The translations under genes and the position numbers were made by a program. From Rhodococcus sp. P-2 (GTDB taxonomy: Bacteria; Actinomycetota; Actinomycetes; Mycobacteriales; Mycobacteriaceae): a DNA stretch of 64,000 bases. The DNA lies in the NCBI RefSeq assembly GCF_016598535.1, contig NZ_CP066779.1:4586053-4650052 (forward strand), read 5' to 3'. Under the pieces are notes generated by a model that ran no database searches, was not told the DNA's origin, and was given only the letters and a program-made list of their open reading frames with translations. Shown here piece after piece: positions 1 to 64,000 of the stretch; the first letter of the stretch is position 1; every line of letters starts with the position of its first letter.

Positions 1-2
1 TG

Positions 3-1523
3 ATCGACGGCGGACTGGTGGTCAAGTTCATCCTGCTCGTGGCGCTTTGGCTCGCCGGTTGGGGTGCGGCGCGCATGGTCGCTGTCCTGCTGCCGACGGC
101 CGGTCTCGGTCCACAACTGGTCGCGTCGACGGTGATGCTCTGGAACCCCTACGTGGCCGAGCGCCTGTTGCAAGGACATTGGAGCCTGCTGACCGGATAT
201 GCCGCACTGCCGTGGATCGTGTGTGCCGGAATCGGAGTTTGCCGAGCCACGCCCGGGTCCTGGTGGGCGTTGGCCGCGTCACTTGCATTCGCGGGCCTGA
301 CACCTACCGGCGCTCTGCTCGCTCTGACGGCCGCGCTGGTGGTGGTAGCCACCCCCGGAGGCCGAACCTCGGCCATGCGGCGTGTCGGCGGCGCTATCGG
401 GCTGTTCCTCGTCGCCGCCTCGCCGTGGTTGGTCGCCACCTTCGTATCCGGAGCAGCCGGCGACGGTTCCGATCCGGCGGGAGTCGCCGCCTTTGCCGCC
501 CGAGCGGAACCAGGCCTCGCGACACTCGGCAGCCTCGCCGGTCTCGGCGGTATCTGGAATTCGGCAGCGATACCGTCCACGCGCACAACACTCTTCGCGT
601 TGGTCGGAACAGTTCTTCTACTTGTCGTGGTGTTTACCGGTGTGCCCGCTCTATGGCGCCGACGCCGGAACCCCGTTGTCAGTGGACTCGGCGCGCTGGC
701 CCTGTGTGCGGTGCTCGCTCCGACCCTGGGCGCCACTCCGTGGGGGCTCGACGCCGGCCGATGGTCGGTCGAGGTGTTCACCGGCGCCGGTCTACTGCGT
801 GACGCCCAGAAGTGGGTCGCGCTGGCCGTACCGTTCTACGCACTCGCTGCCGCCGCCGCGGTGATGTGGGCGGGCAATCGGTTCTCCCTTCCCCGCCCGG
901 CATTCTCGATCGCCTCCGTCGTGGTGACGATCGTGGCGCTACCGGATCTGGCGTGGGGCGTCGGCGGCGCGTTGAAGCCCGTGCACTATCCCGGGTCCTG
1001 GACCGTGGTGGCCGAGCAACTACGAGACGAAACCGGTGACGTTGCAGTGCTTCCCGCTGGGATGTTCCGCGCCTTCCCCTACAGCGGTGATGCGCCGGTA
1101 CTCGATCCAGCACCACGCTTCCTACCGCTCGACGTTCTGCAGACCGGCCAACTGGTGGTTGCCGGTGGTGCTGTCGGCGGTGAAGGAACCCGGGCCACCC
1201 AGGTCGAGGATCTGCTGCTTGCCGGCGGGAGTCCTACGCAGTTGGCCGATCTCGGAGTCGGATGGGTACTGATCGAACGTGAGACACCAGGCCAGCTCGG
1301 CAAGGCCACAGCGACACTCGACGGCTTGGAACAGGTCTTCGCCGACAACGATCTCGAGCTCTACCGGGTACCGGGAGATGTTGCCGCGCAGGAAGCCTCG
1401 ACCGGTGCCCGAACGGCCGTCATAGTTGCGCATCTCGCCTGGATACTGATGGGTGTGATCGCGCTGATCTCAGTCGGACTGAACCAGAACCGAATTCGAC
1501 TCGCGCGGCGCGGCCAGTCCTGA
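3..1523 (+). CDS. Polytopic membrane protein, C-terminal part (Rv0226c-like), 5' end outside window
   Basis: The reading frame is open to the left edge, so the true start lies upstream; a GTG at 18 is only the first start codon in view. The visible ~500 residues hold many hydrophobic helices joined by short loops, a long non-membrane section (roughly residues 320-460 of the visible part) and a final helix near the C-terminus. This is the layout of GT-C-like or YfhO-like envelope membrane proteins. Its neighbours, a convergent GT4 glycosyltransferase and then a methyltransferase, match the mycobacterial order Rv0226c-Rv0225-Rv0224c from memory, which points to envelope glycan or lipid work. 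No catalytic motif was recognised. The 3' end overlaps the convergent glycosyltransferase gene by 54 bases. Confidence 0.8.
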   Translation: MDGGLVVKFILLVALWLAGWGAARMVAVLLPTAGLGPQLVASTVMLWNPYVAERLLQGHWSLLTGYAALPWIVCAGIGVCRATPGSWWALAASLAFAGLTPTGALLALTAALVVVATPGGRTSAMRRVGGAIGLFLVAASPWLVATFVSGAAGDGSDPAGVAAFAARAEPGLATLGSLAGLGGIWNSAAIPSTRTTLFALVGTVLLLVVVFTGVPALWRRRRNPVVSGLGALALCAVLAPTLGATPWGLDAGRWSVEVFTGAGLLRDAQKWVALAVPFYALAAAAAVMWAGNRFSLPRPAFSIASVVVTIVALPDLAWGVGGALKPVHYPGSWTVVAEQLRDETGDVAVLPAGMFRAFPYSGDAPVLDPAPRFLPLDVLQTGQLVVAGGAVGGEGTRATQVEDLLLAGGSPTQLADLGVGWVLIERETPGQLGKATATLDGLEQVFADNDLELYRVPGDVAAQEASTGARTAVIVAHLAWILMGVIALISVGLNQNRIRLARRGQS

Positions 1524-2684
1524 GACCCACCGACCGTCCTTGTGTGCGGTCAGCACCTCGAGCACTCCGGTGCCGGTCTGCTCCCAGGAGAACTCGCCCG
1601 ACCACACCCGAGCTTTCTCACCGAGCACCGTACGGAGTTCGTGGTCGCGGAGCAGGGTGCCTGCAGCCTGCGTCAGATCGGCGATGTCGCCGTCGCCGGC
1701 GTGCTCGCCCCCGACCAGAAGGCCCGTCACTCCGTCGACGATCGAGTCGGTCAGACCTTTGGAACTGCGGTAACCGATCGTCGGAACACCGTGCTGCGCA
1801 GCCTCGATGACCGCCAGGCCCCACCCTTCCTTCCGTGAAGGCATGAGGTGAATCCACGACTGCGCAAGGAGTTCATGTTTACGAGCCTCGTCGACGTGAC
1901 CGTAGAACGAGACGGCGTCACCGATCCCCAACTCGGCGGCCCGATCTCGCAGGTTCTGCTCCCACCAACCGCCACCGATGACGTCGAGATGGATGTCCGG
2001 AAGCGTCGGACGCAGAGCTGCGACTGCCTCGAGTGCGTCCTCGATCTGCTTGTGCGGCACCAGTCGTGAGAGAACCGAGATGGTGGGACGCTCGGCCCTG
2101 GTGATCGATCCGCCCGCGTCGACGCCGACGGGGAGCCGGTCGGCACCGTTGCGCACCACGGCAATTCGTTCGCGCTCGACACCGAGGTCCACCAATTCTT
2201 CGGCCGAAGGAAGCGACACCGTCAGATACTGGCTACGTCGATGGGTGCGCGGTGACAATCGCGATTCGACCCACCAGCCGATCCGACCGACGAGCTTGCC
2301 TGCCACCGGCCATTGTTCACGATGGCAGTGATGGACCAGAAGCGTGACCGGCGCACCGGCCACGGTCTTCGAGAAGAAAGGGATGCCGTTCTGGGTGTCG
2401 ATCACCGCGTCGGGGTGAATGCCCTTGAGCGATCCGAAACCCAGACGCCCGGCGGCAATGGCAGCCAGAGCGCGGGGGTACACGCTGAAACGACCACCGG
2501 CCCGGCTGATGGTGATGCCGTCGCGAACCTCCGACGCCGGCGCCCCGGGATACGACGCCGTCCGCAGCGTCACCTTGATACCGCGCTCGGCCAACTGGGA
2601 TCCGACCTGCTCGAGGTAACGCTCGCTTCCACCGCCCTGGGGATGCCCGGTATCGCGCCAGCAGAGCAACAGAACCTCGCGCAC
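1470..2684 (-). CDS. GT-B family 4 glycosyltransferase
   Basis: The 404-residue protein has the two-Rossmann GT4 layout. The N-terminus (MREVLLLCWRD) is followed by a glycine-rich turn (GGGSERY) typical of acceptor-domain loops. The C-terminal half starts at 'ISVLSRLVPHKQIEDAL' and carries the nucleotide-sugar region 'PSRKEGWGLAVIEAAQHGVPTIGY', which contains the family E-x7-E element. It should transfer a sugar from an activated donor to an envelope acceptor at the cytoplasmic face. No signal peptide is visible. It is divergent from the methyltransferase at 2858 and convergent with the membrane protein to its left. The donor and acceptor cannot be read from sequence. The Rv0225-like position supports a cell-envelope role. 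Confidence 0.88.
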   Translation of the reverse strand: MREVLLLCWRDTGHPQGGGSERYLEQVGSQLAERGIKVTLRTASYPGAPASEVRDGITISRAGGRFSVYPRALAAIAAGRLGFGSLKGIHPDAVIDTQNGIPFFSKTVAGAPVTLLVHHCHREQWPVAGKLVGRIGWWVESRLSPRTHRRSQYLTVSLPSAEELVDLGVERERIAVVRNGADRLPVGVDAGGSITRAERPTISVLSRLVPHKQIEDALEAVAALRPTLPDIHLDVIGGGWWEQNLRDRAAELGIGDAVSFYGHVDEARKHELLAQSWIHLMPSRKEGWGLAVIEAAQHGVPTIGYRSSKGLTDSIVDGVTGLLVGGEHAGDGDIADLTQAAGTLLRDHELRTVLGEKARVWSGEFSWEQTGTGVLEVLTAHKDGRWVSGLAAPRESNSVLVQSD

Positions 2685-2857
2685 GTGCGTAACTCCCTGA
2701 GTTGGTCGGTGGCCACCCCGGTTCGGGCGATCCTGCGGGATGCCCCGCCTGACCGGCCGGTAACCCTGCCGAACACCCTAACTGTTCGAGCGTCCGTATT
2801 GCCGCGCTCCTGACGGTGTTCGTGGACCGGACGGCCCAGTGGCTAAAGTTGCTACCC

Positions 2858-3628
2858 GTGACCAAGCCCGCAGTGACCCGCATTTTCGGCCGACGGGCAA
2901 CCCTGAAACGCTCGTTCGGCCTGCTCAGCGACTTCCGCCACGAGCAGTCCGCGCCCGATATCTTCTACGGCGCGCTCGCGCGCGACTCCGTCGAATTGAT
3001 CTCGGACCTGCACGAAGGTCACACCGGACGATCCCTCGACGGTCTCACCGTCCTCGACGTGGGCGGCGGTCCGGGCTATTTCGCGGAGGTCTTTCAAGCC
3101 GCAGGTGCCCGCTACATTCCCGTCGAACCCGATCCTTCGGAGATGCACGCCGCGGGTCTGACGGTGGGCGGCGCGGTGCGTGGATCCGGTTTGGCACTGC
3201 CGTTCCTGGACTCGTCCGTGGACATCTGCTTCTCCTCCAACGTGGCCGAACACGTCAGTGAACCCTGGCTGATGGCCGAGGAAATGCTGCGAGTGACCAA
3301 GCCCGGCGGCTTGATGGTTCTCTCGTACACCCTGTGGTGGGGTCCGTTCGGTGGCCACGAAACCGGACCGTGGCACGCACTGGGCGGCGAGTACGCGGCC
3401 AAGCGGTACCTCCGCAAGACCGGACGCGAACCGAAGAACAGATTCGGGGTGTCGTTGTTCAAAGTCGGCGCCACCGACGGCTTACGCTGGGCCCGTGGAA
3501 CCAGCCAGGGCACATTGCTCGCCGCGATCCCCCGCTACCACCCGTCGTGGGCGTGGTGGATGGTCCGAGTCCCCGGCCTGCGGGAGTTCCTGGTGAGCAA
3601 CCTCGTCGTGGTTCTCGAAAAGCGATAG
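2858..3628 (+). CDS. Class I SAM-dependent methyltransferase (Rv0224c-like)
   Basis: SAM methyltransferase of about 256 residues. Motif I is 'VLDVGGGPGYFAEVF', an acidic residue follows in 'YIPVEPDPSEM', and the Methyltransf_11-type central motif is 'VDICFSSNVAEHVSEPWLMAEEMLRVTKPGG' (shown here in part: SSNVAEHVSEPW and RVTKPGG). I place the start at GTG 2858 because the upstream extension to 2816 lacks family-like sequence. The stop is only 4 bases before the ROK kinase gene, so the two are probably co-transcribed. The substrate is unknown; the neighbouring glycosyltransferase suggests a glycolipid or cell-wall glycan. Confidence 0.85.
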   Translation: MTKPAVTRIFGRRATLKRSFGLLSDFRHEQSAPDIFYGALARDSVELISDLHEGHTGRSLDGLTVLDVGGGPGYFAEVFQAAGARYIPVEPDPSEMHAAGLTVGGAVRGSGLALPFLDSSVDICFSSNVAEHVSEPWLMAEEMLRVTKPGGLMVLSYTLWWGPFGGHETGPWHALGGEYAAKRYLRKTGREPKNRFGVSLFKVGATDGLRWARGTSQGTLLAAIPRYHPSWAWWMVRVPGLREFLVSNLVVVLEKR

Positions 3629-3632
3629 CGAC

Positions 3633-4520
3633 ATGCGCCTCGCACTCGACATCGGTGGCACCAAGATGGCTGCCGGCGTCGTGTCCGAGGACGGCCGTGT
3701 TCCCGTAGTCGACAGCGTTCCGACGCCGCAGACCGACCCGTGGGGAGCGTGTGCGGCGCTGCTCGAGCGAGTCGCCGACGGCCGAGACGTCGACGGTGTG
3801 GGCATCGCGTGCGCCGGGCCGGTGGACACCGTCGCCGGCGTCGTCGCTCCCATCAACATCTCCGAGTGGGCACAGGGATTCGAGCTGGTCGCGGGCGTCC
3901 GCAGCGTCTTTCCCGACGCCGGAACCGCCCTCGCCATGGACGGAGCCGCAGCGGCTTTGGCGGAGTTCCACCACGGCGCCGGACGCGGGACCCCGAACCT
4001 CCTGAGCCTGGTCGTCTCGACGGGAATCGGCGGCGGAATCGTTCTCGGCGGCGAGATTGCTCGGGGTCGCACGGGGAACGCCGGTCACATCGGCCACCTC
4101 GTCGTTCCAGGCTCTGCCGAACCGTGCAGCTGCGGGGGCGTCGGTTGCCTCGAGACGGTGGCCAGTGGGCCCGCCGCGGTGCGATGGGCTCGTAGCCAGG
4201 GATGGACGGGCACCACCGGCCGTCAGCTCGCCGAGAGCGCACACAGCGGGGACACGATCGCCGTGGACGCACTTCGCCGCGCCGGCACGGCACTCGGTGG
4301 TGCCATCGCCTCGGCGGCCGCCCTCCTGGATGTGGACCTCGCGGTGATCGGCGGCGGTTTCGCCCAGTCGGGTACACCGCTGTGGGAACCGATGCTCGAC
4401 GCGGCTGCCCGACATGCCCGTTTGTCGTTCATCGAAGGGCTCCGGATCGTTCCCGCCGAGCTGGGTGGCACCGGAACTCTGACCGGCGCGGGCTTGCTCT
4501 CGCTCACCGCCGTTATCTGA
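3633..4520 (+). CDS. ROK-family sugar kinase
   Basis: The 295-residue ROK protein begins with the ATP-binding phosphate-1 motif 'LALDIGGTKMAAGVV'. It has the second phosphate loop 'VVSTGIGGGIVLGGEI' and the ROK signature with its zinc site 'GHIGHLVVPG..PCSCGGVGCLE' (His plus three Cys). The adenosine-region glycines are in 'LAVIGGGFAQSG'. There is no N-terminal winged helix, so it is a kinase (glucokinase-like), not a NagC/XylR repressor. It would phosphorylate a hexose or N-acetyl-hexosamine in the cytoplasm. It starts 5 bases after the methyltransferase stop. Sugar specificity cannot be assigned. Confidence 0.9.
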   Translation: MRLALDIGGTKMAAGVVSEDGRVPVVDSVPTPQTDPWGACAALLERVADGRDVDGVGIACAGPVDTVAGVVAPINISEWAQGFELVAGVRSVFPDAGTALAMDGAAAALAEFHHGAGRGTPNLLSLVVSTGIGGGIVLGGEIARGRTGNAGHIGHLVVPGSAEPCSCGGVGCLETVASGPAAVRWARSQGWTGTTGRQLAESAHSGDTIAVDALRRAGTALGGAIASAAALLDVDLAVIGGGFAQSGTPLWEPMLDAAARHARLSFIEGLRIVPAELGGTGTLTGAGLLSLTAVI

Positions 4521-4586
4521 CACGCGTTCTTCCCCGATAAATCCGCAGGGAGTCCCACTAAACGGGTGCCACCTGTTCCCAATTTC

Positions 4587-4600
4587 TGTAACGTGTTTTA
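4587..4600. promoter_or_regulatory. KstR-like operator
   Basis: TGTAACGTGTTTTA fits the mycobacterial/rhodococcal KstR consensus TnnAACnnGTTnnA at every fixed position. It lies about 60 bases upstream of the phosphotransferase start, inside the only promoter-sized gap (4521-4659) before the three-gene operon ending with the aldehyde dehydrogenase. KstR is a TetR repressor of upper cholesterol catabolism, released by steroid CoA-thioesters. An Rv0223c-like aldehyde dehydrogenase belongs to the mycobacterial KstR regulon as I recall. The match is seen; the function is inferred. Confidence 0.6.
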
Positions 4601-4659
4601 GTGTTCTGACTCACACCGTTACGGGCATTGCACGTGACGCCTAAGGGAAGGAGGTGACC

Positions 4660-5847
4660 GTGAGCCCAGACGCTTCCTCATCTGACGTTGCCTCGACCGC
4701 TTCTTCGACAGATGAAGCCGAGCATCACGCCCAGGTCGCCCGACCGAGCGATTCCCTCCGCGACACCGAAGACCTCCGTGAGCGACTGGAACGGTGGATG
4801 GCCGGGAAGGTGCCGAGCGGATCTTCCGTGACCGTCGCCGACGTCACCTTGCCCGCAGCCAACGGCATGTCCAGTGAAACCATTCTTTTCGACGCCACCT
4901 GGGACGGCGATCATCATCCCTTGGTCGCCCGGGTGGCGCCGACGGAATCGACCATGCCGGTGTTTCCGACGTACGACCTCGAATCCCAGTTCCGCACCAT
5001 GGCTCAGGTGCGAGAGCATTCGGCGGTGCCCGTGCCTGCGGTGTACTGGTCAGAGTCCGATCCGGACGCGTTGGGTGCCCCGTTCTTCGTGATGGAACGA
5101 ATCTCCGGCGACGTGCCGCCCGACGTCATGCCGTACAACTTCGGATCTTGGGTCACCGAAGCGTCCCCCGAGCAGCGAAATATCCTCCAGCAGAACTCGG
5201 TCGGCGTCCTGGCTCAATTGCACGCCATCGACAAGCCTTGTGAGCGTTTCGACTTCCTCCGACTCCCGAATTCGGGAACGACTGCACGAGAAGCATTCAC
5301 GGCGCACATCGCCGAGCAGCGCGCGTACTACGAGTGGGTGGTCTCCGACGGCGTCAGATCACCGCTCATCGAACGTGCCCTCGACTGGATCGAGGAGAAC
5401 AATCCCGCGGACGATTCTCCGGCGGTGCTCTGTTGGGGCGACTCGCGCATCGGCAACGTCATGTACCAGGACTTCGCGCCGGTAGCCGTACTCGACTGGG
5501 AAATGGCAACTCTCGGCCCACGAGAGATGGATCTGGGCTGGATGGCATTCCTGCACAGGTTCTTCGAGGACATCGCCGGACTGGCGAACCTACCCGGTCT
5601 TCCCGACTTCCTTCGACTGCCGGATCTCGCGCAGACCTACGCCGAGATCACCGGCCACACCCCACACGATCTGGAGTTCTACGTTACCTACGCCGCACTG
5701 CGCCAGGCGGTGATCATGTGGCGAATCCAGGCCCGCGCCATAGCTTTCGGGCAGTCGCAGCGCCCCGAAGACCCTGACGACATGATCATGCACCGCGCTT
5801 CGCTCGCCGCGATGCTCGACGGTACCTACTGGGAGAGGTTGGCCTGA
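4660..5847 (+). CDS. APH-like phosphotransferase family protein
   Basis: About 395 residues with an aminoglycoside-phosphotransferase/choline-kinase-like fold. The catalytic loop is 'CWGDSRIGNVMY' (WGD in place of the common HGD) and the metal-binding motif is 'AVLDWEMATLGPREMDLGW'. The N-terminal 50 residues are Ser/Asp/Glu-rich and probably disordered. I choose GTG 4660 because a strong Shine-Dalgarno sequence (AAGGAGGTGA) ends 3 bases before it and overlaps the alternative GTG at 4654. Relatives occur beside acyl-CoA dehydrogenases and in sterol or lipid catabolic clusters; their substrates are mostly unknown. It lies 1 base before the next gene in an operon with an aldehyde dehydrogenase, behind a KstR-like site. 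An antibiotic-resistance role is unlikely. Confidence 0.85.
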   Translation: MSPDASSSDVASTASSTDEAEHHAQVARPSDSLRDTEDLRERLERWMAGKVPSGSSVTVADVTLPAANGMSSETILFDATWDGDHHPLVARVAPTESTMPVFPTYDLESQFRTMAQVREHSAVPVPAVYWSESDPDALGAPFFVMERISGDVPPDVMPYNFGSWVTEASPEQRNILQQNSVGVLAQLHAIDKPCERFDFLRLPNSGTTAREAFTAHIAEQRAYYEWVVSDGVRSPLIERALDWIEENNPADDSPAVLCWGDSRIGNVMYQDFAPVAVLDWEMATLGPREMDLGWMAFLHRFFEDIAGLANLPGLPDFLRLPDLAQTYAEITGHTPHDLEFYVTYAALRQAVIMWRIQARAIAFGQSQRPEDPDDMIMHRASLAAMLDGTYWERLA

Positions 5848-5848
5848 G

Positions 5849-7018
5849 ATGCTGTCACCGATGGACGACTATCCCGTTCACCAGATCGCCGAACCGATCC
5901 GTCACGTAGCCACCTCGGATCGAAACTTCTACGACCGCTACTACTTCAACTGCTACCCCACCGAATCCCCCGACGTGTTCCTCATCGTCGGACTCGGCCA
6001 GTACCCCAACCTCGGCGTCATGGACGCATTCGCAGTCCTTCGCCGCGGCGACGACCACATCGTCGCTCGCATGTCGAAGGCTCTGGGCGCCGACCGTACC
6101 GACACCACCGTCGGACCTTTGCGCATCGAAGTGCTCGAAGGACTGCAGAAGCTCCGCGTCGTCCTCGAGCCGGGCAGCGACTACGATCTCTCCTTCGACA
6201 TCACCTTCGATGCCACCATCCCGGCAGCGCTCGAGCCCAAGCACTTTCGCCGCCAACTCGAACGAGTCACGTTCGACACCTCACGCTTCCTGCAGACCGG
6301 AACCTGGACCGGATCGCTCACCGTCGACGGGGAGGAACTCGCGATCGACCCCACGACATGGCGGGGAAACCGCGACCGCTCGTGGGGCGTGCGCCCGGTC
6401 GGAGAAGCCGAACCGCAAGGCAGACGCGCCGTCGACGGAATCCAGAACTTCTTCTGGATCTACGCGGTCATGCAGTTCGACGAGTTCACGATTTCGGTGA
6501 TCATGCAGGAAGACGAGCAGGGCAGGCGCATCGTCGAAGAAGCCATGCGGGTGTGGCCGGACGAAGCCAGGGACAACGAATGGCTCGGCCGGCCCGAACA
6601 CGAGTTGACGTTCTGCCCCGACACCCGCGACGTCACCGGAGCGATCGTCACCTTCCACCGGCCGGGCGGTGAAGTCCTCACCGTCACCTGCGAACTGTTG
6701 CTGGCCAACTACATCGGAATCGGCACCGGCTACGGACTCGAACAGGACTGGCGTCACGGAATGTGGCAGGGCGAACTCGTCGTACAGGGACTGCGCCACA
6801 AGGTCCACGAGATCGAACCGTTCCAACGCATGTTCTCCCCCGTCGACAATCTCGCGTCCTTCACGCTCACCGAAGGCGCGAACACCCATACCGGCACCGG
6901 TCTCTTCGAGGTAGCCGCCATCGGACCGCACGAGAAATACGGATTCACCAGTTTCACCGACACCGCACAGGCAGACGACGCGTATGCCCTCGCGGCGACC
7001 GACAACACCGAGGAATGA
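5849..7018 (+). CDS. Conserved protein of unknown function, beta-rich (CrtC/AttH-like appearance)
   Basis: The 389-residue soluble protein has no signal peptide or membrane helix. It is rich in alternating hydrophobic and polar strands, and carries a conserved-looking block 'TWRGNRDRSWGVRPVGEA' near residues 168-185 followed by 'QNFFWIYAVMQFDEF'. This resembles the tandem lipocalin-like CrtC/AttH superfamily (carotenoid hydratase-like), where the RDRSWG loop is diagnostic. It starts 1 base after the phosphotransferase stop and ends 4 bases before the aldehyde dehydrogenase. The three are clearly one transcription unit and probably one pathway acting on a hydrophobic substrate. I do not assign an activity. 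Confidence 0.7.
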   Translation: MLSPMDDYPVHQIAEPIRHVATSDRNFYDRYYFNCYPTESPDVFLIVGLGQYPNLGVMDAFAVLRRGDDHIVARMSKALGADRTDTTVGPLRIEVLEGLQKLRVVLEPGSDYDLSFDITFDATIPAALEPKHFRRQLERVTFDTSRFLQTGTWTGSLTVDGEELAIDPTTWRGNRDRSWGVRPVGEAEPQGRRAVDGIQNFFWIYAVMQFDEFTISVIMQEDEQGRRIVEEAMRVWPDEARDNEWLGRPEHELTFCPDTRDVTGAIVTFHRPGGEVLTVTCELLLANYIGIGTGYGLEQDWRHGMWQGELVVQGLRHKVHEIEPFQRMFSPVDNLASFTLTEGANTHTGTGLFEVAAIGPHEKYGFTSFTDTAQADDAYALAATDNTEE

Positions 7019-7022
7019 ATTG

Positions 7023-8468
7023 ATGACTGACTACGACAAGCTCTACATCGGTGGAGCATGGGTGGCCCCGGCCACCGACCAGGTACTCGAAGTGTTCTCT
7101 CCCGCAACGGAGGAGCGCGTCGGCAGCTGTCCCATCGCAGCACCGGCAGACATCGACGCGGCCGTGTCCGCAGCCCGCGCGGCGTTCGAGGGACCGTGGT
7201 CACGCACCACCCCCGCCGAGCGCGGCGCAATCCTCGCCAAGGCCGCCAAGCTGATCGAAGAGCGCAGCGCGGAGATCAACCAGCTCATCTCCAACGAGAT
7301 GGGTCAGCCGCCCGCCATGGTCGGCATGATGCAGCAGACCCCGTCGATGGCGACGCTGGGCTACTACGCCGAACTGGCCGACAAGTTCGCGTGGGAAGAG
7401 AAGCGCACCGGCGCATTCGGGCAGACCAAGGTGACCCGTGAGCCCGTCGGCGTCGTCGCCGCCGTGCTGGCCTGGAACGTCCCGCTGTTCCTGGCGATCA
7501 ACAAGCTGGCACCCGCACTGCTCGCCGGCTGCAACGTACTGCTCAAGCCCGCACCCGAATCCCCTCTCTCCGTCCACGTGATCGCCGAGATCTTCACCGA
7601 GGCAGGTGTTCCCGAAGGCGTCATCTCGGTACTCCCCGGCGGAGCCGAGACCGGCGAATACCTGGTCTCTCATGCGGGCATCGACAAGATCACCTTCACC
7701 GGATCCAGTGCCGTCGGCCGCAAGATCGGTGCCATCGCCGCGCAGAACCTCAAGCGCTGCTCCCTCGAACTGGGTGGCAAGTCCGCCGCGATCATCCTCG
7801 AGGACGCCGACATCGCCGCCGGAATGCCGATGCTCGTCATGTCCGGCCTGATGAACACCGGTCAGGCCTGTGTCGCTCAGACCCGAATCCTCGCTCCCCG
7901 TTCGCGTTACGACGAGGTCATCGAGGGAATGAAGACCGCGGCAGGCTTCATGACCGTCGGCGATCCGTCCGATCCCGCAGCACAACTCGGCCCGCTGATC
8001 TCCGAGAAGCAGCGCGATCGCGTCGAGGGATACATCGCCAAGGGCAAGGAAGAAGGCGCACGCGTCGTACTCGGTGGTGGACGTCCCGCCGGCCTGGACA
8101 AGGGCTGGTACGTCGAGCCGACGATCTTCGCCGACGTGGACAACTCGATGACCATCGCACGTGAGGAGATCTTCGGACCCGTTCTCTCGGTGATTCCGTA
8201 CGACTCCGAGGACGAGGCCATCAAGATCGCCAACGATTCCGATTACGGCCTCGCCGGATCGGTGTGGACCACCGACATCGATCACGGACTCGAAGTTGCC
8301 GCGCAGATCCGCACGGGTACCTACGCGATCAACTGGTACGCCTTCGATCCTGGATCACCGTTCGGTGGTTACAAGAATTCCGGTATCGGTCGCGAGAACG
8401 GACCCGAGGGCCTCGAAGCCTTCTGCGAGACCAAGTCCGTACTCATGCCGCCCGGCTACGTGGGCTGA
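7023..8468 (+). CDS. NAD(P)-dependent aldehyde dehydrogenase (Rv0223c-like)
   Basis: A full-length ALDH of 481 residues. The cofactor fold includes 'VVAAVLAWNVPLFLAINKLAPALLAG' and 'FTGSSAVGRKIG'. The general-base Glu sits in 'LELGGKSAAI', the catalytic Cys in 'NTGQACVAQTRI', and the C-terminal signature is 'EEIFGPVLSVIPYD'. The start at ATG 7023 gives the standard family N-terminus (MTDYDKLYIGGAWV). It oxidises an aldehyde to the acid in the cytoplasm. As last gene of the KstR-site operon it may handle an aldehyde from sterol side-chain or other lipid breakdown; this is inferred from context. A strong hairpin follows 30 bases after the stop. Confidence 0.93.
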   Translation: MTDYDKLYIGGAWVAPATDQVLEVFSPATEERVGSCPIAAPADIDAAVSAARAAFEGPWSRTTPAERGAILAKAAKLIEERSAEINQLISNEMGQPPAMVGMMQQTPSMATLGYYAELADKFAWEEKRTGAFGQTKVTREPVGVVAAVLAWNVPLFLAINKLAPALLAGCNVLLKPAPESPLSVHVIAEIFTEAGVPEGVISVLPGGAETGEYLVSHAGIDKITFTGSSAVGRKIGAIAAQNLKRCSLELGGKSAAIILEDADIAAGMPMLVMSGLMNTGQACVAQTRILAPRSRYDEVIEGMKTAAGFMTVGDPSDPAAQLGPLISEKQRDRVEGYIAKGKEEGARVVLGGGRPAGLDKGWYVEPTIFADVDNSMTIAREEIFGPVLSVIPYDSEDEAIKIANDSDYGLAGSVWTTDIDHGLEVAAQIRTGTYAINWYAFDPGSPFGGYKNSGIGRENGPEGLEAFCETKSVLMPPGYVG

Positions 8469-8498
8469 CCCACCCGAGGCCAGCACCCTTTGCTGACA

Positions 8499-8536
8499 GT
8501 TGGCACCCGTTCCGACCTGCCGGAACGGGTGCCAAC
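8499..8536 (+). terminator. Hairpin after aldehyde dehydrogenase
   Basis: Perfect 16-bp arms (GTTGGCACCCGTTCCG at 8499-8514, its complement at 8521-8536) with a 6-base loop. There is no T-run after it, as is common for actinobacterial terminators. The first ten bases of the left arm can also pair with a second GGGTGCCAAC copy at 8547-8556, so an alternative fold is possible. Confidence 0.8.
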
Positions 8537-8625
8537 CCCATGAAATGGGTGCCAACTCCCAGCGAATCCACAGATCCACCCGGTACCGTCGAAAACGAAT
8601 CAGTCATCTCACAAAGGACATTCAT

Positions 8626-8730
8626 ATGCTCACCAACGCCATCAACGCTTTCCTCGCACTCTGGGGCAGCGCCTCCGTCGGCAGCAGTGGATACCAGATC
8701 CCGCCGGGAACCCTTCCGTTCGGTTCCTGA
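8626..8730 (+). CDS. Small 34-residue peptide of unknown function
   Basis: An ATG with a good ribosome-binding site (AAAGGA, 8 bases upstream) opens a 34-codon frame with GC-rich third positions and a clean TGA. The peptide starts with a short amphipathic/hydrophobic helix (MLTNAINAFLALWGS), then a Gly/Ser-rich stretch, then a Pro/Gly-rich tail containing YQIPPG and ending FGS. It has no cysteines, so it is not a lasso- or lanthipeptide precursor of obvious type, and no maturation enzyme adjoins it. It stands alone between the aldehyde dehydrogenase hairpin and its own rho-independent terminator. The architecture resembles short unprocessed envelope peptides of mycolata (PorA/PorH size class), but I see no homology by eye. 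Function unknown. Confidence 0.6.
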   Translation: MLTNAINAFLALWGSASVGSSGYQIPPGTLPFGS

Positions 8731-8742
8731 GACAGGACAACA

Positions 8743-8780
8743 GAACCCGCTGAGCGCACGTCGCGCTCAGCGGGTTCTTT
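8743..8780 (+). terminator. Rho-independent terminator of the 34-aa peptide gene
   Basis: Perfect 15-bp arms (GAACCCGCTGAGCGC at 8743-8757, complement at 8763-8777) with a 5-base loop, followed by TTT. It starts 12 bases after the small ORF stop, which supports that ORF being a real transcript end. It may also serve the convergent operon ending at 8800. Confidence 0.85.
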
Positions 8781-8799
8781 GCTCTCACCGACTCTGCAT

Positions 8800-9501
8800 C
8801 TATCGGTCCAGAACGTGATCCACCAAGTGATCCTCGTGACCGGACACCAACGCGTCGGCGTCTCCGGCGTTCACATGACCGAACCACGTACCACCAGGGT
8901 TCGCGATCACCAACGGCCCAAGGTTGCACGGGCTCAGACAACCCGTTCCCGTCACCTTTGCCGACGTTCCTTTGGCCGCGGCGCTCATGGCCCGGTGCAA
9001 CGGTCCCGCTCCGTACGCCATACAGCGCGGGCCCTTGCACACCAACAGATGAGTCTCGTGCGGTTCGATCACGGACCAGGCCGGACTGCGATACGACGCC
9101 GGACTGGCAGTGATCGGCTTTCCCGCCGAGTCGAGTTCGTCGATCACCTGCGCGGCCACTGCACCTTCCAAAGATTCCGATTCGTGTAGCGACACTTCCA
9201 GTTCGGCGTCGATCCGGGTTTCACGCCAGTTCGCGACCGCCTTGCTGGTCCACGTGAGCAGGTACCGATCCCTCGGAACCGCAACGGGAATCAACACGAC
9301 CTTGTCCACGTCATCGGTACGCGCTCGATCGAGTTCCTCGTGAAGGCTCGGCGACGCGATGTCGAGGTACGCAACGCAAACGTCGACGTCTGTGCCCGCC
9401 TGAACAGCGTCGAGCATCCGCCGTGCAGCCGACTCGTCCAGGCCACTGACAGTCGGCCGTAATACGACGATCACCCGACGCGAGGACCGATTGTCGCTCA
9501 T
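8800..9501 (-). CDS. Chelatase-like domain fused to [2Fe-2S] thioredoxin-like ferredoxin
   Basis: The protein has 233 residues. The N-terminal ~120 resemble a CbiX/sirohydrochlorin-chelatase fold ('VDVCVAYLDIASPSLHEELDRA', 'KVVLIPVAVPRDRYLLTW'), but the two metal-binding histidines expected after the first strand and after the 'vPlfL' strand are absent here. The C-terminal ~90 residues form a thioredoxin-like ferredoxin with cysteines in 'LLVCKGPRCMAYG' and 'TGTGCLSPCNLGP'. It is the last gene of the riboswitch-controlled cobalamin uptake operon and overlaps btuF by 4 bases. A role in corrinoid reduction or cobalt handling is inferred from this position. Without the histidines, chelatase activity is doubtful. 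Confidence 0.75.
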   Translation of the reverse strand: MSDNRSSRRVIVVLRPTVSGLDESAARRMLDAVQAGTDVDVCVAYLDIASPSLHEELDRARTDDVDKVVLIPVAVPRDRYLLTWTSKAVANWRETRIDAELEVSLHESESLEGAVAAQVIDELDSAGKPITASPASYRSPAWSVIEPHETHLLVCKGPRCMAYGAGPLHRAMSAAAKGTSAKVTGTGCLSPCNLGPLVIANPGGTWFGHVNAGDADALVSGHEDHLVDHVLDR

Positions 9502-10559
9502 GCCGACGGCGCGGTTGTCCAGTCGATGCTGCTCGACGGAGCCAGCCCGAACTCTTCGATCTTCGCGCGCAACTGTTCCGCGCCGTAGATGTTGGGGAAT
9601 CCGCTGGTGAACATGGCGAGCGGAAGTACGACGAAGCGGTTCTGCCTGACGGCGTCGAGGTCGCGTAGGCCTTCTCGGCTCTTGATCGCGTCGATCTTCC
9701 CCTGTACTTCGTCAGCGCTCTTCTTGTAGTCCATGATCACGATGACGTCGGGTTCGGACTTCGCTACGGTCTCCCAGCTCGCTTTGAACCAGGTGTTGTC
9801 GACATCGGCGAACACGTTGGTTCCTCCGGCCGCGTCGATGATTCCGTTGGGGGCTCCGTTGCCTCCACTGGTGTACAGATCTTCTTCACCGCTGTCGTAG
9901 ATCAGTACCTTCGGCTTGTCGGCGGCATCCGGCGCCGACTCCAGACGCGCCAAACGCGAATCCAATTCGGTCTGAGCCTGGGCGGCGGTGTCCTCGGTTC
10001 CGAACAGCTTTCCGTAATTGGTCACGTCCGCACGGAGAGCATCCCACGGCCCCATCGTTCCGAGCGCGGAATCCGCGGCGGCGCTCTGCCGACAACTGTC
10101 GGAGATGACATATGCATCGATATTGTTGCTCTGCAGTGATTCCGGCGTCACGCCGGAGGCGCCCTTGAACAAGCCGCTGTAGGACCCGACCACCAGGTCC
10201 GCCTGCTTACCCAGAATCGTCTCCATCGTGATCGTTCCGTCCAGGTGTGGAACGTCGGCGATTCCGGGACCGAACATCGAGTCCATGACCGCGTCGTTGT
10301 TCGTGTTCAACACGACGGCAGCGAGGCGATCCAGACCGCCGACTCGGAGAATGGTGCCGATATTGGCCGCATTGCTTGTCGCAACAACTTTTTCGATCGG
10401 ACGTTGGAAAGTGCTTTCCGTTCCGCAGTTCTCCAGAGTGACCGAAGTCTTGTCCGCGGAGTCGTCGACGGGCGCGGTTGCCGAGCATCCGGACACGGCC
10501 AACAACGCTGTTGCGGCTGCGACCGCACCGAACGACGCTCGGGTCTTGACGTGTATCAA
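9498..10559 (-). CDS. btuF: Cobalamin ABC transporter substrate-binding lipoprotein BtuF
   Basis: A lipoprotein of 353 residues. The signal peptide ends in the lipobox 'AVSGC' (Cys near residue 27), followed by a Ser/Asp-rich linker. The mature part is a helical-backbone (FecB/BtuF, cluster A-II) binding protein: 'KVVATSNAANIGTILRVGGLDRLAAV' in the first lobe, 'PKVLIYDSGEEDLYTSGG' in the second, and 'SEPDVIVIMDYKKS' as the typical 'pDlIi' strand. It would capture corrinoid outside the membrane and deliver it to BtuC. Family members also bind ferric siderophores or haem; the cobalamin call rests on the riboswitch controlling the operon. It overlaps btuD by 4 bases (ATGA). Confidence 0.85.
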   Translation of the reverse strand: MIHVKTRASFGAVAAATALLAVSGCSATAPVDDSADKTSVTLENCGTESTFQRPIEKVVATSNAANIGTILRVGGLDRLAAVVLNTNNDAVMDSMFGPGIADVPHLDGTITMETILGKQADLVVGSYSGLFKGASGVTPESLQSNNIDAYVISDSCRQSAAADSALGTMGPWDALRADVTNYGKLFGTEDTAAQAQTELDSRLARLESAPDAADKPKVLIYDSGEEDLYTSGGNGAPNGIIDAAGGTNVFADVDNTWFKASWETVAKSEPDVIVIMDYKKSADEVQGKIDAIKSREGLRDLDAVRQNRFVVLPLAMFTSGFPNIYGAEQLRAKIEEFGLAPSSSIDWTTAPSA

Positions 10560-11374
10560 AGTGCACTCTCCGAAAATGTGTGTTGTGGTTGAGGATTTCG
10601 TGATTCGAATACGAGGTGTGAACGGCCGGTAACCGGGTTCACGAGCGCGAATGTCTCGACGCCGAAAACAGTTGCCACGACCGAGGTCGTGAGTACGTCG
10701 GAGGGATGGCCGAACGCGTGGCCCACGCCATCCGCGAGAACGAGCACCCGATCACACACTGCTGCAGCCAAATCGAGGTCGTGCAGTGCCATGATCACCG
10801 TCCGGTCCAGCGACCGGACCAGATCGAGCAGTTCGAGTTGGTGCCGGATGTCGAGATGATTGGTCGGCTCGTCGAGGATGAGCACGCCGGCGTCCTGCGC
10901 GAGTCCCCGGGCGAGAAACACCCGCCGACGCTCCCCACCGGACAGCGTGTCCATGGAAGAGAACCGGTGCTCGATCATTCCGACCTCGCCCAGAGCACGA
11001 TCAACGACGGCCTTCTCGTCCTTGCCGCCGACGCTCCAGGGCTTTGCATGTGGTGTGCGGCCCAGACTCACGTACTCGTGAACCAACAAATCGGCGGGAC
11101 TCTGCTCTTCCTGCGCCACAAAGGAAATGGCTTTGGCCCGCGACCGCGCGGGCATCGCGTGCACGGAGTCGCCGCCGACACGAATGTCACCGCCGGCGAT
11201 CGGCCCGAGACCGGCGAGAGCACGCAAGAACGTCGACTTGCCCGAGCCGTTCGGACCAACCACGCCGACCACTGCGCCGGCGTCAGCCGCGATGTCGACG
11301 CCTTTGACGATAGTTCGACGGTCGATGCGGACAACGACTCCGGACGCTGTCAGCGGCAGCGCTCGGGCGCTCAC
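10556..11374 (-). CDS. btuD: Cobalamin ABC transporter ATPase BtuD
   Basis: FecE/BtuD-type ATPase of 272 residues. Walker A 'GPNGSGKST', Q-loop 'ISFVAQEEQ', signature 'DTLSGGERRRVFLARGLAQ', Walker B 'VLILDEPTNHLD' and the switch histidine in 'VIMALHDLDLAAAVCD' are all intact. It sits in the cytoplasm and drives corrinoid import through BtuC. It overlaps btuC upstream and btuF downstream by 4 bases each, so all are translationally coupled. Without the upstream riboswitch it would be called a generic iron-siderophore ATPase. Confidence 0.9.
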   Translation of the reverse strand: MSARALPLTASGVVVRIDRRTIVKGVDIAADAGAVVGVVGPNGSGKSTFLRALAGLGPIAGGDIRVGGDSVHAMPARSRAKAISFVAQEEQSPADLLVHEYVSLGRTPHAKPWSVGGKDEKAVVDRALGEVGMIEHRFSSMDTLSGGERRRVFLARGLAQDAGVLILDEPTNHLDIRHQLELLDLVRSLDRTVIMALHDLDLAAAVCDRVLVLADGVGHAFGHPSDVLTTSVVATVFGVETFALVNPVTGRSHLVFESRNPQPQHTFSESAL

Positions 11375-12468
11375 GAACTACCCCCGAATCGGTAGCGCCG
11401 ACGGCCGAGAAGCAGGAGAAACAGCGGGGCGCCGATCACCCCGGTCACCACGCTCAGCGGGATCTCCGTCGGTCGCAGCGAGGTCCGCGCCACGACGTCG
11501 ACCCATACCAGGAACGACGCGCCGATCAGTGCTGCCGCCGGCAATACCACTCGATGTCTGGCTCCGACGATCATGCGTGTGACGTGCGGAATAACCAAGC
11601 CTACGAAGGCAATCGCGCCGGACACTGCAACCATCGTGCCGACCAACGCTGCCAGCACTCCGAACAACACGTTTCGCAGGGTTCGGATGGGAATACCGAG
11701 CGAAGCGGCGACGTCCGGCCCGGCCGCCAGTGCGTCGAGCCAACCGTGCAGGGCGAACACCGCTGCCGTCAGCAGGACCACAACGATGACCGGCGCCCAC
11801 AACTTGTCCCAGGAGGCCCCGGCCAAACTTCCCAGGAGCCAGAACAATACGGACTGTGCGGCCTGTGAGTCGTTGGTGCGCAGCACCAGAAAACTGGCGA
11901 TCGCCGACAGGGCGGATGCGGTGACTGTCCCGGTCAGAACCAATCGCAGCGGGGTGATGCCGCCTTGCAGTGTCGCGATGGTGAAGACGAGAATCGCAGC
12001 ACCCAATGCCCCGATCATCGCACCGAAGCTGAGCGCCCATACTCCGGCGCCGGCGAACAGTCCGGTGGTGATGACGGCGGTGGCACCGACACTCGCGCCG
12101 GACGACACTCCCAGCAGGTGGGGATCGGCGAGAGCGTTACGGACGAGGGTTTGCACCACCGCACCGGCGACGGCAAGACCAGCGCCGACAGCCAGACCGA
12201 GCAGTACCCGCGGTGCTCTGATTCCCCACACGATCGCAAGTTCGGAACGCGTGACGGGTGGGCCTCCGAAGCGCGAGTGCACCACGTCCACCACAGTGGA
12301 CACGGGGAGCATCTCGGATCCGAATGCCAACGCGCACACAGCAGAGAGCACGGTGACGACCAGCAGAGCGGGCAGCACGATACCCGGACTGAGCCGTCCT
12401 CGAGGCGCACCGGCCTTCGGCGAAGGCAGGTGGGTAGGTGGAGACAGAGCTCCGCCAACAGCATTCAT
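11371..12468 (-). CDS. btuC: Cobalamin ABC transporter permease BtuC (FecCD family)
   Basis: A FecCD/BtuC permease with about ten membrane helices. Family blocks are visible: 'IRAPRVLLGLAVGAGLAVAGAVVQTLVRNALADPHLLGVSSGAS', here in the fragments RAPRVLLGLAVGAGLAVAG and NALADPHLLGVSSGAS, and 'FVGLVIPHVTRMIVGARHR' before the last helices. Two ATGs are possible. The one at 12495 lies in the loop of a hairpin (12485-12513) that closes the riboswitch and has no Shine-Dalgarno sequence. I prefer 12468, whose nearest SD-like GAGG is the 3' arm of that hairpin, although the spacing is long. It forms the membrane channel for corrinoid import with BtuD and BtuF. Confidence 0.88.
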   Translation of the reverse strand: MNAVGGALSPPTHLPSPKAGAPRGRLSPGIVLPALLVVTVLSAVCALAFGSEMLPVSTVVDVVHSRFGGPPVTRSELAIVWGIRAPRVLLGLAVGAGLAVAGAVVQTLVRNALADPHLLGVSSGASVGATAVITTGLFAGAGVWALSFGAMIGALGAAILVFTIATLQGGITPLRLVLTGTVTASALSAIASFLVLRTNDSQAAQSVLFWLLGSLAGASWDKLWAPVIVVVLLTAAVFALHGWLDALAAGPDVAASLGIPIRTLRNVLFGVLAALVGTMVAVSGAIAFVGLVIPHVTRMIVGARHRVVLPAAALIGASFLVWVDVVARTSLRPTEIPLSVVTGVIGAPLFLLLLGRRRYRFGGSS

Positions 12469-12483
12469 GGTGTGACCGATCCA

Positions 12484-12645
12484 TCCTCGTGGCATGACAC
12501 AACGTCAACGAGGGTGGTATCTGGCTACGGTCGACGCGTGGACGACCTCACAGTGGCGGGACCGCGCCGGAATTGCACCGACTTCCCATTACCTCGATGA
12601 TGACGTCAGAACCATAACGGACCGCAGTCACCATTCGATACACCG
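12484..12645 (-). promoter_or_regulatory. Cobalamin (B12) riboswitch
   Basis: Read on the minus strand, the leader contains the core hallmarks in order: TGGGAAGTCGGTGCAATTCC, then the B12 box with flank CCCGCCACTG (12551-12560), then AGCCAGATACC (12516-12526) closing the aptamer. A hairpin follows (CCTCGT at 12508-12513 with ACGAGG at 12485-12490) that encloses one btuC ATG and uses an SD-like sequence as its right arm. Control is therefore probably at translation initiation: cobalamin binding lowers transporter synthesis. This assigns the downstream Fec/Btu-type transporter to corrinoids. Outer boundaries are approximate. Confidence 0.92.
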
Positions 12646-12647
12646 GA

Positions 12648-13256
12648 TCAGGATTCCGACGCGATCATCGATCTCGCCTGCCGCACGACGGCTTCCGTTC
12701 GCACGCGAAGTTCTTCGGGTGAATCCGATTCCAGCACAACCCGATGCACCTGGCCGTCCACGGCAGTCACAGTCAACCGCGACGTCAACAACGCATCGTC
12801 CGCGCTGAAACCGCGACTCTGCAAGTATTCCGAAAACCCATACACCAATTGATGATTCATGTGATCGACCTGCTCGATGAGCTCAGGGGTCCGAGGAACC
12901 TGATCGTAGAGCAGGTGGAAGAACTGTCGCGGATTACTGTTCACTTCGATCGCGCACTCCACCAACGACCTGACAGCCTCGTCCGGAGTGAGTTCACGCT
13001 CGACGATGTCGGCAAGGCAGACCGCAAAACTCTCCCGCGCGGCACTCACGTGACGGTTCGCCAACTCAGAGAGGATCTCGTACTTGTCGCCGAAATACTG
13101 GTAGAGCGAGCCCACCGACACCCCTGCCTCGTCAGCGATCCGGTTGGTGGTCGCCGCCATGGCTTCCGCAGCGAAAACGCGAGTAGCTGCCTCCAGGATC
13201 GCGTCGTAGGTAGCCCTCGAGCGCTGCTGGGAGGGCCTTTTCCGTCGAGTCGACAC
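12648..13256 (-). CDS. TetR-family transcriptional regulator
   Basis: A 202-residue TetR protein with a GTG start. The N-terminal helix-turn-helix is 'RATYDAILEAATRVFAAEAMAATTNRIADEAGVSVGSLYQYFGDKYEIL', recognisable in the parts TNRIADEAGVSVGSLYQYF. The C-terminal ligand domain is of the type with a conserved 'SNPRQFFHLLYDQVPRTPEL'. It is divergent from the alpha/beta hydrolase at 13309 with only 52 bases between, so it probably represses that gene and itself. Its stop lies next to the 5' edge of the cobalamin riboswitch, but there is no sign that it controls the B12 operon. Confidence 0.88.
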   Translation of the reverse strand: MSTRRKRPSQQRSRATYDAILEAATRVFAAEAMAATTNRIADEAGVSVGSLYQYFGDKYEILSELANRHVSAARESFAVCLADIVERELTPDEAVRSLVECAIEVNSNPRQFFHLLYDQVPRTPELIEQVDHMNHQLVYGFSEYLQSRGFSADDALLTSRLTVTAVDGQVHRVVLESDSPEELRVRTEAVVRQARSMIASES

Positions 13257-13308
13257 GGTCCTCCGATGCGAGTTGTCAGCCGCGACGCCGGTACCGAGAA
13301 TTGTGTAG

Positions 13309-14247
13309 GTGACCAGCGCCGATTACTCGAAGTTTATGCCCGACCGGTACACCGCCCACATGCCGGAGCCGACCACGACGTGGTGGGAGTGGAACGGCAA
13401 CACCGTCCACGTCGCACGGGCAGTGGTTCCAGACGCGCCGGTTCGTGTTCTCGGTATCCACGGCGCCGGCGGGTACTCGGGCGCGTTGTGGCCGTTCGCG
13501 GGGATCGGCGTGAAACTCGGAGCCGAAGTCCTCTTCCCCAATCTTCCGCTGTACGGCGACACCGTCGTAGGCGATCCCGCCGGCGTCCGGTACGAGCAGT
13601 GGGTCGAACTCCTCTGTGACCTCGTCCGGGCCGAGAAAGCAGCCGACGATCGGCCGCTGGTGCTTCTGGGAGCCAGCATCGGCGGTCTGCTGGCCTACGA
13701 GGTAGCCGCGCGGACCGGTCTGGCCGACGCCGTCGTCGCTACCTGTCTGCTCGATCCCTCGAATCCGTCGGCCAGAGCTGCCGCGGCGCGGCTCGGCCCG
13801 ATGGGTGTCTATGGCGCTCCCCTGATGCGCCGCACCGAACGACTGGTGGGCCGTATCCGCGTGCCCATCCGTTGGGTCGCCGACGTCGCGAACATGAGCA
13901 GCAACCGTGAACTCGCGACGCTGTGCGCAACCGATCCGCGCGGTGGCGGTGTTCGGGTGCCACTCGGATTCCTCAGCAGCTACTTCTCGTTCGAGCACAC
14001 CGCACCCGAAGCATTTCGGACGACGCCCGTTCTGCTCACCCACCCGGCCGACGACCGATGGACGCCACCCGAACTGAGCCTGCAGTTCCTCCGCCGCATC
14101 AACGCACCCACCGAATTCGTGATGCTGGACGGGTGCGGGCACTTTCCCGTCGAAGAGCCGGGCCTGACGCAGTTCCACGACGCCGTCGACACACTGCTGC
14201 GCTCCGTCGCCGAGCGTCACCGCACGAAACCGTCGCCACCCGCCTAG
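13309..14247 (+). CDS. Alpha/beta hydrolase
   Basis: About 312 residues with an alpha/beta hydrolase fold: oxyanion strand 'VRVLGIHGAGGYSGALWPF', nucleophile elbow 'LLGASIGGLLAYE' (G-A-S-I-G, Ser as nucleophile), acid region 'PVLLTHPADDRWTP' and catalytic His in 'LDGCGHFPVEEPG'. There is no signal peptide, so it is cytoplasmic. The first GTG is taken as start; ATGs at 13336 and 13360 are alternatives and would not remove any catalytic element. It is divergent from a TetR regulator and is followed after 10 bases by a CDF transporter gene. The ester substrate is unknown. Confidence 0.85.
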   Translation: MTSADYSKFMPDRYTAHMPEPTTTWWEWNGNTVHVARAVVPDAPVRVLGIHGAGGYSGALWPFAGIGVKLGAEVLFPNLPLYGDTVVGDPAGVRYEQWVELLCDLVRAEKAADDRPLVLLGASIGGLLAYEVAARTGLADAVVATCLLDPSNPSARAAAARLGPMGVYGAPLMRRTERLVGRIRVPIRWVADVANMSSNRELATLCATDPRGGGVRVPLGFLSSYFSFEHTAPEAFRTTPVLLTHPADDRWTPPELSLQFLRRINAPTEFVMLDGCGHFPVEEPGLTQFHDAVDTLLRSVAERHRTKPSPPA

Positions 14248-14257
14248 CCTGAAGTTC

Positions 14258-15217
14258 GTGAGCATCGAACCCAAGGCCGAGCCGACGGGAAACGGCGACG
14301 AGAGCACCACGACAGTCGTACTGGCGTTTGCGGCTAACGCGCTGATCGCCGGGGCCAAGACGGCGGCCGCCATCGTCACCGGATCTGCGTCGATGGTCGC
14401 CGAGGCCACCCACTCCTGGGCCGATACCGGCAACGAAGTGCTGTTGCTGATCGCGAACCGCCGCTCGAAAAGGGTTCCCGACCGAGACCAGCCACTCGGG
14501 TACGGCCGGGAGGCCTACATCTGGTCGATGTTCGCCGCCCTCGGACTCTTCGCGCTCGGCGCAGGTGTGTCGATCACCCACGGCATCCAGGAACTGTTCC
14601 ATTCCGAACCGGCCACCGACTTCGGTGTCGCCTACGCAGTCCTCGGCGTCTCGTTCATCCTCGAAGGCATCTCGTTCCGGCAGGCGTACAAGCAGCTCCG
14701 CACCGAAGCATCTGCCGTGAACCGTGACGTGATGGCCCAGGCGCTCAACACCTCCGACCCGACGACCCGGGCGGTGTTCGCCGAAGACGCTGCGGCACTT
14801 ATCGGTTTGGTCATCGCGTTCGTCGGTGTTCTGCTGCACCAGATCACCGGCTCACCGATCCCCGACGCCCTCGGTTCCATCTTCGTCGGCATTCTCCTCG
14901 GGGTCATCGCGATCATCTTGATCGACCGCAACCGCCGCTTCCTGGTCGGCGAAGAGGCATCGCCGACGCTGCGGGCAGCAGCCGTCGAGGCTCTCACCCG
15001 ACTGCCCGAGATCAACCGAATCACGTTCCTGCGCATGGAATACCTCGGGCCGCGGCAGGTGTACCTGGTGGCCAGCGTCGATCTGGTCGGTGACTACGCG
15101 GAATCCCGTGTGGCCCACACGTTGCGCGAACTCGAACGCTCACTCGAGCAGAGTCCACGCGTCGTGCGAGCGATCCTGACCCTCTCGACGCCCGAAGAAC
15201 CGTCGATCGCAGTCTGA
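14258..15217 (+). CDS. Cation diffusion facilitator (CDF) family metal exporter
   Basis: The 319-residue CDF protein has five or six predicted membrane helices and a cytoplasmic C-terminal domain. Family marks: 'LIAGAKTAAAIVTGSASMVAEATHSWADTGNEVLL' in helices 1-2 (parts SASMVAEATHSWADTGNE, with His and Asp of the metal site), 'QPLGYGREAYIWSM' and 'VFAEDAAALIGLVIAFVG' in the fourth helix region, and a C-terminal ferredoxin-like dimerisation domain ('LRAAAVEALTRLPEINRI'). It should exchange a divalent metal for protons. The substrate (Zn, Co, Fe or Mn) is not readable. It starts 10 bases after the hydrolase gene and is probably in the same transcript. Confidence 0.88.
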   Translation: MSIEPKAEPTGNGDESTTTVVLAFAANALIAGAKTAAAIVTGSASMVAEATHSWADTGNEVLLLIANRRSKRVPDRDQPLGYGREAYIWSMFAALGLFALGAGVSITHGIQELFHSEPATDFGVAYAVLGVSFILEGISFRQAYKQLRTEASAVNRDVMAQALNTSDPTTRAVFAEDAAALIGLVIAFVGVLLHQITGSPIPDALGSIFVGILLGVIAIILIDRNRRFLVGEEASPTLRAAAVEALTRLPEINRITFLRMEYLGPRQVYLVASVDLVGDYAESRVAHTLRELERSLEQSPRVVRAILTLSTPEEPSIAV

Positions 15218-15245
15218 ACTTCCGGCCGGGCGATAGGCTCGTTCG

Positions 15246-15548
15246 ATGCGCGCACTGATCGTGATTCTGGCGGTTCTGGGATTTGTCGTCGGGGGAATTC
15301 CCCTGGTGGGCAGTCTGATCGACGTGATGACCAGTCCCGACGAGACAATCGTCTATCAGGGTTCCTACGTACCATTTCGGGACATGCAGATGGCTCGGGA
15401 CAACGAATCGACGATAGCCACCGCCTACGAACCCTTAGACGGACCGCGCTGGCTCGTCCTTGCCTGCTATCCCCTGATCGGAGCAGCGCTGGGCGCAGCG
15501 ACGGCCGTCGTACTGGGACGTCGCGGGTGGCACCTGACGCGAGCCTGA
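15246..15548 (+). CDS. Small membrane protein of unknown function
   Basis: A 100-residue protein with two predicted membrane helices. The first is at residues 3-25 (LIVILAVLGFVVGGIPLVG). A polar loop of about 40 residues follows, with several aromatic and charged residues, and the second helix is at about 68-90, ending in a short basic tail. The topology places the loop outside the membrane. The ATG lies 28 bases after the CDF stop, so co-transcription is likely. No recognised family. A hairpin terminator follows at once. Confidence 0.6.
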   Translation: MRALIVILAVLGFVVGGIPLVGSLIDVMTSPDETIVYQGSYVPFRDMQMARDNESTIATAYEPLDGPRWLVLACYPLIGAALGAATAVVLGRRGWHLTRA

Positions 15549-15556
15549 ACAGACGC

Positions 15557-15593
15557 CGATAGCCACCCGTCGTCTACACGAGGGTGGCCATCG
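15557..15593. terminator. Bidirectional hairpin between small membrane protein gene and cysE
   Basis: Twelve-base arms (CGATAGCCACCC at 15557-15568 and GGGTGGCCATCG at 15582-15593) pair with one mismatch and can be extended by GTCGT/ACGA inside the loop. It sits exactly between two convergent genes (stops at 15548 and 15607). Confidence 0.65.
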
Positions 15594-15606
15594 AAGAAGG
15601 ACAGCT

Positions 15607-16185
15607 TCAGATGTACATCGCAGGATCGATGTAACTGTTCGGGTCCACCAGTTTCTCCTTGGTAGTCCGTGGCCGCGCCACCGCCGGGATACCCGTCGCG
15701 ATGGATTCGGCCGGAACATCTCTGGTGACAACGGCATTGGCGCCGATAGCGCTACCTTCACCGATGACGACAGGTCCGAGTATCTTGGCACCAGCGCCGA
15801 CGGTGACCCGGTCACCCAGCGTCGGGTGACGCTTGACCTGCTCGAGCGAGCGACCACCGAGAGTGACGCCGTGATAGAGCATCACGTCGTTACCGACCTC
15901 GGCCGTCTCCCCGATCACGACGCCCATGCCGTGGTCGATGAAGAACCGTCGACCGATGGTGGCACCCGGATGGATCTCGATGCCGGTGACGAAGCGCGTC
16001 AGCTGCGAGAGCACTCGCGCCGGGCCACGTAAGGCGGGGACGGCCCACATGCGATGCGCAACCCGATGCGCCCAAATGGCATGCAGCCCTGAATAAACGA
16101 GCGCGTTCTCCACATTGCTGCGCGCGGCAGGATCCTGACCGCGCGCAGCCTGCAGGTCCTCGCGAATTGTCCCGAGGATACTCAC
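15607..16185 (-). CDS. cysE: Serine O-acetyltransferase
   Basis: About 192 residues, the short actinobacterial/EpsC-type serine acetyltransferase. An alpha-helical N-terminus ('[22 protein letters not shown]') is followed by a left-handed beta-helix of hexapeptide repeats ('[28 protein letters not shown]') and ending '[17 protein letters not shown]'. The catalytic His is in 'FIDHGMG'. It makes O-acetylserine for CysK. I place the start at GTG 16185, which has an SD-like GGGACTGAGA upstream and gives the family N-terminus [11 protein letters not shown]; a longer ATG frame would overlap cysK. It lies 5 bases after the cysK stop in one operon. Confidence 0.93.
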
Positions 16186-16190
16186 AAGTC

Positions 16191-17126
16191 TCAGTCCCGG
16201 ATGTGTTCGAACAGCGGGGTGGAGATGTAACGCTCGCCGAAGTCGCACACGACAGCCACGATCAGCTTGCCGGCATTTTCCGGACGCTTCGCCAACTCGA
16301 GTGCGGCCCAGACGATGGCACCGGACGAGATGCCGCCCAGGATGCCTTCCTTGGTGCCGAGTGCGCGAGCGACCTCGATGGAATCGGGGAACGAAACGTC
16401 GATGATCTCGTCGTAGATCTCACGATCGAGGACGTCGGGCACGAAGTTCGCGCCGATTCCCTGGATCTTGTGAGGGCCGGGCTGGCCACCGTTGAGGATC
16501 GGCGAGTCGATGGGCTCGACACCGACGATCTTGACCTCGGGCTTGTACTTGCGAAGGGTGCGTCCGACGCCGGTGATGGTGCCGCCGGTGCCGATGCCGG
16601 ACACGAAGATGTCGACGGCGCCGTCGGTGTCGGCCCAGACCTCTTCGCCCGTCGTGGCCTCGTGGATGGCCGGGTTGGCCGGGTTCGCGAACTGGCTGGC
16701 CGAGACTGCGTTCTCGGTCTGCTCGACGATTTCCTTGGCCTTGGCGACTGCACCGGCCATGCCCTCGGAGCCCGGGGTCAGGACGATCTCGGCGCCGTAG
16801 GCACGCAGCATCACGCGACGCTCGGTGGACATGGTCTCGGGCATGGTCAGGATGACCTTGTAGCCGCGAGCAGCGCCGACCATGGCGAGTGCGATACCGG
16901 TGTTACCACTGGTGCCCTCGACGATCGTGCCACCGGGCTTGAGTGCACCGGACTTCTCGGCGGCGTCGATGATCGCCACGCCGATCCGGTCCTTGACGCT
17001 GTTGGCCGGGTTGTAGAACTCGAGCTTGACGGCGACCTGTGCGTCCAGGCCCTCGGTCAGACGGTTGAGCCGCACGATCGGGGTGCGCCCGACCAATTCG
17101 GTCACGTTGTTGTAGATCCCGCTCAT
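16191..17126 (-). CDS. cysK: O-acetylserine sulfhydrylase (cysteine synthase A)
   Basis: A 311-residue PLP enzyme. The PLP lysine is in '[16 protein letters not shown]', the substrate loop is '[16 protein letters not shown]', and the PLP phosphate cup is '[15 protein letters not shown]'. It converts O-acetylserine and sulfide to cysteine in the cytoplasm. Length and N-terminus ([20 protein letters not shown]) match CysK1. It is transcribed first, with cysE 5 bases downstream, giving a compact cysteine-synthesis operon. The C-terminal ends of such CysE proteins bind CysK in the synthase complex; here the CysE tail ends in Ile (MYI), as that interaction requires. A 16-base tandem repeat lies about 50-90 bases upstream of its start. 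Confidence 0.96.
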
Positions 17127-17173
17127 ATCTGGTCCTCCTGAGGATCGAGTGTGTCGACCCGCTCGCTGATCAC

Positions 17174-17218
17174 TGCTTTACGGCTGAACTGCATAACGGC
17201 TGAACTGCTTAACGGCTA
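17174..17218. repeat. Imperfect 16-base tandem repeat upstream of cysK
   Basis: Three consecutive units: TGCTTTACGGCTGAAC (17174-17189), TGCATAACGGCTGAAC (17190-17205) and a truncated TGCTTAACGGCTA (17206-17218). They lie in the gap between pckG and cysK, 48 bases or more upstream of the cysK start, where a promoter or activator site is expected. Confidence 0.75.
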
Positions 17219-17241
17219 CAGGCAAGGGCATACAGACGACC

Positions 17242-17281
17242 GATGCCGCATCGGTTCATCAAATTGAACCAATGCGGCATC
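17242..17281 (-). terminator. Hairpin terminator after pckG
   Basis: Seventeen-base arms pair with one mismatch: 17242-17258 (starting GATGCCGCAT) against 17265-17281 (ending ATGCGGCATC). The loop is about 6 bases. It begins 26 bases past the pckG stop on the minus strand and insulates cysK. There is no T-run. Confidence 0.8.
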
Positions 17282-17307
17282 AGGCCACTACATACGGGGG
17301 CGGTTTA

Positions 17308-19137
17308 TCAGGCCAACCGCTGCTTCAGAGCTTCGAACTCGTCACGAATGCCGGTCGGCAGCTTCTCGCCGACGAAGTCGAACCACTCTTCGATGAGCGG
17401 GATCTCGGCCTTCCACTCGTCAATGTTGACCGCGAGGGCCTCGGTGATGTCGGCGTCCGACACGTCGAGGCCTTCGATGTCGAGTGCCGATCCGGTGGGA
17501 ACGACGCCGATCGGGGTGTCGATGCCGGCAGCCTTGTGCTCGATGCGCTCGACGATCCACTTCAGGACGCGAGAGTTCTCGCCGAAGCCTGGCCACAGGA
17601 AGCGTCCGTCGTCGCCGCGGCGGAACCAGTTGACGTAGAAGACCTTGGGGAGCTTGGACGCGTCCGCGGACTTGCCGAGGTCGATCCAGTGCTGGAAGTA
17701 GTCACCGACGTTGTAGCCGAGGAACGGCAGCATCGCCATCGGATCGCGGCGAACCGTACCGACCTGGCCTTCGGCTGCTGCGGTCTGCTCGGAGCCGACC
17801 GTTGCACCCATGAAGACGCCGTGCTGCCAGTCGCGAGCCTCGGTGACCAGCGGAACCGTCGTCTTGCGGCGTCCACCGAACAGGATTGCCGAGATCGGCA
17901 CGCCCTTCGGGTCGTCCCACTCGGGAGCCATGATCGGGCACTGCGACATCGGGGTGCAGTAACGCGAGTTGGGATGAGCCGCATGGGTGCCCGACTCGGG
18001 CGTCCACTCGTTGCCCTTCCAGTCGATCAGGTGCTGCGGGTCGCCTTCGAGGCCTTCCCACCAGACGTCACCGTCGTCGGTCAGAGCGACGTTGGTGAAG
18101 ACCGTGTTTCCCTGGTCGATGGTGCGCATGGCGTTGGGGTTCGACGACCAGTTGGTGCCGGGAGCCACGCCGAAGAAACCGAATTCCGGGTTGACGGCGT
18201 AGAGCTGTCCGTCCTCACCGAAACGCATCCAGGCGATGTCGTCACCGAGGGTCTCGGCGCGCCATCCGGGGATGGTCGGCTGGATCATCGCGAGGTTGGT
18301 CTTGCCACAAGCGGAGGGGAATGCCGCCGCGATGTAGTAGGCCTTGTCCTCGGGCGAGATGAGCTTGAGGATGAGCATGTGCTCGGCCAGCCAGCCCTCG
18401 TCGTGCGCCATTGCCGAAGCGATACGCAGCGAGTAGCACTTCTTGCCCAGGAGAGCGTTTCCGCCGTAGCCGGAACCGAAGCTCCAGATCTCACGATCCT
18501 CGGGGAAGTGGGTGATGTACTTGGTATCGTTGCACGGCCACGCGACGTCTTCCTGGCCTTCGGCCAGCGGAGCGCCCAGCGAGTGCAGCGCCTTGACGAA
18601 GAATCCGTCGGTGCCGAGCTTGTCGAGAACCTTGCTGCCCATGCGGGTCATGACGCGCATGGAGACGACGACGTACTCGGAATCGGTCAGTTCGACGCCC
18701 AGCTTCGGGTCCTCGGCGTCGAGGGGGCCCATGCAGAACGGCACGACGTACATGGTGCGTCCACGCATGCAACCGCGGTACAGGTCACCCATGAGGGTGC
18801 GCATCTCCGCGGGGTCCATCCAGTTGTTGGTGGGGCCTGCGTCGATTTCTTCCTTCGAGCAGATGTACGTACGCGATTCGACTCGCGCGACATCGGACGG
18901 ATCGGAGTTGCCGAGGAAAGAGTTCGGCTTCTTCTCGTCGTTGAGGCGGGTGAAGGTTCCTGCCTCGACCAACTTCGTTGTCAGTCGGTCCCATTCTTCG
19001 TCCGAGCCGTCTGCGAAGACGACGCGATCAGGCTGGGTGAGTTCGGCAACCTCTTGCACCCATGCAAGCAGCTCCTTGTGCTGCGTGGGGGGCGTGCCGT
19101 CAGTTCCATTGAGACCGGGAATGGTCGCTGAGGTCAT
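17308..19137 (-). CDS. pckG: Phosphoenolpyruvate carboxykinase (GTP)
   Basis: About 609 residues, full length for the GTP-dependent family. Visible motifs: substrate loop '[21 protein letters not shown]', kinase P-loop '[13 protein letters not shown]' (GKT within the conserved PSACGKTN), metal/kinase-2 region around '[13 protein letters not shown]', and '[22 protein letters not shown]' (part [13 protein letters not shown]). It converts oxaloacetate and GTP to PEP, CO2 and GDP, the first step of gluconeogenesis, and is needed for growth on fatty acids or sterols. I use ATG 19137, which has the SD AGGAGAG, not the longer frame from 19179. It is co-oriented with the GTPase pair as in mycobacteria. 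Confidence 0.97.
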
Positions 19138-19314
19138 CAAACTCTCCTGGGGTGAGCCGGAACCGGGTTCTCGTGACACCGGATGCGAACTGCAGCGCCC
19201 CGATACCAGTCGATCCCGGTGTCCCCCTCTCGACGGGGTCCAGCCGCGTCATCCACTCACGTGGATTTCACGGACGCCGGGTGTCCTATGTATTGAGGTT
19301 AACGCTGGCTGTTC

Positions 19315-19324
19315 ACCTGCAGGT
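19315..19324. promoter_or_regulatory. Palindrome in the pckG upstream region
   Basis: ACCTGCAGGT is a perfect 10-bp palindrome in the 277-base gap (19138-19414) between the DUF6802-like gene and pckG. It lies about 180 bases upstream of the pckG start and could be a regulator site for carbon-source control. Nothing else in this gap is recognisable to me; no RNA gene or ORF is evident. Confidence 0.3.
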
Positions 19325-19414
19325 AATCGGGTGCGGTCAGAAATGTCACAGAAACGATTCAGTTGGTGTGTTCAGGTGCCTACCCGGCGCTCAGAGCACA
19401 TAAACGGAAGCTTT

Positions 19415-19759
19415 TCAGAGCGCTCCGGCATCGATTTTCTGCCACACGAGGGCGCCTTCGTCGTCTCGACTGCATTCCCAGGCCGAGTAATCCCCGTCCG
19501 ACTCGATCATCGTGAGGCGATCGGCGCTACCGTCACGATCGAAATCGGACACGATCACGACGGCATCGTCGGTGTGGACGACACGGCTGTCGACCGTTCC
19601 GTCACCGTCCAAGTCGAAGGCGTCGAAGTTCAGGTCGCCGGCGTCGACCGGTCCCGACGAGGGCCCGAAAGTCTCGGGCTCGATACGCCCCGGATCGAGT
19701 GGTTCGGCGTCGATGCCGTGCCCGTCGATGTGTCCGGGCGTGATCAGAAATGCGTCCAT
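19415..19759 (-). CDS. Small Asp-rich secreted-like/FG-GAP-like protein (DUF6802-like)
   Basis: A very acidic protein of 114 residues with repeated calcium-loop-like segments: 'FDLDGDGTVDSRV' and 'SDFDRDGSADRL', each with the DxDxDG spacing of EF-hand or FG-GAP/VCBS loops. The rest is short and Gly/Asp-rich. There is no signal peptide or membrane helix. It resembles mycobacterial/rhodococcal DUF6802 proteins, though I name this from memory. It lies between the GTPase pair and pckG on the same strand. Function unknown; calcium or other cation binding is plausible. Confidence 0.6.
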   Translation of the reverse strand: MDAFLITPGHIDGHGIDAEPLDPGRIEPETFGPSSGPVDAGDLNFDAFDLDGDGTVDSRVVHTDDAVVIVSDFDRDGSADRLTMIESDGDYSAWECSRDDEGALVWQKIDAGAL

Positions 19760-19892
19760 TACTCCCCCTACTGGATGGTGACCTACTGCTTCGGCAACCC
19801 CTACCGAAACCGTCCGCTCAGTATTACCAGACCCCGTCGATCAGTCGTGGCCGAAATTGCGGCGCTGTGGAGAACTCTGCACTCGCGAAACG

Positions 19893-21233
19893 TCAGTAGG
19901 CGGCGTTCAAAACGGCGAGGTCGCGCTCGCACGACGCCAGTTGACCCGATCTGGCCGCAGCAAGCTCACGAAGTTCACCGTCGATCTCCGCGATTCGGGC
20001 CTGCGCCGACGCCAACTGCTCGCGGCTCTCCGCCATGATCGCCGCTCCCAGATCTGCCTCGGCCTCGAGCAGCACGCTCTGCACTCGCTGCTCCCACTGT
20101 GCGCGGACGGTCGACATCGATTCGACGATCCACGACCTGGAGTGGGCACGATCCGCCATCAGCCCGCGAGTTCGCGCCAACCACCAGGCCGCGGCCCCAC
20201 CCAGAACCAACGTCACGGGGATGCTCGCGAACTCCAGGGCCGGAATCATCTCCAGCGGAGTCACCGCGATCCGGCCGAGGCCGAGGCCCGCGGACGCGCC
20301 GACAAGAATTGTCACGCGTTCCTCGTTTCCGCGCTGACGCCCCGGCGGGTTCTCCGGAATCCGTGGGGAAGGTATGTACCCGGTCGTGCCCGCCACTTCC
20401 ACCGCTGCCGCCATCGCGGCATCGAAGACCCGGGTGTGATGGTCGACCTCGTGCTGCAACCGCACCGGCATGCTGCCCAATTCGGCTCGCGAGGCCGCGT
20501 CGACCCAGGCACGTGCCCCCGCGACCGTCGCCCGAGTTGCGTCGGCGATCTGTTGCAACAGATCCCCGCGCGCTCGCTGCAGTCTGCTTCGGACTTGCAC
20601 CAGGCGTTCGCCTCGCCGGCCGTCACGGTCTGCGAGCAGCTGTGATCGCTCGGCCCGCAGTTCGGCCCCAGGAACCCTGTCACGCAGATTCCGGATCTCC
20701 ATCTCGATCATCCGGCGCGTCTGTGCGATGACACCGGAATCCGAACCGCCTGCTTCCCTCTCCCGTGCCACCCGTCTCACGACCTCGACGAGCGACTGCT
20801 CTTGACCAGGCGCAATCGGGACCACCGGGGCCTGAGCAAAAGCGGTGCAGTGCGAATTGAGAATCTCGGCATCACGCCGGCGCACAGCCTGCCAGTCTCG
20901 GTAGACGTCGACGCGGGTCAGCGCCACCACCACCGGGGTTCCGCTCTCGGCGGCATCGTCGAGGAGATGAAGATCCTCGCGCCCGATCACACTGGCGGCG
21001 TCGACGACCAGAAGTACGACGTCGGCGTCCACCTCGCGTGTCACTGTCGAACAATTATCCGAAGCACTGAACATCTGCGCGACGTCTTCCCGTCCACACC
21101 TCGACGGGCCGACGACGTAAATGCGAGTGCCACTGGATGTTTCGGCGGCGACCTGGCGACCCGGATCGGATGCCGGATTCCATCGCTGCACCACGCGCAG
21201 CACCGAATCCGGAAGTACCGAAACGCTATTCAT
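19893..21233 (-). CDS. Dynamin/IniA-like GTPase-fold protein with degenerate P-loop (Rv0210-like position)
   Basis: The 446-residue protein starts with a G-domain-like segment. The P-loop region is 'IYVVGPSRCGREDVAQMF', where the invariant Lys is Arg and the following Ser/Thr is Glu. Next come 'DADVVLLVVDAAS' (strand before G4) and G4-like 'VVALTRVDVYRDW'. The middle and C-terminal parts are long amphipathic helices with two membrane-like segments near residues 300-350 ('VTILVGASAGLGLGRIAV', 'IPVTLVLGGAAAWWLA') and a helical tail ending in 'LRELAAARSGQLASCERDLAVL'. This resembles bacterial dynamin-like pairs such as IniA/IniC. It overlaps the upstream partner gene by 8 bases. Membrane remodelling or mycolate-envelope support is only an inference. 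Confidence 0.65.
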   Translation of the reverse strand: MNSVSVLPDSVLRVVQRWNPASDPGRQVAAETSSGTRIYVVGPSRCGREDVAQMFSASDNCSTVTREVDADVVLLVVDAASVIGREDLHLLDDAAESGTPVVVALTRVDVYRDWQAVRRRDAEILNSHCTAFAQAPVVPIAPGQEQSLVEVVRRVAREREAGGSDSGVIAQTRRMIEMEIRNLRDRVPGAELRAERSQLLADRDGRRGERLVQVRSRLQRARGDLLQQIADATRATVAGARAWVDAASRAELGSMPVRLQHEVDHHTRVFDAAMAAAVEVAGTTGYIPSPRIPENPPGRQRGNEERVTILVGASAGLGLGRIAVTPLEMIPALEFASIPVTLVLGGAAAWWLARTRGLMADRAHSRSWIVESMSTVRAQWEQRVQSVLLEAEADLGAAIMAESREQLASAQARIAEIDGELRELAAARSGQLASCERDLAVLNAAY

Positions 21234-22164
21234 CGGTCGCTACCGGAGCGGAGCGATCGCCCCCGAGCTGCGCCCACCGACGCACATACCCGCGGCGAAT
21301 CAGTGAGACCCTTTGTTGCGGAGCCTGTTCCGACTCGTCCACGAGCCGGCCCCACCATCGACAGCACGTGCCCGCGTCGTCAGCGGTACGAGGATCGGGA
21401 GGCTCGCCTTGACGAAGGGCTCGAATTTCGGGGCTCGTCATCGCCGCCGCGGCACCGAACAACACCGCGGAGTCCGACCTCAGATACATCTCGATCTCGT
21501 CTCTACCGGCGGTGTTGCGCGAGGCAGATTGCGTCAGCTCCGGGCCGATCCGCTCGACCCGGCGCCACCACTGCGTCTCCAGGACCGGGCCGAGGGCCGC
21601 GAACAACTCTTCGACGCCGCGCCCGGTCAATGTCTCCACCGGAACCGTGTGCACGCCGACGGTCTCCGAGATTTCCGCCGCCCGTCCCAGTGCCTCGTCC
21701 CAGCGCGGCCCGAACAGGTCGGCCTTGTTCGCAGCGACGACCACACGATCGGAAACTCGGGCAATGGCTCGGCGGTCGACGTCGCGGACCGCGTCTACCA
21801 CTACGTAGACAACGCAACGACGACCCAGATCGGGGTTCGACGTTCCGGGGACGTCGAATGCCCGCGACTCGGTCACCACAACCGGTGCGCCGACGACTCT
21901 GCGCGAGAACCGGTCGTCGCGCCCCAGGATCCGCGCCAACGACGACCGCCCCACCCCTGCCCGTCCGGCGACCACCAGCTCGAGCGGCGCAGTCAGCGAT
22001 CCGAGCACGGAGTGAACCGTCTCCGCGGCTCCCGAATCGATCGACGTCAGCCGATATGCCAGAGCGCGCAACTGGTCGATCGGCTCCGCGCAGGCGTCGT
22101 CGATCGATTCTGCGGGCAACATTCGTGACCAATCACGGCATGCAAATCCTGTGTTCATCCCCAC
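21226..22164 (-). CDS. Partner GTPase-fold protein with P-loop Lys to Arg change (Rv0209-like position)
   Basis: A 312-residue G-domain protein. P-loop 'ELVVAGRAGVGRSSLARIL' has Arg where GxxxxGK[ST] needs Lys; G4 'VVVAANKADLFGPRWDE' is intact; and 'VHTVPVETLTGRGVEELFAAL' looks like a G5 region. It has no membrane helices. The C-terminal 100 residues are helical and charged. It is the first gene of the pair, overlaps its partner by 8 bases and is divergent from trmB, the mycobacterial arrangement Rv0208c/Rv0209-Rv0210. Nucleotide binding through G4 is likely; hydrolysis is doubtful without the Lys. Function unknown. Confidence 0.65.
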   Translation of the reverse strand: MGMNTGFACRDWSRMLPAESIDDACAEPIDQLRALAYRLTSIDSGAAETVHSVLGSLTAPLELVVAGRAGVGRSSLARILGRDDRFSRRVVGAPVVVTESRAFDVPGTSNPDLGRRCVVYVVVDAVRDVDRRAIARVSDRVVVAANKADLFGPRWDEALGRAAEISETVGVHTVPVETLTGRGVEELFAALGPVLETQWWRRVERIGPELTQSASRNTAGRDEIEMYLRSDSAVLFGAAAAMTSPEIRALRQGEPPDPRTADDAGTCCRWWGRLVDESEQAPQQRVSLIRRGYVRRWAQLGGDRSAPVATDE

Positions 22165-22321
22165 CCCACGTCCCCATCGTGTCGGTGAGATTCTGTCAGG
22201 TTCTCGGCAAGGACGGCAGGTGACACCACCCTTTCGTCGACTGTCCGAAGTCGGCGGATTCAGGACTTTCCGCGGAAAGTCTCAACTCAAACTTCAGACC
22301 CGTCTGCGCTAAACGGGGGTC

Positions 22322-23080
22322 ATGCGTGACAATGGGTTCGTGAACGAAGCCGATCAGCATGCACCGCAGACCCCTGACACGGGGCAGACGGACCACACCA
22401 AGGGGTCCCGTCTCCATCCGAGAGTGACCAGCTTTCGCTCTCGCCGGGGTGCTCTGACCGACGCACAGCAGCAGGCTTGGGACCGTCAGTGGCCGCTCAT
22501 CGGCGCCGACGTCTCGGACACACCGCTCGACGCGAACGCCTGGTTCGGACGCGAAGCACCCCTGATCATCGAGATCGGTTCGGGTACCGGCACCGCGACG
22601 GCCGCAATGGCCAAGGCGGAGCCGCACGTGAACCTGATCGCGATCGAGGTGTACCGCCCGGGGCTCGCGCAGCTTCTGCAGCAGGTCGAACGTGAAGAGA
22701 TTCCCAACGTCCGCGTACTGCGCGGTGACGCGATGGACGTACTGGAGAACATGGTCGCCCCCGAGTCGCTGACGGGTGTCCGGGTGTTCTTCCCGGATCC
22801 GTGGCCCAAGGCCCGCCATCACAAGCGTCGCCTGCTGCAGGGGCCGACGTTCGCGCTGATCGCGAACCGCCTCAAGCCTGGCGGAGTGCTGCACGTGGCA
22901 ACCGATCACGCCGAGTACGCCGAATGGATCGAAGAAGCCGGCAATGCCGAGCCGCTACTGACCGCGCTCGACTGGGAGTCTCCGATGACCCACGAGCGTC
23001 CGGTCACCAAGTTCGAGGACAAAGCCCATAAGGTCGGAAGTGCAATCACCGAGCTTATATGGGGGAAGATCAGAGCATGA
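22322..23080 (+). CDS. trmB: tRNA (guanine-N7-)-methyltransferase
   Basis: TrmB of 252 residues. A variable, disordered N-terminus (~35 residues) precedes 'RVTSFRSRRGALTDAQQQAWD', which is typical of the family. The SAM site is 'LIIEIGSGTGTATAAMA', the ribose-binding acidic residue is in 'LIAIEVYRPGLAQLLQ', and the catalytic/tRNA loop is 'VRVFFPDPWPKARHHKRRLLQ' (part FFPDPWPKARHHKRR). It makes m7G46 in tRNA variable loops. The NYN gene start overlaps its stop (ATGA), so they are coupled. This trmB-NYN-mmpL3 order is conserved in mycobacteria. Confidence 0.95.
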   Translation: MRDNGFVNEADQHAPQTPDTGQTDHTKGSRLHPRVTSFRSRRGALTDAQQQAWDRQWPLIGADVSDTPLDANAWFGREAPLIIEIGSGTGTATAAMAKAEPHVNLIAIEVYRPGLAQLLQQVEREEIPNVRVLRGDAMDVLENMVAPESLTGVRVFFPDPWPKARHHKRRLLQGPTFALIANRLKPGGVLHVATDHAEYAEWIEEAGNAEPLLTALDWESPMTHERPVTKFEDKAHKVGSAITELIWGKIRA

Positions 23081-23784
23081 GCGTCAGCGAACAGCTATCC
23101 GACGACGTGACGTCGTCGGAATCTCCTCTCGACTTCGGTCGTGACTCCCGCCACCCCAAGCGGGTGCTTCTGGTCTGGGACGCCCCTAACCTCGACATGG
23201 GCCTCGGCGCCATCCTCGGTGGCCGGCCTACCGCCGCCTACCGGCCACGATTCGACGCGTTGGGTCGCTGGCTGCTCTCTCGCACCGCCGAACTGTCCGC
23301 ACAGAACAGCGGCACGCTCGAGCCCGAAGCGACCGTCTTCACCAACATCGCCTCCGGCAGCGCCGACGTCGTTCGTCCTTGGGTCGAAGCCTTGCGTAAC
23401 GTGGGTTTCGCGGTGTTCGCCAAGCCGAAGGTCGATGAAGACAGTGATGTCGATTCGGACATGCTCGAGCACATCGCGCTCAGGTACGGCGAGGGCCTCG
23501 CCGGAATCATGGTCGCGTCCGCCGACGGCCAAGCGTTCCGCGAACCTCTCGAGGACATCGCAGCAACCGGTATCCCGGTCCAGGTTCTCGGGTTCCGTGA
23601 ACACGCCAGCTGGGCTGTGTCGTCCGATATCTTGGACTTCGTCGATCTCGAGGACATCCCAGGTGTCTTCCGTGAGCCTCTGCCACGGGTAAGCCTGGAC
23701 ACCCTGCCCGACGAGGGCGCCTGGTTGCAGCCGTTCCGACCGCTTTCTGCCCTGCTCATCGGGCGAAAAAGTGTTGCCGAGTAG
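23077..23784 (+). CDS. NYN (PIN-like RNase) domain protein, Rv0207c-like
   Basis: About 235 residues with an NYN/LabA-like fold: 'VLLVWDAPNLDMGLGAILGG' with the first Asp/Asn, 'PEATVFTNIASGS', 'VFAKPKVDEDSDVDSDMLEHI' (Asp pair) and 'GIMVASADGQAF'. These acidic residues form the metal site of PIN-like nucleases, so RNA cleavage is possible. I choose ATG 23077, which overlaps the trmB stop and has the SD GGGGAAG, over ATG 23059. The gene is wedged between trmB and mmpL3 in mycobacteria too. A role in tRNA or mRNA turnover is suggested but not shown by the sequence. Confidence 0.85.
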   Translation: MSVSEQLSDDVTSSESPLDFGRDSRHPKRVLLVWDAPNLDMGLGAILGGRPTAAYRPRFDALGRWLLSRTAELSAQNSGTLEPEATVFTNIASGSADVVRPWVEALRNVGFAVFAKPKVDEDSDVDSDMLEHIALRYGEGLAGIMVASADGQAFREPLEDIAATGIPVQVLGFREHASWAVSSDILDFVDLEDIPGVFREPLPRVSLDTLPDEGAWLQPFRPLSALLIGRKSVAE

Positions 23785-23794
23785 GAGTTGATCA

Positions 23795-26704
23795 GTGTTC
23801 GCCAGCTGGGGAAGCATCGTCTATCGAGCCCGCTTCACCGTCATCGCTGTCATGGTGGCGGGGCTCCTCGGGCTCGCTGCGTACGGCCTGAGCCTGCAGG
23901 ATCATCTCAGCCAGAGCGGCTGGGACGATCCGGGGTCGGAATCGGTAGAGGCTGCAAAACTCGCTGACGGCACGTTCGGACGCAGCACGACGGGTGACGT
24001 TCTGGCGCTGTACACGGCGCCGGAGGGCAAAACCGTCGACGATCCCGAGTTCCAAGCGAAGGTCATCGACAATCTGCAGCGGCTCGTCGCCGACAACCCC
24101 GACCAGATCATGAAGATCAACGGCTCGTACTTCAAGGTCGACAACGGTCTCTCGGTGGCGGCCCTGGCGGACAAGACCAAGCAACACGCGGTCACCAGCA
24201 TCGCGATCGCCGGCGACAACGACACCGCGGTGTCCAACAACTTCCGCGACGTCGAGTCGCAGTTCTACATCGACGGCGTCGACGTGCAACTCGCCGGCCT
24301 GCAACCTGTCGCGAATTCACTCAACGACACGATGGCCAACGACATCAAGCGCATGGAAATGCTCGCGATTCCCGCTGTCGGTGTCCTGCTGTTCTTCGTC
24401 TTCGGTGGCGTCGTCGCCGCTGCCCTCCCGCTGATCGTCGGCGGTCTCACTGTCATCGGCGCCAACGGCATCATTCGACTGATCACCAACTTCACCGAGG
24501 TCAACGCGTTTGTTGCGCCAGTGGTTTCTCTGGTCGGCCTGGGTCTGGCGATCGACTACGGACTGTTCATCGTCAGCCGTTTCCGAGAAGAGATAGCCGA
24601 GGGGTACGACACCCCGACCGCAGTACGCCGAACGGTCATGACGGCGGGCAGAACGGTCATGTTCTCGGCGACCATGGTTGCCGTCAGCCTCGGCGGTCTG
24701 CTGTTGTTCCCGCAGGGCTTCCTCAAATCGGTGGCTTACGGCGCCATTGCTGCCGTCATGCTTGCCGCGATCTCGTCCACCACGATTCTTCCCGCGATTC
24801 TCGGCATTCTCGGTAAGCGGATCGACGCGCTGACCTTCAAGAAGCTGCGCCAGACCAAGACCAACGAGGAAATCGAGAACGGTTTCTGGGGCAAGCTCAC
24901 CCGCTGGGTCATGCAGCATCCGCTCAAGGTCGCGGTCCCGATCGTCGCGGCTCTCCTGCTGATGATCATTCCGCTGACGGGCATCAAGTTCGGCGGGATC
25001 AACGAGACGTACCTGCCCCCGGACAGCCCCACGCGTGTCGCGCAGGCGCAGTTCGACGAACTCTTCCCGGGCAATCGCACCGAGCCCGTTCGACTCGTCA
25101 TCGAGGGAGCCGACAACACCACTCTCGGGCAGATTTCCAAGACCGCAAACGCTGCGCCGGGTCTGGTCGAGAAGTTCACCCCGGAGGTTGCGACCAAGGA
25201 CGGTGTCAACGTCCTCAAAGCCGGTCTGACGGAGCGCAACGAGGCGCGTCCCACCATCGACTATCTGCGATCCGCGGATTGGCCCGAGGGCACAACTGTT
25301 CTCGTCGGCGGTACTCCGGCCATCGAGCAGGACAGCGTCGACGCGTTGCTCGACCGTCTGCCGCTGATGGTCGTGTCGGTCATCCTGCTGACGACGCTGC
25401 TGATGTTCTTGACGTTCGGTTCGCTCGTCCTACCCATCAAGGCCGCGTTGATGAGCGCGCTCGGACTGGGTTCGACACTCGGAATCTTGACCTGGATCTT
25501 CATCGACGGGCACGGTTCGGGTCTGCTGAACTTCACGCCGGGACCGATCATGTCTCCCGTCCTGGTGTTGATCATCGCTATCGTCTACGGCCTGTCGACC
25601 GACTACGAAGTGTTCCTGCTCTCTCGCATGGTCGAAGCGCGAGCGCAGGGCGCAAGTACTACCGAATCCATCCGAATCGGCACGGCACATACCGGCCGGA
25701 TCATCACCGCTGCCGCACTGATCCTGATCGTGGTCACCGGTGCATTCGGCCTGTCCGATCTGGTGATGATGAAGTACATCTCCTACGGCATGATCTCCGC
25801 GCTGATCATCGATGCCACGCTGATCCGAATGTTCCTGGTCCCGGCGACCATGAAACTGCTCGGGGACGACTGCTGGTGGGCTCCGGCCTGGATGAAGCGG
25901 ATCCAGCAGAAGATCGGGCTCGGTGAGCCGATTCTCGACAACGAGCTGGTACTCGCGAACGTCCCACAGATCGCGCCCGTCGGTGCGATCGCCGGACCGG
26001 GTCAGCCGCGCAAGATCGAAGCGGCCTCGCGCGTCATGCCGCCGCCTGCCCCGGCCGCACAGCCGGAAAGTGGACCTCGCGTTCCGGATCCCCTCACCGA
26101 GCCCATTCCGCTCAGCGAAATGGCGGTGAAGGCACCCACCACGGAGGCTCCCGCCGCAGAGAAGCCCGCACCGCGGCGCCGTCTCGATATCGGGAGTGCA
26201 GCCAGCGCCCCCCAGAACCTGATCGAGGCACCGGTGCCCAATCCCTCGTACCGGCCGCAACCGAACGCCAGCGACAAGCGCAGAAACCCCACGCCTGCGG
26301 CGCCGGCCGAGCGTCCCATCGAGAGCTGGTTGTCGGACCTGCGGGCTCGGGAACAGACTCCCCCGGCCTCACGGCCGCTACCGGTGGTTCGGACGCCTTC
26401 GCGTACAAACGGTTCGGCGGCAAATGGAGCTGTGACCAACGGTTCAAGTACCAACGGTTCGAGCGCTAACGGTGCGGGCCGGAACGGTGCTACCAACGGC
26501 TCGGCTACCAACGGCTCTACCCCGACCTCGGTGGAGGCGACCCCCCAGTCGCCGCCTCCACCGATCGCTCCGGAGCGTCGTCCCACCGAGCCCCGAGTCT
26601 CGGATGCCTCTGACGGCGACGACAACGCCACCGGCAGGCACCGACCTGACGACGCAGGCGCCATCAGTGTCAGCGAGCTCATCGCTCGCCAGAAGCGGAG
26701 CTGA
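23795..26704 (+). CDS. mmpL3: MmpL3-type trehalose monomycolate exporter (RND superfamily)
   Basis: The 969-residue MMPL protein has a GTG start and SD TAGGAG. It has two halves, each with one helix, a large periplasmic porter domain and five helices. Proton-relay Asp-Tyr pairs are present in both: 'GLAIDYGLFIVSRFREE' and 'GLSTDYEVFLLSRMVEA'. The last ~260 residues are cytoplasmic, Pro/Ala-rich, and contain Asn-Gly-Ser repeats (around residues 868-910) with Arg-rich motifs near the end. MmpL3 flips trehalose monomycolate across the inner membrane for mycolate layer assembly and is essential in mycobacteria. The trmB-NYN-mmpL3 neighbourhood supports this subgroup. It overlaps the convergent DUF2339 gene by 26 bases. 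Confidence 0.9.
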   Translation: MFASWGSIVYRARFTVIAVMVAGLLGLAAYGLSLQDHLSQSGWDDPGSESVEAAKLADGTFGRSTTGDVLALYTAPEGKTVDDPEFQAKVIDNLQRLVADNPDQIMKINGSYFKVDNGLSVAALADKTKQHAVTSIAIAGDNDTAVSNNFRDVESQFYIDGVDVQLAGLQPVANSLNDTMANDIKRMEMLAIPAVGVLLFFVFGGVVAAALPLIVGGLTVIGANGIIRLITNFTEVNAFVAPVVSLVGLGLAIDYGLFIVSRFREEIAEGYDTPTAVRRTVMTAGRTVMFSATMVAVSLGGLLLFPQGFLKSVAYGAIAAVMLAAISSTTILPAILGILGKRIDALTFKKLRQTKTNEEIENGFWGKLTRWVMQHPLKVAVPIVAALLLMIIPLTGIKFGGINETYLPPDSPTRVAQAQFDELFPGNRTEPVRLVIEGADNTTLGQISKTANAAPGLVEKFTPEVATKDGVNVLKAGLTERNEARPTIDYLRSADWPEGTTVLVGGTPAIEQDSVDALLDRLPLMVVSVILLTTLLMFLTFGSLVLPIKAALMSALGLGSTLGILTWIFIDGHGSGLLNFTPGPIMSPVLVLIIAIVYGLSTDYEVFLLSRMVEARAQGASTTESIRIGTAHTGRIITAAALILIVVTGAFGLSDLVMMKYISYGMISALIIDATLIRMFLVPATMKLLGDDCWWAPAWMKRIQQKIGLGEPILDNELVLANVPQIAPVGAIAGPGQPRKIEAASRVMPPPAPAAQPESGPRVPDPLTEPIPLSEMAVKAPTTEAPAAEKPAPRRRLDIGSAASAPQNLIEAPVPNPSYRPQPNASDKRRNPTPAAPAERPIESWLSDLRAREQTPPASRPLPVVRTPSRTNGSAANGAVTNGSSTNGSSANGAGRNGATNGSATNGSTPTSVEATPQSPPPPIAPERRPTEPRVSDASDGDDNATGRHRPDDAGAISVSELIARQKRS

Positions 26705-28535
26705 CCTGCTCCTGCTTGGCGAAGGCTCGTGCATAACGAGTCCCGACCAGCAGGAGCAGCAAGCCGACCACCAGGAAGGCAGCGCTGCGCACCAGCCCAC
26801 TGAGCGTGGCCAGGTCGAAGAGGAACAGCTTGGCCACTGCCGCGCTGGTGAGAGCAAGACCAGCTCCGAGCAAAACGCGAGCGTGCTGACGGTTGTTCAG
26901 GCCGAGCACCAGCGCTGACGTGGCGGCAAGCATCCAGACGATGGTGGCAACGCTGTGTCCGACAACGAATCCGGTTGCGCTGTCGAAAATTTCGACGCCT
27001 GATGAGACGAGCGCACACGTCACCGCGTAGAGGACACCGAACCCTGCGGCCGCCCATAGAACCGCCGCATTGGTATCGGCGACCAACTTCAGTCGGTGAA
27101 TCGCCCACACCAGCATCACCAGTGCGCCTATCGCCGTCAGGCTCGAGAGTGCCGTGATCGCACCGAGTTGCATGGATGCGGCACGGGCGGTCGTCAAAGC
27201 TTCCGGCGGAACCGTCGTGAGGTATCCGATCGATCCGATGGCCGCAAAGGCGGTTCCGAGAGCGAAGACGAAACGCGAACCCGCGTGGAGCGAGACGCCG
27301 AGGAAGATCATGCCGACGGTGAGGACCAACGGTACGACCAGAGATTCCGACGCCCCGGACAAGCAGCACAGCAACAATGCAAGAGCGCCGGTTGCGCCCA
27401 GTCCGAATCGCAGTTGCGTCGGCAAAGGCTTGGCCGCCGCTGCAGCGGAAAGAAGTAGTGCCGCAGCAATTCCGTACAGCACTGCGGATTCGGTGTTTCC
27501 GAGCACGGCCCCGACGCTCATCAGCGGAAGGGTCGAGACAACAAAGGTCGCGGTGGACCACGCCCCTGCAACACCGTCACGCGAAGGCGAACCCGTCCAC
27601 TGCAGGGCCATCGCGCAGCCGACTCCCACACCCGCAACCACGACGGCACTGATCACCAATTGCATTGAGCTGTTAACGGATTCGTTGAATATGGACTCCG
27701 ACGCTGTCGCTACGAGCAGTGCGAGAACCACCGGTACGGTGCGCGCCATTCCCAGGTACTTCCAGTCACGACCGAGCTGGGCGGAGAACGTCGCCGACTG
27801 GATCGCGAACAGGAAACCGATGAGGGTCAACGATATTCCCGACGTCAGTACTGGAGCCAGCACCGCTGCGCCCAGAACGATCATGAGCGCCAGTGACTCG
27901 GAATCCCATTTCACCGCCAGAGCAACGCCGGCCGCAGCAATTCCGAAGGCGATCACCACCGCGAGCGGCGTCGCCACCCAACCGTAGAGAACAGACGCCG
28001 CGACGACGTCGAGGTACATTCCCGCAAAACCGGTGGCAGCCAGAGCAATCGCCCCCACTTTGCCGCCGGGGCGTCCGTGGACCCGCACACCGGCAAACAC
28101 CAAGGCGCCGGAAAGGAGTGCGCCACCGAGTACCCGCAGCGGCGGTCCGAAGAATCCGGCCTGCGCGGCAAGTACCAGCAGCATCACGACGCCGATCAGG
28201 GTGACGGCAACACCGGCCGCGGCCAGGAGCCGACTGATGACGCCGTCGCGTTGCCACCAGGGCTGCCGAGGTGCAGCAACCGGATACGCCGGTGGCTGCC
28301 AGGTGGGCACGCTCTGCTGAGGACGGACCGGCTGCATCGGGTGCACCGGAACGACGGGAGCTGGAGCTACCGGTGCCGGAGCTACCGGCGCGGGCACGGC
28401 GGTCGAGGCCAGCTGAGCCTGCAGTATCGACAGGTTCTGACCCATGTGACGCAACTGTCGGCCGATGCTGTCGCACTCGGCAGACAGAGCTGTCACCAGT
28501 CGCGGATCGACAGCGGAAGAGCTCGGTGTGGTCAT
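26679..28535 (-). CDS. Large polytopic membrane protein, DUF2339
   Basis: A 618-residue protein. An N-terminal ~110 residues are cytoplasmic, with a short coiled-coil-like segment ('LSAECDSIGRQLRHMGQNLS') and a run of Ala/Pro/Val repeats ('PAPVAPAPVAPAPVVPVHP'). After these come about 16 tightly packed hydrophobic helices to the C-terminus, the pattern of DUF2339 proteins. The helices hold few charged residues and no known transport motif. It is convergent with mmpL3 and overlaps it by 26 bases. Function unknown; envelope maintenance is possible from the neighbourhood only. Confidence 0.75.
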   Translation of the reverse strand: MTTPSSSAVDPRLVTALSAECDSIGRQLRHMGQNLSILQAQLASTAVPAPVAPAPVAPAPVVPVHPMQPVRPQQSVPTWQPPAYPVAAPRQPWWQRDGVISRLLAAAGVAVTLIGVVMLLVLAAQAGFFGPPLRVLGGALLSGALVFAGVRVHGRPGGKVGAIALAATGFAGMYLDVVAASVLYGWVATPLAVVIAFGIAAAGVALAVKWDSESLALMIVLGAAVLAPVLTSGISLTLIGFLFAIQSATFSAQLGRDWKYLGMARTVPVVLALLVATASESIFNESVNSSMQLVISAVVVAGVGVGCAMALQWTGSPSRDGVAGAWSTATFVVSTLPLMSVGAVLGNTESAVLYGIAAALLLSAAAAAKPLPTQLRFGLGATGALALLLCCLSGASESLVVPLVLTVGMIFLGVSLHAGSRFVFALGTAFAAIGSIGYLTTVPPEALTTARAASMQLGAITALSSLTAIGALVMLVWAIHRLKLVADTNAAVLWAAAGFGVLYAVTCALVSSGVEIFDSATGFVVGHSVATIVWMLAATSALVLGLNNRQHARVLLGAGLALTSAAVAKLFLFDLATLSGLVRSAAFLVVGLLLLLVGTRYARAFAKQEQVSSASGER

Positions 28536-28617
28536 GGATACGAGCTTGCTGCCTGGCCGAACCGATCAGATGAGTAGTACTACTCGATCAGCGTGGGGGC
28601 TTCTCGTATCCGACGCG

Positions 28618-29190
28618 CTATCGCCGAGGCGCTGCGTTCCGCAATCGTTCGGAGAGCAGCCGACCCGAGGTGTGAAGCGGAGCGGGATCCTGACGCGCGC
28701 GAGCGAGCACAAGCGCGCCCTCGAGTGCGGACAGAGCGAGAATTGCCTCCGACTCTGCGTCTTCGGGGGACCAGCCGTCTGCTTCGAGCCGCTGGGCCAG
28801 CAGTGCGAGCCACGAGTTGTATCCGTCCGCGCAAGCCCCACGGATGACCTCGGATTCGGTTGCGGCGTCGAGTGTTGCCGTGGCCAGTGCGCATCCGCGC
28901 TCGTAGTCCGAATCCGACAACCGAGCAGCCAGTGCTGCGGCGAAGGCTGAGATCGCGGTGGCCGCATCGGGTGAGCTCTCCAGCAGATGTCGGATGAAAG
29001 CGGCCATTGCCTCGCCGCGTCGCCTCAGAGCCTCGCCTGCGAGTTCTTCCTTGCCGCCGGGAAAGTGAAAGTACAAGGAACCCTTGGTAGTCGCGCTCGC
29101 CGAGAGTACTTCCGACACACCCGTTCCCGCGTAGCCCTTCCGCTGCAACAAGTCAGCGGCGGCATCGACCAACAAATCCCTTGTAGACAT
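28618..29190 (-). CDS. TetR-family regulator
   Basis: A 190-residue TetR/AcrR protein. HTH: 'RDLLVDAAADLLQRKGYAG' then 'GVSEVLSASATTKGSLYFHF'. The C-terminal domain resembles the TetR_C_LmrA/YxaF type ('GCALATATLDAATESEVIRGAC'). The start is ATG 29190, giving the normal N-terminus MSTRDLLVDAA; the long upstream frame has no family sequence. It is divergent from the cupin gene. Two operator-like palindromes sit between them (29200-29213 and 29264-29277), so control of itself and the cupin-MaoC pair is likely. Confidence 0.88.
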   Translation of the reverse strand: MSTRDLLVDAAADLLQRKGYAGTGVSEVLSASATTKGSLYFHFPGGKEELAGEALRRRGEAMAAFIRHLLESSPDAATAISAFAAALAARLSDSDYERGCALATATLDAATESEVIRGACADGYNSWLALLAQRLEADGWSPEDAESEAILALSALEGALVLARARQDPAPLHTSGRLLSERLRNAAPRR

Positions 29191-29199
29191 AAGCCAAAT

Positions 29200-29277
29200 A
29201 TACCGATCAGTACACGTATGGACAACACTTGAAGTGCAGAAATCACCAAAACCTTGCATCGCTAGACCGATTGGTAC
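29200..29277. promoter_or_regulatory. Pair of TetR operator-like palindromes
   Basis: ATACCGATCAGTAC (29200-29213) and AGACCGATTGGTAC (29264-29277) share the frame accgatYRgtac and are imperfect palindromes (GTAC..GGTAT when read in reverse). They flank the divergent promoter region between the TetR gene (start 29190) and the cupin gene (start 29343), 64 bases apart. Confidence 0.6.
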
Positions 29278-29342
29278 ATGATTCGGGAATCGACAAACCG
29301 GAGCGCGGCCAACGACGCTCACGACGACAAAGGACCGAATCG

Positions 29343-29870
29343 ATGTCCCTGAATTCCACAAACCACACCACGACGACCGTCCTCGGACCGGACGAAGACC
29401 TCGCCGGGACCCTCGCGGCCACCGGCGTCCGGATGATGGTCCGAAGCAAACAAACCGAGGGAGGATTCTCGCTTGTGCAGCACCGCATCGCCGCGCATTC
29501 GATGACGTCACCGGTCCATCGCCACAGCCGGGAAGACGAGTACACGGTGGTTCAAAGTGGCCGCGTGGCAGCGATGGTCGGAGACGAGATCGTCTACGCG
29601 GAGGCCGGCGCCATGATCTTCAAACCGCGTGGCCAGTGGCATGCCGTGTGGAATCCCGACGACGTTCCAGCCCGGATTCTCGAAATCATCACGCCTGGAG
29701 GGATGGAAGGCCTGTTCGAACTGATGCCGAAGTTACTGGCCGAAGCAGGTTCCGCCGCGGAAACGGTTGCAGCGCGGGTAGAAGCCGACTTCGGGATCGA
29801 ATTCGATCTCGTTGCCACCGCCGAGATCGCACAGACACACGGTGTGGGATTCGGCATCGAAAGTCACTGA
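29343..29870 (+). CDS. Cupin-domain protein
   Basis: A 175-residue protein with one cupin barrel. Motif 1 is 'SPVHRHSREDEYTVVQSGR', with three His/Glu metal ligands plus Tyr. Motif 2 is 'AGAMIFKPRGQWHAVWN', with the fourth-ligand His. The tail is helical ('GGMEGLFELMPKLLAEAG'), as in small quercetinase-like or 'cupin_2' proteins. Start ATG 29343 is selected over the longer frame from 29229, whose N-terminus is low quality. It probably binds a metal and acts on a small substrate; the substrate is unknown. It is co-oriented with the MaoC-like gene 34 bases downstream and divergent from a TetR repressor. Confidence 0.85.
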   Translation: MSLNSTNHTTTTVLGPDEDLAGTLAATGVRMMVRSKQTEGGFSLVQHRIAAHSMTSPVHRHSREDEYTVVQSGRVAAMVGDEIVYAEAGAMIFKPRGQWHAVWNPDDVPARILEIITPGGMEGLFELMPKLLAEAGSAAETVAARVEADFGIEFDLVATAEIAQTHGVGFGIESH

Positions 29871-29904
29871 CCTCTGTCAGCACCTACCGATCAAAGGAAG
29901 ATTC

Positions 29905-30357
29905 ATGCTTGTACTCACCGGAGCAGAAGACCTCAGTGCCAACCTGAACCAAGAGTTGGGCGTCAGCGACTGGCACGAGGTCACACAGGAGTCCATCGAC
30001 GAGTTCGCCCGCGTCACGGGCGACGATCAGTGGATTCACGTCGACGTGGATCGCGCGAAGGAGTCACCGTTCGGCGGAACGATCGCGCACGGCAACTACA
30101 CACTGTCGCTGGGACCCAAGTTCTCCTATGCGATGTTCTCGCTCGAAGGTTTTGCGTTTGCTCTCAACTGCGGATTCGACAAAGTCAGGTTGCCTGCCCC
30201 GCTACCGGTGGGCTCTCGTGTCCGCATGCGTGCGACGTTGAGCAAAGTCGAACCGATCAATGGCGGTGTCCAGATCACGGTGACGCAGACATTCGAACGA
30301 GAACACGGCGACAAACCTGTGTGCGTCGCCGAGATGTTGACCCGCGCCTATCACTGA
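29905..30357 (+). CDS. MaoC-like (R)-enoyl-CoA hydratase/dehydratase
   Basis: The 150-residue single hot-dog-fold protein has the hydratase-2 motif: 'VTGDDQWIHVDVDRAKESPFGGTIAHGNYTLSL', in which the catalytic Asp and His of the D-x4-H motif are in 'DDQWIHVD'. The fold is complete without a second domain, so it should act as a homodimer. It hydrates a 2-enoyl-CoA. An SD (AAAGGAAG) precedes the ATG. It follows the cupin gene and probably shares its TetR-controlled promoter. Substrate chain length unknown. Confidence 0.9.
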   Translation: MLVLTGAEDLSANLNQELGVSDWHEVTQESIDEFARVTGDDQWIHVDVDRAKESPFGGTIAHGNYTLSLGPKFSYAMFSLEGFAFALNCGFDKVRLPAPLPVGSRVRMRATLSKVEPINGGVQITVTQTFEREHGDKPVCVAEMLTRAYH

Positions 30358-30361
30358 AAGG

Positions 30362-31081
30362 TCAGGAGCCGAACATCCTTCGGATCGTGGTACCGAAGGG
30401 ATGCTTTGCTGTGACACTGCCGAATCGCACCTTGCCGTGTACCACCAGGTGCAGCGGGCCCATCTGCGGGCCGGAACGAACCTTGTTCGACGCGCTTCCT
30501 CCGACTGCCTCGACACCGTTCATGTCCACTGTCGCCTCTTCGGGAACGATCAGCGAAATCGAACTGGCGTAGTCGTCGATCGAGATGTTCACGACCTGCG
30601 TCTGCATCACCGCGCGCGTGAAATCGATAGTCACACTGGACATTCTGGTGTCGACCACGACGGCTGGCGGAACGATCCATGCTCCGTTCCGTGTCACCGT
30701 CGCCATTCGTCCACGGATCACGGCAGCGTTGGCGGCTCCGTAAGTACCGACAACCGGAGCTCCGACGGGAGCGCGGTAAGGCGGGCTCGGGTGAACCGGC
30801 GGCGGCTGGGGTTGGTACGTCGGCGCCGGATACGGCTGGCCTTGGTACATCGGCTGACCCGCATTCGGATACGCGGGTGGGTCGTAGTCGGAGATCAGCG
30901 TGATGCCCGGTAGATCGGCGAGAACCGAGTTGAGCTCACCTCGCGTCTTTGCGGCCAAGGCAGTGTCCATGCGCTCGGTGAACTCACCGAGCGAGAGCAT
31001 TCCTTGACCGACGGCTTTCTGCAGCAGCTCGCCGACGTGCTCTCGTTCGGCATCGGATACGCGTAGATTCCTGGCCTCCAT
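30362..31081 (-). CDS. DUF1707 protein with LiaF-like C-terminal domain
   Basis: A 239-residue soluble protein. The N-terminal DUF1707 domain ('NLRVSDAEREHVGELLQKAVGQGML' and 'GEFTERMDTALAAKTRGELNSVLADLPG', parts LRVSDAEREHV and LSLGEFTERMDTA) occurs in many actinobacterial regulators. It is followed by a Pro/Tyr/Gln-rich linker (~residues 70-115) and a beta-strand C-terminal part ('MSSVTIDFTRAVMQTQVVNISID') resembling the LiaF cell-wall-response domain. It has no membrane helix. It is downstream of a MacS-like kinase and LuxR regulator on the same strand, which fits an envelope-stress role. Confidence 0.8.
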   Translation of the reverse strand: MEARNLRVSDAEREHVGELLQKAVGQGMLSLGEFTERMDTALAAKTRGELNSVLADLPGITLISDYDPPAYPNAGQPMYQGQPYPAPTYQPQPPPVHPSPPYRAPVGAPVVGTYGAANAAVIRGRMATVTRNGAWIVPPAVVVDTRMSSVTIDFTRAVMQTQVVNISIDDYASSISLIVPEEATVDMNGVEAVGGSASNKVRSGPQMGPLHLVVHGKVRFGSVTAKHPFGTTIRRMFGS

Positions 31082-31098
31082 GATTTCCAGGATAAACG

Positions 31099-31773
31099 TT
31101 ATTCGAGACCTTGTTCTATTGCGTATCGCGTGAGCTCGACGCGATTGGCCAACTGAAGCTTCCGAAGCGTTGCCTGCACGTGGTTCTCGACGGTCCGGTG
31201 GCTGAGCGAGAGCCTCGTGGCGATCTGTTTCGCGCTCAGCCCCTTGGCGACAAGGCGGAGCACTTCGGTCTCACGGTCGGTGAGCCGAGGCAGCTCTGGT
31301 GCGCGATCGTCGGCCGGTGCCGTCGACATCCGGCGGTACTCGCCGAGCACCAATCCGGCGAGGCCGGGTGTGAAGACGGCTTGTCCGTCGAAAGTCGCAC
31401 GCACGGCCTCGAGCAGTTCCGCCACCGAAGCACTCTTGACCAGGTAACCCGACGCTCCGGCTTTGACCGCGTCGAGGACGTCGTCACGCTCGGCGGACGC
31501 CGAAAGCACCAGGACCTTGCTTTTCGGCGAAACCTCGAGCACTGCGATGGTGGCGTCGGCACCGTTTCCGTCCGGCAGGTTCATGTCCATCAGAACCACG
31601 GCCGGTTGCACGGCGGCGGCTCGGCGGCGTGCGCTCTCGACACCCTCCGCCGTGGCGCTCACGGTGAAGCCTGCGGCCTCGAGGTCCCGGGAGACGCCGT
31701 CGCGCCACATCGGGTGATCGTCGACGACCATCACCGTCACCGGATTCTCGCTCTGTTCGTCAGTCACGCTCAC
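31099..31773 (-). CDS. NarL/LuxR-family response regulator
   Basis: The 224-residue protein has a receiver domain (phospho-Asp in 'AVVLMDMNLPDGNGAD', Lys in 'GYLVKSASV') and a C-terminal LuxR HTH ('LTDRETEVLRLVAKGLSAKQIATRLSLSHRTVENHV', parts DRETEVLRLVAKGLS and LSHRTVENHV). The GTG start overlaps the upstream kinase gene by 14 bases, so the two form a two-component pair. Targets are unknown; the DUF1707 gene 17 bases downstream is probably in the same operon. Confidence 0.93.
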   Translation of the reverse strand: MSVTDEQSENPVTVMVVDDHPMWRDGVSRDLEAAGFTVSATAEGVESARRRAAAVQPAVVLMDMNLPDGNGADATIAVLEVSPKSKVLVLSASAERDDVLDAVKAGASGYLVKSASVAELLEAVRATFDGQAVFTPGLAGLVLGEYRRMSTAPADDRAPELPRLTDRETEVLRLVAKGLSAKQIATRLSLSHRTVENHVQATLRKLQLANRVELTRYAIEQGLE

Positions 31774-32983
31774 TCTTCCCCTTCGGAACGTTGATCTCCC
31801 ATTCGGTGCCCTCCCCCGGCCCGGTTTGCAGGACCGCCGTTCCGCCGAGCGCCTGCACTCGACCGAGAATGGACTTCGATACTCCCATGCGGCCTTCGGC
31901 CTCGGCCTGTGCCAAGCGGCCTTCGGGAATTCCGACGCCGTCGTCGCGGACGCTGACGATCACCTCGTCCGGCAGATCTTCGAGCAACACGTATGCCTTC
32001 GCCGCGGGCCCCGCGTGGAGCCCGACGTTGGACAGAGCGTTGTCGACGATGGCAGCAAGTTCGATGGCGCGATCGCGCTCGATCACGACCGGGTGCGCGG
32101 GCGTCGACACCGACACCGACGTGCTGGCCTGTGTGGTCAACAACGGACACACATCCACTGTCTGCCCGCCGACGTCTGCCGCGGCACCCGAAACCTGCTC
32201 GGAGATCAGCATTCTCAATGCGACCTCCTGCTCTCCCGCCAGAGCTGCCAGTTCCGCTGCCTCGCCGCCGAGTGCCGCTCCGCGTCGGCGCACCATCGCC
32301 AGGACCTGCAGGACGCCGTCGTGTACTTCGCGTGCCAAGCGTTCACGCTCTTCCGTTGCCGCTGCCAGACGTACGGCTTGTTCGAGTTGCCGGTGCGAGC
32401 GCCGAGCGGTGGTGGTGGCCAAGCCCAACGCCAGACCAACCGATACGAGAACGGGAGCCGTCGCATCGCGCCAGAGATCCAGGTTGACCTGATCGCGGAT
32501 GATCGCGCTGGCCGCCGAAATGACAACTCCGGACGCCATGCCGAGCCACGGCCCGCCGAGAATTGCCGCGGAGATGACGGCGTTGGTAGCCCACAGCGTG
32601 GTGGGGAGCGTCTGGTGATTCTGATACCACTCGTGGTCGGAGACCAGCCTCGTCGACGCCATCAGCAAGATGACGACCACCTGATCGGCGATCACCACCT
32701 GGTACCGCGGCAGCGTCTTCCCGAACACGGCACCGGAGGTCCCGAGCAGCAGTGCCGACACCCCGGACCACACGGCCATCAGAGCGATGAAGAACCAGCT
32801 GAGCCGAGAGTTGGTGTAGTCGGAGGCCGAAGCGAACTGGTAACTGATCGCGTACACCAGCGTGACGAGGCGAAACGCCTGCGCCGCCCGCCACAGCGGG
32901 GCATCCGGGTCGGTGTCGACGCCCGACGCCTCGCGAACGGTCGGCTGGTAGTGCAGCCGGCGACGGCGCGTGGGCTCAGTCAT
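31760..32983 (-). CDS. MacS-type sensor histidine kinase
   Basis: A 407-residue kinase. About five membrane helices (residues ~35-190) precede a HisKA_3 dimerisation domain ('ERERLAREVHDGVLQVLAMV', phospho-His in EVHDG) and an HATPase ('VIVSVRDDGVGIP' N/G1 box, 'GMGVSKSIL'-like G2). This is the layout of MacS-family kinases in mycobacteria and corynebacteria. It pairs with the LuxR regulator that overlaps its 3' end. The AI-2E gene overlaps its 5' end by 8 bases, so the three or four genes may share one transcript. The signal is unknown; neighbours suggest envelope state. Confidence 0.9.
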   Translation of the reverse strand: MTEPTRRRRLHYQPTVREASGVDTDPDAPLWRAAQAFRLVTLVYAISYQFASASDYTNSRLSWFFIALMAVWSGVSALLLGTSGAVFGKTLPRYQVVIADQVVVILLMASTRLVSDHEWYQNHQTLPTTLWATNAVISAAILGGPWLGMASGVVISAASAIIRDQVNLDLWRDATAPVLVSVGLALGLATTTARRSHRQLEQAVRLAAATEERERLAREVHDGVLQVLAMVRRRGAALGGEAAELAALAGEQEVALRMLISEQVSGAAADVGGQTVDVCPLLTTQASTSVSVSTPAHPVVIERDRAIELAAIVDNALSNVGLHAGPAAKAYVLLEDLPDEVIVSVRDDGVGIPEGRLAQAEAEGRMGVSKSILGRVQALGGTAVLQTGPGEGTEWEINVPKGKSERD

Positions 32984-34193
32984 CGGGAGGCGTGGGGTTC
33001 ACGACGCGAGGCTCGGCGCGCGGCTCGTCGGGTTCGGCGGGGAACAGCGGAGTCTCCGGGTCCTCGACGTGTAGCTCCGCGTACGCGACGTCCGGGTCGT
33101 CGGCGAGGAGGGAACGAATCGCCGTGTTGAGGACGGCGACGATCGGAACAGCCAAGAGCCCACCGACGATTCCGGCGAGGACGATGCCCGTGGTAATGGC
33201 GAGAACGACTGCCAGCGGATGCAGGCGAACTGCGCGACCCAACAACAGCGGTTGCATCACGTGCGCTTCGAGCTGCATGACGCCGATGATGATCCCGAGA
33301 ACGATCAAGGCGGTCAGAAAACCCTTCGTGACCAGAGCGACAAGCACTGCGAGAAAACCGGTCAGAAATGCACCGACGATCGGGATGAACGCGCCGATGA
33401 ACACCAACGACGCCAGCGGCAGGGCGAGCGGCACCCCGAGGATCGCCAGGCCGGCACCGATTCCGATCGCGTCGGCGGCGGCAACCGCGACCGTGGCGCG
33501 CACGTAGCCGATCAGCGACCCGAAACCTGCAGAACCGGCGATCCGCACGCGACGTCGAGCCTCGGTGGGAACGATCCGGGTGACGAACTGCCAGATCTGG
33601 TCGCCGCCGTAGAGAAAGAAGATAAGGGTGAACAGCGTCAGCAACGCCCCGGTGAAGATCTCGCCGATGACCGTCGCCGTGGTCAAGGCGCCGCTGGTCA
33701 GGGACTCACGATTGGATTGGACCGACTTGACGACCGAATCACCCGCCTGGCGGATCTGATCCTCGCTGAAGTGAAGCGGACCGCTGGTGAGCCAGTTCTG
33801 AATCTGTGTGACGCTGGCCGTGAACTGGTCGGTGAGCTGCGGCAACCCGTCGATGAACTGCTCGACGACAAACGTCATGATTCCCGCGACCAGTCCGATC
33901 GAGGCAAGCAGAACAACGATCACCGCTGCCGAGCGAGGAACACCCCACACCTGTAGCCGATCGACCACCGGAATCAGCAGAGCCGATGCCAACAGAGCCA
34001 GCCCCACCGGGATGAGCACGGTTTCGAGACGTAGAACCACGTATCCGAGAACCAACAGTCCGGCGAAGATCATAATGAGGCGCCACGACCATTCCGCCGC
34101 GATGCGCACGCCGGGATGCACCGCCCGAGCGTCGGCGGAGATGGGTTTGTTCATCCTCGAAGCTCGCTCCGCACGCCCCCTGTTTGCGTTCAC
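32976..34193 (-). CDS. AI-2E family transporter/permease (Rv0205-like)
   Basis: A membrane protein of 405 residues. The AI-2E (PerM/TqsA) family pattern shows as an N-terminal helix pair, a ~90-residue extracytoplasmic helical stretch ('IDGLPQLTDQFTASVTQIQNW'), then clustered helices including 'IGVMQLEAHVMQPLLLGRAVRLHP' (the signature is LEahVLqPlilGravrLhP) and a final acidic/proline-rich tail. The GTG at 34193 is used; ATG 34154 is possible. Family members export diverse small molecules or ions. The location near mmpL3 parallels mycobacterial Rv0205. Its 3' end overlaps the sensor kinase gene. Confidence 0.88.
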   Translation of the reverse strand: MNANRGRAERASRMNKPISADARAVHPGVRIAAEWSWRLIMIFAGLLVLGYVVLRLETVLIPVGLALLASALLIPVVDRLQVWGVPRSAAVIVVLLASIGLVAGIMTFVVEQFIDGLPQLTDQFTASVTQIQNWLTSGPLHFSEDQIRQAGDSVVKSVQSNRESLTSGALTTATVIGEIFTGALLTLFTLIFFLYGGDQIWQFVTRIVPTEARRRVRIAGSAGFGSLIGYVRATVAVAAADAIGIGAGLAILGVPLALPLASLVFIGAFIPIVGAFLTGFLAVLVALVTKGFLTALIVLGIIIGVMQLEAHVMQPLLLGRAVRLHPLAVVLAITTGIVLAGIVGGLLAVPIVAVLNTAIRSLLADDPDVAYAELHVEDPETPLFPAEPDEPRAEPRVVNPTPPDD

Positions 34194-34289
34194 CTCGCGA
34201 GCCTAACCGGACCGGCCGACACAGGTGAGCGGACGAATAATCGGACGCGCGTACCAACACTTCGACCTCTGCCAGCTAAATTGAACCCT

Positions 34290-35825
34290 GTGCGGGCCTC
34301 ATACAGAGCAATAGCGGTGACCATCCGCAGCCGGTGGCCCCTCTATATGCTCTCCATGCTCGCAGCCAACCTGATCGGCGCGGTACTGGTTTTTGCCTTC
34401 GTCCGGTACGGCGTGCCGATCCAGGAGTCCGACGCGATAGTCGCCGACCGGGTCCGTAACTTCGCGATCTTCGGCGTGTACCTGGCCTTCGCCGGTGCCG
34501 TCAGCCTCACCGCGGCTGCCATGATGTTGAAGTCGGTCATTCGCTGGCGGCTGCGCGGAGGTCCACCGACGAGGTCCGAACAGATGGCGGCACTTCACGC
34601 GCCGCTTCGCCAGGCCATCGTTCACCTGGTGCTGTGGATTCTGGGCGGCATCATCTTCGTGTTCCTGACCATCACCGAGATGCCCGGACTCGCGATCGCC
34701 GTGATCGTGACGGTCTGCATGGCCGCGACCACGACCTTCGGGTTCACCTACATGCTCGGGGAGCGCATCTTGCGTCCGGTCGCCGCCCAGGCGTTGAGCG
34801 AGGGCGAATTCGATCGGACCATGGCGCCGGGCGTCGGAACCCGGCTGGCGATGACCTGGGGGCTCGGCACGCTGATGCCCGTCGCAGGCATCATCTTGCT
34901 GTGCTCGACGCAGCTCACGACCGATCTCGAGTTCTCCCCCGACTCGCTCGCGTGGGCGATCCTGCTCATCTCGATCATGGCGATCGTGCAGGCGTTCGCG
35001 CTGTCGATGCTGACGGCTACCCAGATCTCCGATCCGATCCGCCAACTGCGACGCGCCATCGAGCGAGTGCAGCGCGGCGCCACCGACGTACGCGTCGAGG
35101 TGTTCGACGGCAGTGAGATCGGCCGGCTCCAGGTCGGCTTCAACCGCATGATGAAAGAGTCCGACGAGCGTCGTCTGCTGCGTGAGCTGTTCGGTCAGCA
35201 CGTCGGCGAGGACGTGGCCCGGCGCGCGCTGAAGTTCGGTACCGAACTGGGCGGCGAAACTCGATTCGTGGCAGTTCTCTTCGTCGACATGGTCGGATCC
35301 ACGGGCGCCGCTGCCGAGCGCCCGCCGGGTGAAGTGGTCGAGCTGCTCAACGAGTTCTTCCGTGTGGTCGTCGACGTCATCGATCGCCACCACGGTTTTG
35401 TCAACAAGTTCATGGGAGATGCGGCGCTCGCCATCTTCGGTGCACCACTCGATCGACCCGACGCTCCGACGGCAGCCCTCGCTGCGGCTCGCGAGCTGCG
35501 GTTCAAGCTCAACGACATCACCGGCCTGGACGTCGGTATCGGCGTGAGCGCGGGGCTCGCGGTCGCCGGCAACATCGGTGCTGCCGAACGTTTCGAGTAC
35601 ACCGTGATCGGTGATCCGGTCAATGAGGCGTCGCGGCTCACCGAGCTCGCGAAGCTTCGGCCCAGCCGAGTGCTGGCGTCGACGAGCGCGCTGTATTTCG
35701 CCGACGAAGAGGAACAGGCCGAGTGGGAACTCGGCGAGCAAGTTCAACTGCGTGGACGCCGACGACTGACGCATCTGGCGTGGCCCGAAAAGTTTCCAGA
35801 GGTCGATCCGGATCAAATTGGTTAG
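34290..35825 (+). CDS. Membrane-anchored class III adenylate/guanylate cyclase with HAMP domain
   Basis: About 511 residues. Six predicted membrane helices (first ~240 residues) lead to a HAMP domain ('ISDPIRQLRRAIERVQRGAT'), then a class III cyclase domain. Metal-binding aspartates sit in 'AVLFVDMVGSTGAAAE' and 'NKFMGDAALAIFGAP'; the Lys of NKFMGD and the Asp of 'YTVIGDPVNEASRL' are the adenine-specifying pair, so ATP is the likely substrate; the transition-state Asn/Arg lie in 'PVNEASRLTELAK'. I place the start at GTG 34290, since the upstream frame to 34116 runs through the divergent promoter. Mycobacteria have several cyclases with this exact layout (Rv1318c-Rv1320c type). Confidence 0.92.
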   Translation: MRASYRAIAVTIRSRWPLYMLSMLAANLIGAVLVFAFVRYGVPIQESDAIVADRVRNFAIFGVYLAFAGAVSLTAAAMMLKSVIRWRLRGGPPTRSEQMAALHAPLRQAIVHLVLWILGGIIFVFLTITEMPGLAIAVIVTVCMAATTTFGFTYMLGERILRPVAAQALSEGEFDRTMAPGVGTRLAMTWGLGTLMPVAGIILLCSTQLTTDLEFSPDSLAWAILLISIMAIVQAFALSMLTATQISDPIRQLRRAIERVQRGATDVRVEVFDGSEIGRLQVGFNRMMKESDERRLLRELFGQHVGEDVARRALKFGTELGGETRFVAVLFVDMVGSTGAAAERPPGEVVELLNEFFRVVVDVIDRHHGFVNKFMGDAALAIFGAPLDRPDAPTAALAAARELRFKLNDITGLDVGIGVSAGLAVAGNIGAAERFEYTVIGDPVNEASRLTELAKLRPSRVLASTSALYFADEEEQAEWELGEQVQLRGRRRLTHLAWPEKFPEVDPDQIG

Positions 35826-35834
35826 GGTGAGTCG

Positions 35835-36941
35835 ATGGCTCAGCCTGGAAACACCCCACGGCGACTGAGACGACCACGCTCGCCCGTGGCCGAGACCAGT
35901 CGGGCCAGAGGGCGCTTCTGGTGGTTGAAGTGGCTGCTCGGGGTGGCTCTGATCGCCCTCCTGATAGCAGAGGGCACCTACCTGTGGCCTCGCCTCAATG
36001 AATACTGGCAAGCGCTCACCGAAATTCACTGGGGATGGGTTGCCGCGTGCGTCGCGGCCCAACTCATTTCACTCAGCGGTTACGCCTCGGTGCAGCAACG
36101 TCTGCTCAACGCCGCCGGCGTAGTCGCCGGTCACCTCAAGAACCTCTCGGTCATCTACGCCAGCACGGCGATGGCGCTGACGTTGCCTGCCGGGCAAGTT
36201 TTCTCCACTGCGTTCACGTACAAACAGACTCGAAAGTGGGGCGCGACGCCGGTAGTCGCGTCCTGGCAGTTGGCAATGTGCGGTGTCATCGCCGCCGCGA
36301 CTCTGGCACTACTCGGCGCTACCGGCGCAGCGGCGTTCGGCACCAAGGTCAGCCCGGTGACGCTGACGATTTCGCTCGTCGGCATGGCAGCACTGTTTCT
36401 GGCATTGCGATACATAGCCCAGAATCCCGGCAGCATCGAGCGCATCGGACACCGAGTTCTGGCCCGGTACAACCGAATTCGCAAAAATCCTATCGGCCAC
36501 GGTATGCGCCGCTGGTCCGAGATCCTGAAGCAGTTGGACTCGGTCGAACTCAGCCGCACCGACTCGGTCATCGCATTCGGGTGGTCGGCCATCCATCGTG
36601 TCGCCGATGTCGCTTGTTTGGGTTTCGCATGCTGGGCGGTGGGCGCGGAACCCTCCTTCGCCGGGCTCCTGATTGCCTTTACCGCCGCCAAAGCAGTCGG
36701 CAGTATTCCGTTTTTTCCCGGTGGGCTGGGCTACGTGGATACGGCCCTGATCGCAGCGCTGACGTTCGCCGGGGTCAGCGGAGCTCAGGTATTCGCGTCG
36801 GTATTGGTGTATCGGATGGTCAGCCTCGTTATGGTCGCTGTCGTCGGTTGGATCGTCTTCTTGATCACTTTCCGCGCAACTCACCACGAAGACCTCGCGA
36901 TGGACCTCGAGTTCGAACGTCGAGAACAACCCGGCGTCTAG
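35835..36941 (+). CDS. LPG-synthase-like/UPF0104 membrane protein (flippase-like domain)
   Basis: A 368-residue membrane protein with about eight helices. The lysylphosphatidylglycerol synthase TM region is recognisable in 'HLKNLSVIYASTAMALTLPAG' (helix with the conserved Leu-Pro-Ala-Gly), 'FAGLLIAFTAAKAVGSIPFFPGGLGYVDTALI' (the ip.tPgGlGv.E block, part IPFFPGGLGYVDTAL) and 'VLVYRMVSLVMVAVVGWIVF'. There is no catalytic GNAT domain, so it is not a lysyltransferase; such stand-alone domains are proposed lipid flippases. It begins 10 bases after the cyclase stop and ends overlapping the convergent FCD regulator by 4 bases. Confidence 0.85.
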   Translation: MAQPGNTPRRLRRPRSPVAETSRARGRFWWLKWLLGVALIALLIAEGTYLWPRLNEYWQALTEIHWGWVAACVAAQLISLSGYASVQQRLLNAAGVVAGHLKNLSVIYASTAMALTLPAGQVFSTAFTYKQTRKWGATPVVASWQLAMCGVIAAATLALLGATGAAAFGTKVSPVTLTISLVGMAALFLALRYIAQNPGSIERIGHRVLARYNRIRKNPIGHGMRRWSEILKQLDSVELSRTDSVIAFGWSAIHRVADVACLGFACWAVGAEPSFAGLLIAFTAAKAVGSIPFFPGGLGYVDTALIAALTFAGVSGAQVFASVLVYRMVSLVMVAVVGWIVFLITFRATHHEDLAMDLEFERREQPGV

Positions 36942-37618
36942 CGTCGCAACGCTGCTGCCATGTCGTCGAGGTGGGCTCGGCTGATCCGTACCGCAGCCTC
37001 CGCGTCACCGGCTTCGATGGCGTCCACCAACATTCGATGCTCGTCCGCATCCGGCTGACTGTGGGGATGCAGGTCCAGAACCGCGATCAACTCGATCAAC
37101 GCGGCCCGCAGACGCGGCACAAAAGTCTCGAAGAGTTCCGACAGCACGGGATTGTGTGCCGCATCCACCACTGCCCGGTGGACCGCAATGTCGGCGTCGA
37201 CGAAGGCCGCGTCACCAGAGTGCGCAGCGGCAGTTCTACCGTCCAACGCTTGCCTCAGAGCCGCGACGTCCACGGCGTCGCGGCGCTGCGCAGCGAGCCG
37301 AGCTGCTTCGATCTCGACCGCGTTTCGCACCTCGACGACATGAAGGATCGCCTCTGCTTCGAGTACCCGCGGCCACTGATCCGGAGGCGTCGTACTCCGC
37401 AGGAAGACACCGGCGCCCTGTCTCGATTCGAGCATGCCGAGGCCCGCGAGAGTCCGCACCGCTTCCCTGATGGTGGACCGCCCGATTCCCAGCTGCGCCG
37501 CCAGCGTGGTTTCACCTGGAAGTTTGGCGCCGACTTCCCATTCACCGCTCACGATCCGCGCTCGCAGCAACTCCGCGGCCTGGTCGGTGAGCAGCCGACG
37601 CTCGACGATCGGTGACAC
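36938..37618 (-). CDS. GntR-family regulator with FCD domain
   Basis: A 226-residue FadR-type GntR regulator. The winged helix ('LPGETTLAAQLGIGRSTIREAVRTLAGLGMLESRQGAGVFL', parts LAAQLGIGRSTIREAVRTL and RQGAGVFL) is followed by the all-helical FCD domain with metal/ligand residues in 'DADIAVHRAVVDAAHNPVL' and 'EHRMLVDAIEAGD'. FCD regulators respond to small carboxylates such as lactate, gluconate or amino-acid derivatives. It is divergent from the leuA leader with 50 bases between. An FCD-like half-palindrome (TTGTCTGATAA) lies there, so it may autoregulate and could affect leuA transcription. Confidence 0.9.
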   Translation of the reverse strand: MSPIVERRLLTDQAAELLRARIVSGEWEVGAKLPGETTLAAQLGIGRSTIREAVRTLAGLGMLESRQGAGVFLRSTTPPDQWPRVLEAEAILHVVEVRNAVEIEAARLAAQRRDAVDVAALRQALDGRTAAAHSGDAAFVDADIAVHRAVVDAAHNPVLSELFETFVPRLRAALIELIAVLDLHPHSQPDADEHRMLVDAIEAGDAEAAVRISRAHLDDMAAALRR

Positions 37619-37632
37619 GTTAACTCCTCAGG

Positions 37633-37643
37633 TTGTCTGATAA
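37633..37643. promoter_or_regulatory. Candidate FCD-regulator operator
   Basis: TTGTCTGATAA fits the FCD/FadR-subfamily frame TnGTnnnACnA with one mismatch (T for C). It lies 15 bases upstream of the GntR gene start and 25 bases upstream of the leu leader peptide. Confidence 0.35.
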
Positions 37644-37668
37644 GTGATTTCGTTCTAGTGTAGCCCGC

Positions 37669-37713
37669 ATGGCTACAGGAGCACTCCTTCTCGACTGCCG
37701 CGGCGGGGCCTGA
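37669..37713 (+). CDS. Leucine leader peptide of leuA (attenuator)
   Basis: A 14-codon [17 protein letters not shown], sits immediately before a terminator hairpin and 69 bases ahead of leuA. Three consecutive leucine codons (CTC CTT CTC) include the rarer CTT. Their place shortly before the hairpin is the classical attenuation layout: ribosome stalling on scarce Leu-tRNA would prevent terminator folding. Actinobacterial leuA genes are known to have short leader peptides with Leu runs followed by DCRGG-like residues. No separate gene function is expected. Confidence 0.8.
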
Positions 37714-37714
37714 A

Positions 37715-37753
37715 AGACCGGCACCCCTCCGCGGGGTTTCGCCATGCCGGTCT
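37715..37753 (+). terminator. leuA attenuator terminator
   Basis: The outer arms AGACCGGCA (37715-37723) and TGCCGGTCT (37745-37753) pair perfectly, with an inner CCCC/GGGG helix. A pyrimidine-rich CTCTACTCG tract follows. It begins 2 bases after the leader peptide stop and ends 28 bases before leuA. Confidence 0.8.
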
Positions 37754-37781
37754 CTCTACTCGACCGCAGGAGAAACCGAAG

Positions 37782-39518
37782 ATGAGCACTACCCGCGCCA
37801 ACCACTGGAACAACCAGAAGCCGTCACCCATGCCGTCCGAGCGCTATCGCGCCGCGTGGGATCGCGTCGACATTCCGGCATTCGAACGGACCTGGCCGTC
37901 CAATCGCACCACCGCGGCACCGCTGTGGGTACCCGTCGATCTGCGTGACGGCAACCAAGCCCTCGCGGAACCGATGGACCCCGAACGCAAGCGTCGGATG
38001 TTCGAACTGATGGTGGCGATCGGCTACAAGGAAATCGAGGTCGGCTACCCCTCCGCGAGCCAGACCGACTTCGATTTCGTGCGAGATCTGGTGCGATTCG
38101 ATCTCGTTCCCGAAGACGTCACCATCGTCGTATTCACCGCCGCGCGTACGGATTTGATCGAGCGGACATACCAGTCGATCGAAGGACTGCCGAACGCGGT
38201 CGTCCACATGTACACGGCGACGGCGCCGACGTGGCGAAACGTCGTTCTCGGCAAGGAGCGAGAAGAGCTGCACGACATGATTTTCCGCGCCGCGCAAGAC
38301 GTGGCCCGAGGAGGCGAAGGCCACGACGGATGGCGATTCGAGTTCTCGCCCGAGGTCTTCAACCTCACTGAACCCGATTACATCCTGCAGGTGTGCAACA
38401 GTCTCACCGAACTCTGGGACGCCAGTCCCGATCGCCCGGTCATCCACAACCTGCCTGCCACAGTCGAAATCGCGACCCCCAACATCTATGCCGACCAGAT
38501 CGAATACATGCACCAGAACCTGGCCCGACGCGATTCGGTGATTCTCTCGGTCCACCCGCACAACGACCGCGGCACCGGGGTTGCATGTGCCGAACTGGCA
38601 GTACTGGCCGGCGCGCAGCGCGTCGAGGGATGCCTGTTCGGTAACGGCGAGCGCACCGGCAACGTCGACCTGGTCACTCTGGGCCTGAATCTGCATGCAC
38701 AGGGCGTCGATCCGGAGATCGACTTCTCCGACATCGACAAGATCCGTCGAACAGTGGAGTACTGCAACAGAATTCCCGTCCACGAGCGCCACCCCTACGG
38801 CGGCGATCTCGTGTACACGGCATTTTCCGGAACCCACCAGGATGCGATCAAGAAAGGCTTCGCGCATCACTACGAGAGTGCGGCGGCCGCCGGCGTCGAT
38901 CCGGGGTCGACGCCGTGGGCAGTCCCCTATCTGCCGATCGACCCCGCCGACGTCGGCCGCGACTACCAGGCGGTCATTCGCGTGAACAGCCAGTCGGGCA
39001 AGGGCGGAATCGCATATCTGCTGCAGACCGAATACGGGGTCGAACTCCCCCGCCGCCTGCAGATCGACTTCGCCTCACGGGTGCAGCTCGAGACCGACGA
39101 CTCGGGCACCGAAATGACAGCCGATCAGCTGTGGAACCTGCTGCTGCGCGAGTACGGGTACAACGGAGGAGTGCGACGGTACTCGCTGGAGCACACCGCC
39201 GACGGTGATCAGTTGTTCGTCGCCATCGAACGCGACGGGCGCGAGGTCACCGCTGCAGCCAGCGCGTCCGGACCTGTCGAGGCATTGGGCAAAATCCTGA
39301 CCGAGCAGGGCTCGGCGGTCGAGGTCGTCTCGCTCACCCAGCATTCACTGCCCCGCAACCCGGAATCTTCCGGCAGTGCAAATTCGGCAGTCACCATCGC
39401 AGAGTGTGTGGTGAACGGCGAAGGACGCTGGGGCATTGCGGTGCATCAGTCGGTGACAGCGTCGGCGCTTCACGCGGTCTATGCCGCAAGCACACCAGCT
39501 GTGATGCAGCTCACATGA
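37782..39518 (+). CDS. leuA: 2-isopropylmalate synthase
   Basis: The 578-residue LeuA is of the long actinobacterial type. The catalytic TIM barrel has '[20 protein letters not shown]' (metal Asp, catalytic Arg) and '[19 protein letters not shown]' (HxH-like metal histidines), with '[19 protein letters not shown]' as the LeuA signature. The C-terminal ~150 residues form the leucine-binding regulatory domain. It condenses acetyl-CoA with 2-oxoisovalerate at the first committed step of leucine synthesis. Expression is likely controlled by leader-peptide attenuation directly upstream, plus leucine feedback on the enzyme. SD AGGAGAAA precedes ATG 37782. Confidence 0.97.
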
Positions 39519-39546
39519 TCTTGCGGAAGGATTCCTCGGGGTCCAT

Positions 39547-39578
39547 AGTTGAAGCTACAAGAACTTGAACATTCAACT
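39547..39578. promoter_or_regulatory. Inverted-repeat operator upstream of yceI
   Basis: AGTTGAA (39547-39553) and TTCAACT (39572-39578) are exact inverted copies around CTTGAACA. Two overlapping imperfect palindromes of the form TTGAAnn..TTCAA can be read. The whole element ends 19 bases before the yceI start, so a MarR-type or similar repressor site is plausible. Confidence 0.5.
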
Positions 39579-39596
39579 ACTTATTCAGGAGCTTCC

Positions 39597-40145
39597 ATGA
39601 CCACCGCAACCTTGCCCGCATTGACCGCCGGAACCTGGGTCATCGACACCGTCCACTCCACCGTCGGATTCTCGGTTCGCCACCTCATGGTCTCCAAGGT
39701 CCGTGGAACGTTCGACGAGTTCTCCGGAACGATCACCGTTGCCGAGGACGGCACCCCGGCCGTCGAGGCCGAGATCTCCGTGGACTCCATCAACACCAAG
39801 AACGAGCAGCGCGACGGCCACATCAAGTCCGCTGACTTCTTCGACGTGGAGAAGTTCCCGAAGGCCACCTTCAAGTCCACCGCAGTGCGCGCCAAGGGCA
39901 GCGACTTCGTCCTCGCCGGCGACTTCACGCTCCACGGCGTCACCCGCGAGGTCGAGCTGAACCTCGAGTTCAACGGCGTCAACCCGGGCATGGGCCAGGG
40001 CCCCGTCGCCGGATTCGAAGCCACCACCGTCATCAACCGCAAGGACTTCGACATCTCCATCGAGATGCCCCTCGAAGGCGGCGGAGCAGTTGTCGGCGAC
40101 AAGATCACGATCACCCTCGAGATCGAAGCCGGCCTCCAGGCTTAA
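39597..40145 (+). CDS. YceI-family lipid-binding protein
   Basis: A YceI-like beta-barrel of 182 residues: 'GTWVIDTVHSTVGFSVRHLMVSKVRG' (classic W.iD..Hs.v.F.v.H), 'DSINTKNEQRDGHIKSADFFDVEKFPKATF' (part RDGHIKSADFFDVEKFP) and 'FTLHGVTREVELNLEF'. Such proteins bind polyisoprenoids or other amphiphiles. No signal peptide is present in this copy, so it is cytoplasmic. I use ATG 39597 with SD CAGGAG, since the frame from 39549 crosses the operator-like repeat. A 21-bp perfect hairpin terminates it. Confidence 0.93.
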   Translation: MTTATLPALTAGTWVIDTVHSTVGFSVRHLMVSKVRGTFDEFSGTITVAEDGTPAVEAEISVDSINTKNEQRDGHIKSADFFDVEKFPKATFKSTAVRAKGSDFVLAGDFTLHGVTREVELNLEFNGVNPGMGQGPVAGFEATTVINRKDFDISIEMPLEGGGAVVGDKITITLEIEAGLQA

Positions 40146-40149
40146 CAGC

Positions 40150-40195
40150 ACTGTGCGCCTTTATTAACCGCCCGCGGTTAATAAAGGCGCACAGT
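40150..40195 (+). terminator. Very strong hairpin terminator after yceI
   Basis: Perfect 21-bp arms (40150-40170 beginning ACTGTGCGCC, and its exact complement 40175-40195) with a 4-base loop CCCG. It lies 5 bases after the yceI stop and 8 bases before the next gene, so that gene needs its own promoter within or after it, or read-through. Confidence 0.9.
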
Positions 40196-40203
40196 CGTAT
40201 GGT

Positions 40204-40587
40204 GTGAGCGTGAAGAAGTACGCACCATTCCTGCTGATCGACGCCATTCTTGTCATAATCTTCTGCGCGATAGGGCGCCGTACCCACGAAGAAGCCAACG
40301 CGCTCGCCGGTCTGGCGAAGACATCCTGGCCCTTCCTGACCGGCCTGGTGATCGGATGGGCTGCCACGTTCGCGCTGTACCGCGACAAGTTCAACGCCGT
40401 TCTCCTTCTTCCCACCGGCATTGTCGTTTGGCTCTCCACCGTCGTCATCGGCATGATCCTGCGAGTGTTGAGTGGCCAGGGCACCCAGTTCAGCTTCATC
40501 GTGGTCGCGACGCTGGTCCTCGGCGCGTTCCTTCTCGGTTGGCGCGCACTCGCTCCGCTGGTATCGAAAATCCGCACCAAGTCGTAA
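40204..40587 (+). CDS. DUF3054 membrane protein
   Basis: About 127 residues with four predicted membrane helices: 'FLLIDAILVIIFCAIGRRTHE', 'FLTGLVIGWAATFALY', 'AVLLLPTGIVVWLSTVVIGMILR' and 'FIVVATLVLGAFLLGW'. Length, helix count and the R-R-T-H-E motif after helix 1 match the DUF3054 family of actinobacteria. GTG 40204 or GTG 40210 may start it. Function unknown. It is followed after 57 bases by the POT transporter gene. Confidence 0.78.
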   Translation: MSVKKYAPFLLIDAILVIIFCAIGRRTHEEANALAGLAKTSWPFLTGLVIGWAATFALYRDKFNAVLLLPTGIVVWLSTVVIGMILRVLSGQGTQFSFIVVATLVLGAFLLGWRALAPLVSKIRTKS

Positions 40588-40644
40588 CCAAACTCCACGG
40601 CTCGGAACTACCCGAAATGCTCGAGCACGTAGGACACTTTTCGG

Positions 40645-42117
40645 ATGAGCAACACTACGGAGCCCGTCGAACGTAGCGAGAAAGAAGACCGGGGGTTCTT
40701 CGGCCAACCCTTTGCGCTGGCGAACCTGTTCGGCGTCGAGATGTGGGAGAGATTCTCCTTCTACGGGATGCAAGGCATCCTCATCTACTACCTGTACTAC
40801 AGCGTCAGCGACGGCGGCCTCGGCATCAGTCAGGCGGCAGCGACCAGCATCGTCGGCGCGTACGGCGGCACCGTCTATCTGTCGACGATTCTCGGCGCGT
40901 GGGTGGCCGACCGACTTCTCGGCTCCGAGCGCACGCTCTTCTACAGTGCTTCGCTGGTGATGGCCGGCCACATCGCCTTGTCGGTTCTTCCCGGCATGTG
41001 GGGTGTCGGCGTCGGCCTGGTCATGGTCGCCTTCGGCAGCGGCGGCCTGAAGGCCAATGCGACCTCTCTGGTCGGAGATCTCTATTCCGAACAGGATGTT
41101 CGCCGCGACGCCGGATTCTCCATCTTCTACATGGGAATCAACATCGGCGGTCTTGTCGGCCCACTGCTCACCGGAGCCGTCCAGGACGCGTGGGGATTCC
41201 ACGCCGGTTTTGCTCTCGCCGCGGTCGGCATGGCTCTCGGTCTGATCCAGTACACGCTGGGCCGCAAGCATCTTCACGGAATCGGTGCCGAGCCCGGCAA
41301 CCCGTTGCCCGCAGACAAGCGCGCGCTCTACATCGGGATCGGCATTGCCGCGATCGTCGTCGTCGCGGTCGCCTCGATCACCGGTTTGATCACGGCCGAC
41401 AACATGTCCGACGTCGTTGTCGGACTCACGATCGTCGCGTCCGTCGGTTACTTCCTCCTCATGCTCACCAGCAAGAAGGTGACCAAGGTCGAACGCAGTC
41501 GAGTCTTTGCGTTCATCCCGATGTTCATCGCGAGCGCGGCCTTCTGGTCGCTGTTTCAGCAGCAGTTCACCACTGTGCCGGTGATCTCCGACAAACTCCT
41601 GGACCGCAATCTCTTCGGTTGGGACTTCCCGCCGACGTGGGTGCAGTCGATCAACCCGGTGTTCATCATCATCTTTGCCGGTGTGTTTGCAGCGATGTGG
41701 ACAAAACTCGGTGACCGTCAGCCGTCGTCGCCGATCAAGTTCGCGCTCGGTACCGGCACGATGGGTCTGGCGTTCCTGGCGTTCATCCCGATCACCGGTG
41801 GCGGACCGAACAGTGCACCGCTCCTCGGCCTGGCCGGCGTGCTTCTGCTCTTCACCTTCGCGGAACTCTTCCTGTCCCCCGTCGGCCTTTCCCTTGCAAC
41901 CAAACTCGCGCCCGAGCATTTCCACACTCAGATGGTGGCGTTGTTCTTCTTGTCCGTTGCGTTGGGTTCTTCGATGGCGGGAACCTTGGCCGGTTACTTC
42001 GACATCGACGACAGTCGCCCGTTCTTCCTGATCATCGGTTTCTCGTCGATCGGAATCGGAGTGATTCTTGCTCTTGCCTCGCCGTGGATCAAGAAGCTGA
42101 TGCAGGGCGTGAAGTAG
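40645..42117 (+). CDS. POT/PTR-family proton-dependent oligopeptide transporter
   Basis: A 490-residue MFS protein with 12-14 helices. The POT signatures are present: 'NLFGVEMWERFSFYGMQGILIYYLYY' (the ExxERFxYYG motif, as EMWERFSFYG) and 'FGSGGLKANATSLVGDLY' (PTR2 family signature region). It imports di- and tripeptides with protons. The C-terminal signature 'LAGVLLLFTFAELFLSPVGLSL' with the helix-10 Glu (FAELFLSPVG) is intact. It ends 6 bases before the convergent TauE/SafE gene. Confidence 0.94.
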   Translation: MSNTTEPVERSEKEDRGFFGQPFALANLFGVEMWERFSFYGMQGILIYYLYYSVSDGGLGISQAAATSIVGAYGGTVYLSTILGAWVADRLLGSERTLFYSASLVMAGHIALSVLPGMWGVGVGLVMVAFGSGGLKANATSLVGDLYSEQDVRRDAGFSIFYMGINIGGLVGPLLTGAVQDAWGFHAGFALAAVGMALGLIQYTLGRKHLHGIGAEPGNPLPADKRALYIGIGIAAIVVVAVASITGLITADNMSDVVVGLTIVASVGYFLLMLTSKKVTKVERSRVFAFIPMFIASAAFWSLFQQQFTTVPVISDKLLDRNLFGWDFPPTWVQSINPVFIIIFAGVFAAMWTKLGDRQPSSPIKFALGTGTMGLAFLAFIPITGGGPNSAPLLGLAGVLLLFTFAELFLSPVGLSLATKLAPEHFHTQMVALFFLSVALGSSMAGTLAGYFDIDDSRPFFLIIGFSSIGIGVILALASPWIKKLMQGVK

Positions 42118-42123
42118 ACGGTC

Positions 42124-42861
42124 TCACTTCACCCACAACCACAGAGCCAACACGAATCCCGCTGTCGCTACTGCCACACGCAGTACCGATGGCGGGATTT
42201 TCTTGACGACGGGCGGGCCACACCACCCTCCGGCCAAAGCGCCGAGCGCCATCGCCAACGCGGCCACCCAATGCACCTGTCCGGAGAAGGCGAAGATGAG
42301 TGCAGCCACAAGATTGGCAATGCCGAGAAAGAAGCTCTTCAGGATCGTTGCACGCCACACCGTTTCGGAAGTGAGGATGAGCGTCGCGGCCAGGAAAATG
42401 ACGCCGGCACCGGCACCGAAATAGCCGCCGTAGACCGCGACGGCAAACAGTGCTGCCGAGTAGATTCCGGGACGGTCACCGCCGCCCGACAGCTCACGAA
42501 TCTTCGGTTGCAGTAGCAGCGCGAGCGAGGCGAACACGACCATCGCCGGCACAACGGATTCGAACGAACCTTCCGGTGCCAACCACAGAATCAGGGCACC
42601 GACGATGCCACCGGCAGCCGAATAGAGAGACCAGCGAACAAGTTTCGGACCGGTATCGGCAACTTCACGGGACGAGTTCGCCAATGCGCCGACGCCGACG
42701 GCCACCAACGCGACGGTATTGGTCATGTTCGCGCTGACCGGCGAGAGCCCGACGCTCAGCAGCGCCGGGTACGAGACGATCGACGCAAGACCGGTGACAA
42801 AACCGACTAGACCGCTGAAGAATCCCGCTACGACGAGGAAAAGGAAATCGAGCAGGTTCAC
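42124..42861 (-). CDS. TauE/SafE-family membrane exporter
   Basis: The 245-residue protein has about eight helices in two similar halves: 'FFSGLVGFVTGLASIVSYPALLSVGLSPVSANMTNTVAL' (parts ASIVSYPALL and SPVSANMTNTV) and 'YGGYFGAGAGVIFLAATLIL', the internal TauE repeats. The family exports organosulfur compounds or sulfite. The substrate cannot be told; neighbouring genes give no sulfur context. It is convergent with the peptide transporter and its start lies 30 bases from the end of the inactive-PBP gene. Confidence 0.87.
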   Translation of the reverse strand: MNLLDFLFLVVAGFFSGLVGFVTGLASIVSYPALLSVGLSPVSANMTNTVALVAVGVGALANSSREVADTGPKLVRWSLYSAAGGIVGALILWLAPEGSFESVVPAMVVFASLALLLQPKIRELSGGGDRPGIYSAALFAVAVYGGYFGAGAGVIFLAATLILTSETVWRATILKSFFLGIANLVAALIFAFSGQVHWVAALAMALGALAGGWCGPPVVKKIPPSVLRVAVATAGFVLALWLWVK

Positions 42862-42891
42862 GAACCAGGAATCTACTCGCGGTGCTTGGTA

Positions 42892-44571
42892 CTACTTGTC
42901 GGCAGGCTTGCCGAGTTCCTGGAAGAGCTTGTCCGTCATCTGCATTGCTCGATCACCACCGTCGGCGTCTGCGACGAACACTGCAAACGCGAAGTCTCCG
43001 CGCGCTCCGTAGAACCAGCGATCGTCACCGCTCGCTGCGCCGGCCGCCATCATGTCCGGGTACCCAGCCAGTCCGCCGGCGCCTCGCATGGCGTCACGCA
43101 GACGATTGTTGACGTCGCCGGGCAATGCCGTCGGCGCGACGTCGGCGGTTGCCGGTTGTCCGAAGACCATCATCGGCAGCGGGGCACTGCCGCGGGCGAT
43201 CGATGCCGCGAGCATCGCCATTCCGAACGGAGTCACTGTCGGCGCGCTCGCGTCGTTGGACGTCTTGTTGGCCATGACGTTGTTCATCGCCTGGTCCACG
43301 CCGGGACGGTTCGCGGCAAGCACTGCTGTCTGCTGTTCGAGTCCCTGAATGTGGAAGCCGTTGCCGAGTCCGAGCTGCTGCCCGGTGTCGGCCAACTGCT
43401 CGGCTGACACGCTGCCGGGGTCGACGCCGTTCTGCATCGACGATGCGAGACGGACCAGATCGAGTGCGCCGCCGGCCGGGCGTAACCCGGTGAAGGCGAT
43501 CGGGCCCTGTTCGATGGCCTGATTGTTCTGTGCTGCAGCCAGAATGGCACCGTCCGACGGGCGGATCGCCACGATGGCCGCGGGAGTACCTGCACTGACG
43601 ACAGCTTCGATCGCGGCGAGTTGAGCGTGCGAGTCGAGAGTCGCGGCAACGTCGGGGCCGGGAGGTCCCTGGAAGCCGGCTTGCTTGATCGGGAATCCGT
43701 TGGGCTCGACCAGGTTGACCGCCCAGCCGGCGGTGGCGTCGCGATTGGCCTGCCACACGGTCCGCAGCGGGTCCAGCAACGGCGAGTTGATGCGACGATC
43801 GGAGGCGATCAGCTTGGGTGTCTTGACCACGACGACGCCGGGGATCGCAAAATCGCTTTCCAGGTAGGCGTAGTCGGGATCGCGGAGCAGTACGGCGGTG
43901 ACGGGCTTGCCTGGGTTGGCGGCGAGGTCGGCCAACATCGACTCCGAAGTGACCAACGGTGCGACAGGTTCGAGCACCGTGGCGAGGCGACGAGTGGTGT
44001 CCACGGGGTCCGGCATGGTGGCCGGGTCGAGAGTGATCGCGTTGATGGTCTGCTCGTTCATGAGCAGGGTGCCGGTGCTGTCGACGACCTTCGGCGGCGC
44101 TGCGTCCGTGCGGGTGTACGAGACGGTGCGACCGTTGCCGAGGTCGGGAACGAGGACCGACGGGTCCCAGGACACACGCCAGCCGACCGACAGATCGCGA
44201 ACCTCACCCTGCGACTGGTAGCTCCAGTCCTTGCCTTCACCGAAGTTCCAGGACGCGTCGAGAGTGAAGAGTCCGGAGTCGCTACCCAGGTCCATGACCT
44301 GAGCGACGTCGAAGTCGGTGGACTTGGCGGCAAGTCCGTCGAACATCTGCTGGATCGACGGCCGCGCGGCGTTGGGGTACGACGTGAGCGCTGCGGCAGC
44401 TTCGGCGTCGTGGTTGTTGAGGGCGGTGACGAAGTCCTCCACCACCGAGGCGGCGTCGGATTTCTTCTCCCCACCGATGACACACGACGCGAGCGCCACT
44501 GTCAGAACGACAGCAGTTATCGACGCAACGACATATTTTCCACGACGGTTGTGCTGTCCTCCGGGCCCCAT
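42892..44571 (-). CDS. Penicillin-binding-protein-like lipoprotein lacking all catalytic motifs
   Basis: The 559-residue protein has a lipoprotein signal ('VALASC', Cys30), an NTF2-like MecA_N domain (~residues 35-150), a PBP dimer-type domain and a transpeptidase-like domain. It aligns well with its neighbour at 44679-46496, but the active-site positions are gone: STFK is replaced by 368-GALD-371 (Ser to Gly, Lys to Asp), the segment holding SxN is deleted (about 45 residues), and KTGT is replaced by 510-AGAA-513. The flanking 'WFYGARGDFAFAVFVADAD' is kept. The frame is intact, so it is not a decayed pseudogene. It is probably a non-catalytic partner or decoy at the cell surface. It lies 107 bases downstream of the active copy. 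Confidence 0.85.
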   Translation of the reverse strand: MGPGGQHNRRGKYVVASITAVVLTVALASCVIGGEKKSDAASVVEDFVTALNNHDAEAAAALTSYPNAARPSIQQMFDGLAAKSTDFDVAQVMDLGSDSGLFTLDASWNFGEGKDWSYQSQGEVRDLSVGWRVSWDPSVLVPDLGNGRTVSYTRTDAAPPKVVDSTGTLLMNEQTINAITLDPATMPDPVDTTRRLATVLEPVAPLVTSESMLADLAANPGKPVTAVLLRDPDYAYLESDFAIPGVVVVKTPKLIASDRRINSPLLDPLRTVWQANRDATAGWAVNLVEPNGFPIKQAGFQGPPGPDVAATLDSHAQLAAIEAVVSAGTPAAIVAIRPSDGAILAAAQNNQAIEQGPIAFTGLRPAGGALDLVRLASSMQNGVDPGSVSAEQLADTGQQLGLGNGFHIQGLEQQTAVLAANRPGVDQAMNNVMANKTSNDASAPTVTPFGMAMLAASIARGSAPLPMMVFGQPATADVAPTALPGDVNNRLRDAMRGAGGLAGYPDMMAAGAASGDDRWFYGARGDFAFAVFVADADGGDRAMQMTDKLFQELGKPADK

Positions 44572-44678
44572 GCATGTAACTCTTTACTTCTGTCACACGA
44601 GTAACAAGCACGGGATGCCTACGAACGTGTCACGGTTGAGCTACGACGGTGTGATCCAACTGCAACGGAAAACAGGTT

Positions 44679-46496
44679 TCAGCGCAGAAAAGTACCCGCT
44701 ACCTGCACTGCAGGCGAAGAGCTGTCCGCACCCGCGATGAATACCGCAAATGCGAGATCTCCCTTGATTCCGACAAACCACCCGTGTGCTGGACCACCTT
44801 CGGTTTCGGCCGTACCGGTCTTGCCCAGAAGCCCCGGAATGTCCTGCAACGACGTTGCCGTACCGCCTGTGACGGTCTCGCGCATCATCACCCGCAACTG
44901 TTCGGTCACCTCCGCGGGAGCAGGGGCCACCGTCTGATCCGCGACACCGGCCTGTCCCTTGACCAACATCGGCGCGGGTGTCGTTCCGTTCGCGATCGAG
45001 GCCGCCACCAGAGCCATCCCGAAAGGCGTGGCGGTCACCGTGCCCTGTCCGATCGCACTCTCGACACGTTCGGCGGGCGTGTTCGCGTCAGGGACGTTGC
45101 CCGTCACCGTCGTGAGGCCGGGGGTGACGTAGTCGACGCCGAGCCCGAACTGCAGCGCCACTTTGTGCAGAGCATCGGCAGGCAGACCGACGGCCATCCT
45201 GGCCATGGTGGTGTTGCACGACTTCGCGAACGCGGTGTGCAGCGGAACCGATCCGAGGTCGAACTCGTCGTCATTGGGGATCTGACGGCCCTCGATGTTC
45301 TCGGTACCCGGGCACGCCAGAACGGTGTCCGGTGTAGCGACGCCGGCTTGCAGGGCCGCGGACGTCGTCACGGTCTTGAACGTCGAACCCGGTGGGTACA
45401 GGCCGGTCAACGCGATCGGGCCCTGTGCGTCGGCGGGTGCGTTCTGGGCCACCGCCAACACCGCTCCGGTCGACGGCTGCAGCGCAACGATCGCCGCCTG
45501 TTGCGTAACCCCGGCGAGCGCGTTCTCGGCCGCGAGTTGCAGCGGTCGGTCGATGGTTGTCGCGATGTTCGGAGCAACCGGCCCGTCTTGGCCGGCGACG
45601 GTGGTGACGGTTCCGTTCTGCTTCACCTGCTGCACCGCCCAGCCTGCGGACTTGTCCTGCCCCTCCTGCCACAGATCGGACAACCCACTGAATGTCGGCG
45701 ACGCCAAAGTCTTGTCCACCGAGAGCAACCGAGCCTGCGGCGCCAAGCTCACTCCAGGAATTGCCGCTAACCGCTCCTCGATCGGTGCAAGATCCTCGGC
45801 ACGCAAAGTGATTGCGGTGACCGGCTTCCCGCTTGCCGACGCAAGATCGCCGCTCAGTGATGCCGCCGTGATCGTCGGAGCGACAGGCGAGAGCAGGGCC
45901 GCCACCGCTGCCGTGTCCACCGGTGGAACCGCAGCGGAATCGAGATTGACCAGCGTCACCACCTGCTGCTCCATGATCGGCTGGCCCGCCGCGTCCAGCA
46001 CCGACGGCGGAGCACCTGTCGTGGGCGTGTAGCGCAGCGTCGTCGAGGAGGTCAGGTCCGGGGCGAGCAGCGCCGGATCCCACTGGATCAGCCAGTTGTC
46101 GCCGCTTTTCGACGCGTTTCCCTGCGTCGAGTAGTTCCAGTCCTGCCCCTCACCGAACTTCCACGCCGCGTCGAGCGTGAACGTCCCCGCAGAATCGCCG
46201 GACTCGGCGGCGTCGGAAACGGTGAATGTTCCCTCGTCCTTGCCCAGCCCCTCGATCAGAGCCGAAATCGCAGTCGACGCCGCCGCCGGATCGGTGGTCA
46301 GGGCTGCCGCCGCTTGCACGTCATCCGACGTGAGCGCGGAGGCGAACTCCTCTGCCACTGATTTCGGCTGGTCAGGGCCAGAACTGCAGGAAACCACCGA
46401 TCCTGCGGCCAATGCCCCCAGTGCCACGGCAGCCATGGGACGACGGAAAGTTCGGAAGCTCTGACGAGCGTGTGGAAGGCGCACGACTCCGATCAT
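44679..46496 (-). CDS. Class B penicillin-binding lipoprotein (Rv2864c-like)
   Basis: A 605-residue lipoprotein (lipobox 'SVVSC', Cys37). An NTF2-like MecA_N domain at residues ~40-155 and a dimer domain at ~165-290 precede the transpeptidase domain with all three motifs: STFK (371-374), SCN (426-428) and KTGT (559-562). It cross-links peptidoglycan outside the membrane. Domain order matches mycobacterial Rv2864c and Staphylococcus PBP2a-like proteins; intrinsic low beta-lactam affinity is possible but not readable. An inactive paralogue follows in tandem. Its start is divergent from the RHH-like gene, with a tandem TGTAATCA repeat between. Confidence 0.92.
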   Translation of the reverse strand: MIGVVRLPHARQSFRTFRRPMAAVALGALAAGSVVSCSSGPDQPKSVAEEFASALTSDDVQAAAALTTDPAAASTAISALIEGLGKDEGTFTVSDAAESGDSAGTFTLDAAWKFGEGQDWNYSTQGNASKSGDNWLIQWDPALLAPDLTSSTTLRYTPTTGAPPSVLDAAGQPIMEQQVVTLVNLDSAAVPPVDTAAVAALLSPVAPTITAASLSGDLASASGKPVTAITLRAEDLAPIEERLAAIPGVSLAPQARLLSVDKTLASPTFSGLSDLWQEGQDKSAGWAVQQVKQNGTVTTVAGQDGPVAPNIATTIDRPLQLAAENALAGVTQQAAIVALQPSTGAVLAVAQNAPADAQGPIALTGLYPPGSTFKTVTTSAALQAGVATPDTVLACPGTENIEGRQIPNDDEFDLGSVPLHTAFAKSCNTTMARMAVGLPADALHKVALQFGLGVDYVTPGLTTVTGNVPDANTPAERVESAIGQGTVTATPFGMALVAASIANGTTPAPMLVKGQAGVADQTVAPAPAEVTEQLRVMMRETVTGGTATSLQDIPGLLGKTGTAETEGGPAHGWFVGIKGDLAFAVFIAGADSSSPAVQVAGTFLR

Positions 46497-46528
46497 GCCC
46501 GAATTTGTGGCGCCGGTTCGACTATCGG

Positions 46529-46544
46529 TGTAATCATGTAATCA
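46529..46544. promoter_or_regulatory. Tandem octamer TGTAATCA x2
   Basis: TGTAATCATGTAATCA, two head-to-tail copies of an 8-base unit, lies in the 97-base divergent gap between the PBP gene (start 46496) and the RHH-like gene (start 46594). It is AT-rich against the GC-rich background. Tandem direct repeats are the usual targets of ribbon-helix-helix proteins. Confidence 0.55.
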
Positions 46545-46593
46545 GTGCAATAAACGCACATCAGGGCTCCACCAGCTTTCCGAGGAGAACGCC

Positions 46594-47148
46594 ATGAAGA
46601 ACTCACAAGGCTCCGGCGACCGCAGGTTCGGCCGACCCGGAGGTTGGCAACAGGCATCGGTTCCCGACGCGAGTGATGCGTCCGACTGGTTTGCCGGTCG
46701 ACTTCCAGATGACTGGTTCACCGGCAGCGCCGACGTCCAGGTCGACCGCGAAGAAATCGTCGTGATCGGTGAACTCCCCGCAGTCGACGGTGGCGAGGCC
46801 ACCGCGGACGGAAGGATCTCACGCTTTCGCGAAACCACGCGCGCCGATCGGATGCGCATAGCTGACGAGGCCGAGGCTCGCTACGGACGCAAGGTCGCCT
46901 GGGGTGTACGCCTGGACGAAAAGACCGTCCTGTTCACACATCTCGCAGTTCCGGTGATGACACGACTACGTCAGCCCGAACGCAAGGTTCTCGACACCTT
47001 GGTGGACGCGGGAGTTGCTCGCTCGCGAGCGGATGCACTCATGTGGACAGTCCGGTTGGCGGGCAAGCACAGCGAACAGTGGCTCACCGAGCTACGAGAA
47101 GCGATGTCGAAGGTCGACGATCTTCGGTCCGAAGGCCCGAAAATCTGA
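46594..47148 (+). CDS. Conserved actinobacterial protein with RHH-like C-terminus
   Basis: A 184-residue soluble protein. The N-terminal ~35 residues are low-complexity, followed by a beta-rich middle ('DVQVDREEIVVIGELP') and a charged helix ('RFRETTRADRMRIADEAEARYG'). Its C-terminal part 'RKVLDTLVDAGVARSRADALMWTVRLAG' closely resembles the helix-turn-helix part of ribbon-helix-helix (CopG/ParD-like) proteins, where 'LDxLVxxGxxxSRxxAL' is typical. The middle 'FTHLAVPVMTRLR' would supply the strand. SD GAGGAG precedes ATG 46594. I know this as a widespread uncharacterised actinobacterial family. A DNA-binding, autoregulated role via the upstream tandem octamer is my inference. Confidence 0.6.
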   Translation: MKNSQGSGDRRFGRPGGWQQASVPDASDASDWFAGRLPDDWFTGSADVQVDREEIVVIGELPAVDGGEATADGRISRFRETTRADRMRIADEAEARYGRKVAWGVRLDEKTVLFTHLAVPVMTRLRQPERKVLDTLVDAGVARSRADALMWTVRLAGKHSEQWLTELREAMSKVDDLRSEGPKI

Positions 47149-47162
47149 GGACCGTGCGATTT

Positions 47163-47963
47163 TCAGTAGACCGAGACTTCAACTCCACGAGTAGCTTTCG
47201 GAGCACGAAACCTTTCCAACAAGGTCTCACAGCCTCGAACCAGCACCGCGACGTCGGTCCCGATTGCCACGAATCGACAACCGAGACCGATCGCGAGGTC
47301 GGCCACGGCGTCCGAACCCGCCAAAGTTCCCACCGGAACTCCGATTCGTGTGCACTCGTCCACCACGAATCGAAATGCCTCCTGCACCTGCGGATGCAGC
47401 GGCTGTCCAAGATGACCCGACGTCGCAGCGAGGTCCGACAAGCCCACAAAGACAGCGTCGATACCGGCTGTGCCCGCAATATCGCCGATGTTCGCCACAG
47501 CGTCGGGGGTTTCGATCTGCGCGATGAGAGTTATTCCGTCCGCGGATTTTTCGAGGTAGTCGACATCTCTGTTCCATCGCGAGGCGCGAGCGAGGGCGCT
47601 ACCGACTCCGCGGTTCCCGAACGGCGGATATCGTGTTGCGGCAACGGCATCCCTCGCTGCTGAACCGGATTCGACCATCGGCAGCAGTAGCGTTCTCACA
47701 CCGATGTCCAGAAGTCTCTTGATATCAACCTCGTCGGTGCTCGGCGGGCGCACGATCGGTTCGACCGCATCAGCTGCAACAGCTCGCAATTGATCCGCCA
47801 CCGACCGGAGGTCGTTCGGACCGTGCTCGGAGTCGATCAACACCCAGTCGAACCCGGCCCCTGCGCATATCTCGGCAGTGACCGCTTCACCGAGCCCGAG
47901 CCACAAACCGAGGGCGGGAGCAGTATCGGACCGAAGCGCGACCTTGAACGGCTTGGTTGTCAT
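47163..47963 (-). CDS. HpcH/HpaI-family class II aldolase
   Basis: The 266-residue TIM-barrel aldolase has '[20 protein letters not shown]', the metal/substrate motif '[15 protein letters not shown]' (conserved LIDxEHgp), catalytic Arg in '[10 protein letters not shown]', and metal ligands in '[14 protein letters not shown]' (Glu) and '[10 protein letters not shown]' (Asp). It would split a 4-hydroxy-2-oxo acid (4-hydroxy-2-oxoheptanedioate or similar) into pyruvate and an aldehyde. I choose ATG 47963, which overlaps the stop of the hydratase gene upstream (ATGA). The hydratase-aldolase pairing is that of the last two steps of meta-cleavage pathways. Confidence 0.9.
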
Positions 47964-48781
47964 TGTTCTTGTCCGGTCTCGGCAAACCGACACGAGACAG
48001 TGCCGAGCGAGCCGTAGTCGATGTGAAAGGTGTCCCCCGGCTGCGCCTGGATCGGACGGGTGAACGAGCCGGCAAGAATCACGTGGCCGGCTTTCAGTCC
48101 GACACCGAGACGTCCGAGTTTGTTCGCGAGCCACGCAACACCGATTGCCGGATGATTCAGGACCGCGGCAGCTACTCCGCTTTCCTCGACAACTGCGTTT
48201 CGATAGCAGAGCGCTGACACCCAGCGCAGATCGGTCTCGTTCGGTACCACCGGACGCCCACCGAGAATGATTCCGGCGTTCGCTGCATTGTCCGAGATGG
48301 TGTCGAACACTGTACGTGTTCGACCTGATCCCGGGTCGACCTGCACGATCCGTGCGTCGATGATCTCCACCGCCGGAACGACATACCGCGTCGCGTCGAG
48401 TACGTCGTACAGTGTGACGCCGGGGCCACTGAGGTCCCGATCGAGGACAAACGCCAACTCCACCTCCACCCGCGGAACAATGAAGTGCCCATTGGGTATC
48501 TCGGAACCGTCGGCAAAGAGCATGTCGTCGAGCAGCACCCCGTGGTCCGGTTCGGTGATCTTCGACGCCCGCTGCATCACCTTCGAAGTCAACCCGATCT
48601 TGTGGCCGATGATCGTCCTGCCCCTGGCAAGCTTTCTCGCGACCCATGCGGTCTGAATTGCATAGGCGTCGTCGAGGTCCATCTTCGGATATCCGAGAGA
48701 GAGCTGTCCGACCTGCACACCGGACAGCTCTGCTTGGTCGAGTTCTTCGGCGGCGGTCCGTATTTGACGTTCAGTCAGCAT
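47960..48781 (-). CDS. 2-oxo-hept-4-ene-1,7-dioate hydratase-like (HpaH/MhpD family)
   Basis: 273 residues of the fumarylacetoacetase-like hydratase family: '[20 protein letters not shown]', '[17 protein letters not shown]' (conserved GwKiGltsk), '[16 protein letters not shown]' with the metal-binding Glu pair, and '[16 protein letters not shown]'. It adds water to a 2-hydroxypenta-2,4-dienoate-type substrate. I use ATG 48781, giving the normal [14 protein letters not shown] start; the frame from 48991 reads across the divergent marR promoter. It is translationally coupled to the aldolase. No dioxygenase, isomerase or decarboxylase of the full Hpa route adjoins, so the substrate is open. Confidence 0.9.
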
Positions 48782-48888
48782 GACGCTCCTGCTGTCGAGA
48801 TTTCTAGAGAGGGTGAGTGCAGCGATCCGCGCGCGAGACGCTTCCGCCGCATTGCCGCGGTCGGCCTGCAGACTTGTAAGCTCGATTC

Positions 48889-49485
48889 GTGGAAGCGACG
48901 GGAACAAATGCCGATCGGCGCGGCTCGGCAGGAACAAATGCCGAGCGCAGCAAACGGACCGCTGATGAAGCAATGGAACCCGTCCTGGCAATGTTCGACC
49001 AGTACGGATCTGCCGACGACCCTCCCGCTGCTCGACTGGGGCTGCTCGCGCTGTGGCTGGCCGACGACATCATCGGTTCGGTGAACCGGAGCCTCGAACC
49101 GTTCGAGATTTCCGAACGAAAGCTCGACGTTCTGCTCATCTTCGCCGCCCAGGCGATCAGCGACACAGACGAGCCGTACATGCGGCAGACACCGAGCGGC
49201 ATCTCGGATTACTTCGGGATCTCCCGTGCCAGTGCAACCGGCGTCCTCGACTGGCTCGAGAAGCGCGAATTCGTCGAGCGCACTCGGACCGGGACCGACC
49301 GCCGGTCCACTCCCATCCAGATCACGGAAATCGGGAAAGGCACTGTCGCGGAGACGGTTCCTGCCTTCGAAGAGGCTTGCCGTGGCCTCCTCGCCCCTCT
49401 GTCCGATCGAGACCGAAAAGACCTCGGCCGAATCCTCGGCAAGTGGTGGACTCATTTCAAAGATCCGGACACGACTGAAGGCTGA
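48889..49485 (+). CDS. MarR-family regulator
   Basis: A 198-residue protein with a GTG start. The winged-helix domain is '[47 protein letters not shown]' (parts [18 protein letters not shown] and [12 protein letters not shown]), with the MarR wing 'DRR'. The N-terminal 30 residues contain a 10-residue duplication ([10 protein letters not shown] / [10 protein letters not shown]). It is divergent from the hydratase-aldolase operon (108-base gap) and overlaps the 3' end of the convergent flavin-reductase-like gene. A role as ligand-responsive repressor of both flanking catabolic operons is plausible. Confidence 0.85.
48901..48944. repeat. 14-base direct repeat with 30-base period within marR 5' end
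   Basis: GGAACAAATGCCGA occurs at 48901-48914 and again at 48931-48944, exactly 30 bases (10 codons) apart. It produces the GTNA-[DE]-R duplication at the regulator's N-terminus. It is either a recent in-frame duplication or part of an operator if translation starts later. Confidence 0.7.
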
Positions 49486-50087
49486 TCGACCCGAGCGAGC
49501 CTGAACGGGTCGGAAGTGGTTGTGTACCAACCGCCACCGTGCATTCGCCCCACGAGATCGAGCGAAGCACCGTCGATGTGGCCTCGGCTCGGATCCAACA
49601 CGTGCTCGTCGTCGACATGTGCGGTCGTGATCTCGCCGACCACGATCGATCGCCCGTAGCCGATCGACAACGTCTGTTGTTCCACGCATTCCAACGAAAC
49701 TGGTGCTCTTGCCAACCGAGGGGGCGCAATGCTCTGTGAAGCAACCAGTTCCAGACCCGCGACGGCCGTTTCGTCAACTGCGGCTGGATAGTCTCCGGCG
49801 GTGATATTCATACTCTCGACAGACTCGAGGTCGACAAGATTGATCACGAACTCACCTGTGTCGCCGATATTTCGAGCAGTATCCTTCGGAATTCCCTCAC
49901 GAGCACCGATCCCGATGCACACGAGCGGTGGTGTCCCCGACATCAGATTGAAGAATGAGAACGGGGCGGCGTTCACCAAACCCCTGACGTTTACCGTCGT
50001 GATCCAGGCTATCGGTCTCGGGACGATGAGAGAGGCGAGGAGGTTGTAGCGAGACTTCGGTGCCATCTCCCCCACGTCGAAAATCAT
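49452..50087 (-). CDS. Flavin reductase-like (DIM6/NTAB) FMN-binding protein
   Basis: A 211-residue split-barrel FMN-binding protein. 'RYNLLASLIVPRPIAWITTVNVRGLVNAAPFSFFNLMSGTPPLVCIGIG' is the typical flavin-binding half (parts VPRPIAWITTVN, NAAPFSFFNLMSGTPP), with 'DTARNIGDTGEFVINLVD' and 'VLECVEQQTLSIG'-like strands following. Such proteins reduce flavin for a partner monooxygenase or act as stand-alone hydroxylase components. The start ATG overlaps the stop of the VOC gene by 4 bases. No large monooxygenase component is present next to it. Confidence 0.85.
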   Translation of the reverse strand: MIFDVGEMAPKSRYNLLASLIVPRPIAWITTVNVRGLVNAAPFSFFNLMSGTPPLVCIGIGAREGIPKDTARNIGDTGEFVINLVDLESVESMNITAGDYPAAVDETAVAGLELVASQSIAPPRLARAPVSLECVEQQTLSIGYGRSIVVGEITTAHVDDEHVLDPSRGHIDGASLDLVGRMHGGGWYTTTSDPFRLARVDQPSVVSGSLK

Positions 50088-50539
50088 TCGCTCGAGCCGG
50101 CCGCAGGCTGGGCGCGCAGGCTCTTACGGCATCTACACAATCCCACCTGGTGGAGCTCGACGAGGTTGCCAGCCGGGTCGCGCACGAACAACTGCTTGAG
50201 GTCGGGCGAAGCGACGTTGTCCAGAGCAAAGTATTCAACACCGAGCTTGTCCAGTTCACGTTCGGCGGCCCCGATGTCAGCGACCGCGAGCGCTATGTGA
50301 TTTTCCACCGGATCCTTGCCCGGCCCCTTGCTGTAGGGGGAAGGCCCGTCACTACCGAGAAGATGAATCTGCACATCACTCGGAATATCGAGGAAGTAAC
50401 CATGAATACCGGGAATGTGCCAGCGTCCCGCATCCTGGGTCAGATTGAGAACGTCCCGGTAGTAGTCGCGGGTTCGGTCGGCGATGTCATTCCCCATTCC
50501 CAACCCGATGTGATGCAACTCAAGTACCTCTACGGCCAT
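50084..50539 (-). CDS. VOC-superfamily protein (glyoxalase/extradiol-dioxygenase fold)
   Basis: 151 residues with two beta-alpha-beta-beta-beta modules: 'EVLELHHIGLGMGNDIADRT' (first metal His), 'DYYRDVLNLTQDAG', 'NHIALAVADIGAAERELDKLG' (second His) and 'QLFVRDPAGNLVELHQV' (Glu ligand). This is a complete single-barrel VOC metal site (His/His/Glu). It could be a glyoxalase, epimerase or small ring-cleavage-type enzyme. ATG 50539 is supported by SD GGAGGAAA; the frame start at 50605 is not. First gene of a two-gene operon with the flavin reductase-like gene. A palindrome 34 bases upstream may be its operator. Confidence 0.85.
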   Translation of the reverse strand: MAVEVLELHHIGLGMGNDIADRTRDYYRDVLNLTQDAGRWHIPGIHGYFLDIPSDVQIHLLGSDGPSPYSKGPGKDPVENHIALAVADIGAAERELDKLGVEYFALDNVASPDLKQLFVRDPAGNLVELHQVGLCRCRKSLRAQPAAGSSE

Positions 50540-50572
50540 GATTTCCTCCCTGATACCTGCTCGAATATTTAG

Positions 50573-50585
50573 TATGGCAGCCATA
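50573..50585. promoter_or_regulatory. Palindrome TATGGCAGCCATA upstream of the VOC operon
   Basis: A perfect 13-bp palindrome (TATGGC-A-GCCATA) in the promoter position of the VOC/flavin-reductase operon, 34 bases from its start. It has the size of MarR or GntR operators. Confidence 0.5.
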
Positions 50586-50604
50586 TCATCTGGCAGGCGT
50601 AACA

Positions 50605-50784
50605 ATGCCGATACGTTTGCCTATTGTCAAGATCACAATGAGCCGGGCTCGAATAACCCATTGCACCGCCAGGTCGACCGCGTTAGCCTGGAACACGAAT
50701 CATTCCCGACAGAACAGGAAACGGGCCGTTGCTCCTCTAGAGGTTCATTACGCGAAGGCACTCGCACCCATCAGCAGTTGCTGA
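50605..50784 (+). CDS. Possible 59-codon leader ORF before the ABC-F gene
   Basis: ATG 50605 (or internal ATG 50638) opens a frame ending at TGA 50782-50784, only 36 bases before the ABC-F start. The product is Arg-rich and ends 'YAKALAPISSC'. No clear SD is visible and codon use is not convincing. ABC-F resistance genes are often preceded by leader peptides that sense ribosome-stalling antibiotics, which is the sole reason to list it. The gap also contains the palindrome CCTCTAGAGG (50734-50743) and CAGCA/TGCTG arms near its end. Confidence 0.3.
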   Translation: MPIRLPIVKITMSRARITHCTARSTALAWNTNHSRQNRKRAVAPLEVHYAKALAPISSC

Positions 50785-50820
50785 GCCGGGCGCACAGTCC
50801 AAGCACCCTCTGGAGTACTC

Positions 50821-52422
50821 ATGACCCAATCCCATTCTTCTCTGTCGCTCTCGGATCTCACCTTCACCTGGCCGGACGGCGAATCAGTCTTTTCCCGCAA
50901 CAACTTTGTATTCCCCAGTGGCCGTGTCGGTCTCGTGGGACTCAATGGATCGGGAAAATCGACTCTGCTGCGATTGATCGCAGGAGAGCTCTCACCGGAA
51001 TCCGGATCCGTGACCGCTTCCGGCGAGGTCGGCTACCTCCGTCAGGACATCACACTCGATCCGAGTGTTCGGGTGGACGATATCCTCGGTATCCACGAAC
51101 TACGAAACGCATTGCACCGCATCGAAACCGGTGGCGGATCCGAGTCCGATTTTGCACTCGTGGACAACAACTGGGATATCGAGGAGAGCGCTCTCTCCAC
51201 CTTGCATCGACTCGGCCTCGCGAAGGTAGTTCCGGATACGGCGGCACTGAGCCGAACCGTTGGCACCCTCTCCGGCGGAGAGACCGTCCTACTCGGCCTG
51301 ACCGCAACGCTGCTGAAGAATCCGCAGGTGCTGCTCCTCGACGAGCCGACCAACAACCTGGACCGCGACGCTCGATCACGAGTTCATGCTGCAGTCCAAC
51401 AGTTTCCGGGAACCGTACTGATCGTCAGTCACGACCGGGAACTGCTCGACACCGCGGAGTACACGGTCGAACTACGTCGGGGGGATCTACGCGTGTTCGG
51501 CGGCAACTACTCGCACTACCAGGAGGTCGTGACCGCTGAGCAGGAAAACGCACTCGCCACCGTTCGCGACGCCAAGGCCGATCTGGCGAAGCAGAGCCGC
51601 GAGCTGATCGACGCTCGAACAAAACTGGACCGACGTAAGCGCTATGGGCAGAAGATGTTCGAGAACAAGCGGGTGCCACTGATTATCGCGCAGGAACGAA
51701 AACGCCAAGCCCAAGTTTCGGCCGGAAAGCTGGCCCTCAACCATATCGGGAAGGTGGACGAGGCCAAGTCTGCCCTGTCGGAGGCAGAGGAACTCCTTCG
51801 AGACGATCGCGAGATCCGCCTGGACCTTCCTGCTACAGAGGTTCATCCGGGGCAGCAGGTTGCGCGGCTCGACGAGGTGACGTTGCGGAGCGGCCAAGTG
51901 GTATCGCTCCAGATCACCGGGCCGGAGCGGATTGCGATAATGGGACGCAACGGAATCGGCAAGACGACGTTGCTCGATGCACTCGCTGCGTCGACTCCGT
52001 TCGTAGCCTCTCGTGCGCTCCCCCAACGTCTCGACGTGTTCGACGAGGATCTCTCGGTGGCGGACAACGTCGCATTGGCTGCGCCACACGCAACGGCCGA
52101 GGAAATTCGTGGGCAGTTGGCACGGTTCCTTTTCCGGGGAACGGATTCCGACGTCTTGGCATCGGCGCTCTCCGGCGGTGAACGATTGCGCGCCGCGTTG
52201 GCGACGATCCTTCTGGCCGAACCCGCGCCTCAGCTGCTTCTTCTCGACGAGCCGACCAACAATCTGGACCTACCGAGTCTCGCCCATCTCACGCAGGCAC
52301 TTTCGGATTTCCGCGGTGCCATGGTGGTGGTGAGTCACGATCTGCCGTTCCTGCGCGACATCGGCATAACGCGGTGGATCAGCATGGACGAGAATGGTAT
52401 TCAGGACGTCGATCCCGAGTAG
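50821..52422 (+). CDS. ABC-F subfamily ATPase (ribosome-protection type)
   Basis: A 533-residue soluble protein with two ABC domains and no membrane segment. Domain 1: Walker A '[16 protein letters not shown]', signature '[16 protein letters not shown]', Walker B '[12 protein letters not shown]'. A charged interdomain linker ('[21 protein letters not shown]') is the P-site tRNA interaction motif region. Domain 2: '[15 protein letters not shown]', '[16 protein letters not shown]', '[12 protein letters not shown]'. ABC-F proteins bind the ribosomal E site; several displace macrolide, lincosamide, pleuromutilin or streptogramin antibiotics. The class cannot be told from motifs. SD GGAG precedes ATG 50821, embedded in the palindrome GAGTACTC. 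Confidence 0.9.
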
Positions 52423-52473
52423 GCCGACGGTTGACGCTAGCGGCGCGAGACGGTCCGGCCTTACTGTGGGGCG

Positions 52474-53013
52474 ATGTGCCTTCACCTCGACGCAACCGCC
52501 GCCCTGTCGATTGCAGGTTGGGTTCGCGAAGAACCTACTCGATCGGCCTCTGCCCCAGTTCCGCAACCTCTGGTCGGCGTTTGTGATCAACTCGTCGTGT
52601 GGGCGAGCTCGTTCTCCGTACTTGCCAGTTCAGACGACCAGGTGTGGTTTCTCTCGGCGGAGAACTATGCCGGTGGAGTTGGTATCAGCGATGAGGCGTT
52701 TCCCTGGAATGCGTTCCGGCACGAGAGCCTGGCGGTCGCTTCCGGGCCGGCTGAGCGCGCGGCGATCAACGCCTTCTGGTCCGCTCACCTCCCGGTTCTG
52801 CTGTCTGTACGCAATGGGTACGAGTACTTGGCGCTCGCTCCGGACGGTCAGGTCGTCCGTGGGGGAGAGCCGGAGTTCGAGGAGGTCACCGTCGTTGCCG
52901 CTGATTTCGAGGCTCTGCTTCGGGGCATAGCCGCAGGCGTCAGCACGGCAGACCCCGTCACCGATGCACTGCTTGGCACAGTGGGTACTGCCCGGCCGGG
53001 CGGTGACCGGTAG
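52474..53013 (+). CDS. SMI1/KNR4 (SUKH)-like hypothetical protein
   Basis: A 179-residue soluble protein without signal peptide. The sequence 'INAFWSAHLPVLLSVRNGYEYLALAPDGQVVRGGEPEFEEVTVVA' (parts HLPVLLSVRNGYEYLA and EPEFEEVTVVA) followed by 'DFEALLRGIAAG' is the kind of C-terminal strand-helix pattern found in SMI1/KNR4 (SUKH) proteins. SUKH proteins are often immunity factors for polymorphic toxins, but no toxin gene is adjacent, so an orphan or housekeeping role is as likely. It follows the ABC-F gene after 51 bases. Family call tentative. Confidence 0.5.
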   Translation: MCLHLDATAALSIAGWVREEPTRSASAPVPQPLVGVCDQLVVWASSFSVLASSDDQVWFLSAENYAGGVGISDEAFPWNAFRHESLAVASGPAERAAINAFWSAHLPVLLSVRNGYEYLALAPDGQVVRGGEPEFEEVTVVAADFEALLRGIAAGVSTADPVTDALLGTVGTARPGGDR

Positions 53014-53132
53014 CTCTGAGGGAAGCCGAGTTGATTGCTCGACTGTTCGTGAAAGTTCACGGAATCCGTCGAAATGGCTCCGGACGGCTACTCGAGTTCA
53101 CGTGCGTAGTAACTGGCACCCATACTGGACGG

Positions 53133-53927
53133 GTGTTGCACGACGTGAGAAATCCGGTGGACGGTGCGCGGATCACCTATCAGATCGTGGGCGACGGCCC
53201 ACCCCTGTTGATGGTGCACGGCACTGCGTTGTCTCGCTCCATCTGGCGTGGCTTCGGGTACGTCAAGGCGCTCCAGGAACAGTATCGTCTGATTCTCGTC
53301 GACATGCGGGGTCACGGACGCAGCGACAAACCACACGACTCCGATTCGTATGCAATGGATCTGGTGGTCGGCGATCTCCTGGAGATCCTCGACACGGAGT
53401 CTCCGTTCGAACCGGCTCACGTCCTCGGATACTCGTTCGGCGGGCGCTCGGTGATGTCGCTGACTGTCGAGCACTCCGAACGGGTGCGATCGCTGACCGT
53501 CGGCGGCGGCAGTAGCCGACCGATGACGGGCGCGTTCGACGCATTGTTCTTCCCAGGCTGCATCGACGCACTCGAAAGCGGCGGTATCGAAGGATTTCTG
53601 ACCGGTTGGGGCGCGAGACGCGGCAAACCGGTGGATCCTCAGACCGCGACTGCCTTTCGAATCAACGATCCCCTCGCACTCGCGGCCTACATGCGGCGTG
53701 CGGAGAAGGAGCAGGGCATCGACGACGCCGTGCTTCGCCGGATCGCCACGCCGACTTTGTTGTTCGTCGGATCGAGAGATCGCGAGCGCCTGCCGGATAC
53801 CGAGCATCTGGAGTCCATGATTCCGGACAGTGCTTTGGCCGTGATCGAGGGGGCTGATCACGCGAGCGCGGTCGCGGACTCCGAAGCTGTGCTGCGTGCG
53901 CTCATTCCGTTCCTGAGCCGACAGTAG
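53133..53927 (+). CDS. Alpha/beta hydrolase
   Basis: About 264 residues with an alpha/beta hydrolase fold: 'PPLLMVHGTALSRSIWRGF' (oxyanion HG), 'LVDMRGHGRSDKP', nucleophile elbow 'VLGYSFGGRSVM' (G-Y-S-F-G), acid 'LLFVGSRDRERLP' and catalytic His in 'IEGADHASAVADS'. There is no signal peptide. I place the start at GTG 53133, which opens the usual N-terminus (HDVRNPVDGARITYQIVGDG); the frame from 53031 begins with TTG and poor sequence. The substrate is unknown. It converges on the copper ATPase gene. Confidence 0.85.
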   Translation: MLHDVRNPVDGARITYQIVGDGPPLLMVHGTALSRSIWRGFGYVKALQEQYRLILVDMRGHGRSDKPHDSDSYAMDLVVGDLLEILDTESPFEPAHVLGYSFGGRSVMSLTVEHSERVRSLTVGGGSSRPMTGAFDALFFPGCIDALESGGIEGFLTGWGARRGKPVDPQTATAFRINDPLALAAYMRRAEKEQGIDDAVLRRIATPTLLFVGSRDRERLPDTEHLESMIPDSALAVIEGADHASAVADSEAVLRALIPFLSRQ

Positions 53928-53945
53928 TCCGCCTTCATCCGCTCA

Positions 53946-56024
53946 CTACTGCGGTGTGAGCACTCTCGACTCGAGCGCGGTCACCGGTGGTTGCCGCAAG
54001 TCCAAGCGTCGCAGCAACTGAGCATTCGCGGCAACGACCACAGTGGATACCGACATCAGGATTGCTCCGACCTCCATCGGCAGCACGAACCCGACGGGCG
54101 CCAGTACTCCCGCAGCGAGGGGAACCGAGATCGCGTTGTATCCCGCTGCCCACCAGAGGTTCTGAACCATCTTCCGGTAGGTGGCGCGGGACAGCTCGAT
54201 GACCGAGCTCACCGAACGCGGATCATCGCTGGCCAGAACAACTCCCGCCGACGCGATCGCCACGTCGGTTCCGGCACCGATCGCGATACCCACATCCGCC
54301 TGGGCAAGTGCCGGCGCATCGTTGACCCCGTCACCGACCATCGCCACGCGGTGGCCCGCAGCCTGAAGCCGAGATACCTGTGCTCCCTTGTCCTGCGGAA
54401 GCACCTCGGCGAAAACTTCGTCGATCCCGAGCCTGCGAGCCACCGAATGGGCCACGGCCTCCGCGTCTCCGGTGACCATGGCCACGCGCACACCGCGAGC
54501 GTGGAGGGCGTCCACGGCCAATGCAGATTCCGGGCGAATCTCGTCGGCCAATGCCAATGCACCGATCACCTTCTCGTCACGCACTACATGCAGGACGGTC
54601 GACCCGTCACTCAGCCACTCTTCGGTCCCCGGGATCGCTGTGGCCCCGACCGATCTCAACATCCCCGGTCCGCCGACACCGACGCGTGCACCGGCGACGT
54701 CCGCAGCAACCCCGATCCCGTTGTGCGCCTGAAAGTCGGAACCCGAAGTGAAGTCGAGCGACAACTCCCGCGCCGCTGCGACGACGGCGCGCCCGAGTGG
54801 ATGTTCGCTGTCGAACTCGACGGCAGCTGCCGCGCTGAGCACGTCATCATCGGAATACCCGTCGACACCGCGTACACCGACCACTGCGGGCTCCCCCTTG
54901 GTGAGAGTGCCGGTCTTGTCGAAGAGAACGGTGTCAACGTTGCGCATCGCCTCGAGGGCCATGCGGTCGGTGATCAAGATCCCAGCCCGAGCCGCCCGTT
55001 CCGTCGCGATCGAGACGACGAGCGGAATCGCCAACCCGAGCGCGTGCGGGCAGGCGATCACCAGAACGGTGATCGTCCGGGTGACTGCGCTCTCCGGGGT
55101 GCCCCAGATACTCCAGGCGATCGCGGTCAGCACTGCCGCGCCGAGTGCGTACCAGAACAGCAGAGCAGCGGCCTTGTCTGCCAACACCTGAGCACGACTC
55201 GACGAGTTCTGTGCCTGCTCGACCAGGCGCCGGATACCGGCGAGTGCGGTGTCTTCTCCCACCGCGGTGACTCGAATCCGAAGTGCCGAGTCGGTGGCTA
55301 CGGTGCCGGCCACCACCTGATCTCCGACAGTCCGGCGGACGGTCTTCGACTCGCCCGTGATCATGGATTCGTCCATGTCGGCGCTTCCCTCGACCACGGT
55401 TCCGTCCGAGGGAACTCGGGCGCCGGGGCGAACTATCACCAGGTCGCCGGTAGCCAGAGCTGCGGTGGGCACGGTTTCCACCGACTCCCCCACTACCCGT
55501 TCGGCCTCGTCGGGCAGCAAAGCGGCAAGAGAGTCCAAGGCGCTCGAAGTCTGACTGAGCGAACGCATCTCGATCCAGTGACCCAACAACATGATCACGA
55601 TCAGGAGCGCGAGCTCCCACCAGAAATCAAGAGTGTGATCCACCCAGTGCAGACTTGCAGCCCAAGACGCGAAGAAGGCAACGGTGATGGCAAGTGCGAT
55701 CAGAAGCATCATTCCGGGTTGCCGAGAACGTATTTCGGCGACAGCGCCGGTGAGGAACGGCTTGCCGCCCCAGAAGTACATCCCCGTGCCGAGTACCGGT
55801 GAGATCCATTCCACCAGAGAGTTTTCCGGAAGGGTGTACCCGACCAGATCAGCGAACATCGCATCTGCCGCAACAACCGGAACTGCGATTACCAGCATGA
55901 CTGCGAACAACGTCCGGAACTGTGCGACGTGATCCCCGTGACCACCGTGTGCCCCATGCTCCATCTGACTGTGGTTCATCTGGCTGTGGTCCATCTCGTT
56001 ATGGTCCATCTGACTGTGATCCAT
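53946..56024 (-). CDS. copB: CopB-type P1B copper/heavy-metal ATPase
   Basis: A 692-residue P1B ATPase. The N-terminus carries no HMA domain; instead residues 2-35 are a His/Met metal-binding stretch with DH/NH-S-Q-M repeats. Membrane metal motif CPH ('VIACPHALGLAIPL') marks the P1B-3 (CopB) group. Phosphorylation site 'VLFDKTGTLTKGE', actuator 'MITGESK', ATP site 'SEHPLGRAVV' (HP motif) and hinge 'VGDGVNDAPALAQADVG' are complete. It exports Cu(II)/Cu(I) or Ag(I) from the cytoplasm. A DUF305 lipoprotein and an OmpR/EnvZ-type pair follow the same locus, making a copper-resistance module. Confidence 0.92.
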   Translation of the reverse strand: MDHSQMDHNEMDHSQMNHSQMEHGAHGGHGDHVAQFRTLFAVMLVIAVPVVAADAMFADLVGYTLPENSLVEWISPVLGTGMYFWGGKPFLTGAVAEIRSRQPGMMLLIALAITVAFFASWAASLHWVDHTLDFWWELALLIVIMLLGHWIEMRSLSQTSSALDSLAALLPDEAERVVGESVETVPTAALATGDLVIVRPGARVPSDGTVVEGSADMDESMITGESKTVRRTVGDQVVAGTVATDSALRIRVTAVGEDTALAGIRRLVEQAQNSSSRAQVLADKAAALLFWYALGAAVLTAIAWSIWGTPESAVTRTITVLVIACPHALGLAIPLVVSIATERAARAGILITDRMALEAMRNVDTVLFDKTGTLTKGEPAVVGVRGVDGYSDDDVLSAAAAVEFDSEHPLGRAVVAAARELSLDFTSGSDFQAHNGIGVAADVAGARVGVGGPGMLRSVGATAIPGTEEWLSDGSTVLHVVRDEKVIGALALADEIRPESALAVDALHARGVRVAMVTGDAEAVAHSVARRLGIDEVFAEVLPQDKGAQVSRLQAAGHRVAMVGDGVNDAPALAQADVGIAIGAGTDVAIASAGVVLASDDPRSVSSVIELSRATYRKMVQNLWWAAGYNAISVPLAAGVLAPVGFVLPMEVGAILMSVSTVVVAANAQLLRRLDLRQPPVTALESRVLTPQ
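55962..56021 (-). repeat. 15-base coding tandem repeat (DHSQM) in copB
   Basis: Four consecutive 5-codon units encode DHSQM, DHNEM, DHSQM and NHSQM directly after the start Met. The repeat supplies alternating His and Met ligands. Copy number could vary between strains by slippage. Confidence 0.85.
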
Positions 56025-56136
56025 GTGGCGGTCATCCCCTCGCGTGTGATTCCGGCACTGCAGCGGTCAAGCCATCAGCCTCGAACGTATGCCCGGCTCA
56101 GCCACCGAGCAAGGTCACGCGGCCAACGTCAATCGC

Positions 56137-56787
56137 TCAACTCCCCTTCAACATCGTTTCCATCTGAGTGATTTCTGCCTGCTGACCGGCGATGATAGCT
56201 TCTGCCATCTTCTCCGCCGATGGATCGAGCCCGTTGTCGAGCTCGGTCTGGGACATGGTGATGGCACCCTTGTGGTGCTCGATCATCATCGTCAACCACA
56301 ACTTGTCGAACTCCGCGCCACTGGCGTCGGTGAGGGCGGTCATGTCGTCGGCCGACATCATGCCCGGCATCTCGGCCATACCGACGCCGTGTCCCGCATG
56401 CGCCGAATCATCCATGCCCTCCATCGAACTCGACGAAGGATCGGGGCGTCCCCACTTCGTCAGGAATTCGGTCATCTGAGCCATTTCCGGGCCTTGCGCC
56501 GCCTCTATCTGCGCTGCAAGCGAGAGAAGTTCCGCATTGTCGGTTCGACCGTCGACCATTCTGGCCATGTCCAATGCCTGCGCGTGATGCGGGTACATCC
56601 CTTCGAGAAACTCGATGTCGGCGGCATTGACCCCCGCGGGAATCTCCGACTGTGCTGCGACGCTGGTTGTTTCGGAAGAATGGTTGACACTCTCCCCGGA
56701 GTTGTCCGAGCATCCGGCAATCAACAGTGCTGCCGCTGCCACAACCGGAACGAACCGCGTGGCGCTCTTCCTGACCGTCAAAGACAT
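56137..56787 (-). CDS. DUF305 lipoprotein
   Basis: About 216 residues. The lipoprotein signal ends 'LIAGC' and is followed by a Ser-rich linker. The DUF305 ferritin-like fold has two repeats of the H-H motif: 'FLEGMYPHHAQALDMARMV' and 'WLTMMIEHHKGAITMSQTE'. A Met/His-rich loop between them ('GMDDSAHAGHGVGMAEMPGMM') suggests copper or silver binding. I use ATG 56787, giving the signal peptide MSLTVRKSATRF; the longer frame is not supported. It lies 112 bases upstream of copB on the same strand, so it is probably co-expressed in copper defence. Confidence 0.9.
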   Translation of the reverse strand: MSLTVRKSATRFVPVVAAAALLIAGCSDNSGESVNHSSETTSVAAQSEIPAGVNAADIEFLEGMYPHHAQALDMARMVDGRTDNAELLSLAAQIEAAQGPEMAQMTEFLTKWGRPDPSSSSMEGMDDSAHAGHGVGMAEMPGMMSADDMTALTDASGAEFDKLWLTMMIEHHKGAITMSQTELDNGLDPSAEKMAEAIIAGQQAEITQMETMLKGS

Positions 56788-56879
56788 GTTTTCACTCCCG
56801 AGAGTTGATTCTGTTCGATATGCACTGCACCACAATTGATTTGACGACAGTGCTGCAAATGCGCAGTTGCCACGTTACC

Positions 56880-56893
56880 GGCGGAAATCCGCC
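56880..56893. promoter_or_regulatory. Palindrome GGCGGAAATCCGCC in the copper-module divergent region
   Basis: GGCGGA-AA-TCCGCC lies midway in the 216-base gap between the DUF305 gene (start 56787, leftward) and the response-regulator gene (start 57004, rightward). It could be a response-regulator site or a small hairpin. No ORF or RNA gene is evident in the remainder of this gap. Confidence 0.35.
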
Positions 56894-57003
56894 TCGAAGC
56901 CCGATAACCGGCCCAAACAGGCTTCCTTCATCGAATCTTCACAGTCGAACGGAAATCACCACGCGACAGAAATGCACACACGCAGTCGACTAACCTCGGT
57001 TCG

Positions 57004-57717
57004 ATGAGCGCCGAACTACGACCTGGCGAGGAACCGGGGCGTGTTCTTGTCGTCGACGACGAGACTGCCCTTGCGAAGGTTGTCGCCAATTATCTGACAC
57101 GCGAGGGATTCACCGTGCGCCTCGCCCACGACGGGCCGAGCGCAGTACGTTCGGTGCGCGACTTCGAGCCCGCACTGATCGTGCTCGACCTGATGCTTCC
57201 GGGCTTCGACGGTCTGGAAGTCTGCCGGCGGATCCGCACGTTTTCCGACGCGTATGTCCTGATGCTCTCCGCCCGCGGTGACGAGTCGGACAAGGTAACC
57301 GGACTGGCAGCCGGCGCAGACGACTACGTGGTCAAACCCTTCGGCCCCCGCGAGTTGGTTGCGCGAGTGAAAGCACTGCTCAGACGGCCACGCGCGTCGA
57401 GCTTGCTGCCGAAAGTACTGCCAACGCCTCCCGGACTCGACATCGACGTCCTGTCCCGCACGGTTCGTGTGGACGACACCCTGGTCGATCTCACTCCCAC
57501 CGAGTTCACTCTGTTGTCCGCACTCGCATCCCGACCCGACGCTGCCTGGAGTCGGGCCGAGATCATCACCTCGGTGTGGGGGTCGTCCTGGTTCGGGGAC
57601 CAGCACATCGTCGACGTCCATGTCCGTGCGTTACGCCGCAAACTCGGCGACGACGCGACCGATCCTCGGTTCATCAGGACCGTCAGGGGCGTCGGATACT
57701 CCCTGAGGTCGTCATGA
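57004..57717 (+). CDS. OmpR-family response regulator of the copper module
   Basis: The 237-residue protein has a receiver domain ('VLVVDDETALAKVVANYL', phospho-Asp in 'LIVLDLMLPGFDGLE', Lys in 'DDYVVKPFGPREL') and an OmpR winged helix ('VDLTPTEFTLLSALASRPDAAWSR', 'VDVHVRALRRKLGDD', 'IRTVRGVGYSL'). The kinase gene overlaps its stop (ATGA). It is divergent from the DUF305-copB pair, so copper or another metal is a likely signal, by context only. Confidence 0.92.
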   Translation: MSAELRPGEEPGRVLVVDDETALAKVVANYLTREGFTVRLAHDGPSAVRSVRDFEPALIVLDLMLPGFDGLEVCRRIRTFSDAYVLMLSARGDESDKVTGLAAGADDYVVKPFGPRELVARVKALLRRPRASSLLPKVLPTPPGLDIDVLSRTVRVDDTLVDLTPTEFTLLSALASRPDAAWSRAEIITSVWGSSWFGDQHIVDVHVRALRRKLGDDATDPRFIRTVRGVGYSLRSS

Positions 57718-58820
57718 ACGCGGTCGTCATGAACAAACTCGGGCTACGCGGAAAACTGCTGCTCGCGCAGCTTGTCGTTCTGTTCGTCTCCTGCCTCGCC
57801 ATCGCCGCAGTCGCCATTGCCGTCGCTGCCCCGCTCTTTCACAACCACCTCATGATGGCCGGCATCGAAGACTCGAACGTCCGTACCCACACCGAAGAAG
57901 CTTTCGCTCAGACGATGACCATCGCTCTGTTGTGCGGGATTGCAGTCGCACTGGTGGGCGCCGGCATCGCCGCGGTCTACATCGTCCGACGCATCACCGC
58001 CCCGATCTCAACGCTGGCGGAGGCGGCTCAAAGCGTCGCCGACGGGAACTTCGACGTGACTATCGGCCGGTCCGGCGTAGATGCCGATTTCACGCGTCTC
58101 GAAACTACCTTTGCCGACATGGCGGCACGCCTTGATCATTCGGATCGGGTCCGCAAACGCCTGCTTGCCGATCTTGCCCACGAATTACGCACTCCGGTAT
58201 CGACTTTGGCTGCGTACGTGGACGGCATCGAGGATGGCGTCCTACCCACGGACTCCTCTTCGTGGTCGGTCATGCGCGATCAACTCGAAAGACTGCGTCG
58301 GCTCTCTTGTGATCTGGCGGACGTCTCCGCTGCCGACGAACACGCTCTCGAACTCGATCGCCGGGATGAGAATATCGACGACATCGTTTGCAGCGCAACG
58401 GCAGCAGCGGCGCCGCGTTTCGCCGATCGTGGAGTCGAATTGACTACCTCGCTACCTCCGCAACCGATCACGACCGAGGTCGATCGCCAACGAATCGACC
58501 AGATCCTCGCCAACCTGCTCGAAAACGCGTTGCGGCACACTCCGAGCGGAGGTTCGGTGACGGTGACACTCGCGCGGGAAGGTGACCACCTCTCGGTGTC
58601 CGTCACCGACACCGGTGACGGAATTCCCACAGACGAACTCGAATCAGTCTTCGACCGTTTCCATCGCGGTGATCGATCCGACGGTTCCGGTTTGGGGCTC
58701 ACGATTGCGCGTAGCCTCGCGCTTGCACACGGCGGCGATCTGGTGGCGCTCCGAAACGAACAACCTCCCGGCAGCACGCTGATCCTCACCTTGCCGACAG
58801 GTTTCAGGCTGCCGCTTTGA
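57714..58820 (+). CDS. Sensor histidine kinase of the copper module
   Basis: The 368-residue kinase begins with ATG 57714, which overlaps the regulator stop. Two membrane helices (~residues 12-36 and ~68-92) enclose a very short extracytoplasmic loop of about 30 residues containing His-Asn-His and a Met pair ('FHNHLMMAG'), which could bind metal. HAMP domain at ~93-145, HisKA ('LLADLAHELRTPVSTLAAYV', phospho-His in AHELRTP), HATPase N box 'ILANLLENALRHTPSGG', G1 'VTDTGDGIP', F/G2 'FDRFHRGDRSDGSGLGLTI'. The short loop suggests intramembrane or direct metal sensing. Confidence 0.92.
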   Translation: MNAVVMNKLGLRGKLLLAQLVVLFVSCLAIAAVAIAVAAPLFHNHLMMAGIEDSNVRTHTEEAFAQTMTIALLCGIAVALVGAGIAAVYIVRRITAPISTLAEAAQSVADGNFDVTIGRSGVDADFTRLETTFADMAARLDHSDRVRKRLLADLAHELRTPVSTLAAYVDGIEDGVLPTDSSSWSVMRDQLERLRRLSCDLADVSAADEHALELDRRDENIDDIVCSATAAAAPRFADRGVELTTSLPPQPITTEVDRQRIDQILANLLENALRHTPSGGSVTVTLAREGDHLSVSVTDTGDGIPTDELESVFDRFHRGDRSDGSGLGLTIARSLALAHGGDLVALRNEQPPGSTLILTLPTGFRLPL

Positions 58821-59094
58821 ACGGATCGTGCTCGGCGATCAACTTCTCGAGTCGAGCTTCGTCCACTCGAACCCTGACTGTCGACGCTTCCTGCTGATCA
58901 CGAATCACCTTGGCCAACGTGAACGTACTGGTGACCAGGAACAGCAAGGACATTCCGAGAAATCCGCGTTGCCACGCATCGATCGGAAGATACGCAATTC
59001 CGAGGAGGGTGCCGACAAAACTGACGGCAAAGGCTATTCCGGCCTGAAGATAGAAGGCTGCAGTGGTCTTCGAAGGTGTTGTCGGTGTGCTCAT
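58804..59094 (-). CDS. YiaA/YiaB-type two-helix membrane protein
   Basis: A 96-residue protein with two helices: 'FYLQAGIAFAVSFVGTLLGIAYLP' and 'WQRGFLGMSLLFLVTSTFTLAKVIRDQQEA' (part GFLGMSLLFLVTSTFTLAKV). The conserved 'AF.....A.F..s....l.giyylp...W..kg......f.v.s.ftl.K..RD' pattern is that of the YiaAB two-helix domain. ATG 59094 gives the normal start (MSTPTTPSKTTAAFYLQ). Its 3' end overlaps the sensor kinase gene by 17 bases on the opposite strand. Function unknown. Confidence 0.85.
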   Translation of the reverse strand: MSTPTTPSKTTAAFYLQAGIAFAVSFVGTLLGIAYLPIDAWQRGFLGMSLLFLVTSTFTLAKVIRDQQEASTVRVRVDEARLEKLIAEHDPFKAAA

Positions 59095-59188
59095 GCTTCG
59101 AAGTCTGCTCGCCCATCCCGGCACTCGGATGCGTAGTCCTACTCGAGAGTGCACGGTACTTCCCCGACAAAAAATCAGATGCCGTTAC

Positions 59189-59253
59189 CTATCCTGGTGG
59201 ATAGTCTCGGTCCGGTATCCGGAGTTGTTCCAGAACAGTTGTCGTTCGACAAC
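59189..59253. promoter_or_regulatory. Promoter region of the glycosyltransferase with two palindromes
   Basis: CTATCCTGGTGGATAG (59189-59204) and GTTGTCGTTCGACAAC (59238-59253) are dyads in the 180-base gap before the macrolide-type glycosyltransferase. The first overlaps the likely core promoter; the second is a 7-bp stem with a 2-base loop, 22 bases before the start codon, that could form in the mRNA leader. Confidence 0.45.
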
Positions 59254-59275
59254 AGTCAGACGGCAGGAGTGATCG

Positions 59276-60484
59276 ATGACCCGCAGACATATCGCCATGG
59301 TGAGCATTCCGGCACCTGGCCACGTCAATCCGAGCCTGGCGATCATCGCGCGTCTCGTCGCCGCCGGTCACCGCGTCACCTACGCCAACGACGAGTCGAT
59401 GCGTGAGGTCATCGAGGCGACCGGGGCCGAATTCGCACCGTACGTCTCCACATTGCCCAGCCTCGTTCCTTCCCCTGACGGCGCCGAACCGGAGAAGAGT
59501 TGGGACGGGGATCTGATCGATCAGTTGACGATTTTCCAGGACGACTACGAGTCGATGCTGCCGCAGCTTCGCCGAATCTACGACGACGACCGTCCCGACC
59601 TCTTCCTCTACGACATCGCGGGAGTTCCAGCGCGAATACTGGCTCAGCAGTGGAACGTTCCCATCATCCAGCTGTCGCCGACGTACGTTGCCTGGGACGG
59701 TTACGAAGCCGACGCCGCACCGATGTACGACGAGATTCGCTCCGACCCGAGAGGCGTCGACCTGCTCGATCGGGAGGCCCGGTTCTTCCGCAGCGAAGGC
59801 GTCGAGGTCGACCCGCGCGAGTTCACCGGACGCCCACCGCGTGCGATCGTTCTGATCGCAGAATCGATGCAGCCCAACGCCGATCGCGTGAACCGTGACG
59901 TGTACACGTTTGTCGGCCCAGCACTCGAACCGAGCAGTCAACCCTGGGTGAACCCGGATCCGGACCGCAAACTTCTGTTGATTTCGTTGGGTTCAGCCTT
60001 CACCGATCATCCGGATTTCTACCGCACCTGCGTCGAGGCTTTCGGCGAGCTGGACGGCTGGCACGTCGTCCTCCAGATCGGAAAGCAGGTGCAGATCTCA
60101 GATCTCGGACCAGTGCCCGACAACGTCGAAATACACCGATGGGTACCGCAGTTCGCGATTCTGCAGGAGGCCGACGCGTTCGTGACCCACGCGGGCATGG
60201 GCGGATCCAGCGAGGGGCTCGTGACCGGCACACCCATGATCGCGGTGCCGCAAGCCGTCGATCAGTTCGGCAACGCCGACTCGCTGGTCGACGCCGGTGT
60301 CGCAGTACGCGTCGACAGCGCTACCGTCACGGCAGCAGAGCTTCGTGAGGCGTTGGCTCGGGTGAGTTCGGACGAGTTCCGACGACGCAGTACAGAGTTG
60401 GCAAAAGAGCTCGCAGCGGCGGGCGGTGTGTCCCGTGCCGTCGAGTTGATCGAAGCCGTCCTACCCGGCAGCGGGCGGCGGTAG
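59276..60484 (+). CDS. MGT-type macrolide glycosyltransferase (GT1 family)
   Basis: 402 residues, GT-B fold. The N-terminus 'HIAMVSIPAPGHVNPSLAIIARL' contains the catalytic His of GT1 enzymes (PAPGHVNP). The donor-binding signature is 'VEIHRWVPQFAILQEADAFVTHAGMGGSSEGLVTGTPMIAVPQAVDQFGNA', readable as VPQFAIL, FVTHAGMGGSSEGL and PMIAVPQAVDQFGNA. This matches OleD/MgtA-like enzymes that glucosylate and inactivate macrolides, and related flavonoid glucosyltransferases. SD CAGGAG precedes ATG 59276. A MarR-like gene follows convergently and may regulate it. Confidence 0.9.
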   Translation: MTRRHIAMVSIPAPGHVNPSLAIIARLVAAGHRVTYANDESMREVIEATGAEFAPYVSTLPSLVPSPDGAEPEKSWDGDLIDQLTIFQDDYESMLPQLRRIYDDDRPDLFLYDIAGVPARILAQQWNVPIIQLSPTYVAWDGYEADAAPMYDEIRSDPRGVDLLDREARFFRSEGVEVDPREFTGRPPRAIVLIAESMQPNADRVNRDVYTFVGPALEPSSQPWVNPDPDRKLLLISLGSAFTDHPDFYRTCVEAFGELDGWHVVLQIGKQVQISDLGPVPDNVEIHRWVPQFAILQEADAFVTHAGMGGSSEGLVTGTPMIAVPQAVDQFGNADSLVDAGVAVRVDSATVTAAELREALARVSSDEFRRRSTELAKELAAAGGVSRAVELIEAVLPGSGRR

Positions 60485-60490
60485 TGGCGG

Positions 60491-60937
60491 TTACCAGTGC
60501 CAGGCGTCGCCACCTACGTTCTTGATGGTTCGCTGCAGAACCGTGATGGTGGTGACGAACTCTTCTTCGCTGATTCCCTGCATCCGCTCTTCCTGCAGCA
60601 TCTGCTGTACCCGCGCGGCGCGTTCGAACTGCTGGGAGCCCGCATCAGTGGGGAGAAGGACAGCCCCGTCTTCACGCGCCCACCCCAGATCGAGGGCAGA
60701 GTCGACGGCCGCGTCGACCACGTCAGTTGATTCGTTCGGACCGATCGTGCGGAGGAGGGCAGCTCGCTCCATCCCTTCAGGGTGCAGCGAAAGTTGGTGC
60801 AGGACCCACCATTGCGGCTGGGTGACGCCGACCGCTTCGAGCGCTCCCCTCGTGCGCGCACGAATCGCCTCACCGGCACGCGCGGTCCAGAATCCGATCG
60901 GCTGATTGGCCGGTGGCTGCATCGCTTGTTCGTTCAT
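60491..60937 (-). CDS. MarR-like winged-helix regulator
   Basis: 148 residues with a MarR-like fold: 'FWTARAGEAIRARTRGALEAVGVTQPQWWVLHQLSLHPEG' (parts LEAVGVTQPQWWVLHQL), the recognition-helix region 'GPNESTDVVDAAVDSALDLGWA' and a wing 'REDGAVLLPTDAG'. The recognition helix is acidic and atypical, so DNA binding may be weak or it may be a diverged member. It ends 6 bases from the glycosyltransferase stop (convergent). Regulation of that gene is possible. Confidence 0.75.
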   Translation of the reverse strand: MNEQAMQPPANQPIGFWTARAGEAIRARTRGALEAVGVTQPQWWVLHQLSLHPEGMERAALLRTIGPNESTDVVDAAVDSALDLGWAREDGAVLLPTDAGSQQFERAARVQQMLQEERMQGISEEEFVTTITVLQRTIKNVGGDAWHW

Positions 60938-60994
60938 GGATACGACGATAAAACCTCAACGGAAGTTCAGGTCAACCACCAGCGAGGTGAAGTT

Positions 60995-62401
60995 CTACAT
61001 ATGTTGTGTGATTGCTCGGCCGATGATGCGGGCAGCGTCGGGGAACTCACCCGGGTTCGGTCCGGCGTAGTTGAGCCGCAAGAACTTTCCGGTCGGTTCC
61101 GCCGGGAACCAATCGTCACCGGCCCCGACGATGACGCCGGCCGACCGGCAGTCCTGCACCACGCGTTCGAGATTCGTGGTGTCCGGGAGCCGCAGCCAGA
61201 GGTTGAGTCCGCCTTGCGGTACGGCGTCGAGGTGAGCGTCCGGCGCATGTTCGCGCAAACTCGACACGAGGAGATCGCGTCTGGCCTCGAGTTGGTGACG
61301 AAGCCTGCGCAAGTGCGTGCGCCAGGCCGGCTGGGTCACGACGTCGAGCGCTACCGCTTGCAGCATCCCACTGACATACATCGAATCTGCCTGTGTATCA
61401 GCAAGAATTCGCTCGTAGGCCGGGCCTCGGGCGATCAATCCCGCAACTCGCACCGACGGCGAGACGCTCTTGGTCAGTGCACGAAGGTAGACGACGTGTC
61501 CACTGTCGTCGCGAGCAGCGATGGGGCTGGGATCTGCGGTGATTCCGAAGTCGAGCGCCGAACTGTCCTCGATGAGGAACGCGCCGTGCCGACGGACGGT
61601 GTCGAGAACCTTGTCAGCCAACGACGGCGACCACAGCGCTCCCGTCGGACTCGCGAAGCTCGGTTGTGCATAGAACGCACGGGCACCGGTCTGTTCGAAT
61701 GCACGCGAAAGCTCTTCAGGATCAGGACCGTTGGCGCCGCTGGAGATCGGAATGACCGTGACTCCAGCCTGCGCGGCAGCCAGGATCGCACCCCAGTAGG
61801 TCGGCGATTCCATGAGCAACGGCCGCCCCTCCCCCACCAACGCACGGAAGGACGTCGCAAGCCCACCCTGACTGCCGGGAAGTACAACCACGTCGTTCGG
61901 CCCCGGCGGAGTGATCCCGACAGGAGTAGCGGAACCCAATTCGGAGGCAAACCAGGACTGCAGTTCCGGAAGCCCGGCAGCGAGGGGTCGATTGAACACG
62001 GCGTCGGTTCGCGTCGCCCTGGTGAAGGCTGCACGAACCAGACCTTCCGGCAACAGCTCTCGGGCCGGATAGCCGGAATGCAGCGCGATCACGTCGTTGG
62101 AGGTGGACTGCAGCGCAATAGGCAGTTGCAGCCGATAATTCGGCGATCCGAGCGCCGCTGTCTGCCACCCGTAATCGTTGGGTCGCACGACGCGCGCCGC
62201 GCGTACGAAGGTTCCCACTCCGGGACGAGCCTCTACGACTCCCTGAGATACCAGCGTTCGCAGCGCCTTCTGCACGGTGACCGGACTGGCACCGTGCAGG
62301 CTCACGAGCGACCGAGTGGACGGAAGCTTCGCGCCGGGAGGAGCCGTCGCGATCCATTCACGCAGGGCTGCGACAATCCTCGAACTGCTATCATTGGACA
62401 T
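60995..62401 (-). CDS. MocR/PdxR-family regulator (GntR HTH fused to aminotransferase domain)
   Basis: About 468 residues. The N-terminal GntR winged helix ('LPSTRSLVSLHGASPVTVQKALRTL', 'GVVEARPGVGTFV') is followed by a fold-type I aminotransferase domain with the PLP lysine in 'LRALTKSVSPSVRVAGLI' and 'PSFASPTG', 'IEDSSALDF'-type motifs. MocR proteins use PLP as cofactor or effector and control vitamin B6, amino-acid or other pathways. ATG 62401 gives the normal start (MSNDSSSRIVAAL); the frame to 62455 would need an ATT start and crosses operator-like repeats. Divergent from the aminotransferase gene. Confidence 0.9.
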   Translation of the reverse strand: MSNDSSSRIVAALREWIATAPPGAKLPSTRSLVSLHGASPVTVQKALRTLVSQGVVEARPGVGTFVRAARVVRPNDYGWQTAALGSPNYRLQLPIALQSTSNDVIALHSGYPARELLPEGLVRAAFTRATRTDAVFNRPLAAGLPELQSWFASELGSATPVGITPPGPNDVVVLPGSQGGLATSFRALVGEGRPLLMESPTYWGAILAAAQAGVTVIPISSGANGPDPEELSRAFEQTGARAFYAQPSFASPTGALWSPSLADKVLDTVRRHGAFLIEDSSALDFGITADPSPIAARDDSGHVVYLRALTKSVSPSVRVAGLIARGPAYERILADTQADSMYVSGMLQAVALDVVTQPAWRTHLRRLRHQLEARRDLLVSSLREHAPDAHLDAVPQGGLNLWLRLPDTTNLERVVQDCRSAGVIVGAGDDWFPAEPTGKFLRLNYAGPNPGEFPDAARIIGRAITQHM

Positions 62402-62412
62402 GTCGAAACATA

Positions 62413-62444
62413 GTAGCGCTACTCTCCCACCGACGCTAGCGCTA
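62413..62444. promoter_or_regulatory. Two TAGCGCTA palindromes between MocR and aminotransferase genes
   Basis: TAGCGCTA occurs at 62414-62421 (inside GTAGCGCTAC) and at 62437-62444, 23 bases apart start to start, roughly two helix turns. MocR regulators bind spaced direct repeats near their own promoter. The gap is the 140-base divergent promoter region. Confidence 0.55.
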
Positions 62445-62541
62445 TCGCGAATCAATGTCCGTTTCCAGAGCTGAACCCTGAGGCGCCCTTCTCATCTGAA
62501 ACACAACTCGCCCAACCGAACCGGAAGAGGTACGTAACCGC

Positions 62542-63762
62542 GTGAACACACCCATCGATCAGGCCCGCAAGCTCGAGAATGTCAGGTACGACATCAGAGG
62601 GCGAATTCTCGACAAGACCGAAGAACTCGAGGATCAGGGACACACGATCCTGCGACTCAACGTCGGCAATCCGGCCCCCTTCGGATTCGAAGCTCCGGAC
62701 GAAATCATGATGGCCATGATCCGCAATCTCCCTACCGCGCAGGGATATTGCGATTCTCGCGGACTGTATTCGGCGCGCACCGCGGTGGTGCAGTACTACC
62801 AGACGCGGGGTATCACCGATGTCACCGTCGACGAGATCTATCTCGGAAACGGCGTCTCCGAACTGATCACGCTGACGATGCAGGCGCTCTGCAATCCCGA
62901 GGACGAGATCCTGATTCCCGCTCCCGACTACCCCTTGTGGACGGCTTCGGTTTCACTTGCCGGCGGCACGCCGGTCCACTACCTCACCGATGAAAGCCAG
63001 GGCTGGGCACCGGACTTCGACGATCTGGAAGCTCGGATCTCTCCCCGTACCCGAGGGATTGTCGTCATCAATCCCAACAATCCGACGGGCGCCGTCTACT
63101 CGACGGAGGTGCTGCAACGCTTCGTGGACATCGCGCGCAAACACGATCTGATGCTCTTCGCCGACGAAATCTACGAAAAGATCGTCTACGACGGCCGATC
63201 CATGACAAACCTTGCGTCGATGACCGGGCGAGACGTCCTGTGTCTGACGTACTCGGGGCTGTCCAAGGCCTACCGCGTCTGCGGGTTCCGAGCAGGATGG
63301 CTGGCAATCACCGGACCACTAGAGCGGGCGTCGAGTTTCATCGAAGGCATCAAACTGCTGGCCAACATGCGAATGTGTGCCAACGTTCCGGCGCAGCACG
63401 CGATCCAGACCGCACTCGGCGGGCGCCAGTCCATCGAGGACCTGTTGCTTCCACAAGGCCGGCTGACAGCGCAGCGCGATCTCGCGCACAGCACGCTCAA
63501 CAGCATCGACGGAATCAGTTGCCAACAGGCCGACGGGGCGCTGTACCTGTTCCCCAAGCTCGACGTCGACAAGTTCGGCATCGTCGACGACGAGAGGTTC
63601 GTTCTCGATCTACTGGAGTCGGAGAAGATCCTGGTCAGCCACGGTCGCGCATTCAATTGGATCGAACCCGATCACTTCCGGTTGGTGACTCTCCCCAACA
63701 CCGACGATCTCTCGACCGCTCTCGAGCGACTCGGCAACTTCCTCAGTTCCTACAGCCAGTAA
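62542..63762 (+). CDS. Alanine-type aminotransferase (AlaA/AspC-like, fold type I)
   Basis: The 406-residue class I aminotransferase starts with GTG after SD GGAAGAGG. It has 'ILRLNVGNPAPFGFEAPDEIM', 'PTAQGYCDSRGLYSARTAVV', PLP-ring Asp/Tyr in 'LMLFADEIYEKIVYDG' and the Schiff-base Lys in 'CLTYSGLSKAYRVCGFRAGW' (SGLSKAYRV). Length and motifs match E. coli AlaA and mycobacterial Rv0337c, which make alanine from pyruvate and glutamate. It is divergent from the MocR regulator, which is the likely controller. A hairpin terminator follows. Confidence 0.92.
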   Translation: MNTPIDQARKLENVRYDIRGRILDKTEELEDQGHTILRLNVGNPAPFGFEAPDEIMMAMIRNLPTAQGYCDSRGLYSARTAVVQYYQTRGITDVTVDEIYLGNGVSELITLTMQALCNPEDEILIPAPDYPLWTASVSLAGGTPVHYLTDESQGWAPDFDDLEARISPRTRGIVVINPNNPTGAVYSTEVLQRFVDIARKHDLMLFADEIYEKIVYDGRSMTNLASMTGRDVLCLTYSGLSKAYRVCGFRAGWLAITGPLERASSFIEGIKLLANMRMCANVPAQHAIQTALGGRQSIEDLLLPQGRLTAQRDLAHSTLNSIDGISCQQADGALYLFPKLDVDKFGIVDDERFVLDLLESEKILVSHGRAFNWIEPDHFRLVTLPNTDDLSTALERLGNFLSSYSQ

Positions 63763-63786
63763 CCCTGGTTACCGGGCCCACGTACG

Positions 63787-63822
63787 ACTGAACGCCGACC
63801 GGATTTCCGGTCGGCGTTCAGT
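63787..63822. terminator. Bidirectional hairpin terminator
   Basis: Perfect 16-bp arms (ACTGAACGCCGACCGG at 63787-63802, complement at 63807-63822) with loop ATTT. It lies between the convergent aminotransferase (stop 63762) and purQ (stop 63842). Confidence 0.88.
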
Positions 63823-63841
63823 GGTGAAAATCAGCAGGCGA

Positions 63842-64000
63842 TCAGGCAGTGACGATCGCGTCGAGTGCCGAGTAGAACAAGCCCAATCCGTCGTCACTGG
63901 GACCGGTGAGAGCCTCGGTGGCGTGCTCGGGGTGCGGCATCAAACCGACGACGCGGCCGTTGGCCGAAGAGATGCCGGCGATGCGACGCTGCGAACCGTT
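63842..64000 (-). CDS. purQ: Phosphoribosylformylglycinamidine synthase subunit PurQ, C-terminal part
   Basis: The last 52 codons are in the window. The translation contains '[20 protein letters not shown]' followed directly by Glu-His-Ala, the GAT-domain end in which His and Glu of MPHPE complete the glutaminase catalytic triad. The tail is '[15 protein letters not shown]'. PurQ releases ammonia from glutamine for PurL in the fourth step of purine synthesis. The gene continues past the right edge. Confidence 0.9.

Follow-up and report, generated by a model that had tools for sequence, protein, structure and literature searches.

In the window, a stretch of 64,000 nucleotides of Rhodococcus sp. 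P-2, a gene that we call D encodes what is almost certainly an ancient pseudoenzyme of the MecA_N class B penicillin-binding proteins (PBPs), kept by selection and, judged from sequence comparison, without its catalytic motifs across its clade. It is preceded by an intact tandem paralogue, A. The genome (G000) is a single contig of 6.34 Mb, and the features discussed below are located in the window as follows:

42892..44571, minus strand: D, pseudo-transpeptidase gene, 559 aa (ORF, PF05223 match, orthologues)
44482..44493, minus strand: D lipobox LASC, residues 27-30 (read off the translation)
44131..44454, minus strand: D MecA_N domain, residues 40-147 (PF05223, E 7.9e-11)
43672..44130, minus strand: D pedestal/linker, residues 148-300 (11 of 24 D-specific conserved positions; limits set by us, using the model and the Pfam match)
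42919..43671, minus strand: D transpeptidase-like domain, residues 301-551 (predicted structure, which matches class B PBP folds)
43459..43470, minus strand: D GALD at the SxxK site, residues 368-371 (alignment)
43402..43422, minus strand: D site of the lost SxN segment (7 residues here versus 54 in A, at A residues 386-440)
43033..43044, minus strand: D AGAA at the KTGT site, residues 510-513 (alignment)
44679..46496, minus strand: A, intact tandem paralogue, 605 aa, MecA_N and Transpeptidase domains (ORF, Pfam)
45375..45386, minus strand: A STFK, residues 371-374 (alignment)
45213..45221, minus strand: A SCN, residues 426-428 (alignment)
44811..44822, minus strand: A KTGT, residues 559-562 (alignment)

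Catalytic motifs and predicted fold

Read along the minus strand, A (46496 to 44679) is followed after a gap of 107 bp by D (44571 to 42892), which starts with ATG; the plus-strand frame of 42892-44571 is interrupted by stops. The two proteins are 37% identical (219 of 586 alignment columns), and a third MecA_N PBP of this genome, T, is encoded at ~377 kb. A gene for an AbmR-type transcription factor (NF058631), at 46594-47148 on the plus strand of the window, is divergent from the A-D pair.

A sequence-only reading had proposed an intact ORF of 559 residues at this site, a retained MecA_N region and the loss of all three catalytic motifs. Each of these proposals was borne out, with the ORF on the minus strand, the MecA_N region recognized by Pfam, and the alignment of D with A placing GALD opposite STFK, AGAA opposite KTGT, and SCN within the stretch missing from D. 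The same reading had described a transpeptidase-like region, which holds for the predicted fold but not at the level of domain matches. Pfam Transpeptidase (PF00905) gave no match to the window protein at E<=1, while A matches both MecA_N and Transpeptidase. Among the 38 members of a D alignment (A2), PF00905 matches 4 at E<=0.001 and PF05223 (MecA_N) matches all 38. The model of D, of middling confidence (mean pLDDT 66.8, with residues 79-145 below 50), matches class B PBP folds including the pedestal and the transpeptidase fold, in a VIA comparison that hardly tested the MecA_N part.

To count motifs across orthologues, we took from loci L001-L208 the distinct frames of at least 500 residues that scored >200 bits with a D profile and higher with it than with an A profile. 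This gave 112 proteins, or 111 of full length once L073, cut off before the KTG column, was removed; the broken copies in L071, L145, and L169 and a contig-end copy in L033 fall below these thresholds. In this set, in which close relatives are over-represented, neither SxN nor KTG/KSG occurs in any of the 111 proteins, and SxxK occurs in two, as STLK in L163 and L165 of genus g9. The segment that bears SxN is reduced to 0-7 residues in 110 proteins and to 27 in one, and where A has its catalytic lysine, at the fourth position of the tetrad, 91 of the 111 have Asp or Glu. Of 86 proteins on the other side of the comparison (A, T, and others with >300 bits and an A score above their D score, close relatives again over-represented), 79 carry all three motifs and 7 do not. 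The three losses thus recur in orthologues, which is more than chance. The reading had also raised the prospect of an unexpected Ser/Lys pair forming an active site; no replacement pair is conserved across the D proteins.

As a separate observation, 30 of the 111 proteins carry LVGT at the KTG site, followed by NGP in the printed windows, a new conserved motif. The loci of this branch are L117-L124, L142-L144, L146-L163, and L165 (g7, g9, g32, g34, g38, g40, and g51).

The claim that D is a lipoprotein fits the LASC lipobox of the window protein but extends only in part to its orthologues, since a simple lipobox pattern was found in 82 of 111. The printed examples of the rest have a hydrophobic N-terminal stretch.

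Distribution, phylogeny, and selection

The window's D is 98-99% identical to the D proteins recorded under the names Rhodococcus qingshengii and R. erythropolis. Motif checks placed D in 21 genus groups, all in the window's family (g1, g2, g6, g7, g9, g10, g32, g34-g38, g40, g43, g44, g46-g49, g51, and g52), and Rhodococcus, Prescottella, Rhodococcoides, and Nocardia are among the genera of the named loci. Orthologue searches and the clade-wide motif counts rule out a strain-specific oddity. Family-wide, matches at E<=1e-60 were obtained in 287 of 401 genomes, a figure that mixes D with A and is no count of D. A search at E<=1e-8 of 14 genomes from g3, g4, g5, g8, g33, g39, and g50 gave matches in 13, all of them piecewise as for active copies, and none in one; the matches in three of them (G030, G062, and G068) were motif-checked and are intact active copies. 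In a search of 298 genomes of the order at E<=1e-50, a threshold below which weaker relatives may lie, the matches listed outside the family all end near position 390, as those of active copies do.

Losses also occur. One Rhodococcus genome (G007) has A and no D, so D is dispensable in that lineage, and a second genome of the window's genus (G026, 74% complete) gave no match. The D frame is broken in L071, L073, L145, and L169, of which L071 and L145 have an intact A alongside and L169 belongs to a genome (G391) that is 99% complete; such cases indicate that D can be lost. Some of the breaks may be assembly errors, since L073 has a broken A as well and L145 comes from a genome that is just 79% complete. 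A further genome of the window's genus (G003) carries two D copies on two contigs (C1:97997-99673 and C2:629237-630913).

A full-length tree of 77 sequences groups the 42 D proteins in a single, weakly supported clade (56) and places D and A together at 100. When the transpeptidase core was left out (299 columns), D remained one clade (42 of 42) with support of 95, and A was not monophyletic. Because the core is absent from this second tree, convergent loss of motifs cannot drive the monophyly of D. T is separate from D and A in the full-length tree, and D does not fall with this likely orthologue of PBP-lipo.

By sequence measures, D is kept by purifying selection similar in strength to that on A. 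Over 20 pairs that share taxa (NG86), dN/dS averages 0.094 for D (0.037-0.205) versus 0.125 for A (0.057-0.406). By domain, the values for D are 0.071 in MecA_N, 0.093 in the pedestal, and 0.095 in the transpeptidase-like domain. Those for A are 0.139 in MecA_N and 0.134 in the pedestal (18 pairs each, two having been dropped for high dS), and 0.075 in the transpeptidase domain. The MecA_N mean of A is inflated by L041-L043 (0.44) and L054-L059 (0.435) and is ~0.10 without both; the N terminus of L054 looks frame-shifted. The sequence-only reading had called D maintained, and for the gene in general this holds, with intact orthologues in the 21 genus groups and the low dN/dS that it had asked to be computed, even if the four broken relatives qualify it. 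Neither of the patterns it had linked to neutral decay, a gene found in one strain only or disrupted copies in relatives, holds in general.

Constraint is distributed differently in the two proteins. With 27 matched taxa on a fixed topology (L054 left out), tree lengths for MecA_N, pedestal, and transpeptidase or transpeptidase-like domain are 5.50, 5.42, and 8.26 in D versus 7.18, 7.27, and 5.09 in A. Invariant columns, in the same order, make up 19, 24, and 12% in D versus 14, 13, and 33% in A. A check for misaligned MecA_N rows dropped none and returned the same values. D thus evolves more slowly than A in MecA_N and the pedestal and faster in the transpeptidase-like domain, which indicates that constraint has shifted from the catalytic domain to MecA_N and the pedestal. 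We counted 24 D-specific positions, defined by conservation of at least 90% in the 80 core D proteins (without LVGT) and of <20% in 58 high-scoring A-profile proteins, two of which belong to the group X described next. The pedestal holds 11 of them, MecA_N and the transpeptidase-like domain 6 each, and the signal region one; R154, R260, R277, and Q301 are among the D-specific residues.

Inactive copies were also found elsewhere. The MecA_N PBPs of g42 and g45, which we call X (L126 at 5542-7626, plus strand; L127 at 5510-7507, minus strand; L164; L166; L167; and L168), have a full-length transpeptidase domain, matched by Pfam in L126 and L127, and have lost the SxxK and KTG lysines in six of six. 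L126 and L127 fall outside D and A in the full-length tree, and their placement is not settled in the tree without the transpeptidase domain. X was considered as a direct relative of D and joined it in neither tree, although L126 and L127 have nearby the cyclase and LPG-synthase genes that D also has. A further inactive copy, L200 (G064 C36:69102-70892, g35), reads SVFS, TCL, and VAGT at the three sites, with a profile score of 480 bits. With X and L200 also inactive, inactivation seems to be recurrent in the family, within a genome sample that is uneven.

Possible role in the cell-wall machinery

Conservation of an intact D under strong selection across genera suggests that it is probably a non-enzymatic part of the cell-wall machinery. 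On balance, we favor the view that D is a class B PBP without catalytic activity, anchored at the membrane, and that it influences a peptidoglycan synthase complex by way of its pedestal. In pairs of SEDS proteins and class B PBPs, the pedestal contacts the SEDS loop ECL4 and is thought to activate the SEDS protein, according to the available part of PMC8078798. By analogy with such systems, D would be exported and held at the membrane by its lipid or by an N-terminal hydrophobic segment. Its pedestal would then bind a synthase complex, either a SEDS polymerase (such as FtsW or RodA) or the PBP-lipo-type T. There it might support, gate, or compete with active class B PBPs without cross-linking, and the tandem paralogue A would not be needed. 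This mechanism of a pedestal and a synthase partner, the partner being drawn from homologous systems, is plausible, if slightly less so than the broader view. It is possible, and held with more reserve, that D was fixed once in the ancestor of many genera as an allosteric or competitive synthase subunit that works via its pedestal independently of the tandem active copy. The scaffold suggested by the sequence-only reading would fit a protein whose constraint has shifted toward MecA_N and the pedestal.

The choice of partner is narrowed by gene content. Genomes carry 2-3 SEDS genes whether D is present (12 genomes) or absent (10), 22 genomes in all. Since SEDS number does not track D, a dedicated extra SEDS partner was rejected; the partner would be standard FtsW/RodA or T. 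Neighboring genes were also considered as clues to a pathway. Across 44 loci, some of which are A or T loci, genes for DUF3054 (19), an LPG-synthase-type membrane protein (21), and a HAMP-cyclase (16) are clustered nearby, counts that are lower bounds given the crude gene caller, which missed the window's own DUF3054 gene. These shared neighbors support the orthology of D and point to no pathway.

D might instead be a sensor that binds peptidoglycan fragments or a beta-lactam non-covalently in its altered pocket and relays a signal. The retained transpeptidase-like fold, the constraint still acting on that domain (dN/dS 0.095), and the reversal of the catalytic lysine's charge in 91 of 111 proteins are consistent with this. 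We nevertheless regard a sensor as unlikely, given that the domain is the fastest-evolving part of D, contains few of the D-specific conserved residues, and lacks ~50 residues beside the pocket.

A dedicated regulator or heterodimer partner of A appears less likely still. In its favor, 36 of the 39 named loci have A and D on one strand with A upstream (in pieces in L073), and a simple scan, which is weak evidence, detected no terminator-like site in the 107 bp between them. However, A is not upstream in L042 (Prescottella subtropica) or in L066 and L067 (Nocardia), with no A within 6 kb upstream of D in L042 by tblastn. Two g44 genomes have D and A on separate contigs, with A outside the D locus; one of the two shares its D with Nocardia cyriacigeorgica L066. 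We also searched 21 genomes with the A profile, picked partly because A seemed missing, so that the fractions are no frequency estimate. D and T were present without A in 11 (G033, G035, G063, G067, G069, G081, G088, G094, G111, G122, and G323, from g7, g9, g34, g38, g40, and g52), A and T without D in two (G007 and G101), and T only in one (G079). The other seven had both D and A (G061, G064, G075, G080, G127, G338, and G391, where D is broken). T was classified in 20 of the 21, the candidate in G064 being left unclassified; A scores 580-1012 bits with the profile and carries KTGT, whereas T scores about 390-480 bits and carries KTGE. By gene content, either D or A is losable without the other and D is independent of A, which weakens the earlier suggestion of a regulator of the active copy.

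The beta-lactam decoy of the sequence-only reading has paralogy to an intact PBP in its favor and is very improbable on sequence grounds, as D has lost the residues that acylation requires (SxN and KTG are missing from 111 of 111 proteins, SxxK from 109 of 111), with no acylable Ser/Lys pair conserved in their place. That D is a neutrally decaying duplicate is hardly credible when, against four broken frames, two of them beside an intact A and some possibly assembly errors, it is intact in 21 genus groups at a dN/dS of ~0.09.

Comparison with known penicillin-binding proteins

Class B PBPs have been studied as enzymes and as drug targets. D shares a MecA_N-containing N-terminal part with PBP5 of Enterococcus faecium and with PBP2a, both of which are active low-affinity transpeptidases. 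Within the genomes analyzed here, the orthologue of mycobacterial PBP-lipo is likely T rather than D; T has the KTGE motif and in L133 lies beside GcpE, M50, and DXR genes, a neighborhood that we take to be that of Rv2864c in M. tuberculosis. D resembles PBP-lipo (Rv2864c / MAB_3167c) in being a MecA_N class B PBP and a hypothetical lipoprotein, but PBP-lipo has a transpeptidase domain and, in M. abscessus, needs its catalytic serine. There, the S364A variant fails to rescue, according to the available part of PMC9170245, which also describes a bocillin test.

The available part of PMC3987819 tabulates a second PBP-lipo, such as MSMEG_6319, for environmental mycobacteria. It probably corresponds to the A lineage, as G101 (g50, a group that we infer to be Mycobacterium) carries A and T. 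In contrast to D, this lineage has active motifs, and the g50 genomes that were checked yielded no D. The accessible parts of the two sources differ for M. smegmatis, where the PBP-lipo duplicate is absent per PMC9170245 and a second copy, MSMEG_6319, is present per PMC3987819.

A search of openly licensed papers turned up no account of a naturally occurring pseudo class B PBP, D included. If the proposed role is true, the further inactive copies X and L200 would make pseudo-PBPs a recurrent regulatory solution in D's family. A strongly conserved but naturally inert class B PBP would also mean that PBPs counted by homology make beta-lactam targets seem more numerous than they are in Rhodococcus, Nocardia, and their relatives. 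In the available parts of PMC12713402 and PMC8078798, the non-catalytic role of class B PBPs comes so far from engineered or mutant proteins. B. subtilis PBP2b and C. difficile PBP3/SpoVD are described in the former as having functions independent of transpeptidation. In those proteins, as far as the accessible text goes, inactivity was engineered, whereas in D the motifs are naturally missing across the whole clade. A class B PBP that is naturally inert and strongly conserved would allow the non-catalytic role to be studied alone.
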